DNA of 42,035 nucleotides from Clostridia bacterium (GTDB lineage: Bacteria > Bacillota > Clostridia > Christensenellales > Borkfalkiaceae), in NCBI GenBank assembly GCA_017626305.1, contig JAGAIW010000023.1, forward strand, positions 1 to 42,035, given 5' to 3'. The position numbers and the translations under genes were made by a program. How positions within the stretch are numbered: the first letter of the stretch is position 1; the number at the start of each line of letters is the position of its first letter. Shown one piece after another: positions 1 to 42,035 of this stretch. The notes beneath the pieces are model-generated. The model was not told where the DNA came from. It made no database searches and saw only the letters and a program-made list of their open reading frames with translations.

Positions 1-49
1 GGGGGGTGCTAAAATGGTGCTGTAATCTATATTAAGGAGATAATTTTTT

Positions 50-2200
50 ATGAAACAAAAGAGCAAGTTATTGTTGGTTTCGGCTGCGTCTATTGCTATG
101 TGTAGCACCTTGATTGTCGGCAGTACATACGCATTGTTCACAAGCGAAACGAAAACGGATATCGCCGTTCATTCCGGTACGGTTTCCATAAAGGCAAGCT
201 TGTCCGAGCTCACGCTGTATTCGTACGGAACGAACGGAGCGGTTGACGCGTTTACAAACGGCGGTACGGCAACGTACGACGCGAAGGCAAACAAATTGAC
301 GTTGGAAAGAATTACCCCGGGCGATAAAGTAACGTTTAATATCGTCGTGGAAAATTCCAGCAACGTCACCATGAAATATAGGTCTGTATCGCAGGTTGTG
401 GAAGATACGGGCTTGTATTCGGGGCTTGTAGTAACCATGCAAAGCGACGTATCGAACGCAGTCAACGGCGCGGCGTTAAACTGGACGCCTTGGCGTGAAA
501 TTGCCTCGGCTTCGGATGGCGCTACGACAACGATTGAAACGGTTGCCGTAACCATTGAGCTGCCGTATTTGGAAGAAGATCAAAATAGATATCAAAACAA
601 GACGTGTGCGCTTTCCTTTACCGTAGAAGCGGTACAGGGCAACGCGGACGTGACGGACGCTACTTTAACGGTAGGCGGCGGCTTTGAAGTGGAACAAACG
701 GCAGACGGCGGCGTTGAACTGACGGCTCTGCCCGCCGTATCGCAAGACGGCGTGGTGGAAATCCCCGTAGGCGTAACCGATTTGGGTAGAGCGTTATGGT
801 TTAACGACGAAATACAAAAGGTCGTATTGCCGTCTACGGTAACGGAAATCGGCGGAAATTCCTTCTCCTATTGCGATTCCTTAGAAGAAGTCGTTATTCC
901 CGATTCCGTAACGTCGATCGGCTCGCGCGCATTCGGCAGCTGTCCTTCGTTGAAAAAAGTGGTCATTCCCGATTCCGTAACGGAAATCGGTGCAAGCGCC
1001 TTTTACGGTTGCGAATCCTTGGAAGAAATCGTTATTCCCGAATCGGTAACGACGCTTGAATACGGCACGTTCAATGATTGTACGTCGTTAAAGAGTGTAA
1101 CGCTGCCTGAAACGCTTACCGTTATTGAACAAGACGCTTTTAAAAATTGTGGTGCGTTGGAAGAAGTCAACGTTCCCGAAGGTGTTACGACGATAGGGGA
1201 ACAAGCTTTTTACGGTTGTCAATCGATTACGGAAATTACGTTGCCTGCTTCGGTGGATACCCTTGGCAGAAATGTATTTAGAAACTGTACGTCCTTGGAA
1301 ACCGTCGAGTTTAACGCACAGCTGACGGAAGTTCCTATGTATACGTTTAGCGGCTGTTCGTCTTTAAGCAGTATCGAGCTTCCTAACAGCGTAACTTCCG
1401 TAGGGCAAAACGCTTTTGAAAACTGTTCTTCCTTGGAAACGGTTGTTTTGCCGACGACGGTAACGACGCTGAAAAGCAATGCCTTTTCGGGCTGTTCTTC
1501 TCTTGAAGGAGTTGCCTTGGAAAACGTAACGACGATTGAAACGAGCGCCTTTAAGGGTTGTAGCTCGTTGGAAGAAGTAACTTTGTCGGATGAAATAAAG
1601 ACGATTAACAGCTGTGTATTCCAAGACTGTACGTCTTTGGCGGAAGTGGACTTCCCCGAACAATTGACGACCATAAGCAGCTGCGCGTTCCAAAACACGG
1701 GCTTGACTTCCGTAACCATTCCCGAAAGCGTTACCAAAGTGGATAGCTCTGCGTTTGTCAACAGTAAAAATCTTAGCGAATTCGTATTAGATGAAGACAG
1801 CACCGCAACGCTCGGTTGGTCTTTCGTACAAAATACGTCGGTTAAAACGCTTGTCGTACCTGAAAACGTTAAATTCACCGATCAGGCATTCCGTGGTATT
1901 TATACCTTGGAAAACATTATCTTCAAAGGGAAAGTGGATTCGTTTGCGAATTTCTTATTTGCGGCAAGCGGCGGTTCGGCACATTTGACGATTACTCTCG
2001 AAAAGAATACGGCTTTGCCTTCCATTAAGCCTTCGGCGACGGCTACGAAAACCTTCTTTATGAGAAACGAAGTCACTATCGTTATGCCCAACTACACGGG
2101 TACGGAAACGACCAAAGTGGTCGGGGAAGCCTATTCATATGCCAACGATTACGGTTATGACGGTTGGACGACCTTGAACATTAAAACAAGCGCTGTATAA
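50..2200 (+). CDS. BspA-like leucine-rich repeat surface protein with SipW-type signal
   Basis: This 716-residue protein is predicted to be exported and displayed or released at the cell surface. The N-terminus has a lysine-rich start, a hydrophobic segment (about residues 6-27) and the motif TYALFTSET (about 26-34), which is the pattern of SipW-processed TasA/camelysin-type proteins. Residues of about 40-210 look like the TasA-type beta domain. From about residue 235 to 600 there are some fifteen repeats of roughly 23 residues of the type IPxSVTxIGxxAFxxCxSLxxV, the LRR_5/BspA repeat family. No LPXTG anchor or transmembrane tail is visible. A good ribosome binding site (AAGGAGAT, 34-41) precedes the ATG. 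Such proteins are often adhesins, but the ligand cannot be inferred. The gene ends at a bidirectional terminator. Confidence in the family is high and in any role low. Confidence 0.9.
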   Translation: MKQKSKLLLVSAASIAMCSTLIVGSTYALFTSETKTDIAVHSGTVSIKASLSELTLYSYGTNGAVDAFTNGGTATYDAKANKLTLERITPGDKVTFNIVVENSSNVTMKYRSVSQVVEDTGLYSGLVVTMQSDVSNAVNGAALNWTPWREIASASDGATTTIETVAVTIELPYLEEDQNRYQNKTCALSFTVEAVQGNADVTDATLTVGGGFEVEQTADGGVELTALPAVSQDGVVEIPVGVTDLGRALWFNDEIQKVVLPSTVTEIGGNSFSYCDSLEEVVIPDSVTSIGSRAFGSCPSLKKVVIPDSVTEIGASAFYGCESLEEIVIPESVTTLEYGTFNDCTSLKSVTLPETLTVIEQDAFKNCGALEEVNVPEGVTTIGEQAFYGCQSITEITLPASVDTLGRNVFRNCTSLETVEFNAQLTEVPMYTFSGCSSLSSIELPNSVTSVGQNAFENCSSLETVVLPTTVTTLKSNAFSGCSSLEGVALENVTTIETSAFKGCSSLEEVTLSDEIKTINSCVFQDCTSLAEVDFPEQLTTISSCAFQNTGLTSVTIPESVTKVDSSAFVNSKNLSEFVLDEDSTATLGWSFVQNTSVKTLVVPENVKFTDQAFRGIYTLENIIFKGKVDSFANFLFAASGGSAHLTITLEKNTALPSIKPSATATKTFFMRNEVTIVMPNYTGTETTKVVGEAYSYANDYGYDGWTTLNIKTSAV

Positions 2201-2220
2201 AAATAAACAACGTAAATACT

Positions 2221-2253
2221 CCCCGTTCGGTGCATATCATTCTCCGAACGGGG
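2221..2253. terminator. bidirectional terminator between convergent genes
   Basis: A perfect 10-bp inverted repeat (CCCCGTTCGG at 2221-2230 and CCGAACGGGG at 2244-2253) lies between the stop codons of the convergent surface protein and permease genes, so it can end transcription from both sides. Confidence 0.8.
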
Positions 2254-2260
2254 ATATTTA

Positions 2261-3070
2261 TTATTTTTGATTTTTAATAACGATTTTTTCCAGCAGCGCG
2301 ACTAGCGCGTACATGACGGCGGCAAGCACGCATAAAATAAATACCGCGCTCATGACAAGGTCAAGCTTAAACACCTGCCCGCCGTATACGATAAGATATC
2401 CTATCCCTGCCTTGGAAACGATATATTCGCCCATAATCGAGCCTATCCAAGCCATGCCGACGTTGATTTTCAGCATAGAGATAAAATCGGGTAACGACGA
2501 CGGAATGACCAGCTTGCTTAAAATTTGCCATTTGCTTGCGCCCATGGATTTTAAGAGTAAAATCTTATTTTCGTCCGTCGCCATAAATCCGTTTAACATA
2601 TTCAAAATAGCGACGATAAGCCCGATAAGCACGGTCATAAACACAATCGCTTTACTTCCCGTTCCAAACCATATGATAATCAGCGGTCCTAACGCGATTT
2701 TGGGCAGCGCGTTCAGCACGACGAGATACGGCTCGGCAATCCGCCGAAAAGATTCGCTCCACCAAAGGAGCAAAGCCACGGAATACCCCACGGCGACGGC
2801 GATAAAAAAGCCTGCCAGCGTTTCCCAAAGCGTCGTGCCTACGTGATAGAATAAGCTACCGTCGGCGTATAAGGAATAAATGGTTTTGGCGATACGGGAA
2901 GGGGAGCTTGTGATAAACGGATTTACCCATTCCAAGCTTGCGGATAATTCCCAAAAGAGAAGTAAGACGGCGAGTACGGATATCCGCGCTACGTTGACGA
3001 GCGCGCTTTTTCTTCGTACGCCTTTGAGATAGAGAAGATGCTCTTTTGAATGTACGTTTTCGTTTTTCAT
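2261..3070 (-). CDS. ABC transporter permease (SsuC/TauC/ThiX type)
   Basis: This is the inner-membrane permease of an importer of the nitrate/sulfonate/thiamine-precursor class. Five to six hydrophobic segments are visible, together with the permease-ATPase contact region (EAA-like loop around KSMGASKWQILSKLVIPSSLP). The start is set at the ATG complementary to 3068-3070, because AAGGAG lies 8 nt upstream. The longer frame would start at a TTG that is part of that ribosome binding site. It overlaps the ATPase gene by 4 bp (ATGA), so the two are translationally coupled. The three genes form one operon in the order binding protein, ATPase, permease. The substrate cannot be read from the sequence. 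Confidence 0.88.
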   Translation of the reverse strand: MKNENVHSKEHLLYLKGVRRKSALVNVARISVLAVLLLFWELSASLEWVNPFITSSPSRIAKTIYSLYADGSLFYHVGTTLWETLAGFFIAVAVGYSVALLLWWSESFRRIAEPYLVVLNALPKIALGPLIIIWFGTGSKAIVFMTVLIGLIVAILNMLNGFMATDENKILLLKSMGASKWQILSKLVIPSSLPDFISMLKINVGMAWIGSIMGEYIVSKAGIGYLIVYGGQVFKLDLVMSAVFILCVLAAVMYALVALLEKIVIKNQK

Positions 3071-3801
3071 GCGTTTAACTCCTTCCAAAGTATTTCAAAC
3101 CACCCAGAAAAAGCCTTGTTTTCCCGACGCTTTAAGGGTTCGGTTTCGGCAAAATCCATATCGTGGCAAGCCACCACGCGCGCAGGCCGAGCGGATAATA
3201 CGTAAATTTTATCCGCTACCGAAATGGCCTCGCTGATATCGTGCGTAATCAAAAGGGCGGTTTTCTTTTCGCTGCGAATGATTTTATATACGTCGTCGCA
3301 TACGCTTAAACGGGTTTGGTAATCCAGCGCGGAAAAGGGTTCGTCTAAAAGCAGTACGTCGGGGTTGACGGCAAGCGTGCGTATCAACGCGGCGCGCTGG
3401 CGCATACCGCCAGAAAGGGAAGACGGATAGTTTTTCAAAAACTGTTTCAATCCGTATTTTTCTGCGAGCCGCAAAGCCGTTTCCCGCTCTTTTATCGTAT
3501 TCGTACCTTTGATTTCCAAGGGTAAAAAGATGTTTTTTTCTATCGTACGCCAAGGAAATAATTCGTCTTTTTGTAACATATATCCAAACGAACAGCCGTC
3601 GGTTATCACCTTTCCTAAGGTGGGAGTAAGCAGTCCTGCCGCCAAGGATAGGAGTGTCGTTTTTCCACACCCAGAAGGGCCGATAATAGCGACGAATTCT
3701 CCTTCGTTTACGGTTAAATTGAGTTTTTCAACGGCAATCGTTTCCCCTTGTTTGCTGTGATAGTGCATGGAAACGTTTTCAAATCGTAAAACTTCTTTCA
3801 T
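3067..3801 (-). CDS. ABC transporter ATP-binding protein (SsuB/TauB type)
   Basis: This is the 244-residue cytoplasmic ATPase powering the adjacent permease. It has Walker A GPSGCGKT (41-48), a Q-loop region near residue 78, signature LSGGM (129-133), Walker B LLLDEP (D153, E154) and the switch histidine in LLITHD. The length is normal for nitrate/sulfonate/taurine-type ATPases. A GGAAGGA ribosome binding site lies about 9 nt upstream of the ATG. It sits 26 bp after the binding-protein gene and overlaps the permease by 4 bp. Confidence 0.92.
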   Translation of the reverse strand: MKEVLRFENVSMHYHSKQGETIAVEKLNLTVNEGEFVAIIGPSGCGKTTLLSLAAGLLTPTLGKVITDGCSFGYMLQKDELFPWRTIEKNIFLPLEIKGTNTIKERETALRLAEKYGLKQFLKNYPSSLSGGMRQRAALIRTLAVNPDVLLLDEPFSALDYQTRLSVCDDVYKIIRSEKKTALLITHDISEAISVADKIYVLSARPARVVACHDMDFAETEPLKRRENKAFSGWFEILWKELNA

Positions 3802-3827
3802 TTGCGTATCCTTCCCGATTGTATTTC

Positions 3828-4844
3828 TTATTTTTCGTAAACTTCTTTGTACACCTTATCCGCGTATTTGTTATCGACCATTTCGCTCATTTGCGCGCGA
3901 CGGGTCAATTCACCTGCGTTTTCGATAATGTCCTGTAAACGGTTAAAGCTCGTTTCCGTCATGGAAAGGTTGGTTCTCCAAGCGTCGATTTCGCGGTATC
4001 TTTCCACGGACGCGGCAATCGATTGTTCCGACGTGCCCGCAAAGTAAGAAACAAGATAGGGCGCAACCGTTTGAGAAGGTGTTTCGTTGACGTATTTTAC
4101 CGCTTTGGTAACGGCGCGCAAGAACCCTTCGGCGTGCTTTTCGTTCCTTTTCAGCCACGAATTTTTTGCCATAAAGCAGGTATAAGGTACTTCGCCCGAC
4201 GCTTCGCCGACCGACGCCACCACGTAGCCCTTCCCTGCGGCTTCGTATTCGTATGCAACGGGGTCGAACATGGTACAGTAATCGGCTGTGCCCGCTTCAA
4301 ACGCGCTCGTCATTAAGTTAAACGCCACGTCGTAGTTCAAGTCAAGATCAACGCCGTCTTTTAAGTTGTGTTCAGTAAGTATATATTCAAAGGTCATGGC
4401 AGGCACGCCGCCCTTTCTACCGGCTAAAATTTCCTTGCCCTTCAAGTCTTCCCACTTAAAGTTAGGCTCGGCTTTTCTCGACACCAAAAACGAACCGTCG
4501 CGTTTGGTGAGTTGACCAAATACGGTAGGGACGTCGTTCGAGCCGCCGACGAGTACGTACAAGCTCGCTTCTGGGCCGCAAAAGCCGATATCGGCGTCGC
4601 CCGAAAGTACGGCGGACATAACGTTATCCGCGCCACCGCCGTTGGTGAGTTCGATTTTTAAGCCTTCGTCCTTGAAATAGCCCAAGGCGTCGGCAAGGTA
4701 TAACGGCGCGTAAAATACCGAATGGGTAACTTCGTTGATTTGTAAAGTTTTCAAACCGCCTTCTTCTTCTCCGCAAGCGGAAAGGGGAAGTATGGTAAAG
4801 CAAGCGGCAAGCGCCGCGCTAATAAATTGCGTTGTTTTTTTCAT
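3828..4844 (-). CDS. NMT1/THI5-like substrate-binding lipoprotein
   Basis: This is the extracellular binding lipoprotein of the importer. It has a lipobox LSAC with lipidated cysteine at residue 24, then the family signature of NMT1/SsuA proteins: a segment with HSVFYAPLYLADALGYF, then GGGADNVMSAVLSGDADIGF. The family binds thiamine pyrimidine precursors, aliphatic sulfonates, taurine or nitrate. No thiamine riboswitch or other ligand-sensing leader was found upstream, so the substrate is open. It is the first gene of the minus-strand operon. GGAGG lies about 9 nt from the ATG, and the promoter is at 4886-4915. Confidence 0.88.
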   Translation of the reverse strand: MKKTTQFISAALAACFTILPLSACGEEEGGLKTLQINEVTHSVFYAPLYLADALGYFKDEGLKIELTNGGGADNVMSAVLSGDADIGFCGPEASLYVLVGGSNDVPTVFGQLTKRDGSFLVSRKAEPNFKWEDLKGKEILAGRKGGVPAMTFEYILTEHNLKDGVDLDLNYDVAFNLMTSAFEAGTADYCTMFDPVAYEYEAAGKGYVVASVGEASGEVPYTCFMAKNSWLKRNEKHAEGFLRAVTKAVKYVNETPSQTVAPYLVSYFAGTSEQSIAASVERYREIDAWRTNLSMTETSFNRLQDIIENAGELTRRAQMSEMVDNKYADKVYKEVYEK

Positions 4845-4885
4845 AATAAAAGGCCTCCGTGTATCAAAAAAATTTAGAATAATAT

Positions 4886-4915
4886 ATTATATGAGTGGTC
4901 GTTAATAATTGACAA
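4886..4915 (-). promoter_or_regulatory. promoter of the ABC importer operon
   Basis: Read on the minus strand, a TTGTCA -35 (4910-4915) and a perfect TATAAT -10 (4886-4891) are separated by 18 bp. This promoter shares its -35 bases with the divergent valS promoter. Confidence 0.7.
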
Positions 4916-4937
4916 TCACTCGTAAAAGTAGTAAAAT
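4909..4937 (+). promoter_or_regulatory. valS promoter, overlapping the divergent importer promoter
   Basis: A perfect TTGACA (4909-4914) and TAAAAT (4932-4937) are separated by 17 bp. Transcription would start near 4944, giving a leader of about 80 nt with no T-box. The ATG at 4909 frame lies inside this -35 box, so translation must begin later. Confidence 0.75.
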
Positions 4938-5025
4938 AGTAAAGCTATACTTTGATAGAGTGGAAAATTATACGCTTTGTCGGTATATAGGGGAAAGAGA
5001 AAAAAAACGAAAAGGACACTTCATT

Positions 5026-7647
5026 ATGGAAATGCAAAAGACGTACAATCCCAAAGACTTTGAAGACAGAATTTACGCGGACTGGGAACAATCGGGCTAC
5101 TTCCGCGCGGAAATAGACGAAAATAAAGTTCCGTTTACCATTATGATGCCGCCCCCCAACATTACGGGGCATTTGCACATGGGGCACGCTATGGACGCTA
5201 CCATGCAGGATACGCTTATTCGCTTTAAGCGTATGCAAGGCTACGCCGCTTTGTGGCTGCCCGGCTGCGACCACGCGTCTATCGCCACCGAAGTCAAAAT
5301 CGTTGAAAAAATGAAAGAAGAAGGCTTAACGAAAGCCGATTTGGGTCGCGACGGCTTTTTAAAACGCGCGTGGGAATGGAAGGAACAGTACGGCAACCGT
5401 ATCATGCTCCAACAACGCAAAATGGGTACTTCGTGCGACTGGTCGCGCCAAGCGTTCACCATGGACGAAAAATGTTCTCGCGCGGTACGCGAAGTGTTCG
5501 TTAATCTCTATGAAAAGGGCTTAATTTATCAAGGAGATAGAATTATCAACTGGTGTCCTTGTTGCAAAACGGCGCTTTCCGACGCGGAAGTAGAGTACGC
5601 GGAAGAAGCGGGGCATTTTTGGCATTTGCGCTATCCCGCGTCAGACGGTAGCGTAGACGTCGTCGTGGCGACCACCCGTCCCGAAACCATGCTTGGCGAT
5701 ACGGCGGTGGCGGTACATCCTGACGACGAACGTTATCAATCGCTCGTCGGAAAAACGCTCAAACTGCCTTTGACGGATAGAGAAATTCCCGTCGTAGCCG
5801 ACGAATACGTTGACCCTGCTTTTGGTACGGGTTGCGTAAAAATCACGCCTGCGCACGACCCTAACGACTTTGAAGTGGGTACACGCCATAGCCTGCCTAT
5901 CATTCGCGTAATGAACGACGACGGCAGCATGAACGAGCTTGCAGGCGCATACGCGGGCTTGGATAGATACGAAGCCCGTAAACGCATTGTTGCCGATTTG
6001 GAAAAGAGCGGTAACCTTGTCAAGGTAGAAGGGCATACGCATAACGTAGGGCATTGTTATAGATGTCATTCGACGGTAGAGCCTATCGTTTCCAAACAAT
6101 GGTTTGTTAAAATGGAACCGCTTGCAAAACCGGCAATTAACGCCGTTATGCGCAATAAAATCCGTTTCGTGCCCGAACGTTTTTCCAAAACGTATTATAA
6201 CTGGATGGAAAACATTCGCGACTGGTGTATTTCCCGTCAGCTTTGGTGGGGGCACCGTATTCCCGTATGGTATTGTCAAGATTGCGGTAAGATTATTTGC
6301 GCAAAGGAAGACCCTACCGTTTGTCCCGACTGTGGCAGTAAGCACTTAAAGCAGGACGAAGACGTTTTGGATACGTGGTTTTCTTCCGCGCTTTGGCCGT
6401 TTTCTACGCTTGGTTTCCCCGAAAACACGGCGGATTATAATTACTTCTATCCCACCGACGTACTCGTAACGGGTTATGATATCATTTTCTTCTGGGTTGC
6501 CCGTATGATTTTCTCAGGGTTAGAACACACGGGTAAAGTGCCGTTCCACGACGTGTTAATCCACGGTATTATTCGTGACGAACAGGGTAGAAAAATGAGC
6601 AAATCGCTCGGCAACGGTATCGACCCGTTGGAAGTAATCGAAAAATACGGTGCGGACTCGTTGCGCCTTTCCTTACTCACGGGCGTTGCCCCCGGTAACG
6701 ACACCCGTTATTCGGACGCGAAGGTGGAATCCTGCCGTAACTTTATCAATAAGCTTTGGAATGCGGCGCGTTTCGTGCTTATGAACGTAGGGGATAAGAA
6801 AATCCCGTCTATCGACAGCGTTAAGCTTGCGCCTGCCGATAAATGGATTGTATCCAAACTCCAAAGCTGTATCCGCGAAGTTACCAACAATTTGAGTAAA
6901 TACGAGCTCGGCGTTGCCAGCGACTTGGCTATGGACTTCGTTTGGGACGATTTCTGCGACTGGTATATTGAACTTTCCAAGCCCGCGCTTTACGGCGAAG
7001 ACGAAAACAGAAAAACGGACGCGCTTGCCGTACTTTGTTACGTTTTGGAAAACGCTTTGAAATTATTGCATCCGTTTATTCCGTTCGTTACCGAAGAAAT
7101 TTATGCGAATTTACCCAACGTAACGGGCAGCATCATGGTTGCGGAATTCCCCCGCTATAACTTCAAGGCGGCGTATAAGAAAGAATCCAAAGCCTTTGAA
7201 GGGGTAATGGAAATCATCAAAGCGGTACGCGCTATGAAGAAGGACGCCGATTGCCCCCCTTCCAAGAAAGTAGAGCTTTTCGTCGTCACGGAAAACAAAC
7301 GTCTTATTACGTTGAATAAAGACTGTATCATGAAACTGTCTGGCGCAAGCGCGCTCACGCTGGTAGACGACGCTACGGCGGCTGGGAATAAAACGGTTTC
7401 CGCCGTTACGGAAATTGCGCAAATCTACGTACCTTTGGGCGAGCTTGTCGATATCGAAAAAGAAAAGGCGCGTTTGACGGCTGAAATCGAACGTATCGAC
7501 GGGGAAATTGCGCGCGCAGAAGGAAAGCTCGCCAACGAAAAATTCGTCAGCAAAGCGCCCAAAAAGCTTGTTGACGACGAGAAAGAAAAGGTGAAAAAAT
7601 ATCGCGACATGAAAGCAAAATGCGTCGCGCAGTTGGAAAGCTTATAA
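5026..7647 (+). CDS. valS: valyl-tRNA synthetase
   Basis: This cytoplasmic class I aminoacyl-tRNA synthetase charges tRNA-Val. At 873 residues it has the normal length. The HIGH-type motif is GHLHMGH (48-54), inside the [13 protein letters not shown] segment, and the class signature KMSKS lies at 523-527. The editing (CP1) domain and a zinc-finger-like set of cysteines ([18 protein letters not shown]) are present. The C-terminal 60 residues form the lysine/glutamate-rich coiled-coil arm typical of ValRS. The start at 5026 is chosen because AAAGGA precedes it; an upstream in-frame ATG overlaps the promoter. No T-box leader is present. It is followed after 6 bp by the TRIC channel gene. Confidence 0.96.
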
Positions 7648-7653
7648 AATCAA

Positions 7654-8316
7654 ATGTTTAATATTTTGCTTGTTTTGGAAATTATCGGTACGATATCCTT
7701 TGCCGTTTCGGGTGCGCTCGTGGCGATTAAGGCGCGCTTTGATATCTTCGGCGTGCTGGTCGTCGGTTGCGTAACCGCAGTCGGCGGCGGCATCACGAGA
7801 GATTTAATTATCGGCGCTACGCCGCCCGCCATCTTTTTTAAATGGTATATCGCGTTGGTTGCCGCCGTTGCGTCGCTGGGAGTGTTTATCGTGTCGTATA
7901 TTCACCGCAAAAAGTTTGATAAGCTGAGAGAAAGGATTGAGTATATCAACAACGCATTCGACGCGGTAGGGCTTGCGGCGTTTACGGTAACGGGGACGGA
8001 GCTTGCTTTTACGGTAGGTTTTTCCGATAACGTATTTTTATGCGTTACGCTTGGCGTATTGACGGGGGTTGGCGGCGGCGTACTTCGGGATATTTTCACC
8101 GAAACTTCGCCGTACATATTCACGAAACACGTGTACGCGATAGCGTCTATTTTCGGCGCGGTATTGTACTACGTAATGCGATTGTTTGTGGAAAATACTC
8201 TTATCATCAGCGCCGTTTGTATTGCCGCTATTATCGCAACAAGACTGCTCGCAACGAAATACCGTTGGAGCTTACCGAAAATTCAGTTGGAAAACACAAA
8301 AAACGAAGGAGAATAA
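7654..8316 (+). CDS. trimeric intracellular cation channel (TRIC/UPF0126) family protein
   Basis: This is a 220-residue membrane protein with about seven hydrophobic segments. The two halves each carry the family hallmark, a glycine-rich motif followed by arginine-aspartate (AVGGGITRDLI near residue 50 and GVGGGVLRDIF near 135). Bacterial members of this family form trimeric cation (mainly K+) channels, although the physiological role is little known. It starts 6 bp after the valS stop and ends 3 bp before the tdh start, so it is probably cotranscribed with both. The start is the only good ATG, with a weak ribosome binding site in the end of valS. Confidence 0.85.
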   Translation: MFNILLVLEIIGTISFAVSGALVAIKARFDIFGVLVVGCVTAVGGGITRDLIIGATPPAIFFKWYIALVAAVASLGVFIVSYIHRKKFDKLRERIEYINNAFDAVGLAAFTVTGTELAFTVGFSDNVFLCVTLGVLTGVGGGVLRDIFTETSPYIFTKHVYAIASIFGAVLYYVMRLFVENTLIISAVCIAAIIATRLLATKYRWSLPKIQLENTKNEGE

Positions 8317-8319
8317 AAT

Positions 8320-9360
8320 ATGTTAATGGATGCAATTATCAAGCCTGCAAGAGAAAAGGGCTTGGAGCTTGTCAGAAAAGAAGTCCCCCAAATCGGTTTT
8401 GGCGAAGCGCTCGTTAAAATTCACTATACCGCTATTTGCGGAACGGACGTACATATTTACGACTGGAACGACTGGGCGCAAAAAACCATCAATCCGCCTA
8501 TGACGATCGGTCACGAATTTGTCGGTGAAATCGTAGAAATCAAGGGCGCGACGGATAACTTCAAGGTAGGGGATATCGTTTCCGCAGAAGGACACGTCGT
8601 ATGCGGCAAATGCCGTAATTGTAGAGCAGGCAGAAAACACCTTTGCCCGAACACCCAAGGTATCGGCGTAAACCGTGACGGTATCTTTGCGGAATATGCA
8701 AGAATACCCATTTCTAATCTTTGGCTTTGCGATACCCAAGCGATTCCCGAAAAAATGTATTCCATTTTCGACCCGCTTGGCAACGCTACGCATACCGCGC
8801 TCAAATTTGGTATGGTTGGTGAAGACGTTGTAATCACAGGCGCAGGTCCTATCGGGATTATGGCTGCGGCAATTTGCCGTCACGTCGGCGCAAAAAACGT
8901 CGTGCTTACCGATATCAGCGATTATCGGTTAGAGCTTGCAAAACAAGTATGTTCTTCTATTACAACCGTCAATACCAAAGAAAGACGCTTGAAAGACGTA
9001 CAGGGCGAAATCGGCATGAAAGAAGGCTTTGATATCGGTTTGGAAATGAGTGGTAGCCCGATTGCTTTCAACGAAATGATTGACAATATGATTATGGGCG
9101 GCAAAATCGCCATGCTCGGCGTGCAAGGAAACAACACGACGATTGACTGGAATAAGGTTATTTTTAATATGCTCACCATTAAGGGGATTTACGGAAGAGA
9201 AGTATTTGAAACGTGGCACAAGATGACGGCAATGCTCAAATCGGGCTTAGATATTTCCAAAATCATCACGGCGGAAATCCCGTATACGGAATTTGAAAAA
9301 GGCTTTGAAATGATGCACAGCGGCAAATCGGGTAAAGTAATTTTGGAGTGGAAAAAATAA
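8320..9360 (+). CDS. tdh: L-threonine 3-dehydrogenase
   Basis: This is a zinc-dependent medium-chain dehydrogenase that oxidises L-threonine to 2-amino-3-oxobutyrate with NAD+. Its 346 residues match the family. Visible features are the catalytic-zinc cysteine in TAICGTDVH, the GHEFVGEI motif, the four structural-zinc cysteines ([15 protein letters not shown]) and the nucleotide-binding glycine motif GAGPIG. AAGGAG lies 8 nt upstream of the ATG at 8320. The next gene, kbl, begins 1 bp after the stop and encodes the second step, which makes the assignment secure. Confidence 0.95.
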
Positions 9361-9361
9361 C

Positions 9362-10546
9362 ATGATAGATAAGAAATATTTTCAGGACATATTAGACGAT
9401 ATTAAAAACAGCGGACTTTGGAAAGAAGAACGCATTATCACTACGCCCCAAAGTGCGTGTATCGATACGACGAAAGCGGACGGCGTTTTGAACTTTTGCG
9501 CCAACAACTATTTAGGACTTTCCAACAACGAAGAGCTCAAAAAGGCGGCAATCGAAAGCTATGAAAAGTACGGCTATGGGCTTTCCAGCGTGCGCTTTAT
9601 TTGCGGTACGCAAACCATTCATAAGCAGCTTGAAAACAAAATTTCCGATTTTTTGGGTACGGAAGACACCATTTTGTACAGTAGCTGTTTCGACGCCAAC
9701 GGCGGGCTTTTTGAAACGATAACGACGAAAGAAGACGCCATCATTTCCGACGAATTAAATCACGCAAGTATTATCGACGGCGTACGCCTTTCCAAAGCCA
9801 CGAAATACCGTTATAAGAATAACGATATGGAAGATTTGGAAACAAAGCTCCAAGAAGCGGATACAAACGGCGCAAAACATAAGGTAATCGTCACCGACGG
9901 CGTATTCTCCATGGACGGCATTATCGCCAACTTGAAAGGTATTTGTGATTTAGCGGAAAAATATAACGCGCTTGTCGTTGTGGACGATAGCCACGCAACG
10001 GGCTTTGTCGGCGATACGGGCAGGGGAACTGCCGAATATTGCGGCGTGCAGGGCAGAGTGGATATCATCACGGGTACGTTCGGCAAAGCGCTTGGCGGCG
10101 CAAGCGGCGGCTTTACCAGCGGTAGAAAGGAAATTATCGATTTGCTCCGTCAAAGAAGTAGACCGTATTTGTTCTCGAATACGGTAGCGCCTGCCATTTG
10201 TGCAACGACGCTTAAAGTTCTTGAAATGATAGAAAACGATACGTCTTTGCGTGATAAAGTTATGGAAAACGCAAAATATTTCCGTAGTGAAATGGAGAAG
10301 AACGGATTTGACCTTGCAGGAAAAGACCATGCGATTATTCCCGTTATGCTCTACGACGCGGTGCTCAGTCAAAAGGTAGCGGAAAAGATGCTTGAAAAAG
10401 GTATCTACGTAACGGGCTTTTTCTATCCCGTCGTTCCCAAGGACAAAGCGCGTATCCGTACGCAAATGTCGGCGGGACATTCCAAAGAAGATATTGATAA
10501 ATGCGTGCAGGCGTTTGTCGAATGTAAAAAGGAATTAGGCTTTTGA
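9362..10546 (+). CDS. kbl: glycine C-acetyltransferase (2-amino-3-ketobutyrate CoA ligase)
   Basis: This PLP enzyme cleaves 2-amino-3-oxobutyrate with CoA to glycine and acetyl-CoA, completing threonine breakdown started by Tdh. Its 394 residues are the normal length for the alpha-oxoamine synthase family. The PLP-binding lysine is in GTFGKALGG (K242), preceded by the conserved [10 protein letters not shown]. It is tightly linked to tdh (1-bp gap) and so probably coupled. Transcription ends at the hairpin at 10564-10593. Confidence 0.95.
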
Positions 10547-10563
10547 TAAAAGCAAAATATAGG

Positions 10564-10593
10564 AAAAAAGACGGTGCAAACGCCGTCTTTTTT
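10564..10593 (+). terminator. intrinsic terminator after kbl
   Basis: A perfect 11-bp inverted repeat (AAAAAAGACGG / CCGTCTTTTTT) with an 8-nt loop ends in a run of six T. It closes the valS-kbl gene run. Confidence 0.85.
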
Positions 10594-10655
10594 CCGTTCA
10601 GAGAATAAAATCATAAAAAAGAGTAAAAAATTTAGAAAAAAGTTCGTTTCAACGC

Positions 10656-10684
10656 TTGACAAGCGTAAGGGAAAATGATAAAAT
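10656..10684 (+). promoter_or_regulatory. promoter of the str operon (rpsL)
   Basis: TTGACA (10656-10661) and TAAAAT (10679-10684) are separated by 17 bp, with an extended -10 TG (TGATAAAAT). The leader to rpsL is about 160 nt. It contains a C/G-rich stretch but no structure that I can assign. Confidence 0.75.
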
Positions 10685-10849
10685 TATAAGGCTGTGCAAT
10701 GGGGGTTACTATGCCCTGTTGTAAAAGCACGCGGTTACGTTCCGTGGAAAAACGGAAGGACAAGCCGCCTAAATTTGCTTTCTTTGAAATTGCGATAAGG
10801 GCAATTTCGAGAAAAATATATTCCAAATTTTTACAAGGAGGTCGACAAT

Positions 10850-11221
10850 ATGCCTACTATCAATCAGCTCATCAAGAAGGGTAGAGAACGGATTACGTAT
10901 AAATCCAAGAGCCCTATTCTTGACAACTGCCCTCAAAAGCGCGGCGTATGTTTGTCCGTAACCACGACTTCTCCCAAGAAGCCTAACTCCGCTATGCGTA
11001 AGATTGCCCGTGTGCGTCTTACCAACAAGCAAGAAGGTACGGTTTACATTCCCGGTGAAGGTCATAACCTTCAAGAGCACAGCTCCGTTTTGATTAGAGG
11101 CGGCCGTGTTAAGGACTTGCCCGGTGTACGTTATCATATCGTACGTGGCGCGCTTGATACTGCCGGCGTTGCAAAACGTAAGCAGTCCCGTTCGAAGTAC
11201 GGTGCGAAACGCCCTAAATAA
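10850..11221 (+). CDS. rpsL: 30S ribosomal protein S12
   Basis: This is the decoding-centre protein of the small ribosomal subunit, 123 residues long as in other Firmicutes. The central hallmark [13 protein letters not shown] and the later [13 protein letters not shown] loop are intact, including the lysines and proline whose changes give streptomycin resistance, so no resistance signature is seen. AGGAGG lies upstream of the ATG. It is the first gene of the str operon and is followed by an unusually long, structured 272-bp spacer before rpsG. Confidence 0.98.
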
Positions 11222-11493
11222 GGCGTAGCGCGTACAAGTAAGAAAGCATTTGCTTTTGCTAAGCGCGAAGGTCGCTTATAAAAATACCTTCGAAAGTCGC
11301 TTGCGTTTTAAGACTTCGTGAAACCAAAACGCAAAAGACCTACTTGTAATCGGAAATATTGCTCGAAAAAGCCCCGAATAAAAGTAGGCAGTATGCAACG
11401 CAAGTTGCAGAAGATTCGCACTTTGTAAAAAGCGCGATAGCTGTACTGAAGGGTAATGCCCTTATCAAAAAAATATCAAAGGAGGATACAAAT
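11222..11493 (+). promoter_or_regulatory. structured rpsL-rpsG intercistronic region
   Basis: This 272-bp spacer has no gene but several nested inverted repeats. An outer pair TACAAGTA (11233-11240) / TACTTGTA (11341-11348) encloses two stems: CGAAGGT (11266-11272) / ACCTTCG (11286-11292), and TTGCGTTTT (11301-11309) / AAAACGCAA (11326-11334). Together they would form a three-way junction. A competing stem, CGAAaGTC (11291-11298) / GACTTCG (11312-11318), cannot coexist with both. A separate AAGGG/CCCTT hairpin (11449-11463) lies about 18 nt before the rpsG ribosome binding site. In E. coli, S7 represses translation through the S12-S7 spacer; a similar role here is inference. Confidence 0.55.
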
Positions 11494-11964
11494 ATGCCCA
11501 GAAGAGGTAATGTCCCTAAAAGAGACGTTTTGCCCGATCCTATGTATAACAGCAAAGTGGTTACCAAACTTATCAACCAAATTATGTTAGACGGTAAAAA
11601 GGGTACGGCGCAAACAATTGTTTATGATGCATTCAAAATGATGGCTGATAAGTTGAATATGGAGCCGATGGAAATTTTCAAGCAGGCTATGGAAAACGTT
11701 ATGCCCGTCGTTGAAGTTAAAGCTCGTCGTGTAGGTGGTGCAAACTATCAAGTTCCTATCGAAATCAGACCGGAAAGACGTCAAACGCTCGCTATCCGTT
11801 GGATCGTTATCAACACGAGAAAGAGAAGCGAAAGAGAAATGTCCGCTCGTTTGGCTGCGGAACTTATGGACGCGTACAACAACGCAGGCGGTTCCGTAAA
11901 GAAGAAAGAAGACACGCATAGAATGGCTGAGGCGAACAAAGCATTCGCTCATTTTAGATTCTAA
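11494..11964 (+). CDS. rpsG: 30S ribosomal protein S7
   Basis: This is the primary binder of the 3' major domain of 16S rRNA. It is 156 residues from [16 protein letters not shown], exactly the usual S7 length. The start is fixed by AAAGGAGG just upstream and by family alignment; the frame is open further upstream but that extension lies in the structured spacer. fusA begins 12 bp after the stop. Confidence 0.97.
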
Positions 11965-11976
11965 AAGAGGTAAGAT

Positions 11977-14058
11977 ATGGCAAGAGAATACGATTTACTC
12001 CACACTAGAAACTTCGGTATTATGGCGCATATCGACGCAGGTAAAACGACGACTACCGAACGTATCCTTTTCTATACGGGTAAAACGCATAAAATCGGTG
12101 ATACCCACGAAGGTACCGCCGTTATGGACTGGATGGCGCAGGAACAAGAGCGTGGTATTACCATTACTTCCGCTGCTACCACCTGTATTTGGAAAGGACA
12201 CCGTTTCAACATTATCGATACCCCGGGTCACGTAGACTTCACGGTCGAAGTTGAACGTTCGCTCCGCGTCCTTGACGGCGCAGTAGCAACGTTCTGCGCA
12301 AAGGGTGGCGTTGAACCGCAATCCGAAACCGTATGGCGTCAGGCGGACAACTATAAAGTTCCCCGTATCGCATACGTTAATAAAATGGACATCAACGGCG
12401 CGGACTACTTCCGCGTAGAAAAGATGATTCGCGAACGTCTTGGCGCAAACCCCGTTATTATCGAACTTCCTATCGGAAAGGAAGAAACCTTCCGCGGTAT
12501 CGTAGACCTTATCCGCATGGAAGCGGAAGTTTACTACGACGACCTTGGTAAGGATTTCCGTAAAGAACCCATTCCCGAAGACATGGTGGATTTGGCGAAT
12601 GAATACCGTGCGAAGCTCGTTGAAGAAGCGGCGTCTGCTAGCGACGAGCTTATGGAAAAATACTTCGAAGAAGGGGATTTGTCCGAAGAAGACATCATTC
12701 AAGGGCTTCGTGCCCGTTGCTTGCAAATGGAAGCGATTCCTATGCTTTGCGGTTCTTCCTACAAGAACAAGGGCGTTCAGTTCTTGCTTGACGCGGTTAT
12801 CAACTTCCTTCCCAGTCCTTTGGACGTAGACCACGTTAAGGGTGTAAACCCCGATACGGGCGAAGAAGAAGAAAGAAAGACGTCGGACGACGAACCTTTC
12901 TCCGGTCTTGCATTTAAAATTGCCACCGACCCGTTCGTTGGTTCGCTTGCATATTTCCGCGCGTATTCGGGCGTTTTGGAAGCAGGTTCTTACGTGTACA
13001 ACTCCACCAAAGAAAAGAAGGAAAGAGTTGGCCGTTTGGTGCAAATGCACTCCAACGAAAGAAAGGATATTCCCGAAATTTGTTCGGGTGATATCTGCGC
13101 AATCGTCGGCTTGAAGTATACCACCACGGGTGATACGCTCTGCGACGAAAAGCACCCCATCATTCTCGAAAAGATGGTATTCCCCGAACCCGTTATTCAG
13201 CTTTCCTTAGAGCCTAAGACAAAAGCAGGTCAAGAAAAGATGACGATGGCGCTTATTAAGCTTGCGGAAGAAGACCCTACGTTCAAGACGTACACCGATC
13301 AAGAAACGGGTCAAACGATTATCGCAGGTATGGGTGAGTTGCACCTTGACATTATCGTTGACCGTTTGCTTAGAGAATTCAAGGTAGAAGCCAACGTCGG
13401 CGCGCCCCAAGTTGCATACAGAGAAACCTTCCGCAAAGAAGTGGAAGCCGAAGGTATGTACAAGCGTCAATCGGGTGGTAAAGGTCAATACGGTCATTGT
13501 AAATTGCGCTTAATTCCCCAAGAACCGGGCGCAGGCTACGCTTTTGAAGACCAAACGGTTGGCGGGTCTATTCCTAAGGAATATATTCCTGCTATCGACA
13601 AGGGTATTCAAGAAGCGGCGAAAAACGGTTTCCTTGCGGGCTACGAAATCGTAGACTTCAAGGTAGTCGTATACGACGGTTCGTACCACGAAGTCGACTC
13701 GTCCGAAATGGCGTTCAAAATTGCAGGCTCGATGGGCTTTAAAAACGGTATGGAAAAAGCAAATCCCGTGCTGCTTGAACCCATCATGAAAGTGCAAATC
13801 ATTACGCCCGAAGACTACTTCGGTGACTTGATGGGTAACGTTTCGGGTCGTCGCGGTACTATCCTTGGTACGGACGATAGAAACGGCGCGAAGATTATCG
13901 ACGCAGAAATCCCGCTTTCTGAAATGTTCGGTTATGCAACGGAGCTTCGTTCGAGAACGCAAGGTCGTGGTCAATTCACGATGCAGTTCGATCATTATAA
14001 CGAAGTACCTTCTAGCATTTCCAAGGAAATTATCGAAAAGCGCGGTAAAAAGAACTAA
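11977..14058 (+). CDS. fusA: elongation factor G
   Basis: This translocation GTPase is 693 residues long, the full normal length. It has the P-loop AHIDAGKT (17-24), the switch region with [11 protein letters not shown], the DTPGHVDF motif and NKMD. Domain IV (GQYGHCKL) and the C-terminal domain V are intact. AGAGGT precedes the ATG, 12 bp after rpsG, so it is cotranscribed with rpsL and rpsG. No second, divergent fusA-like copy is in the window. A strong inverted repeat follows the stop. Confidence 0.98.
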
Positions 14059-14072
14059 TTTGTTCGCATGAT

Positions 14073-14105
14073 TTACTTTTCCCGCAAAAAATGCGGGAAA
14101 AGTAA
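14073..14105 (+). terminator. inverted repeat after fusA, probable terminator
   Basis: A perfect 14-bp stem (TTACTTTTCCCGCA / TGCGGGAAAAGTAA) with a 5-nt A loop lies 15 bp after the fusA stop. It has no clean U-run, so termination may be partial or assisted. tuf has its own promoter downstream. Confidence 0.6.
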
Positions 14106-14146
14106 GAAAATTTATCAAAAATTTTGCAAAAACACTATTCAAACAT

Positions 14147-14175
14147 TTGATAAATTATAAATTTTAGGATATAAT
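14147..14175 (+). promoter_or_regulatory. tuf promoter
   Basis: TTGATA (14147-14152) and TATAAT (14170-14175) are separated by 17 bp. This makes tuf transcriptionally independent of the rpsL-rpsG-fusA unit. Confidence 0.75.
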
Positions 14176-14310
14176 AGATATGTCCAAGATACGGACAAGT
14201 ATTATATCAAACGTCATTTGTAAAAATGATAGGTAGCTGCGTCCTAGACGGATAAGGTTATCATTTTAAAAATAAAAAAAATATTATAAGAAAAATCGGA
14301 GGATTTAAAA
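14176..14310 (+). promoter_or_regulatory. structured tuf leader
   Basis: The leader of about 130 nt contains a TGTCC/GGACA hairpin (14180-14196). A larger stem, AAAATGATA (14223-14231) / TATCATTTT (14259-14267), encloses a small CGTC/GACG hairpin (14240-14250). It also holds the block ACGGATAAGGT (14248-14258), which recurs in the leader of the CPBP protease gene. The ribosome binding site is CGGAGGA at about 14298. Confidence 0.5.
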
Positions 14311-15531
14311 ATGGCTAAAGCTAAATTTGACAGAAGCAAACCCCACGTTAACATTGGTACGATCGGCCACGTTGACCACGGTAAAACGACTTTGACCGCA
14401 GCTATCACGATGGTAATGGCAGCTCGCGGCGGCGCAGAAAAGATGAGATACGACCAAATCGATAAAGCTCCCGAAGAAAGAGCACGTGGTATCACAATCA
14501 ATACTGCACACGTTGAATATCAAACGGATTCCCGTCACTACGCGCACGTTGACTGCCCGGGTCACGCGGACTACGTTAAGAACATGATCACGGGTGCTGC
14601 ACAAATGGACGGTGCTATCCTTGTTTGTGCTGCTACCGACGGTCCTATGCCCCAAACTCGCGAACACATCTTGCTTGCTCGCCAAGTAGGCGTTCCTTAT
14701 ATCGTTGTATTCATGAACAAGACTGACCTTGTTGACGACGAAGAACTTCTTGAACTTGTTGAAATGGACATCAGAGACTTGCTCTCTTCCTACGACTTCC
14801 CTGGCGACGATATCCCCGTTATCCGTGGTTCCGCTTTGAAAGCGCTTGAAGTTGCAAGCTCCGACAAGCCCGCTGATGAAATCATGGCTGATCCCGCAGT
14901 TGCTCCTATCCTTGAATTGATGGACGCTGTTGACAGCTACATTCCTACCCCCGCTCGTGAAGATGCGAAACCCTTCCTTCTTCCCGTAGAAGACGTATTC
15001 ACCATTTCTGGTCGTGGTACGGTTGCTACTGGTCGTATCGAACGTGGTGTTGCGCACGTTAACGAACCCGCTGAAATCGTTGGTCTTATCGACAAACCTA
15101 TGACGACGACGATTACTGGTTTGGAAATGTTCCATAAGCTCCTTGACGAAGCTATGGCAGGCGACAACGTAGGTGCGTTGCTTCGTGGTATCAACAGAAC
15201 GGATATCCAAAAGGGTCAAGTTATTGCGAAACCTGGTTCGGTTGCTACTGGTACGGAATTCACCGCTCAGGTTTACGTTCTTACCAAAGATGAAGGTGGT
15301 CGTCACACCGCATTCTTCAACCATTACAGACCTCAATTCTTCCTTCGTACGACGGACGTTACCGGTATGATCGAACTTCCCGAAGGCGTAGAAATGGTTA
15401 TGCCTGGCGACAATATCGAAATGAAAGTTGTTCTTATTAAGCCCGTAGCGCTTGAAGAAGGTCTTCGTTTCGCTATCCGTGAAGGCGGTAGAACGGTTGG
15501 TTCTGGTGTTATCGCGAAAATCATCAAATAA
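14311..15531 (+). CDS. tuf: elongation factor Tu
   Basis: This GTPase delivers aminoacyl-tRNA to the ribosome. Its 406 residues include the P-loop GHVDHGKT (19-26), [20 protein letters not shown] and NKTD. Domains 2 and 3 are complete. Codon choice shows the strong bias of highly expressed genes (many GGT, CGT, GAA, GTT). It is preceded by its own promoter and structured leader and followed by a terminator with a UUCG loop. Confidence 0.98.
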
Positions 15532-15550
15532 TTGATTGAAACAAAACAAA

Positions 15551-15582
15551 AAAACAGCTTATCTTCGGATAGGCTGTTTTTT
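15551..15582 (+). terminator. terminator after tuf with UUCG tetraloop
   Basis: AAAACAGCTTATC (15551-15563) and GATAGGCTGTTTT (15568-15580) form a 13-bp stem with one G-U pair. The loop is a very stable C(UUCG)G, followed by T-rich sequence. Confidence 0.9.
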
Positions 15583-15583
15583 A

Positions 15584-15612
15584 TTGCAAATTCCTTATAA
15601 ATATGCTATAAT
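15584..15612 (+). promoter_or_regulatory. promoter of the CPBP protease gene
   Basis: TTGCAA (15584-15589) and TATAAT (15607-15612) are separated by 17 bp, with an extended -10 TGC. It lies directly after the tuf terminator. Confidence 0.7.
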
Positions 15613-15813
15613 ATCGTAAGATACAAGAAGTAACACGCAAAAGAGTGTATATTTGAAGTATTATCTGTAAAAAACAATATATTCGGTATTAAATTTAACG
15701 GATAAGGTACGATATCATTATAAACGACAATATAAGGTCGCGACTTCCACCATAATGCTTACGATTATCTCGTAAAAATCGATAAAAATAGGGGCTAAAT
15801 CACGCGAAAAACA
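15613..15813 (+). promoter_or_regulatory. 200-nt leader sharing blocks with the tuf leader
   Basis: This long untranslated region contains, in the same order as the tuf leader, AAGTATTAT (15656-15664), TGTAAAAA (15666-15673), ACGGATAAGGT (15698-15708) and then TATCATT (from 15713). The remainder, to the ATG at 15814, holds no gene and only a weak ribosome binding site (AGGGG near 15790). Confidence 0.4.
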
Positions 15814-16632
15814 ATGAGTAAAGCAAATAGACGAAACTACATATACGGCTTAATTATCGGGCTTTTTTTCCTGCTAACGCTGTTGTTTTCTTGGATTCCG
15901 ATTACCATATTTGCGGAAAAGCATAGAAACGCTTGGCTTGGCGCTATTTTGCAGCAAGCCTGCGGTATCGTTGCAGTTGTTGCCTTGGCGAATTATTTAA
16001 AAATACGCTTGTTTTCACGCCCAGAATGTCTTATATTTCTTATCCCGTGTCTTATCATAGCCATAGATAACTTTCCGTTTTGGTCGTATTTTAGCGGCAA
16101 TATGCAGCTTGTAGGGACAAACCCAACAGACGTGCTGTTGTTTAGTTTGTACTGCTTGTGTATAGGGCTTTTTGAAGAGCTTGTTTTTCGCGGATTGCTA
16201 TTCTATCTTTTGGCGTCTTATTTTAGTAAGGATAGGAAAGGGCTTATCAAAACGTTTGTATGTTCTTCGGTAATTTTCGGCTTAGCGCATTTAACAAACC
16301 TATTTGGCGGAGCAGGGTTACCTGCGACGCTGTTACAGGTGGGATATACCACGTTGACAGGCGGATTGTTTGCATTTGCCTTTATAAAGACGAAAAACGT
16401 GTTGTTCCCTGCATGTATTCACGCGTTGTATAATTTTTGCGGTCTGATTTTGGAAACACCACAAAATCTTGGCTTAGGAACGGGTGTAGTCTTTGATATA
16501 GGCACGGTAATCATGATGGCGACTATTAGCGTCGTAATAGGTGCATTTGTACTGTATTGCTTGGCAAAATACCCCGAAAACGAAAGAAAAACCTTATATA
16601 ATCGCCTGTTGGGCGTCAATACGGAGAAATAA
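15814..16632 (+). CDS. CPBP family intramembrane glutamic protease
   Basis: This 272-residue, highly hydrophobic protein has about eight membrane segments. It carries the CPBP (CAAX protease and bacteriocin-processing) signatures: a paired glutamate EE (121-122) followed by the arginine of FRG (R126), and a second motif FGLAHL with catalytic histidine 159. Members process membrane proteins or peptides or give bacteriocin self-immunity; no bacteriocin gene is beside it, so the substrate is unknown. It is monocistronic, with its own promoter and a long leader. Confidence 0.85.
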   Translation: MSKANRRNYIYGLIIGLFFLLTLLFSWIPITIFAEKHRNAWLGAILQQACGIVAVVALANYLKIRLFSRPECLIFLIPCLIIAIDNFPFWSYFSGNMQLVGTNPTDVLLFSLYCLCIGLFEELVFRGLLFYLLASYFSKDRKGLIKTFVCSSVIFGLAHLTNLFGGAGLPATLLQVGYTTLTGGLFAFAFIKTKNVLFPACIHALYNFCGLILETPQNLGLGTGVVFDIGTVIMMATISVVIGAFVLYCLAKYPENERKTLYNRLLGVNTEK

Positions 16633-16656
16633 TACGTAAATACCCGCAAAACCACC

Positions 16657-16743
16657 TATTATGTCACACATAATACCTATGTCTGGCAGAATAGGTTGTA
16701 TAATTACTATGTTATACATAATAATTACGCCTGACATAGTAAT
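16657..16743. repeat. cluster of three adjacent small palindromes
   Basis: Three inverted repeats follow each other: TATTATGT/ACATAATA with a 3-nt loop (16657-16675), CCTAT/ATAGG (16676-16695), and ATTACTATGT/ACATAGTAAT (16703-16743). The pentamer TATGT recurs throughout. No coding sequence is present. It lies between the convergent CPBP and AraC genes, just before their shared terminator. Confidence 0.5.
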
Positions 16744-16745
16744 AT

Positions 16746-16781
16746 AAAAAATGCCGTCTGATGATATAGACGGCGTTTTTT
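16746..16781. terminator. bidirectional terminator between CPBP and AraC genes
   Basis: GCCGTCT (16753-16759) and AGACGGC (16768-16774) are flanked by a run of A on the left and T on the right, giving a 14-bp stem with U-runs in both directions. Confidence 0.88.
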
Positions 16782-16824
16782 ATATAAGTATTCGATTTAT
16801 TCTGTAAATATTAAATAAGAAAAT

Positions 16825-17634
16825 TCAATGATTAGCCTTTTGGTGATTTTTTGGGGTAACACCAAAGTATTTTCTAAATTTTGTGATAAAGTTTGCGTAA
16901 TCGTCAAAGCCTGAACAAAAACAGGCTTGTGATATAGTAGCTCCTTGGGATAGAAGTTCCTTTGCATAGGAGAGCTTTTTGGTGAGAATATATTTATGGG
17001 GCGTAATATTCAAATATTTTTTAAATAGTTGATGGATATACGAAGGGGAAAAGTGCGTAAGTTGCGCAATAGTTTCTACCGTTTTAATTTGTGGCAAATG
17101 ATTATGAATGGTTTCTATAATGCTTTGCAAACATTCATTTTTTCCCATTTTTACTTCAATATTGTTTTCCGTTTCGTTTAATAGACAAAGCACCTTCAAA
17201 ATATTCGCAAAAAGATAATGCTCGCCGATAGGAGAGCTTTGTTTTTTATAGATTTCTTCCATTAAAGAAACAATCGTTTCATGTTTTCGTGAGATAAATA
17301 CGTTTTCAAACCCTTTGGGTCTATTGATGATTTTGTTTGCAAGAGCGGGGTAGGCTTTTAAAAAAGAAGGTGCAAGCGATATTTGATACCACTCCATTTC
17401 CTGCGTAGTGTCGCTCTTTCCGAAATGATATTCTTGCGGAGCGTACACTCTAATTTCGTTGCCGCTATGATAATAAATATTGTTTTCAATAAAAAGCTGC
17501 ATTTGTCCGCGGATATGGATAAAGATTTCCGCGTGGTCGTGCGCGTGATAGGTTTCACTCCAAAACGCAGGCGATACAAGCCCGCTGACGTGGTGTAAGC
17601 TGATTTCCGATTGTATAATGGTTTTTACGTCCAT
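16825..17634 (-). CDS. AraC family transcriptional regulator
   Basis: This 269-residue regulator has an N-terminal cupin-type sugar-sensing domain (histidines in YHAHDHAEIFIHIRG) and a C-terminal double helix-turn-helix of about 100 residues (second half ACFCSGFDDYANFITKFRKYFGVTP). The start is set at the ATG complementary to 17632-17634, with GGAG 7 nt upstream; the longer frame begins inside the promoter. It is divergent from the GH10 xylanase gene, so activation of xylanase in response to xylo-oligosaccharides is a reasonable inference. Confidence 0.9.
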   Translation of the reverse strand: MDVKTIIQSEISLHHVSGLVSPAFWSETYHAHDHAEIFIHIRGQMQLFIENNIYYHSGNEIRVYAPQEYHFGKSDTTQEMEWYQISLAPSFLKAYPALANKIINRPKGFENVFISRKHETIVSLMEEIYKKQSSPIGEHYLFANILKVLCLLNETENNIEVKMGKNECLQSIIETIHNHLPQIKTVETIAQLTHFSPSYIHQLFKKYLNITPHKYILTKKLSYAKELLSQGATISQACFCSGFDDYANFITKFRKYFGVTPKNHQKANH

Positions 17635-17662
17635 GCTTGTCTCCAACGATATGAGTAGATAA

Positions 17663-17691
17663 ATTATAGCATAGTCGCCAAGCTCTGTCAA
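17663..17691 (-). promoter_or_regulatory. promoter of the AraC regulator gene
   Basis: Read on the minus strand, TTGACA (17686-17691) and TATAAT (17663-17668) are separated by 17 bp, with an extended -10 TGC. Confidence 0.75.
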
Positions 17692-17756
17692 TCAAAAAAC
17701 AGTATAGAAAATAAAAGTTTTACTGTAAATAATCAAATAGAATTTTGAAAAATATA

Positions 17757-17765
17757 TGGTATAAT
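17757..17765 (+). promoter_or_regulatory. extended -10 of the xylanase gene, no clear -35
   Basis: TGGTATAAT (TATAAT at 17760-17765) has the extended TG but no recognisable -35 at the right distance. This fits a promoter that needs an activator such as the divergent AraC protein. Confidence 0.6.
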
Positions 17766-17795
17766 AAAGTTATAATCATAAAAAAGGAGATTTAT

Positions 17796-19145
17796 ATGAC
17801 AAACGGAATAGAAACGATTATCAAAAAATTTGATAGTTATAACGATTATTTAAGCGGCAAAATCACGAGAGATATTGAAGAAAATCGAAAAGGACAGTTT
17901 GCGTTATGTTTTAAAAATCAGGACGGCGAACTGCTTTCTGACGTGCACGTAAAAATCAAACAAAAGAAACATGCGTTTAAATTTGGTTGTAGCTCGTTTT
18001 ATCTCGATCAATTTGAAGACGAAGAAAGAAGAAAGCTTTATAGAGAACGCTTTAAGCAGGTTTTCAATTACGCCGTCGTTCCGTTTTACTGGGATACGTT
18101 AGAAGTTGAACAGGGAAAACCGAGATTTGAAAGCGATTCGCCTTTCGTTTCTCGCCGTCCGCCGATTGATACAATTATGAATTTTTGCAAAGAAAACGGT
18201 ATCCGAGCGAAGGGGCATTGTCTTGTCTATAATGCCTTTCAGCCACAATGGATATCGGATGATAATGAAATTCTCAAAAGACAAGTCGATAAACGAATAA
18301 AGGAAATTGCGCAGCGGTACGGAGACGATATTTTTGACTTTGACGTCATCAACGAGATGATTACTATTTATAAAAATGCATACAAGGGGAATAGTGTGCG
18401 TAATTTACAAATCACGGACGAGCCGAACCATGAAAAATGGGCGTTCGATACTTGTAGACGGTATCTTCCCAACGCGAATTTATACTGGAACGAAGGCATG
18501 TTTGAAACCTTTGGCGAGCACTATAAGGGATTCCGTAGCTTTTATTATCTTATCATTGAAAAAATGCTGCGGGAAGGCGTGAAAATCGACGGGCTTGGCA
18601 TGCAATATCATGCATACGCGCCCAAAGAAACGGCGGATAAACATCTTAGTACGGTATGCAATCCGCTTAGAATTATCGACGTTTTGGAAAGATACGGCGA
18701 TTTTAAGCTCCCGATTCATATTTCCGAAGTTTCCATACCGTCTTACTCCAACGAAAGTCAAGATGAAGAGCTGCAAGCAGAGCTGACCAAACGCCTTTTC
18801 AAACTTTGGTTTTCGAGTAAATATTGCGAATCTATCGTTTGGTGGAATCTTTGTGATAATACAGCGTATCAAAGCGAAAACGCTTTTCACGCAGGTCTTT
18901 TGCGTAACGATTGCAGCGAAAAACCTGCCTATAAAGAGATCGATCGATTGATTAACAAGGAATGGAATACCAGCCTTGAACAAAACGTATCGGGATGTCT
19001 TAGATTTAGCGGCTTTTACGGTGAATATGAAATAGAAGTCGAATATCAAGGGCAAAAGCTTGTAAAAACCATTTCTTTGCGGCGCGATAACACGGGGTAC
19101 GATAACCGTTTGTGTGATTTTAGAATAAAAGAAATCGTATTATAA
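17796..19145 (+). CDS. GH10 endo-1,4-beta-xylanase, intracellular type
   Basis: This 449-residue glycoside hydrolase family 10 enzyme cleaves beta-1,4-xylan or xylo-oligosaccharides. The acid/base glutamate is E187 in DFDVINEM and the nucleophile is E311 in HISEVSIP. Other GH10 landmarks are KGHCLVYN and the late VWWNLCDN tryptophan motif. There is no signal peptide, so the enzyme probably works inside the cell on imported oligosaccharides. About 45 C-terminal residues form a small extra beta-rich extension. The start at 17796 has AAAGGAGA upstream. It stands alone, divergent from an AraC regulator, and ends at a strong terminator. Confidence 0.9.
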   Translation: MTNGIETIIKKFDSYNDYLSGKITRDIEENRKGQFALCFKNQDGELLSDVHVKIKQKKHAFKFGCSSFYLDQFEDEERRKLYRERFKQVFNYAVVPFYWDTLEVEQGKPRFESDSPFVSRRPPIDTIMNFCKENGIRAKGHCLVYNAFQPQWISDDNEILKRQVDKRIKEIAQRYGDDIFDFDVINEMITIYKNAYKGNSVRNLQITDEPNHEKWAFDTCRRYLPNANLYWNEGMFETFGEHYKGFRSFYYLIIEKMLREGVKIDGLGMQYHAYAPKETADKHLSTVCNPLRIIDVLERYGDFKLPIHISEVSIPSYSNESQDEELQAELTKRLFKLWFSSKYCESIVWWNLCDNTAYQSENAFHAGLLRNDCSEKPAYKEIDRLINKEWNTSLEQNVSGCLRFSGFYGEYEIEVEYQGQKLVKTISLRRDNTGYDNRLCDFRIKEIVL

Positions 19146-19167
19146 AAAGATAGATAGTTTTATATGA

Positions 19168-19200
19168 CAATTCTCCACCCGAGTATCGGGTGGAGAATTG
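19168..19200. terminator. bidirectional terminator between xylanase and potD
   Basis: A perfect 15-bp inverted repeat (CAATTCTCCACCCGA / TCGGGTGGAGAATTG) with a 3-nt loop lies between the convergent stop codons. Confidence 0.85.
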
Positions 19201-19212
19201 TTGTTTATACGG

Positions 19213-20565
19213 TTATTTAATGGTAATCCATATTCTGTTGGCAAGCTCGTTTTCTTCTTTGGTAAAATATTCCATAACGACAAGCCGTTCAATCGTTTTT
19301 TGATCGGGATACTGTGCAAACAGCTGCCTGTTGATTTGGTCGGGAGTAGTGGTAACGACGTGGTCGTTTCCAAAGAAGTAGCTGACGTCGTGCGTAGCCG
19401 TTTCTTCTTCGCCTTCGTCTGCGCCATACATATCAAGGATATAGTCAAAAATTTCGTTTTCGCCCGATTGCGGTCCGCTTATACAGCTTGTGTAGCCGAT
19501 ATAATACATATTGCGCACGACGTTGTCGGGACGGGAAAGGAAATTGACGAATGCGGTAGCGGCGTGTGTTTTTGCTTCGCCGATATTTTTCATCATCACC
19601 CAACCGTCAAACCAAAGGTTAGACGCCGCTTTTGGAACGACGTATTCCAGCTCTAAATCATATTCTTCGGCTTTATCAAGAACGTACACGGCGTCGCCGC
19701 TCCATTGATAGGAGATATCAAACCGCCCCGTAATGATGTCCATTTTTCCTTCGTCCGTTTCCAAGCCGTACAAATTCTTTCGCATAGCGATAAGCTCTTG
19801 CTTGACGTTGTTCATTGTCGTAGGCAGCGTATCGTTCATTTTGTCGCTTAAAATATCTTGGTAAGCCGTCAAATCGATTTCACCGTTTTGATAACGATTT
19901 TGGGCGTTTAAAAGCTCATCTTCATAATACATGCCAAGCCCTGCGAAGTAGGAGTCGCGTACGTTGTCTTTGGCGGTAATTTTCCGCGCGTATTTTTTGC
20001 TTTGGAAGATATTCCAGCTGCCGGCTTCTTCCCGCGTTACGCCGTGACTAGGATTGATGATAAAGCCCGTTGAACCCCACATATAACCTGCGGCGTAATC
20101 TTTCCATGATTTTCCGTCTGCGGTTTTGCCTTTGGTAAACGTTTCGTCGATATAGGGGGAAACGTATTTTGCGTAGTAATTATGCTCGTCGTTCTTATCG
20201 AAAAAGCTTTCAGGATAGGCTTGCAGTCTGTTTTCTGCCGCAAGTTTCATAATCATGTATTCGGACGGGCAAAGAAGGTCGTACGAATCGCCCATTTTAA
20301 TTTTATTATACATGGTTTCGTTGTCTTGCAGAGTAACGTATTCCACGCGTATCCGCTTGTTATAGGTGTCAAAATACCATTCTTCAAATTCTTCGTATAA
20401 AGGGGCGCTGCCTTCTACCCAGCTTTCGTCGCCGCCTTCGTCGATATACTCATCCCAACTACCGACGCGAAGGACGAGCTCGCCGCGAATCCCGTCGCAG
20501 GCGGATAAGGAAAATGCCGATCCGAATATAAGCGCGGCAAGCGCAAGGGAAAGTTTCTTTTTCAT
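19213..20565 (-). CDS. potD: spermidine/putrescine-binding lipoprotein
   Basis: This is the extracellular solute-binding component of a polyamine ABC importer. A lipoprotein signal ends in LSAC (lipidated cysteine 23). The mature part matches the PotD/PotF group (SYDLLCPSEYMIMKL, AAGYMWGSTGFIINP, YQWSGDAVYVL, FVNFLSRPDN). At 450 residues it is longer than the usual 350 or so. It is the last gene of the potABCD operon and overlaps potC by 4 bp. Confidence 0.92.
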   Translation of the reverse strand: MKKKLSLALAALIFGSAFSLSACDGIRGELVLRVGSWDEYIDEGGDESWVEGSAPLYEEFEEWYFDTYNKRIRVEYVTLQDNETMYNKIKMGDSYDLLCPSEYMIMKLAAENRLQAYPESFFDKNDEHNYYAKYVSPYIDETFTKGKTADGKSWKDYAAGYMWGSTGFIINPSHGVTREEAGSWNIFQSKKYARKITAKDNVRDSYFAGLGMYYEDELLNAQNRYQNGEIDLTAYQDILSDKMNDTLPTTMNNVKQELIAMRKNLYGLETDEGKMDIITGRFDISYQWSGDAVYVLDKAEEYDLELEYVVPKAASNLWFDGWVMMKNIGEAKTHAATAFVNFLSRPDNVVRNMYYIGYTSCISGPQSGENEIFDYILDMYGADEGEEETATHDVSYFFGNDHVVTTTPDQINRQLFAQYPDQKTIERLVVMEYFTKEENELANRIWITIK

Positions 20566-21374
20566 CTCTTTTTACCTGCCTTTTTGTACGCAATCACGTT
20601 GGAAATAATGACAATGAGTACGATAATAAAGAAAATAATAGCGGTAAACGCCCAGTAGGCGGCTTTGATTTTCGCGCCTAAAATGTTGTTTTTATCTAAG
20701 CCGTAAATATGCGTGCTAATGGTAGCAAACGAGTCGGGCTTGGTATACGCCGCAATCACGTAATCGTCCAGCGATAACGTAATGGAAAGCAGGAATCCTG
20801 CCAAAATCCCCGGTAAAATTTGCGGTATAATTACCGTAAACAACGCTTTCGTCGGCGTAGCGCCAAGGTCAAGCGCCGCTTCGTATAAATGATTATCCAT
20901 TTGTTTCAGTTTAGGGATAACGGACAAAACGACGAAAGGGGTACAAAGGAGCATTTGCCCGAAAATCAAAGGCAAATACGTCGACTTGTCAATTCCTAAG
21001 AAGGAGATAAGGAGCGCAAACGAAATCGCCGTTACGACGTCTGCGTTGATAACGGGGATACGGTTGACTGCGGAAAGCAGTCCGTTCGTTCGCTTTTTGG
21101 AATAAAAGATACCGATAGAGCCAACCGTTCCTAAAATGGTGGAAAGGGTAGCGACGATAAGCGCTAAACCAAGCGTTTGCGCCACGACCTGTAAAGGTTC
21201 GTTTTCCCAGTTAAAGAAATATTCGTAGTGCGCCAAATCAAAGCCCGTCCAAGGGTCTTGAATATAATCGGACGCCTTAAAGCTGTTTATCGTAAGGAAG
21301 ATAATGGGGAAGTAGATAAACGCCAAAATTAAGCAAATAAACGCCCATTTGAGAATACTTTTAAGCTTTACCAT
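20562..21374 (-). CDS. potC: spermidine/putrescine ABC transporter permease PotC
   Basis: This 270-residue permease has about six membrane segments and the conserved EAA loop region EAALDLGATPTKALFTVIIPQILPGI, which contacts PotA. The order after PotB and the overlaps on both sides (7 bp with potB, 4 bp with potD) support the assignment. Confidence 0.92.
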   Translation of the reverse strand: MVKLKSILKWAFICLILAFIYFPIIFLTINSFKASDYIQDPWTGFDLAHYEYFFNWENEPLQVVAQTLGLALIVATLSTILGTVGSIGIFYSKKRTNGLLSAVNRIPVINADVVTAISFALLISFLGIDKSTYLPLIFGQMLLCTPFVVLSVIPKLKQMDNHLYEAALDLGATPTKALFTVIIPQILPGILAGFLLSITLSLDDYVIAAYTKPDSFATISTHIYGLDKNNILGAKIKAAYWAFTAIIFFIIVLIVIISNVIAYKKAGKKR

Positions 21375-22219
21375 AACGACGTCCCCCTAGTTTCCGATTG
21401 CTCGTCCGCTTCAAAACCGCCCGTAAGCCACGTCACCAAAAACATGAAAAGCAACAGCACGAGCGCTACGAACGAACCGTCGTGCCAAAGATCGCCGCTG
21501 AAATAGTCGTCGATAAGTTTTCCGAAAATCTTGACGTTGCGGTAGGTGAGATAGTTGGATACGACGTAGTTGGTCATGGACGGTAAAAATACCATGGAAA
21601 TACCGCTGATAATCCCCGATTTAGACAGGGGGAGAGTAACCTTTAAAAAAGCTTTGGGAGCGGTTGCGCCCAAGTCCTTTGCGGCTTCTAGATAGCTTTT
21701 ATCAATCTTGATAATCGTCGTATAAATGGGCAAAATCATAAAGGGCAGGAAATCGTACACCATACCGATAATGGTGTTGATAATATTCCAAGCGTCTGAT
21801 TTATTGTACGTACCTATCCACACGAAAAACTCCTTTAACGCATTGATACGCAATACGAAGTTTACCCACATGGGTACGATAAACATAAGTAGTAAAGTGG
21901 ATTTGTTTTTTAATTTGCAGTTTGCGATAATATACGCCACGGGATAGGCAATCAAAAGACAAACGATCGTGCTCATTAAAGAGATAAAAAGGCTTAACGA
22001 AATCGTTTGAAAGATAGGGGAGCTGAAAAACTGCGCCAAACTACCGCCGTCCGTGAAAAATAAGATTAAGTAATCCCAAGTAAAAACGTTGTTGTCGTCT
22101 GTGAACGCGTAATACAGCACGATAAACAGCGGAACGACGACGAATATCGCTAAAAACAGCGCGTAAGGAATGGCGAGCAGCTTACGCGAAAAATGCGGTT
22201 TGAGCTTAGCCGTCGTCAT
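21368..22219 (-). CDS. potB: spermidine/putrescine ABC transporter permease PotB
   Basis: This 283-residue permease pairs with PotC. It has six hydrophobic segments and the ATPase-contact loop EAAKDLGATAPKAFLKVTLPLSKSGI. It overlaps potA by 4 bp and potC by 7 bp, implying translational coupling throughout the operon. Confidence 0.92.
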   Translation of the reverse strand: MTTAKLKPHFSRKLLAIPYALFLAIFVVVPLFIVLYYAFTDDNNVFTWDYLILFFTDGGSLAQFFSSPIFQTISLSLFISLMSTIVCLLIAYPVAYIIANCKLKNKSTLLLMFIVPMWVNFVLRINALKEFFVWIGTYNKSDAWNIINTIIGMVYDFLPFMILPIYTTIIKIDKSYLEAAKDLGATAPKAFLKVTLPLSKSGIISGISMVFLPSMTNYVVSNYLTYRNVKIFGKLIDDYFSGDLWHDGSFVALVLLLFMFLVTWLTGGFEADEQSETRGTSLW

Positions 22220-23748
22220 TGTTTACCTCCTTCCGCGACTTTCAACGTCATTTTAATTTTCTCTTTGGGTACGATTAAGCTGACCCTGTCGTTTTCATTC
22301 CAAAGGTCTTCACAGGCAAGCACGTAATCTTCTTCGTTTTCCGTACGTACAATATAACGGTAGTATTCACTCTTGTAAATAAGGGAGATAATATTGCCTT
22401 GCGCGCCTCCCACGTCGGGGTCGTCGCTCATAGTGATATCGTGTAAGCCTACTTCTACGTTGACTTCGGTATCCGTCAAATCCAGCTTTTCACCTTTTGC
22501 GGTGATTAAATATCCTTCTTCGTCCAAATGACTGCCGGGATACAGCTGCGTTACGTCACATTCAAATTCCCCGTCGCCAAATTCTACGGTGTTGCGTTTG
22601 GTGATAACGCCCGAGAATTTATTCACACGGAATACCTTTTTCATGACGTGAATACCGTCGGGCTGTACGGTAAGCCCAACCGATTCGCCTACCTTAGGCG
22701 CGGAAGTGCTTTGAATTTCAATTTCATATCTGCCGCATTGTACGAGAATTTGATAGTGGATACCCTTGAAAATAACCGAAGTAACCTTTCCTTTGAGAAT
22801 ACCCTGTTCGGGGGAAGTAATAATTACGTCTTCGGGGCGAACGACGACGTCGACGGGTTCGTCTTTTTCAAAACCGCCGTCTAAACATTCAAAGGCTTTG
22901 CCGCAAAAACGCACTTGGTTGTCTTTCGGCATAACGCCCGAGAAGATATTGCTTTCGCCGATAAAGTCGGCAACGAAGGTGTTTTTGGGTTCGTTATAAA
23001 TCATTTCGGGCGTACCGATTTGTTGGATAGCGCCGTCCGACATAACGACGATCGTATCCGACATGGTAAGCGCTTCTTCTTGATCGTGCGTTACGTAAAT
23101 GAAGGTAATCCCCAAACGCTTGTGCATGGCTTTGAGCTCTAATTGCATTTCTTTGCGCATCTTCAAATCAAGCGCGCCAAGCGGTTCGTCCAAAAGCAAA
23201 ATCTCCGGTTCGTTGACGATAGCCCGCGCGATAGCGATACGCTGCTGCTGACCGCCCGAAAGGGTAGCGATACTGCGCTTTTCAAAGCCCGAAAGGTCAA
23301 CGATTTCCAACGCTTTTTTCACTTTTTCAGCGATAATGGCTTTGGGGAGCTTTTCCATTTTTACTTTGGTGTTGCCTTTCTTGTCCGTATACGTCGTTTC
23401 CACCCGTTTTTGTTTCAAGCCAAACGCAACGTTTTCAAAGACGTTGAGATGGGGGAACAGGGCGTATTTTTGGAAAACGGTATTGACGGGACGAAGATGG
23501 GGCGGCAAAGCGCTGATATCTTTCCCGTTGAGTAAAATTTTACCGCTAGTCGGTAGTTCAAACCCGGCAATCATACGTAGGGTAGTCGTTTTGCCGCAAC
23601 CCGACGGGCCGAGAAAGGTGATAAATTCACCCTTGCGCACGTACAGGTTGAAATTTTCGACGATAGTAACGCCGTCGAATTGTTTGCAAACGTCTACAAG
23701 CTCAATGATCTTTCCGTTGTTTTCTACGGGGGAAGTTGCTTTTGCCAT
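22216..23748 (-). CDS. potA: polyamine ABC transporter ATP-binding protein PotA, enlarged
   Basis: This ATPase drives the PotBCD polyamine importer. It has Walker A GPSGCGKT (47-54), signature LSGGQ (163-167) and Walker B LLLDEP (D187, E188). At 510 residues it is well above the usual 350-380. One extra part is a charged insertion of about 25 residues (near 112-136) between the Q-loop and the signature. The other is the C-terminal half, which appears to hold two tandem TOBE-type regulatory domains: each half contains a KFSGVI- or IFSGVM-like segment followed by a QP or VG-LHDI motif. It is the first gene of the operon. Confidence 0.92.
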   Translation of the reverse strand: MAKATSPVENNGKIIELVDVCKQFDGVTIVENFNLYVRKGEFITFLGPSGCGKTTTLRMIAGFELPTSGKILLNGKDISALPPHLRPVNTVFQKYALFPHLNVFENVAFGLKQKRVETTYTDKKGNTKVKMEKLPKAIIAEKVKKALEIVDLSGFEKRSIATLSGGQQQRIAIARAIVNEPEILLLDEPLGALDLKMRKEMQLELKAMHKRLGITFIYVTHDQEEALTMSDTIVVMSDGAIQQIGTPEMIYNEPKNTFVADFIGESNIFSGVMPKDNQVRFCGKAFECLDGGFEKDEPVDVVVRPEDVIITSPEQGILKGKVTSVIFKGIHYQILVQCGRYEIEIQSTSAPKVGESVGLTVQPDGIHVMKKVFRVNKFSGVITKRNTVEFGDGEFECDVTQLYPGSHLDEEGYLITAKGEKLDLTDTEVNVEVGLHDITMSDDPDVGGAQGNIISLIYKSEYYRYIVRTENEEDYVLACEDLWNENDRVSLIVPKEKIKMTLKVAEGGKQ

Positions 23749-23814
23749 AAGGAGCTCTCCTTAAAAGTGGTTTCGTGAATATAAAAAGAAAAATTAAAAA
23801 ACTTTTCCGTTCGT

Positions 23815-23843
23815 ATTATAAAAAAAACGCCGAATAATGTCAA
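23815..23843 (-). promoter_or_regulatory. promoter of the potABCD operon
   Basis: Read on the minus strand, TTGACA (23838-23843) and TATAAT (23815-23820) are separated by 17 bp. Confidence 0.75.
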
Positions 23844-23930
23844 GCGTTTCAAGGGCATATTTTATAACTTCCCGCGCGCGTGCGTAAAAAAACGCCGTAG
23901 GGGAAGAAAGCGTGAAAAAAGAGAAACACG

Positions 23931-23960
23931 AAAAAAGGGGTCTACCTGTCGGCAGACCCT
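23931..23960 (-). terminator. terminator of rpsT
   Basis: Read on the minus strand, GGGTCT/AGACCC arms (23954-23959 and 23938-23943) are followed by a run of six U (23931-23936). It separates rpsT from the potABCD promoter. Confidence 0.8.
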
Positions 23961-23985
23961 CATATTTATAATATGATCGAGCTGA

Positions 23986-24249
23986 TTAGTTTAACGCAGC
24001 AAGTTTTTTCGCAAGCTTTGCTTTTCTGTTGTTTGCGTTGTTCTTATGGATAACGCCCTTGGTAACCGCGCTGTCGATAGCGGATACGGTTTCGGGATAA
24101 AGCTTGGTAGCTTCTTCTTTGTTTCCAGCGTTTACAGCTTCAAGATACTTCTTGATTTGCGTCTTCAACGCAGATTTGATAGCTTTGTTTTGCATGGTTT
24201 TCTTTTCGATAACCAAAACTCTTTTCTTAGCGGATTTAATATTAGGCAT
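23986..24249 (-). CDS. rpsT: 30S ribosomal protein S20
   Basis: This small basic protein of 87 residues binds the 16S rRNA 5' domain. MPNIKSAKKRV at the start, the lysine-rich helices and VIHKNNANNRKAKLAKKL near the end are the S20 hallmarks, and the length is typical. It is monocistronic, with its own promoter and terminator. Confidence 0.97.
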   Translation of the reverse strand: MPNIKSAKKRVLVIEKKTMQNKAIKSALKTQIKKYLEAVNAGNKEEATKLYPETVSAIDSAVTKGVIHKNNANNRKAKLAKKLAALN

Positions 24250-24298
24250 AATGTTCTCCTTGTATTTCCTTTTCGGTTTAGTTTTAATTGCGTAGATT

Positions 24299-24327
24299 AT
24301 TTTAACATAATTTTATTTTATTGTAAA
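24299..24327 (-). promoter_or_regulatory. rpsT promoter
   Basis: Read on the minus strand, TTTACA (24322-24327) and TAAAAT (24299-24304) are separated by 17 bp, with an extended -10 TG. Confidence 0.7.
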
Positions 24328-24397
24328 CTGTTTTTCGGTGCAAAAACACGAAAAAGCATAAAAAAATAAAAATTTTTCCTATTTATGGGGTGAAAGT

Positions 24398-25144
24398 ATG
24401 GATATACCCAAGGGCGGAGTGGCTTTTTTTGATAGCGGTATCGGCGGACTTACCGTTTTAGCAGAATGTCAAAAATACGTAAAGGATACGTTTTTCTATT
24501 ATTTGGGCGATAATCTACGCGCCCCGTACGGCAATCTTCCAAAGGCAACCGTTTGCTCGTACGTGAACGAAATGTTTGAAAAGCTCGCGCGGCTACAACC
24601 CCGCGCCGTTGTCGTGGCTTGCAATACGGCAACCGCGCTATGTATCGAAAGCCTACGCAAACAATACGCCTTCCCGATTATCGGCGCAGAACCCGCCGTC
24701 TTTACCGCCGCAAAAAACGGGGGAGATATTTTCGTTTTATCCACACGCGCCACCTACGAAAGCCAACGCTTTCAAACGCTGTGTAGGCGAGCAGAGCTAT
24801 TTTACCCCAACGCTCGTTTGCATTTGCATGCCTGCAATCGCTTGGCAGGGGAGATAGAACGCCATCTTTTTACGCCCGAATGGGACGTTGCGCCATTTTT
24901 GCCCACGGGCAACCCCGATAGCGTGGTTTTGGGTTGTACGCACTACGTTTTTCTCAAAAAACAAATACAAACGTTTTACCAAACGGCAATCTACGACGGA
25001 AACGAAGGGATTGCCAAACGTTTACGCTCCGTATTGCTAAAAACTCCTGAAAAATCCAACGATTTTCAAGGACGGATTTTCTTTCTCGGAAAGGCAAAAT
25101 GGTCAAACGAATACGTATACGAACAAATGTTCGGCAATAAATAA
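24398..25144 (+). CDS. murI: glutamate racemase
   Basis: This cytoplasmic enzyme makes D-glutamate for peptidoglycan. Its 248 residues carry the motif FFDSGIGGLTVL at the N-terminus and the two catalytic cysteines, C75 in VVACNTA and C180 in VLGCTHY. A GGGGTGA ribosome binding site precedes the ATG. It lies next to the division/cell-wall cluster, although mraZ has its own promoter downstream. Confidence 0.94.
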   Translation: MDIPKGGVAFFDSGIGGLTVLAECQKYVKDTFFYYLGDNLRAPYGNLPKATVCSYVNEMFEKLARLQPRAVVVACNTATALCIESLRKQYAFPIIGAEPAVFTAAKNGGDIFVLSTRATYESQRFQTLCRRAELFYPNARLHLHACNRLAGEIERHLFTPEWDVAPFLPTGNPDSVVLGCTHYVFLKKQIQTFYQTAIYDGNEGIAKRLRSVLLKTPEKSNDFQGRIFFLGKAKWSNEYVYEQMFGNK

Positions 25145-25198
25145 CCGTGTTTTGGGGTGTGAGTGGTTAAAAATCCCAAAAAAATTAAAAAAAATTGA

Positions 25199-25246
25199 AA
25201 AAAGTGCCAAAAAACTATTGACAATGGTTGAAAGTGGTTGTATAAT
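25199..25246 (+). promoter_or_regulatory. mraZ promoter with MraZ-box-like direct repeats
   Basis: TTGACA (25218-25223) and TATAAT (25241-25246) are separated by 17 bp. The spacer holds two 10-bp direct repeats, GACAATGGTT (25220-25229) and GAAAGTGGTT (25230-25239), so TGGTT recurs with 5 nt between copies. A related AAGTGCC lies in the same 10-bp phase at 25202-25208. MraZ of other bacteria binds TGG-containing repeats with this spacing in its own promoter, so autorepression is likely. Confidence 0.7.
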
Positions 25247-25261
25247 AGTATCATGTAGAAT

Positions 25262-25287
25262 TCGGAGTGGGGGAGATTGTCCCCGAA
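25262..25287 (+). promoter_or_regulatory. hairpin in the mraZ leader
   Basis: GGGGA/TCCCC with flanking TTCGG/GAA pairing forms a stable hairpin about 10 nt before the mraZ ribosome binding site. There is no U-run, so it is not a normal terminator. Confidence 0.5.
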
Positions 25288-25310
25288 ATAAAGCAAAGGA
25301 GAGCGTAACC

Positions 25311-25736
25311 GTGTTCAAAGGTGTATTCGAGCATCAATTAGACGATAAAAACCGCTTGCGTATTCCCTCGCGCTTTAAGAAAGAGCTGACGGGGGAGCAC
25401 GGCGACAAGTCGTATAGTTTCTTCCGCGGCATGAACCGCTGTATTTGCGTTATGGCGGACGATTTATTAGACGACACGATTAGCGCGTTGTCGGAAGAAG
25501 GCATCTCCGAATCCAACGAAGCGTCGACGTTATTCTTCGGGAGTATCTTCTCTGCGGAAGAAGACGCGCAAGGCAGAGTGGTTTTACCTGCGGCGTTGAA
25601 AAAAATGGCAGGGATTACCAAAGACGTCGTAACGCTGGGTAGGGGCAAACGCTTGGAAATTTGGGCGGCGGAAAGATACTACGCGTATATTGAAGGCGTT
25701 GATTATGACGCAGAGCTTAAAAAACTCGGTATTTAA
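25311..25736 (+). CDS. mraZ: transcriptional regulator MraZ
   Basis: This DNA-binding protein represses its own division/cell-wall operon. Its 141 residues form two SpoVT/AbrB-like halves, DDKNRLRIPSRFK near the start and DAQGRVVLPAALKK in the second half. The GTG start at 25311 is chosen because AAAGGAGAG lies 7-8 nt upstream and the protein then begins FKGVFEHQLD as in other MraZ. It is the first gene of the dcw cluster and is followed 2 bp later by rsmH. Confidence 0.95.
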   Translation: MFKGVFEHQLDDKNRLRIPSRFKKELTGEHGDKSYSFFRGMNRCICVMADDLLDDTISALSEEGISESNEASTLFFGSIFSAEEDAQGRVVLPAALKKMAGITKDVVTLGRGKRLEIWAAERYYAYIEGVDYDAELKKLGI

Positions 25737-25738
25737 TT

Positions 25739-26677
25739 ATGTTGGAATTTTCGCATAAACCCGTTATGCTGGAAGAATGTATGCAAGGTCTTGCGTTAAA
25801 GGACGGCGGCGTGTGGTTTGACGGCACGGTCGGCGGCGGCGGGCATTCGTACGAAATCTTAAAGCGCAGCGCTCCCAACGGAAGATTGATTGCAACCGAT
25901 CTCGACGACGAAGCGATAGCGGCGGCAACGAAAAGGCTTGCGCCCTTTGCACCGCGCTTTACAATATATAAATCTAATTATAAGGATTTTGAAAACGTCT
26001 TTGCGCAGGCAGGCGTTGACGAAATCGACGGGGCAATTCTCGATTTTGGAATATCGTCCCATCAAATAGACGACGAAGACCGCGGCTTTTCCTATCGAAT
26101 GGCGGACGCACCGCTGGATATGCGCATGGACCAAACCGCGCCGCTCACGGCGGAAACGATAGTCAATACTTATTCGGAAGAAAAGCTTGCTTGGATATTC
26201 AAAACGTACGGTGAAGAAACGTTTGCTAAGCAAATTGCACGAAATATCGTCAAATACAGGGCGGACAAGCCCTTAAAAACGGCAGGGGAGCTGTCGCAAA
26301 TCATTCAAAACAGTATTCCCGCAAAATTCCGTTTCGGCGCGCCTTGCGAGAGAAAAGCCTTTCAGGCTTTGCGTATCGAAGTCAACGGAGAGCTAGACGG
26401 GCTGTACGAATTGACGCTTGCCTTGACAAGACGGTTGAAAAAGGGCGGAAGAATCGTCATTCTCACCTTTCAATCGTTGGAAGACAGAATCGTCAAAGAA
26501 GCGTTCAGACAAATGCAATCGCCTTGCACCTGTCCGCCGAACTTTCCCGTTTGCGTATGCGGAAAGAAAGCGGAAATCAAAATTATCAATAAAAAGCCGA
26601 TTACGGCAAGTGAAGAAGAACTCAAAAACAATTCGAGAAGTAAGTGCGCGAAATTGCGCATAGCGGAAAAGATATAA
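25739..26677 (+). CDS. rsmH: 16S rRNA (cytosine-1402-N4) methyltransferase
   Basis: This SAM-dependent enzyme (formerly MraW) methylates C1402 in the ribosomal decoding site. At 312 residues it has the normal length. The SAM-binding motif is DGTVGGGGHS (28-37), and HKPVMLEE at the N-terminus and the SRSAKLR-like end (SRSKCAKLRIAEK) are family hallmarks. It sits in the conserved place between mraZ and ftsL. Confidence 0.96.
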   Translation: MLEFSHKPVMLEECMQGLALKDGGVWFDGTVGGGGHSYEILKRSAPNGRLIATDLDDEAIAAATKRLAPFAPRFTIYKSNYKDFENVFAQAGVDEIDGAILDFGISSHQIDDEDRGFSYRMADAPLDMRMDQTAPLTAETIVNTYSEEKLAWIFKTYGEETFAKQIARNIVKYRADKPLKTAGELSQIIQNSIPAKFRFGAPCERKAFQALRIEVNGELDGLYELTLALTRRLKKGGRIVILTFQSLEDRIVKEAFRQMQSPCTCPPNFPVCVCGKKAEIKIINKKPITASEEELKNNSRSKCAKLRIAEKI

Positions 26678-26734
26678 AAAGTCGACACGAAAGATACGGG
26701 AAAGGAAAATACGGGAAAAACACGGAGGCACATG

Positions 26735-27358
26735 ATGGAAACGATACTGGAAAGAGTAACGACGCAACAACAAACGGCGCAGCAAGAAGCAGAGCGTCAT
26801 AACGCTTTAATCAAAGAACGTTATAAGCGTTTGCAGGACGCCGAAGCCAGCCAGTTTGCGGCGAATACACAAACCAACGCAACGGAATACACCGTTCGCG
26901 CGTCTGTTCTTACGCCTTCCCGCCCCGTAGAAGAAACGCCTGCTATCGAACAAGCTCCGCAGGTAACCGAATACGTCCGTGAAAAAATCGATTCTCCCGT
27001 ATTCACTACCGAGAAGTTCCAAGCTATCGAACAACAGCCGATTATGCAAGCGCCGACGTACGCTCCCGTAGAAATACAAACGACGCAAACGGCGGTTGCG
27101 GTGGAAGAACAATATTCTTTGACGCAGTTTGCGAAAATGGTTATCGCGGCGTTTGCGGCGGCTGTTATCGTCATGCTTACGTTGATTTGCGTAAACACAC
27201 AGCTTATCCGTTTTGAAACGACGCAGCTGCAAGCAGCGCAAACGAGAAACGTGCAGCTCCAAGAAGAATACGCCAAGGTACAACAGCGTATTGAAGATGC
27301 AACTTCGCAGGAAACCATTCTTGAATATGCACAATCGAATGGAATGATACAAAAATAA
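26735..27358 (+). CDS. ftsL: FtsL-like cell division membrane protein
   Basis: This is a bitopic protein of about 207 residues: a charged, glutamine-rich cytoplasmic part (about 1-132), one membrane segment (about 135-156) and a short extracellular coiled coil ending TSQETILEYAQSNGMIQK, the typical FtsL end. Sequence alone is weak evidence for FtsL, but its place between rsmH and the PBP gene supports it. The cytoplasmic region is far longer than in E. coli or B. subtilis FtsL. Two ATGs lie at 26732 and 26735; the second is 6 nt from GGAGG and is preferred. Confidence 0.72.
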   Translation: METILERVTTQQQTAQQEAERHNALIKERYKRLQDAEASQFAANTQTNATEYTVRASVLTPSRPVEETPAIEQAPQVTEYVREKIDSPVFTTEKFQAIEQQPIMQAPTYAPVEIQTTQTAVAVEEQYSLTQFAKMVIAAFAAAVIVMLTLICVNTQLIRFETTQLQAAQTRNVQLQEEYAKVQQRIEDATSQETILEYAQSNGMIQK

Positions 27359-27461
27359 CGCTCATACAATATATAAAATATCGTAGGAGCAAACGACTAT
27401 CAAATATAACGATACACAATATTCCATATCTATTTTACGAAAGAGGTTATTCGCCGTAGGT

Positions 27462-28988
27462 TTGGCGGTAACCTTTCTTTTTTTATTGCTTTTCGGACGG
27501 TTTTTCTACGTGCAGGTGATTTGGCAGGAAGAACTCAACTATCGCGCGCTTGATCAATGGACGAGAGAAATTCCTATTATCGCAGGCAGGGGAAAAATTA
27601 CCGACACCAACGGCGTCGTGCTGGCGGATAATAACGCCGCGTATACGGTGTTTGCCCGTTCCAACGCCGTCAAGGATAAAGCGGCGACGTCGGCGCTTTT
27701 GGCGAATACGCTCGGCTTGGACGAGAAAACGATATACGATAAATTGACGAAGAAAAAAGCGTCCGAAGTAACGCTTGTAAGACAAGTGGATAAATCGGTT
27801 GCGGAAAAGCTTGCAAGCCTGTCGCTTGACGGCGTGTATTATTCTCGTGATAATACGCGCTACTATCCTAAGGGCGACGCGCTTTGCCAAACGCTTGGTT
27901 TTACGTCCATTGATAACGTAGGTACGACGGGGATAGAAAAGTACTACGAAAAGTATCTTTCGGGCAAAAACGGCGAATTATTATACGAAACCGACCTTGT
28001 AGGGATAGAAATCGAAGGCAGCGTCGCTACGTACGTTCCTGCGGAAGACGGATATAACGTACAGCTCACCATTGATTACGGCATACAAGAAATTGTCGAA
28101 AGCGCATTAAAAAAAGTCATGGAAACGTATGCGCCCGTGGCGGCGGAATGTATCGTTTTGGACGTGAATACCTTTGAAATTCTCGCCCTTGCCAACTATC
28201 CGTCGTACGATTTAAACGATATCCCCCGTAATGATGGGGAGCTTTTAAACGCCTTGACGAGAAACCGCATGATTTGTGATATTTATGAGCCGGGCTCGAC
28301 GTTTAAAATCATTACGTCCGCCGTCAACTTGGAAGAATATTATCGCGGAAATACAAAGGCGTATTCGCCAAATTACGTATTTTCCAGCGCTCGCACAAGG
28401 GCGGTAGACGGTACGACCGTCAAATGTTGGAGTAATCACGCCAACGGCAAGCACAGCAATCAAACGCTTGCGCAGGCGCTAAATAATAGCTGTAACCCTT
28501 GCTTTACGGACATGGCGCTAGCCTTGGGAAAAGAAACCTTTTACGACTATTTGTCCGCTTTTGGTTTTGGTAAGAAAACGGGCGTGGATTTTAGTGGCGA
28601 AAGCTACGGCTTGCTCATGCCCAAACAAGCGGTTCGCGCTTGCGATTTAGCGCGTATAGGGTTTGGTCAAACGGTAGCCGTTTCAGGGTTGCAGCTTGCG
28701 TGCGCTTGCGCGGCGACGGTCAACGGCGGCTATTATTACCAACCACGTTTGGTTAAACGCGTGTATGCCGACGACGGATATACCGCGTTGCAAACGAAAG
28801 CGGAGCTCATTTCTCGTCCCGTCAGCGAACAAACGTCGCAAACCATGCGCAAAATGCTGGAAGGGGTCGTTACGGAAGGGAGCGGCAAAAAGGCGGCGGT
28901 TGAAGGCTATTTGGTTGGAGGAAAAACGGGTGATATTCTGACAACTTGTGTAAATCTCGTCAAAAATCTTATTAAAATATATACTTGA
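27462..28988 (+). CDS. class B penicillin-binding protein (FtsI/SpoVD type), 3' end replaced by mobile element
   Basis: This is a septal or spore peptidoglycan transpeptidase. It has an N-terminal membrane anchor, a dimerisation domain, and transpeptidase motifs STFK (active serine 279 counted from the TTG at 27462), SCN and KTG (488-490). After KTG the usual TAQ and roughly 80-150 further residues are missing. Instead the frame runs about 18 residues into A/T-rich element DNA and stops, so the enzyme is almost certainly inactive as it stands. The start is uncertain. TTG at 27462 lacks a good ribosome binding site and gives no cytoplasmic basic segment, whereas AGGAG at 27385-27389 sits 9 nt before an ATC at 27399 that would restore one. 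There is no ATG or GTG in between. Confidence 0.85.
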   Translation: MAVTFLFLLLFGRFFYVQVIWQEELNYRALDQWTREIPIIAGRGKITDTNGVVLADNNAAYTVFARSNAVKDKAATSALLANTLGLDEKTIYDKLTKKKASEVTLVRQVDKSVAEKLASLSLDGVYYSRDNTRYYPKGDALCQTLGFTSIDNVGTTGIEKYYEKYLSGKNGELLYETDLVGIEIEGSVATYVPAEDGYNVQLTIDYGIQEIVESALKKVMETYAPVAAECIVLDVNTFEILALANYPSYDLNDIPRNDGELLNALTRNRMICDIYEPGSTFKIITSAVNLEEYYRGNTKAYSPNYVFSSARTRAVDGTTVKCWSNHANGKHSNQTLAQALNNSCNPCFTDMALALGKETFYDYLSAFGFGKKTGVDFSGESYGLLMPKQAVRACDLARIGFGQTVAVSGLQLACACAATVNGGYYYQPRLVKRVYADDGYTALQTKAELISRPVSEQTSQTMRKMLEGVVTEGSGKKAAVEGYLVGGKTGDILTTCVNLVKNLIKIYT

Positions 28989-29012
28989 CAAAAAAATAGC
29001 CAATTTTTAATG

Positions 29013-29074
29013 AAAAAAAGCCTAAAATGTCAACAATCTAATTACGGTTTATAGTTGACAATAGGGCTTTTTTT
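29013..29074 (+). terminator. long inverted repeat at the left end of the element
   Basis: Outer arms AAAAAAAGCC (29013-29022) and GGCTTTTTTT (29065-29074), and inner arms TGTCAAC (29028-29034) and GTTGACA (29054-29060), are perfect complements with a small internal loop. As RNA it is a terminator with seven U that would stop readthrough from the disrupted PBP operon. As DNA its right arm contains the -35 box of the first element gene, so it may also be an operator or a recombinase-binding site. Confidence 0.65.
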
Positions 29075-29084
29075 ATGCTATAAT
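29055..29084 (+). promoter_or_regulatory. promoter of the HTH/ATL-like regulator gene
   Basis: TTGACA (29055-29060) and TATAAT (29079-29084) are separated by 18 bp, with an extended -10 TGC. The -35 is part of the inverted repeat at 29013-29074, so a protein bound there would block the promoter. Confidence 0.75.
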
Positions 29085-29113
29085 ATAGGAAAAATAGGGT
29101 TAGGAGAGATATT

Positions 29114-30013
29114 ATGCCGATATACTACTATGGATTACGCAAACTTATGGACGATAATAATATTACGCAAAAAGCACTTGCTGAAGCTTGTGACATTGCG
29201 CCAAATTCAATTTCACGTATGATGCAAGGCGAATATGTCTCAATAGAAACAATTGATAAAATTTGTAATTTCTTCAATTGCGATTATGGTAATATTATTA
29301 CACGATTTAAAAAAGATGATCCTATCGGTTATGTAAGTGATGCTCAATACGAAGAAGGTATGGCACAGGTTAGAACTGCATTGGTTTACTATATGGAAAA
29401 AACAGGAGAGGCTGTTTCAAGGGTAAGTCAGAAAACAACACTATCGGTCAATACGATAAAATCTTTCCTTTTGGGAAATCCGATTCATTCGACGTCATTT
29501 TTGAAGTTGACCAAATTGGGAGATGTCTTTAATAACAGATTGGCTGAAATAATGAATGGAGCAATGAAACCCGATGAGTATATTGCACCGAAGCCAATCA
29601 AAAAAGTTTCCTTTAAGGTATATTATAAATTATTAAAATTGGTACCAAATGGTAAACTTGCAAGAAGGGAGGACATCGAGGCATACGTTGCAAAAAAGTT
29701 AAACGTAGAATATGTTTCTTTTGCATTGTTTAAGGGGGATTCTCAATGGGAGTTCAGTACGGATATTATGTTTACGATTCCATATTGGAGAGAAATCTCA
29801 ACTCGTGGCGTTTTGCAAGAGACAAGTAAATGTTCAAAAGAAACACAAGAACAGGCATTAATCGAAGAAGGTCATACTTTAGTTAAATACGGAAGAGATT
29901 CCAAACGAGTAGAAGACTTCCAAAATAAGCTCTTTGATTTTAATTCAATTGACGATAAGACTTTCTTTGAAATTTATGATGATGAAGAATCAAAACGATT
30001 TTACGAATTTTAA
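29114..30013 (+). CDS. XRE-type HTH protein fused to an alkyltransferase-like (ATL/MGMT) domain
   Basis: This 299-residue protein has a clear Cro/C1-type helix-turn-helix at 1-60 (ITQKALAEACDIAPNSISRM) and a second HTH-like segment at about 90-125. From about residue 168 the pattern VPNGKL...DIEAYVAKKL, then IPYWREISTRG (222-232), then an alternation ending QALIEEGHTL, follows the DNA-binding domain of O6-alkylguanine transferases and ATL proteins. The nucleophilic cysteine of IPCHRVV is replaced by tyrosine (Y224), so no alkyl transfer is expected. It could be a repressor, or a sensor of alkylated DNA that controls the element. AGGAGAG precedes the ATG. The gene stands alone with its own promoter. 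Confidence 0.6.
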   Translation: MPIYYYGLRKLMDDNNITQKALAEACDIAPNSISRMMQGEYVSIETIDKICNFFNCDYGNIITRFKKDDPIGYVSDAQYEEGMAQVRTALVYYMEKTGEAVSRVSQKTTLSVNTIKSFLLGNPIHSTSFLKLTKLGDVFNNRLAEIMNGAMKPDEYIAPKPIKKVSFKVYYKLLKLVPNGKLARREDIEAYVAKKLNVEYVSFALFKGDSQWEFSTDIMFTIPYWREISTRGVLQETSKCSKETQEQALIEEGHTLVKYGRDSKRVEDFQNKLFDFNSIDDKTFFEIYDDEESKRFYEF

Positions 30014-30075
30014 TAGTTAAATATAAAAAAATGTAAAAAACGACAAAATATATCTATTAAAAAATGTAATTTTTA

Positions 30076-30104
30076 TTGACATTTATACGCTTATATGATA
30101 TACT
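30076..30104 (+). promoter_or_regulatory. promoter of the DUF4143-type ATPase gene
   Basis: TTGACA (30076-30081) and TATACT (30099-30104) are separated by 17 bp, with an extended -10 TGA. Transcription would start about 10 nt before the ribosome binding site. Confidence 0.75.
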
Positions 30105-30125
30105 ATTGCCATCTGGAGGATGATT

Positions 30126-31421
30126 ATGGAACGAAAAATTTATCAAGAATTATTAAACTGGAAAAACAACGAAGCTCGTAAACCATTAATCTTGCAAGGT
30201 GCAAGACAAGTAGGCAAAACGTATATAGTCAATTATTTTGCAGGTAAAGAATATCAAAATTATATTTACTGTAATTTTGAGAAAGAAAAGGGGTTAGAGG
30301 ATTTCTTTACAGATTTGAACCCTGAAAATATAATTCGTAAATTAGCGAATTATAAACGTAAAGAAATTTTACCGAAAGACACTTTGATTATTTTTGATGA
30401 AATTCAGTCTTGCCCACAAGCAATTACTTCTTTAAAGTATTTTAATGAGGAAGCGAATGAATACCATATCGTTGCACTTGGCTCATTATTAGGCGTTTCA
30501 GTAAATCGTGGCAATTTTTCATTCCCTGTTGGTAAAGTTCAATTTTTAACAATGTATCCAATGGATTTTGAAGAATACTTGCTTGCAAAGGGAGAAGAGT
30601 ACTTAGTGGGGCAAATTAAAGATTGTTACGCAAGCGATACACCATTAGATACACTTTTTCACGAACGTGCGCTTGACTACTATAAAGAGTATTTATTCGT
30701 TGGCGGTATGCCTGAAGTGGTTGAAAATTACATCAAGAATAAAAACACTGAAATGGTAAGAATAGCGCAACAAACTATTTTGGAATCGTATCAAAACGAT
30801 ATGGGTAAATATAATAAACAATCTGAAATTCCAAAGACCAAGATTGTCTATAAAAATATTAGCACCCAACTTGCTAAAGAGAATAAAAAGTTTCAATACA
30901 AGTATGTGAAATCAGGTGGACGCGCTTCTGAATTTGAGAGTGCAATAGAGTGGTTGTGTTTGGCCGGTGTTGCAAGTCAGTTATATCGTATAGAGCAAAT
31001 TGCTTTACCGTTAAATGCTTATAGGTCATTATCAGACTTTAAGTTTTATATGAATGACGTTGGGCTTTGTGGTGCAAGTCAAGATATACATTTTGACGAT
31101 ATTCAGCGAGACAATCCCTTGTTATATAATTTCAAGGGTGGCTTAACTGAAAATTACGTGTTTAATCAATTTACGAGTAATGGATTTGATTTATATTATT
31201 GGACTAGCGGAAATCAAGCGGAAATAGATTTTATTGTAAGAGTTAATGAAGAAATTGTTCCTGTTGAGGTAAAATCTTCGGATAACACTCGTTCAAGAAG
31301 CTTATCCGTTTATAATGGTAAATACGCTCCAGCATATTCAATCCGATTATCAATGAAGAACTTCGGATTTGAAAATGGTATAAAATCAGTTCCACTTTAC
31401 GCAGCGTTTTGTATTAAATAA
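30126..31421 (+). CDS. AAA ATPase of the AAA_14/DUF4143 family
   Basis: This 431-residue P-loop ATPase has Walker A GARQVGKT (25-32) and Walker B LIIFDEIQSC. The C-terminal DUF4143 part ends in EIDFIVR...VPVEVKS, where D368 and E381-x-K383 form a PD-(D/E)XK nuclease-like pattern. The family is widespread and of unknown function; proposals include roles in mobile elements or defence. The second ATG at 30126 is chosen: it is 6 nt from GGAGG, while the ATG at 30120 touches it. It is monocistronic within the element, and a hairpin lies 38 bp after the stop. Confidence 0.85.
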   Translation: MERKIYQELLNWKNNEARKPLILQGARQVGKTYIVNYFAGKEYQNYIYCNFEKEKGLEDFFTDLNPENIIRKLANYKRKEILPKDTLIIFDEIQSCPQAITSLKYFNEEANEYHIVALGSLLGVSVNRGNFSFPVGKVQFLTMYPMDFEEYLLAKGEEYLVGQIKDCYASDTPLDTLFHERALDYYKEYLFVGGMPEVVENYIKNKNTEMVRIAQQTILESYQNDMGKYNKQSEIPKTKIVYKNISTQLAKENKKFQYKYVKSGGRASEFESAIEWLCLAGVASQLYRIEQIALPLNAYRSLSDFKFYMNDVGLCGASQDIHFDDIQRDNPLLYNFKGGLTENYVFNQFTSNGFDLYYWTSGNQAEIDFIVRVNEEIVPVEVKSSDNTRSRSLSVYNGKYAPAYSIRLSMKNFGFENGIKSVPLYAAFCIK

Positions 31422-31459
31422 TGCTGTAACATAATTATAAATAAATATATTATTAAATT

Positions 31460-31490
31460 AAGGCAGAATTAAAATGTTCTGTCTTTTTTT
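31460..31490 (+). terminator. hairpin with U-run just upstream of the next ribosome binding site
   Basis: AAGGCAGAA (31460-31468) and TTCTGTCTT (31477-31485) form a stem with one G-U pair followed by a run of T. The ribosome binding site of the next gene starts only 11 nt later (31501), so that gene must be read through this hairpin. Confidence 0.75.
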
Positions 31491-31509
31491 ATTTTCAAAA
31501 GGAGGCTTT

Positions 31510-32550
31510 ATGAGTTGTTTGATGAAATTTAAGTGGGTGAAATTGCCACGCGAAATTATCCCTCAAAAGAAAGGAATTATGGGGTATTGGATGAAACTTG
31601 CTGCAAGGGTTGCTTTTAGAAAAGGGCAATCCTTTTATTGTGGTCACACCAATGAGGTAAATCCTGGCGAGTGGGTTGGTGGCATTATGGGTCTAAAGAG
31701 TATTCTTGGAATTAAATCGAAAGAAAAAGCGATACAAGTTATGGATGAGCTTAATAGATTTGGATATATAACTTATAACGTTGACGTTCAAACTAAAAAA
31801 TTGACTTATAAAATAAACGACTGGGTTATCGAATGTTCAGGAAAAGAATGTCTAAACGACAATACTTATGCAACTAACGATTATGGCTTTCTTTGCGTAC
31901 CGAGAAATATTACTGAACGTCTTGTGAATAACGGGTATAAATTTGCCGAATCTGATGCGTGGTTAGACCTTTGGATTCATACGATTTATGAAGATAGAAA
32001 AAATTTTTTAACTTTTTTTGCTCCAATGGTAAGGTTTCAAGAATTGAATGTCTTCTTATCATTGGAGACACTTAGTAAGCGCTGGGGCTGGGAAAAGACA
32101 AAAACGTGGAGATTTTTCCAAAAAAATAAGGAGGTGTTTGAATTATATCGTCTTCCCGGAACTTACGGCTGTTTGCTATTCAATAAGTTGTATCCGATCA
32201 GTAAAGATATAGTATTACCAAAACAAGCAGAAATAATTGAAATAATTTTGAAAACACGACAGACGTTAGAAGATAGGAAAGTAGATTGCGCTCACGGGAA
32301 TCTAGGGTATCTTATCGAAACAATGGGAGAGGATTTTACAAACTTGATTGTTAATGAGAGAGAAAAAAATAGCGTTGCACTTTTTCATTATATAATACGC
32401 GCGTATATTTCTCCGTGTTGGAAAGACGTTAAAATTAGTTATGACTGCAAAGAATATTATATATTACTCAAAGGAGAAGTTATTGAACTAAATAAAATAC
32501 GTGGTCCTTGTGTGTCTCTGGATTTACACGATAAGGAGAATCAGCAATGA
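31510..32550 (+). CDS. winged-helix DNA-binding protein, possible replication initiator of the element
   Basis: This 346-residue protein has no certain assignment. The N-terminal part (KWVKLPREII...GYWMKLAARVAF...IKSKEKAIQVMDELNRFGYI) and the middle part (LETLSKRWGWEKTKTWRFFQKN) both resemble winged helices of the kind in phage or plasmid replication and DnaD-like proteins. No catalytic motif is visible. The start at 31510 is fixed by GGAGG at 31501-31505; an upstream in-frame ATG lies inside the leader hairpin. It overlaps the next gene by 4 bp. An initiator or partition-type role is only inferred from the fold and position. Confidence 0.5.
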   Translation: MSCLMKFKWVKLPREIIPQKKGIMGYWMKLAARVAFRKGQSFYCGHTNEVNPGEWVGGIMGLKSILGIKSKEKAIQVMDELNRFGYITYNVDVQTKKLTYKINDWVIECSGKECLNDNTYATNDYGFLCVPRNITERLVNNGYKFAESDAWLDLWIHTIYEDRKNFLTFFAPMVRFQELNVFLSLETLSKRWGWEKTKTWRFFQKNKEVFELYRLPGTYGCLLFNKLYPISKDIVLPKQAEIIEIILKTRQTLEDRKVDCAHGNLGYLIETMGEDFTNLIVNEREKNSVALFHYIIRAYISPCWKDVKISYDCKEYYILLKGEVIELNKIRGPCVSLDLHDKENQQ

Positions 32551-33212
32551 AAGAAAAAAAAGAAACTAATGAAATGAGAAAGGCAGAAATGTCCAAAGAA
32601 ATTAATGTGATGAAACAAGAACATTCGGATTTTTTAAGGTTGTTCTTGGACGGTACACTTACTGGTGATACCAAGAAAGTTGATGAAGTTCTACAAGACT
32701 TTAAGAATAATAAGATGCCGAAGGCATTTCATAACACTAGATTACTACTTAGAAATTACAAAAAAATAGTTTGGTTGGTTGAATGTTTTCCTGAATTTAT
32801 TGCAACGGAACTTGCTCAACCATTAGAGAGCGTTGATAAACTTTTGGCTCGTGTTGATGGAGAATTAGCGTTTGGGAATAAAAAACTTGATAGGAAATTA
32901 GCTAGCATTGAAAAGACAAGAATGGTTTTGGAATTGGTGAACGATGCAATAAGTGTCTTGCAGAAAATGCCTAAGGGCGAAAATATGTATCAAGTTATTT
33001 ATTTGACTTATGCAACGCAAGAAGATTTGACCATTGATGATATTTTGTACCGATTAAATATATCGAGAAAGAAATATTATTTACTTAGGGACCAAGCTAT
33101 AGCATTAATTTCTATTCGTTTATGGACGAGCGCAGACAAGGATTTGGCATTTTGGTTAGAGTTGCTGTACATTTATGAAAACAGAAAAAAAGATGGAGGT
33201 GAAGATAATTAA
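32547..33212 (+). CDS. ArpU/sigma-region-4-like regulatory protein
   Basis: This 221-residue protein is charged and helical in its first half. Its C-terminal part (QVIYLTYATQEDLTIDDIL then YRLNISRKKYYLLRDQAI) matches the pattern of phage-type late regulators of the ArpU/RinA kind and sigma factor region 4. AAGGAG lies 8 nt upstream and it overlaps the previous gene by ATGA, so they are coupled. As the only clear activator-like protein before the transfer genes, it is a candidate controller of the duplicated promoter module at 33881-34179. That link is inference. Confidence 0.6.
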   Translation: MKEKKETNEMRKAEMSKEINVMKQEHSDFLRLFLDGTLTGDTKKVDEVLQDFKNNKMPKAFHNTRLLLRNYKKIVWLVECFPEFIATELAQPLESVDKLLARVDGELAFGNKKLDRKLASIEKTRMVLELVNDAISVLQKMPKGENMYQVIYLTYATQEDLTIDDILYRLNISRKKYYLLRDQAIALISIRLWTSADKDLAFWLELLYIYENRKKDGGEDN

Positions 33213-33227
33213 GGCGTTGAAAAGTGA

Positions 33228-33256
33228 TTGAAATATTTTTTTATATTTGATATAAT
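33228..33256 (+). promoter_or_regulatory. promoter upstream of the 160-residue protein gene
   Basis: TTGAAA (33228-33233) and TATAAT (33251-33256) are separated by 17 bp, with an extended -10 TGA. Transcription would begin near 33263, before the hairpin at 33281-33315. Confidence 0.75.
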
Positions 33257-33280
33257 ATAAGTAAACTAACAGTCTTAAGG

Positions 33281-33320
33281 TGGCGGACTGATTAATAATT
33301 TTAATTGGTCTGCCATTTAT
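33281..33320 (+). terminator. leader hairpin (attenuator-like) before the 160-residue protein gene
   Basis: Positions 33281-33295 and 33301-33315 form a continuous 15-bp stem with three G-U pairs and a 5-nt loop, followed by a T-rich run. It lies between the promoter and the ribosome binding site (about 33340), so it would attenuate the gene. Confidence 0.75.
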
Positions 33321-33350
33321 TTATGTAAATTAGTATACAGGAGGTAAACA

Positions 33351-33833
33351 ATGAAAGAAAAAAATAAATTTACATTAGAAAAAATAGATGAATTGTTAAG
33401 CCTTCTTGTAGGATATGAAACACAAAAGTACACATTTGAAAACAAAGGATATGATTTTCTTGATGTAGGACAGTTGTTTGTAAAAGTTAAAAATCCTGAG
33501 AAGACAAACGATTTATCAATCAAAACAAGTGACGTATTTACATTATTTTTTGCAGGAACGCAAAAAGAATTCCCTGCAAATGAACAAGGGTTTAATGAAT
33601 TAAAAATACTTGTGCAGGCTATACTTGATTGCTCTCAGTGTGTTTATGTTCTAAATACAACGGATGGCTCTCGTTATGCGATAGGGAAGGTTTTATCCGT
33701 AAAGGAAATTAATGATAAAACTATTAAAAATATAATTAATTCTTTTGCGGAATTTAGGAAAATGAAGATGAAGAACGCAAAACTTAGGCTTATTGCGTGG
33801 CAATCGGAGTATAATAAAGAGTTTTGTCTTTAG
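33351..33833 (+). CDS. hypothetical protein of the element
   Basis: This 160-residue soluble protein has no recognised motif. It appears as a mixed alpha/beta domain (about 1-120) followed by a basic C-terminal helix (EFRKMKMKNAKLRL). CAGGAGGT lies 7 nt upstream of the ATG. It has its own promoter and hairpin leader and is followed by a 400-bp non-coding region with the duplicated regulatory module. Function unknown. Confidence 0.7.
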   Translation: MKEKNKFTLEKIDELLSLLVGYETQKYTFENKGYDFLDVGQLFVKVKNPEKTNDLSIKTSDVFTLFFAGTQKEFPANEQGFNELKILVQAILDCSQCVYVLNTTDGSRYAIGKVLSVKEINDKTIKNIINSFAEFRKMKMKNAKLRLIAWQSEYNKEFCL

Positions 33834-33880
33834 AAAAAGATTCTTAAGATTGAGACTTTTTAGAGAAGAATATTAAAAAT

Positions 33881-34006
33881 TTTTTAAAAGGATACGAAAC
33901 ATACACAAAAAATATACAAAACTTACACAAAAAAGAGATATAAAGGGAATTCCTAATGTGTTAAAATGATATCGTGAAAAAATTGAAACCAGACGTGAAA
34001 CCACCG
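33881..34006 (+). promoter_or_regulatory. regulatory module, copy 1 of a tandem duplication
   Basis: This stretch of about 126 bp is repeated 173 bp downstream without gaps (about 90% identical over the core 33891-33995). It contains two 22-bp direct repeats (starting TACGAAAC at 33893 and TACAAAAC at 33915), each with a second half TACACAAAAA. These lie just upstream of an extended -10, TGTTAAAAT (33959-33967), that has no good -35. This is the layout of an activator-dependent promoter. Its transcript would end at the hairpin 33998-34037 after about 60 nt unless antiterminated. Confidence 0.6.
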
Positions 34007-34037
34007 TTTTGATGTGCAAATCAAATGGTGGTTTTTT
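33998..34037 (+). terminator. terminator of regulatory module copy 1
   Basis: Outer arms AAACCACC (33998-34005) and GGTGGTTT (34027-34034), and inner arms TTTGAT (34008-34013) and ATCAAA (34020-34025), form a long hairpin followed by six T. It differs in sequence from the hairpin of copy 2, although the promoters are near-identical. Confidence 0.85.
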
Positions 34038-34053
34038 AGTTAAATTTTAATTT

Positions 34054-34179
34054 TTTTTAAAAAGATACGAAACTTACACAAAAAATATACAAAACTTATA
34101 CAAAAAAGAGATTTAACGGGGATTCTCAATGTGTTAAAATGGTATCGTGGAAAAATTGAAACCAAACGAACGCACCGCT
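34054..34179 (+). promoter_or_regulatory. regulatory module, copy 2, directly upstream of the pilin gene
   Basis: This is the second copy of the module, with the two 22-bp repeats at 34066-34109 and the extended -10 TGTTAAAAT (34132-34140). The differences from copy 1 are single-base changes, about ten in the 105-bp core, showing that the duplication is not recent. Transcription would start near 34147 and run into the hairpin at 34173-34207 before reaching the pilin gene at 34235. Confidence 0.6.
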
Positions 34180-34207
34180 TAGGAAAACTATCCTAAACGG
34201 TGTTTTT
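34173..34207 (+). terminator. attenuator-like hairpin before the pilin gene
   Basis: CACCG (34173-34177) pairs with CGGTG (34198-34202), and TTAGGA (34179-34184) with TCCTAA (34191-34196). Five T follow, then the ribosome binding site AGGAGG at 34221. The transfer operon must be transcribed through it. Confidence 0.85.
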
Positions 34208-34234
34208 GTTTACTAAAAAAAGGAGGTAAAAAGT

Positions 34235-34597
34235 ATGCAAGCAGAAAAGCAAAAAGGTGCTTGGATAAAAATTGTATACTGGTCTCTTGTCTTTGCTTTC
34301 ATGGCTATTCTTGTTTGTATGCAGACAACGTTTGCAGCAACTGAAACTATGTGGGATAGATTTGAAACCGTTATGAACGATTTTTATTATAAGCTTCTTG
34401 GTATCAGTACCATTATTGCTGTTGCGATGGCAGCAGTGGCTTTGGTTGTAAGAATGGTTTCTAGGAACCAAAAAGCAGTAGATGAAGCAAGTGCTTGGTT
34501 GAAGAGAATTTTAATTACTTGGGTTATATTGAATTCTCTCGGACTAATTGTAGCGTATGTACAACCGCTTATTGCGGGCGGAAATTACGTTGGGTAA
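34235..34597 (+). CDS. VirB2/TrbC-like pilin-type protein
   Basis: This 120-residue protein begins with a signal-like hydrophobic segment (about 13-34) ending FAA, a probable cleavage site. Two further membrane helices lie at about 55-75 and 90-112. This is the layout of VirB2/TrbC conjugative pilins and of the small membrane protein that opens transfer operons in Gram-positive elements. AGGAGG lies 8 nt upstream. It is the first gene of the transfer operon; TrbL follows after 30 bp. Confidence 0.72.
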   Translation: MQAEKQKGAWIKIVYWSLVFAFMAILVCMQTTFAATETMWDRFETVMNDFYYKLLGISTIIAVAMAAVALVVRMVSRNQKAVDEASAWLKRILITWVILNSLGLIVAYVQPLIAGGNYVG

Positions 34598-34627
34598 ACC
34601 TAATCAAGGAAAGGGAGGTGATAACAA

Positions 34628-36700
34628 TTGCTTGATTGGATGTTTGAAGGGATAGTTGACTGGGTTAGCGGTGTTGTCACGGACCTCATGGACGCTGTTT
34701 CTGGATTATTCTTAAATGCGCTCGGTACAGATATGACGGCAATGGAAGAATATTTTCCTTTTGTCGCAAGTGCGTTCACTGTAATGCAGTATATGGCTTG
34801 GGCGTTGTTGTTTTTAATAACAGTGTGGCAACTGTTCAAGGCTTTCAGCGGACCACTTGGGGAATCTGAAAATCCTTGGACATTAATTTTTAAGAGTGCG
34901 TTATTTGCGTTATTGATTTATTTCGCTAAACCTATATTCTTATATATATTGAATATAGCGAAAGCTCCGTACACGGCTTTAATGGACGTGGTTGTATCAA
35001 AAGAGCATTTCACTTTTGCGGGAATTGAAGGAGCTCTACGAAATGGTTTAACCAACTTCATTTCAATGGTATCGGTGGTGGGCGAAATCTTAATCCTTAT
35101 ATTAATTATTGCACTCGGATGGAACTATTTCAAATTATTATTGGAAGTCGTAGAAAGATATATCGTTGTTGGTGTTCTTTGTTATACTTCGCCATTGGCT
35201 TATTCGATGGGTGCGTCACAAAGTACCAGCCAAGTATTTAAGTCATGGTGTAGAATGGTAGGCTCACAGTTATTACTATTAATAATGAACGTTTGGTTCC
35301 TACGAGCATTTAACAGTTCGGTGGGACATTACGTTGGAGCAGGGGGAGCACTAACAAACGGACACGGAAGCGTATTCCTTTGGTTGTTCTGTGCTCTGGC
35401 ATTCTTAAAGACGGCTCAAAGGTTTGATGCATACCTTGCATCAATAGGTCTCAACGTAGCACAAACAGGAACTGGTCTTGGTTTTGAATTACTTATGGCC
35501 GCAAGATTAGTAACAAGCGGTATGGGTGGTTTCTCAAGAGCTGGAAATGTGTTTGGTTCTGGTGCAGGCGGTGTTGCCGCTGCTGGTGGCGCAGGTGGTT
35601 TCTTCAGTAGATTCAAAGGGAACTCATTTGTTAGGGATTCCGTTGTTCAAGGAGGAACACGAATGGGCGCTGGTGGTGCAATTGGTGTTGTGGGACGAGC
35701 CTTTGGCGGAGTTGCAGCAAGAAACGGTGCGACTTTAACGGGTGAATCGATTGCGTCTGTTGCGGGAAGACATCCCAGCGTTTCAGGAACCATCGGAGGA
35801 GATATTGCCAATAAGAGTTTGGAAAACTATATGCCACACCTTAAAGGGAAAACACTTAGCGATACTCAAATAACGGGTGGTAAGATATCTACGACCGCTA
35901 TCGGAACTGACGGTAAACAAGCGGCATTAAGTATGTATAGTGCTGAGCAGTTTGAAAAGCCGAGCGAACCACATTCAATTGTTACGGCAACGGATGGAAG
36001 TAAATGGTATCAAACGGCAAGTGGTGCTGGGGCAGGAGAATATAATGATTTGTCTGGTTTCCAAAATGGTGTTATGGATAGTGGGCAGGTTTCAACTATG
36101 TTCCCCGGAGTAGAAAACGGAACCGTTTTAAGGTCTGTTGGCGATGGGGTAGTTGAAGCAAGTAATGCTAATGGAAATACGCTTTGGTATAACAGTGCTT
36201 ACTTTGATGAACCTGACGCTCCACACTCAACCTTGTACACAGAGAACGGGGTTGCATGGTATGCAATGAATCCTAATGCAGAAATGCCGTCTTTTGAAAG
36301 TGGTAGCGATGCAACGGATTATAATATCGCACAATTCCAAAACTTTATGCCTGGATATGAGGGGACCGTTACGTCTGTAAGTGAAGGAGATAATGGAAGA
36401 TTTGAAATCCGACATGAAGACGGTTCGGGAACTCGTTTCTATGATTCGAATCAATATGAAACACCAAGGAACGATTATACCGTGTACGAAGATAATACCG
36501 GACATCAATGGTATGCCGTAGATGGAACACCTGCGGTTGAACGTCGTCCCGTTTACGAGAACGGCGAGCCAGTATATAATGGCGATAATGTAAGAACGGT
36601 ATCGGTTGAAACCGTGAGATATAGGGGAGAACCTTCAAGATTCGGAACTCCTAAATCAAGAACAGATTCTTTTGACCGAGAACCTAGAAGAAAAAGATGA
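34628..36700 (+). CDS. TrbL/VirB6-family conjugation membrane protein with repeat tail
   Basis: This 690-residue protein is the multi-spanning channel component of the conjugative type IV secretion system. Residues of about 40-290 hold six or more membrane helices, and a glycine/alanine-rich linker (about 300-370) follows. The long hydrophilic tail contains three diverged repeats, each with a short tyrosine/phenylalanine motif, a PHS or DYT segment and a WY pair (KWYQ, AWYA, QWYA), at roughly 438-470, 515-545 and 605-635. It starts at TTG 34628, 9 nt from GGGAGG, with no better start nearby. The tail ends in a basic cluster (EPRRKR). Confidence 0.85.
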   Translation: MLDWMFEGIVDWVSGVVTDLMDAVSGLFLNALGTDMTAMEEYFPFVASAFTVMQYMAWALLFLITVWQLFKAFSGPLGESENPWTLIFKSALFALLIYFAKPIFLYILNIAKAPYTALMDVVVSKEHFTFAGIEGALRNGLTNFISMVSVVGEILILILIIALGWNYFKLLLEVVERYIVVGVLCYTSPLAYSMGASQSTSQVFKSWCRMVGSQLLLLIMNVWFLRAFNSSVGHYVGAGGALTNGHGSVFLWLFCALAFLKTAQRFDAYLASIGLNVAQTGTGLGFELLMAARLVTSGMGGFSRAGNVFGSGAGGVAAAGGAGGFFSRFKGNSFVRDSVVQGGTRMGAGGAIGVVGRAFGGVAARNGATLTGESIASVAGRHPSVSGTIGGDIANKSLENYMPHLKGKTLSDTQITGGKISTTAIGTDGKQAALSMYSAEQFEKPSEPHSIVTATDGSKWYQTASGAGAGEYNDLSGFQNGVMDSGQVSTMFPGVENGTVLRSVGDGVVEASNANGNTLWYNSAYFDEPDAPHSTLYTENGVAWYAMNPNAEMPSFESGSDATDYNIAQFQNFMPGYEGTVTSVSEGDNGRFEIRHEDGSGTRFYDSNQYETPRNDYTVYEDNTGHQWYAVDGTPAVERRPVYENGEPVYNGDNVRTVSVETVRYRGEPSRFGTPKSRTDSFDREPRRKR

Positions 36701-36732
36701 TCACACAAGTTTCTCCTTTTTATATTTTTGTA

Positions 36733-36783
36733 ATAGCGTAAATACGCCCATTGTTAAAAAGCTTTGGGCGTATGATAAGCTAT
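36733..36783 (+). other. structured RNA segment after the TrbL gene
   Basis: Nested inverted repeats ATAGC/GCTAT (36733-36737, 36779-36783) and ATACGCCCA/TGGGCGTAT (36742-36750, 36765-36773) form a stem with internal loops, but no U-run follows. It may be a processing or stability element, or a weak terminator. Confidence 0.5.
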
Positions 36784-36824
36784 TATAATATCGGAGAAAT
36801 TTAAAAACTTAATATAATTATGAT

Positions 36825-36856
36825 AAGAGTCGGTAAAAAGTTATCGGCTCTTTTTT
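36825..36856 (+). terminator. leader hairpin before the 299-residue membrane protein gene
   Basis: AAGAGTCGGT (36825-36834) and ATCGGCTCTT (36843-36852) form a 10-bp stem with two G-U pairs, followed by more T. The ribosome binding site (AAGGAGG) follows within about 10 nt, so there is no room for a promoter between them. Confidence 0.8.
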
Positions 36857-36879
36857 CATGCGAAGGAGGTAAATATTTT

Positions 36880-37779
36880 GTGGCAGAACAAACAAAACAA
36901 CAAGTCGGCGACGGTAAAGACAATTACGGGCAGGCCGCAAAAAATATATCAAAAGCCGCCAAAGGTATTGGCAAGGCAGCGGCGAACACCGCAAAAGAGG
37001 GTGCAAAAGCAACGGCAAACGTCGCGGCCCAGACAGTAAAAGCTGGTGTAAAAACAGGTAAAGCTGTTTCTCAAATTGCAGCAGGCACAGCAGCAGGTGG
37101 GCCGTGGGGAGCGATTATTTCAGCAGCGTGGTCAATGCGCCATACGTTGTTTAAGATTTTTGTTTCTATAACGCTAGTTATTGTTTTTATAGTCGTTGCA
37201 ATTCTTTCTATCCCTAGTATTATTTTTGATACAATTTTCGGAAATAAGTTCGAAGGATTAGGAGAGCAAACGTCAATAGTACAAGCTTATGAAGAGTTGT
37301 CAAGCACGGTGGACGATATTATAGATATTGCTTTTGAGCTTACGTTAGGTAGAGTTGACGATATTATTTCTATTGGTAACTATGATTACTCAATGTCTAT
37401 GAAACATCTAACGTATACAAGACCAACAAGCAATGATTATGATACCTATTATATTATTGCAGCGTATTCTGTTTCAATGAATCAGCAAGGGACAAGTCAA
37501 GAAAATTTCGCCAATAAACTTAACAGCGTAAGCACTTTGATGTTCCCTATAAAATATCAAATTTGCAAAGCGAACCGAATAATAGATACATTACTTGGTC
37601 CAATAGATGAAATCTTTGAGTACGTTGTTTGTACGATATTACCATTTGATCCAAGCTCAATATTAACAGCATTCGATTTGGACTTGAATGCAAAGTATGG
37701 TGAGTTTGATATTACAAATGGTGAGGCTATTGAGTTTATGGCAACGGCTTTAGAAAAAACGCTAAATGAAGGAGGATGA
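36880..37779 (+). CDS. conjugation membrane protein, N-terminal half of a CD1108-like protein without hydrolase domain
   Basis: This 299-residue protein has an alanine/lysine-rich cytoplasmic segment (about 1-75), one strong membrane helix (about 98-125, after AAWSMRHTLFKIF) and a mainly extracellular remainder. That first part recalls the start of the cell-wall hydrolase proteins (lytic transglycosylase/NlpC-P60) of Tn1549-like elements, but no hydrolase motif is present here. GTG at 36880 is chosen as start because AAGGAGG lies 10 nt upstream; an upstream ATG falls inside the leader hairpin. It ends 1 bp before the PrgI-like gene. Confidence 0.6.
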   Translation: MAEQTKQQVGDGKDNYGQAAKNISKAAKGIGKAAANTAKEGAKATANVAAQTVKAGVKTGKAVSQIAAGTAAGGPWGAIISAAWSMRHTLFKIFVSITLVIVFIVVAILSIPSIIFDTIFGNKFEGLGEQTSIVQAYEELSSTVDDIIDIAFELTLGRVDDIISIGNYDYSMSMKHLTYTRPTSNDYDTYYIIAAYSVSMNQQGTSQENFANKLNSVSTLMFPIKYQICKANRIIDTLLGPIDEIFEYVVCTILPFDPSSILTAFDLDLNAKYGEFDITNGEAIEFMATALEKTLNEGG

Positions 37780-37780
37780 T

Positions 37781-38113
37781 ATGGATGAAAGAGAACTAGA
37801 AAACGTATATAGTATTCCAGTTAATTATACCGATTCAGGTAAGTTGCTTGGTGGATTGCTTTCCTGGAGAAATGCTATTGAAACAATTATATTAGTTGTG
37901 GCTTTAGGATTTGTAGAATTAAAGTTAATACCAATGCCTGATATGGTAAAGGTAGTGGTAATGACAATAACGTTAGTACCGCTTGCAATATTTAGTGCGA
38001 TGGGTGTTGACGGTGATTCTTTACTACAGTTTTTAGGTCGGATTCTAAAGCATCTATTTAAGAGAAAAAAATTACATTTCAAAAGGGTGGACGTAAAAAA
38101 TGAAGAAAAATAA
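37781..38113 (+). CDS. PrgI-family conjugation protein
   Basis: This 110-residue protein has two membrane helices (around AIETIILVVALGFVELKL and VVVMTITLVPLAIFSAMG) and a basic C-terminal tail, the layout of PrgI/TcpE-like proteins that precede VirB4 in Gram-positive transfer operons. Start at ATG 37781, 5 nt after GGAGG; an earlier in-frame ATG (37766) precedes the ribosome binding site. It overlaps virB4 by 14 bp. Confidence 0.8.
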   Translation: MDERELENVYSIPVNYTDSGKLLGGLLSWRNAIETIILVVALGFVELKLIPMPDMVKVVVMTITLVPLAIFSAMGVDGDSLLQFLGRILKHLFKRKKLHFKRVDVKNEEK

Positions 38114-40565
38114 ACTTGAGTTTGCACAGGATATTATTCCCGTGAAAGATATAAAGGCAGGCATTATTGAAACCACAGATGGAAGATATATTAAGATTCT
38201 TGAAATTGAGCCTATAAACTTTATGTTGCGGTCAGATGATGAGCAATTTTCAATTATTTCTTCATTTGCAAGTTGGTTAAAAATATGTCCAGTAAGGATG
38301 CAGTTTAAAAGTATAACACGGCGAGCTGACACTGAAAAGCACTTGGAGGTTTTGAGGAAAGAACTTAGAGCCGAATCGGATAATAAATGTTGGACGCTTG
38401 GCGAAAGTTATATCAATCTGATAAAAGAGGTAGGAAGTAAGGAAGCGCTAACAAGGCGCTTTTTTCTTATATTTCAATATGAGTCGCCACACAAGAACGA
38501 TGATTTCCAACAAGTATATTCTTCACTTCAAACGGTGGAGCAGAACGCAAGGGCTTATTTTTCGCAATGTGGCAACAGTATAATGCAATATAAAAATCCA
38601 AATGAAGAGATTATGGAAATTTTATATACGTATTTTAATCGTAATTCATGTACGACGGAGCCTTTTGTAAAAAGAGTAGAACGTGTCGTGATGGACGCGA
38701 TGAGAGTTGAAGGCAAGACGATTGGGGTTGATGAAGTCCCGAACGTGCCTATTAAGAATTTTATCGCACCAAGGGGAATTGATTTTACCAATCATACCTA
38801 TACGATTATGGATGGTAGATATTATACGGTTCTATATATCAAGGGGAATGGATACCCAAGTAAAGTAAGAGCAGGGTGGTTATCTACTTTAATCAATGCT
38901 GGTGAGGGTGTAGACGTTGACGTCTTCTTGAAGAAAGAAAACAAAAGCAAAGTAATAGATAAGGTTGCGCAAAAAATTAGGCTCAATAGAACAAAGCTTA
39001 AAGACATGCAAGATACAAGTACTGATTACGAAGAGTTGACGAATTCAATTCAAGCAGGCTATTACATTAAACAAGGAATTGCAAACTATAACGAGGATTT
39101 GTTTTATATGTCGGTATTTATTACTGTTTCTGCAAAAACAAAGAAAGAACTTTTATGGCGAAAACAACGAGTGATAGATACGCTTAAAGCAGTTGATATA
39201 TGCGTTTCAGAAGGTAAGTTTCAACAAGAAGAAGCGTTTAAGAGTGTAATGCCTTTTTTAAGTGTATCGCCAGTGCTTGATAAGAAAAGCAAGCGAAACG
39301 TTTTAACAAGTGGTGCAGCGTCTTCGTATATGTTTACGAGTTTTGAAATGTCGGATGATACGGGTGTTTTGCTCGGGGTGAATCAACATAATAATTCGCT
39401 TTGCATAGTTGACCTTTTTAATACGAAGAAAAATAAAAACGCAAACCTAAATCTTATCGGGACAAGCGGTGCTGGTAAAACGTTCACGATGCAGTTGCTT
39501 GCTTTACGTATGCGTATGCGTGGTATTCAATCGTTTATTCTTGCGCCTATAAAAGGGCATGAGTTTAAGCGAGCCTGTAAAAAAATAGACGGAAGTTTTA
39601 TTAGAATTGCTCCTGGCTCACCGCACTGTATAAACGTAATGGAAATACGTCAAACGATTAGTCCAGAAATGGAATTGATAGACGGGATAGATTATAGGGA
39701 AAGTGATTCGCTGCTAGCAGGAAAAATTCAACAGCTTATGATTTTCTTTACTCTTTTAATTCCTGATATCACGAACGAAGAAGAGCAACTTCTTGATGAA
39801 GCGCTGATAAAAACATATAAAGATTTTGGCATAACACATAAAAACAAAAGTTTGTATGTGAACGGCGACAAAAAAACATTTAAGAAAATGCCAGTCCTTG
39901 GTGATTTACATAAGAAATTAAAAGATAATCCAAGAACGGAACGGCTGGCAATAATCTTGAGTAGATTTGTTACGGGTTCAGCACAGTCCTTCAATCGTCA
40001 AACAAACGTGGATTTATCAAACAAATATATCGTCATAGATTTATCCGAATTAAAAGGTAAACTTTTACCAGTAGGTATGATGATAGCTCTTGACTACGTT
40101 TGGGACAATATCAAGATGGATCGTATAAAGAAAAAAGCGGTTTTCATTGATGAAATATGGCAACTTGTCGGCGCATCGGCTAATAGCCTTGCTGCCGATT
40201 TTTGTTTGAATATTTTCAAAACGATTAGAGGTTATGGTGGTGCAGCGATAGCGGCGACACAAGATTTATCTGACTTTTTTGGATTGGAAGATGGAAAGTA
40301 CGGCAGAGCTATTATCAATAACAGTCAAAATAAAATCATTTTGAATTTGGAACATGATGAGGCTCAATATGTAAGAGACGTGTTAAAACTTACGAGAACA
40401 GAGATTCACGCTATAACAAGTTTTGGTAGAGGTGAGGCATTGGTTTGTTCAAGTGCTAATAAGATACCGATTGTTATAAAAGCGTCGGAAGAGGAACACG
40501 AATCCATTACGACGGATAGGGCAGAGCTTGAAGCAATTCTGCAAAAACATAAAGCAAAAGAATAA
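38100..40565 (+). CDS. VirB4-like conjugative transfer ATPase
   Basis: This 821-residue ATPase powers assembly and substrate handling of the conjugative type IV secretion system at the cytoplasmic face of the membrane. Walker A is GTSGAGKT (454-461) and Walker B is AVFIDEIW (D684, E685), followed by the conserved IRGYGGAAIAATQDLSDFF. The N-terminal CagE/TrbE-like domain (ILEIEPINF, FASWLKICP) is intact. It starts inside the PrgI-like gene and is the most reliable marker of the element as conjugative. Confidence 0.93.
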   Translation: MKKNKLEFAQDIIPVKDIKAGIIETTDGRYIKILEIEPINFMLRSDDEQFSIISSFASWLKICPVRMQFKSITRRADTEKHLEVLRKELRAESDNKCWTLGESYINLIKEVGSKEALTRRFFLIFQYESPHKNDDFQQVYSSLQTVEQNARAYFSQCGNSIMQYKNPNEEIMEILYTYFNRNSCTTEPFVKRVERVVMDAMRVEGKTIGVDEVPNVPIKNFIAPRGIDFTNHTYTIMDGRYYTVLYIKGNGYPSKVRAGWLSTLINAGEGVDVDVFLKKENKSKVIDKVAQKIRLNRTKLKDMQDTSTDYEELTNSIQAGYYIKQGIANYNEDLFYMSVFITVSAKTKKELLWRKQRVIDTLKAVDICVSEGKFQQEEAFKSVMPFLSVSPVLDKKSKRNVLTSGAASSYMFTSFEMSDDTGVLLGVNQHNNSLCIVDLFNTKKNKNANLNLIGTSGAGKTFTMQLLALRMRMRGIQSFILAPIKGHEFKRACKKIDGSFIRIAPGSPHCINVMEIRQTISPEMELIDGIDYRESDSLLAGKIQQLMIFFTLLIPDITNEEEQLLDEALIKTYKDFGITHKNKSLYVNGDKKTFKKMPVLGDLHKKLKDNPRTERLAIILSRFVTGSAQSFNRQTNVDLSNKYIVIDLSELKGKLLPVGMMIALDYVWDNIKMDRIKKKAVFIDEIWQLVGASANSLAADFCLNIFKTIRGYGGAAIAATQDLSDFFGLEDGKYGRAIINNSQNKIILNLEHDEAQYVRDVLKLTRTEIHAITSFGRGEALVCSSANKIPIVIKASEEEHESITTDRAELEAILQKHKAKE

Positions 40566-40585
40566 AGCAAAGGAGGTGAGGAGAA

Positions 40586-41110
40586 ATGCTTTTGCTAGAG
40601 GATGAGAAAAATGTCATCAAATGGCTGTCACAATATGGGGCTTTAAGAAAAACGCAACTTATTAGAATGCTGCAAAAGCCTAAATCGACAGCCGAAAAAA
40701 TAATAAGAAATTTAAAGAATGATTTGAGACTGGAAATATTAGGCGACGGATATTATATTGGATTGGATTCAATGTCTTGGCCTGACCAAAAGATGCTAAC
40801 AGCGGTTTGGGTGCTTCTTGAATTTGTAGAAAAGATTGATCCGATGGGACATTATCCGGCTACATATCCATCTCAAATATTTTTCTTGAAGGAGAATGTC
40901 GGTTATGAAATAGTTGTGTTGTATGAAGATGAAACAAATTTATTAAGGCTTATTCAAGTAGATGAAGACTTGAAATATATTGTGGTTGTTCCGCATATTT
41001 CAATGGCAAAAAAAATAAAAGTGCCTAAAAATATGAACTGTTTGTTTGCTACCGTAGACTTCAACGGAGCGGAAGAACCAAACGTACATTTTTATACGGT
41101 AGAAAAATAA
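40586..41110 (+). CDS. DUF5697-like winged-helix protein of conjugative elements
   Basis: This 174-residue protein has an N-terminal helix-turn-helix (about 7-45: WLSQYGALRKTQLIRMLQ...AEKIIRNLK). The following domain includes the block MGHYPATYPSQIFFLKENVGYEIVVLY, shown here only in part; I associate it from memory with the DUF5697 proteins common beside VirB4 in Clostridia elements. The function is unknown, but DNA binding is likely. Tandem ribosome binding sites AGGAGG and GAGGAG precede the ATG, 20 bp after virB4. Confidence 0.65.
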   Translation: MLLLEDEKNVIKWLSQYGALRKTQLIRMLQKPKSTAEKIIRNLKNDLRLEILGDGYYIGLDSMSWPDQKMLTAVWVLLEFVEKIDPMGHYPATYPSQIFFLKENVGYEIVVLYEDETNLLRLIQVDEDLKYIVVVPHISMAKKIKVPKNMNCLFATVDFNGAEEPNVHFYTVEK

Positions 41111-41144
41111 ATAAAAAAATTAAAATTTTCGGAGGAAAAATAAA

Positions 41145-42026
41145 ATGAAAAAAAACAAAAACAATTTTAAGAAAAAAGAAACAGAAGAATTTAAACCTTT
41201 TACGCCTGAAGTAAAAGAGCGTATTATTGAAAAATACAAGAACAGACCTAGAACACCTAGAGAAAGTAACAACTTATTAAATGAATTAATGCAATATACG
41301 AGGGATTACCAAATTATAGGTTGGTTTATTGAGGAACTTGACTTCCCTTTCCCTGATGACGAAGAACCAGCGACTCTAAACATAGTAAAGAAGATTGATA
41401 AAATCTTTGAGCAAGAACTTCAAAAATATTTAAGAAAAATATCGGATAGGGCGTGTAAATCGGGTAGTGTGTTTGCAGAAACGGACATGGGCAATGCTTG
41501 CCTAGAAATTATAGCATGTACCGAAAGAATTGCTAGACTTGCAAGAGAACTTCCAGTTTCTGTGGGGATTCAAAATGCAAAAGAAGAAGTAAATGAAGTT
41601 GTGGGCAGGGAACTTAAGATTATTGTAGAACAAACAAGGGAAGGCTGGCTAAAGGTAAAATTACCTTTCATTCTTCCCAAAAAAGAGAAAGGCTCAAGCG
41701 CATATTTACGTGATGTTTTGTATTGTGCATTGCAAGATTATTTTAGCGATAGGGAACCTGTGAAATTTGACCATTCCGTAATCGTGGTTAAGCACGTGTA
41801 TGGAAAAGGAAGAAAAGATAAGATGAGATGCGACCATGATAATTTTGAGATAAATTTTATCACAGATGCAATTGCGCTTTTTGCACTTCCTGATGATTCA
41901 CCAGAACACTGTCAAATGTTCAGTTATTCGGAGCGAGGAGAGAAAGAGCATAGTTGTATTTATCTTGTGCCTGAACAGGACTTTATGAAATATTACTCAC
42001 ACCATATTATGAGGAATTTTTCATAA
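41145..42026 (+). CDS. protein with C-terminal RusA-like motif
   Basis: In this 293-residue protein the first 60 or so residues are basic and helical, and the middle is a helical region with conserved cysteines (KIIDKIF, CLEIIACTERIARL). The C-terminal part shows the acidic pattern of RusA Holliday-junction resolvases: D230-H-D232-N233, then D241-A, then DDS (250-252). The catalytic lysine of RusA does not appear at the expected place. It may be a resolvase-like nuclease for element processing or a non-catalytic relative. A CGGAGG ribosome binding site precedes the ATG. The gene is complete, ending 9 bp before the window edge. Confidence 0.5.
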   Translation: MKKNKNNFKKKETEEFKPFTPEVKERIIEKYKNRPRTPRESNNLLNELMQYTRDYQIIGWFIEELDFPFPDDEEPATLNIVKKIDKIFEQELQKYLRKISDRACKSGSVFAETDMGNACLEIIACTERIARLARELPVSVGIQNAKEEVNEVVGRELKIIVEQTREGWLKVKLPFILPKKEKGSSAYLRDVLYCALQDYFSDREPVKFDHSVIVVKHVYGKGRKDKMRCDHDNFEINFITDAIALFALPDDSPEHCQMFSYSERGEKEHSCIYLVPEQDFMKYYSHHIMRNFS

Positions 42027-42035
42027 TATTTCACC

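Follow-up and report, generated by a model that had tools for sequence, protein, structure and literature searches.

The KTG codons of a spoVD-like gene as the probable attachment site of a family of integrative elements in Clostridia

The KTG region of spoVD is very likely the attachment site of a family of integrative elements in uncultured gut Clostridia, at which a GG exchange by a large serine recombinase would split the gene. We observed both junctions of these elements, their core, the recombinase genes in relatives, recurrence across species, recent transfer and the likeness of the target to SpoVD. In the mechanism that we propose, the elements would attach at the codons GGN AAR ACN GGN ACN GCN CAR, where a large serine recombinase coded near the right end would join attP to attB by a 2-bp (GG) exchange, separating the 5' part of spoVD, which closes with KTG, from the remaining 3' part (~70 codons). 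With the element in place, growth would be tolerated and proper spore formation blocked, provided that the SpoVD/SpoVE pair of the dcw cluster serves sporulation only, and excision would restore spoVD exactly.

A class B PBP gene split at its KTG codons

The window, by which we mean the whole stretch of 42,035 bp analysed here, is the entire contig C167 of a 189-contig assembly (genome G000 in our comparisons). It carries a class B PBP gene with dcw neighbours recognised by eye, whose start codon is uncertain: the frame is open from 27393 and its first ATG/GTG/TTG lies at 27462. The region of the break comprises:

27393..28931, + strand: 5' part of the spoVD-like class B PBP, including the KTG codons (best NCBIfam match TIGR02214 spoVD_pbp)
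28929..28930, + strand: putative 2-bp crossover core GG in the Gly codon of KTG, flanked by host-variable bases, with symmetrical arms in types A and B
28931..28988, + strand: left end of the element, in frame with the PBP
28944..28953, + strand: attachment-site arm motif ACTTGTGTAA, at an equal offset in types A and B (ACTTGCGCAA in type C, GCTTGCGCAA in type D)

The PBP reads GGA (28920-28922), AAA (28923-28925), ACG (28926-28928) and GGT (28929-28931) on the + strand, and past KTG (28923-28931) the frame runs through 18 foreign codons to a stop at 28986-28988. The Pfam Transpeptidase profile covers positions 4-240 of 299 in the window PBP, ending at KTG, and positions 4-299 in an intact congener, while G+C falls by ~15 points, from ~0.48 upstream of the junction to 0.31-0.33 downstream. 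Codons, profile and G+C all agree with the initial annotation, which had described a PBP that is normal up to KTG and then turns into A/T-rich DNA, and the splitting of the PBP by element DNA at KTG is confirmed. The same annotation had placed the insertion exactly after KTG; the KTG codons are indeed the site, but the exchange would fall within the Gly codon itself (GG, 28929-28930).

The element is cut off by the contig end at 42035, and its right end lies outside the window. A search of the window's own genome recovered no spoVD 3' part, and type A right-end DNA (see below) had no match there; the right half is therefore argued from relatives, in which the missing T-A-Q part of the PBP was found beyond the right end of the element, where the initial annotation had suggested looking for it. 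The contig of the window genome that carries murE (C73) ends among unrelated genes upstream of murE, named by eye, short of spoVD. Some species have metabolic-type genes, again named by eye, in the interval from spoVD to murE (G000:C73, i.e. L093; L085 of G013), which looks like a variable insertion spot within the dcw cluster.

Recurrence of the insertion among relatives

We searched 57 congeneric genomes with the PBP protein of an intact congener and made the counts by hand. A match was present in 48, and the left junction lies at the KTG codon in 11 (G000, G046, G031, G065, G043, G035, G018, G058, G034, G042 and G013), with truncation at query residue 512 (513 in G034). The PBP is intact in 29. 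Four genomes are special cases: G054 shows the right junction only, with the 3' part behind the element end; G066 has both PBP parts and no visible junction, its left contig ending at about residue 468 and its right contig starting at the core; G060 has a PBP broken elsewhere with KTG uninterrupted; and G048 has a partial PBP. Under the stricter limit of the family-wide search, the dcw PBP gene was not found in 13 of the 57. The gene is thus interrupted in 12 of the 42 informative species of the genus (~29%), the others being the 29 intact ones and G060 with its uninterrupted KTG.

With G342, which belongs to another genus, the genomes whose left junction falls at this codon number 12; they span two genera and their host flanks differ. 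Both junctions are present in six genomes (G043, G042, G065, G058, G013 and G342). The suggestion that the KTG codons serve as attachment site across hosts is supported, the site being used in many species. An assembly chimera or contamination would find some ground in the fragmented metagenome assemblies, several contigs of which end 80-343 bp from the junction, inside the element. Against this stand the 12 same-codon left junctions with their differing flanks and the matching right halves with differing 3' ends; chance, like an assembly join at 28931, is contradicted by the recurrence of the truncation in the 11 congeneric genomes, and we consider this explanation, which has next to no probability, ruled out by the independent junctions.

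In the assemblies examined no contig spans a whole element, and neither an excised junction nor a circle was seen in the assembled genomes; excision would be part of the proposed mechanism. In the family-wide PBP search of 398 genomes, the matches listed include several genomes of other genera (G711, G724, G729, G332 and G450 among them) with a weaker best score and two matches each; these could represent a split gene and were left out of the counts. G057, counted as intact from its copy on contig C11, also has a second spoVD 3'-end fragment at a contig start (C30:3-104).

Junction types and a two-base core

The left ends fall into four types. Type A, GATATTCTGACAACTTGTGTAA, is found in G000, G046, G031, G043, G018, G042 and G342; type B, GTTTTTGGTCTTACTTGTGTAA, in G065, G058 and G013; type C in G035 and type D in G034. 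The type A left end is identical over 22 bases in the six genus genomes and G342, and the other five genomes have three related left ends. A degenerate pattern of the left-end layout, allowing no mismatches, matched only G000 and G342 among 396 genomes of the order, a sample that held four genomes of the genus, of which only G000 has a left junction. At the other side, the spoVD 3' part follows element DNA in G043, G054, G042 and G342 (type A), in G065 and G058 (type B), and in G013.

Host-variable bases break off just ahead of GG in attL and start again directly behind it in attR (GGA in G043, GGC in G065 and G058, GGT in G042), so that GG alone makes up the strict core. In attL, GG is followed by T in 11 of 12 genomes and by G in G035. 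Which bases belong to the host was judged here by how intact genes vary (25 distinct sites). Of the repeat that the initial annotation expected to be shared with 28920-28935, GG is strictly shared, but the longer AAAACRGG likeness of type A corresponds to an attP resembling attB.

We reconstructed attP by joining right and left ends and compared its arms over 26 positions about GG. The arms match at 15 of 26 positions in type A (G043; 14 in G342) and at 19 of 26 in type B (G065), GG scoring highest in each case among 51 possible centres. When the centre was kept at GG, the G043 value was reached by 30 and the G065 value by 1 of 20,000 shuffles; with the centre free over the 51 positions, the observed values were reached in 173 (G043), 423 (G342), 0 (type B) and 1,771 (G013) of 2,000. 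In G013 the arms match at 12 of 26 positions; 906 of 20,000 shuffles did as well about a fixed centre, and higher scores occur about other centres. The combination of a 2-bp core and attP arms symmetrical about it is thus present, with a strength that differs by type: the symmetry is clear in type B, modest in type A taken alone, and weak for the mixed ends of G013. This last genome (L085, L077) has a left end of type B and, at the right end, recombinases of a different type; it may carry two tandem elements at one site.

A pair of large serine recombinases near the right end in relatives

Four relatives (G043, G065, G013 and G342) carry a tandem pair of large serine recombinases at the element's right end, the pair ending 0.1-0.8 kb ahead of the 3' part of spoVD. 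In G043, G065 and G342 these are Rec1, of 541-545 aa with Resolvase, Recombinase and Zn ribbon domains, and an overlapping Rec2 of 497-499 aa that lacks the Zn ribbon, followed by a short third ORF with the resolvase N-domain only that ends ~0.2-0.4 kb before attR. G013 has a different Rec1/Rec2 pair (541 and 470 aa) ending ~0.1 kb before attR. Recombinases of the Rec1/Rec2 type would be those that carry out the reaction.

Rec1 is 98% identical to that of G043 in G342, 65% in G065, 49% in G013 and 45% in G034, and these five are the only genomes of the 398 in the family to contain it at E <= 1e-100. In four of them it adjoins the spoVD 3' part, the exception being G034 (G034:C27; L096 at ~8400, reverse strand), where Rec2 breaks off after ~270-280 codons and runs into mraY. 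No spoVD 3' part was found in G034, and neither that part nor murE lies between Rec2 and mraY; a deletion or a false join is possible. The same family search found no Rec1 in several interrupted genomes, that of the window included, whose right part was perhaps not assembled or not binned.

A scan of genome contigs for Rec1 gave six loci. Four are close and all adjoin a spoVD 3' part (RGIG1792 from goat, RGIG8634 from water deer, RGIG4029 from roe deer, and SIG379); we take these records to be G043, G065, G013 and G342 again, respectively. The remaining two are distant (26%, and 41% of a short stretch). Among 64 IMG/VR loci with relatives of Rec1, none matched the intact PBP (E 1e-3), so that they are uninformative on the spoVD target; an IMG/VR scan for the type A left end gave no match, and in a plasmid collection the best place remained below 60% identity in all 472 records (~34% in the ten listed).

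Rec1 shares its Resolvase, Recombinase and Zn-ribbon architecture with the large serine recombinases of the Tn5397/TndX type (33.5% identical to TndX, with 89% of the query aligned) and with those of the ccrAB type of SCC, its best NCBIfam match being CcrB (96 bits, cut-off 900). The ccrAB recombinases are paired, as are Rec1 and Rec2, and both systems use targets other than spoVD.

Two small ORFs accompany the recombinases. The third ORF (L100:7570-7965; L080:4266-4664) has, by eye, Ala or Gly in place of the serine in the RLS motif of Rec1 and Rec2; it is possibly an inactive paralogue and could regulate recombination. An ORF of 58-59 aa just before Rec1 is conserved between types A and B (L083:1571-1750; L100:4233-4412; L080:933-1109); its L100 copy matched no Pfam family, and it is a candidate directionality factor.

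Genes of the element and conjugation

Downstream of its left end, the element encodes in the window:

29114..30013, + strand: HTH (Cro/C1-type) regulator
30120..31421, + strand: AAA_14 and DUF4143 ATPase, perhaps cargo
31474..32550, + strand: possible replication protein, with a weak DnaD-like match only (E 9e-5) and no Pfam or NCBIfam family
32547..33212, + strand: regulator-like ORF (weak match)
34235..34597, + strand: small membrane protein that by position may be the conjugation pilin; no family over cut-off
34628..36700, + strand: large membrane protein that by position may be the VirB6-like channel protein; no family
36820..37779, + strand: membrane protein placed by position in the conjugation module; no family over cut-off
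37766..38113, + strand: PrgI-like small membrane protein directly before VirB4 (PrgI E 9.7e-6, 26.5 bits, cut-off 27)
38100..40565, + strand: VirB4-like conjugative transfer ATPase (P-loop_TraG over cut-off; CD1110-family model 287 bits, cut-off 325)
40586..41110, + strand: DUF5697 protein
41145..42026, + strand: DUF6100 protein at the contig end

The run of unassigned ORFs is, by eye, of membrane type. The type IV secretion ATPase that characterises an ICE is present at 38100-40565, and this conjugation-type (VirB4) ATPase, carried by an element inserted in the KTG codons, supports the initial description of the element as conjugative. Among the ORFs scanned in the 13.1 kb of the element present before the contig ends inside it, we could not find any relaxase or coupling protein. 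The integrative element is very probably conjugative. It also contains a 116-bp repeat (33880-33995 and 34053-34168, copies 90.5% alike) that is matched in G046 and G342.

Recent spread between species

The window element is 99.92% identical to that of G046 over 6,401 bp, with host flanks at 71.5%, and 93.4% identical to that of G043 over 4,100 bp, with flanks at 72.3%. With G342 it shares 95.5% over 10,566 bp and 93.0% over 1,100 bp, and no flank could be aligned at the limit used. It is 100% identical to those of G031, G018 and G042 over the 107, 138 and 80 bp available. Such near-identity of the element in hosts with diverged flanks fits recent transfer and, from these alignments, indicates recent horizontal spread across species and one genus boundary.

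The target resembles SpoVD rather than FtsI

The best NCBIfam match of the PBP is TIGR02214 spoVD_pbp, with 442 bits for the truncated window protein and 520 for the intact L005; the curated cut-off of 688 is thus missed even by the intact congener. The runner-up models score 282/320 (MrdA) and 189/195 (FtsI) for truncated/intact. The best PDB match is 7rcz, a C. difficile protein whose label reads stage V sporulation protein D; it scores 339 bits, and the second-best match 200. The intact PBPs of the genus end before the C-terminal PASTA-like region (by eye) of their relatives in the order.

SpoIVA is over cut-off in 52 of the 57 congeneric genomes, and one SEDS gene is present in 43, being split in one. 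No second class B PBP was recognised in these 57 genomes, which answers the earlier call to count such genes: typically the dcw class B gene is accompanied by a single long PBP (547-1249 aa) that matches weakly and that we take as class A. Class A domains were tested in the window genome only, where one class A PBP stands beside the truncated class B PBP. This picture does not account for a 565-aa frame in G060, for a G002 fragment, or for genomes in which a single match or none was obtained. The target is thus closer to SpoVD than to FtsI or MrdA, lies in the dcw cluster and occurs in a genus with one SEDS gene and SpoIVA, which resolves it, as far as sequence can, as SpoVD-like rather than a division FtsI.

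In C. difficile, according to PMC10693644, the dcw SpoVD/SpoVE pair is sporulation-specific; cells without spoVD grow normally and make no heat-resistant spores, while the core synthase of division is a class A PBP. The same paper describes FtsW/FtsI as absent from many Clostridia. By orthology, SpoVD may be dispensable for growth in this genus too, and the insertion should be tolerated in growth with sporulation blocked. The initial annotation had expected disruption of an FtsI-like target to be lethal, unless another copy exists or excision is frequent, and had considered a switch like the sigK skin element for a SpoVD-like one. The likeness to SpoVD and the retention of SpoIVA speak for a SpoVD-like target, so that lethality is not expected, the paradox disappearing if SpoVD serves sporulation only, as in C. 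difficile; likeness, SpoIVA and the one-SEDS/one-class-B pattern together make an FtsI target with lethal disruption unlikely.

The lack of a recognised second class B PBP would also suit a model in which this protein is the sole class B enzyme of division or elongation, so that only excised cells divide and the inserted form is transient or confined to a subpopulation. We regard this as very unlikely, given the SpoVD-like sequence and the SpoIVA of the genus, the class A PBP of the window genome and the division role of such an enzyme in C. difficile, and the many Clostridia without FtsW/FtsI (PMC10693644); moreover, in 11 species of the genus it is the inserted form that was assembled.

Relation to known intervening elements

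Most of the known elements inserted in sporulation genes are prophages or resemble them. The closest known system is gin of Bacillus cereus ATCC 10987, described in the available text of PMC5595907 as a non-phage element that splits gerE and carries three genes for serine recombinases, of which two form an operon. It resembles the spoVD element in being non-phage, in splitting a sporulation gene and in having several serine recombinases, but differs in its target, and no conjugation genes are reported for it in that text, in contrast to the VirB4-type ATPase found here. Excision of gin relies there on a separate GirC with GirX, whereas the spoVD element has two large tandem recombinases and the short third ORF beside attR.

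Skin, in sigK of B. subtilis and C. difficile (PMC5025042), and SPbeta, in spsM (PMC4191935), likewise combine a large serine recombinase with a split sporulation gene, and in both, exact excision restores the gene and developmental excision is proven; for the spoVD element it is hypothetical. Unlike the latter, both are prophages or prophage-like, are non-conjugative and have other targets. As in skin and gin, a sporulation gene is split at a recombinase site, its sporulation role being assigned here by likeness only.

The initial annotation knew of no element described with this target. In the open-licence literature searched we found none with spoVD as dedicated site, but ICEBs1 has been recorded in B. 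subtilis spoVD as a secondary site, in strains without the normal attB and with undetectable excision (PMC3715440, available text): it is an ICE in spoVD, as here, for which this gene is not the dedicated site. The available main text of PMC10083194 does not contain the string spoV and mentions penicillin only as a culture additive.

The spoVD element would work like the intervening elements of sporulation genes and like an ICE of the large-serine-recombinase type; it differs in its target, its conjugation-type genes and its young, multi-species family. The catalytic motif of a sporulation cell-wall enzyme would be an attachment site in ~29% of the informative species of a genus, which in gut Clostridia would tie horizontal transfer directly to sporulation being lost or gated. 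The family provides new large serine recombinases with a defined attB, and makes the dispensability of dcw-encoded SpoVD for growth testable beyond C. difficile.

Switch or one-way insertion

A host with the element in place probably cannot make normal spores, and two opposite, narrower forms of our main explanation differ in what follows. In the first, which we consider unlikely, excision in the mother cell during sporulation rebuilds spoVD while the spore keeps the integrated copy, as with skin. In its favour, the target is a SpoVD-like sporulation gene, comparable to the genes split by skin, SPbeta and gin; exchange at GG would also rejoin the KTG frame. The detached 3' parts are free of stops over their first 60 codons in 8 of 8 cases, and their median pN/pS to the nearest intact relative is 0.104, against 0.106 for 26 intact genes; however, the element is young and mobile, so that open 3' parts may reflect recent insertion only.

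The regulation of the recombinases bears on the same reading. In G342 and G065, two of five Rec1 upstream regions, a sigma-A-like promoter (TTGACA-17-TATAAT) lies over palindromic operators ~300 bp before Rec1, the region in G043 being similar without matching, and no sigma-E-like site was found in the five with one crude regular expression. This speaks against a switch, but weakly so, since the C. difficile skin recombinase is constitutive and only its directionality factor is under mother-cell control (PMC5025042, available text). The promoter pattern neither proves nor excludes a skin-like switch. A further step, a transmissible conjugative 'skin', in which the ICE family gates host sporulation by exact excision and re-integration at the KTG codons of spoVD, seems to us rather improbable; if true, the decision to sporulate would be controlled by a transferable element shared between species.

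In the second form, which is possible if doubtful, insertion is one-way or rarely reversed, the host becomes asporogenous and its sporulation genes then decay, so that the element would gain its spread at the cost of sporulation in the host. An in-frame stop in spoIVA of the window genome and one near the start of spoVD in G018 favour decay over a switch, and the possible right-end deletion in G034 fits as well. Against decay, single stops in metagenome assemblies can be errors, G044 has a SpoIVA stop together with an intact spoVD, no such stop occurs in the SpoIVA matches of the ten remaining interrupted genomes of the genus (G035 has no match), and the open 3' parts mentioned above do not suggest it either.

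The SpoIVA stop of the window genome is early in the gene (G000:C82, ~73495-75085; L181), and G044 is the only other case among the SpoIVA matches of the genus. In G018 (L072) the spoVD frame has one TAG ~490 codons before the junction, near the N-terminus. All of these stops could be assembly errors.
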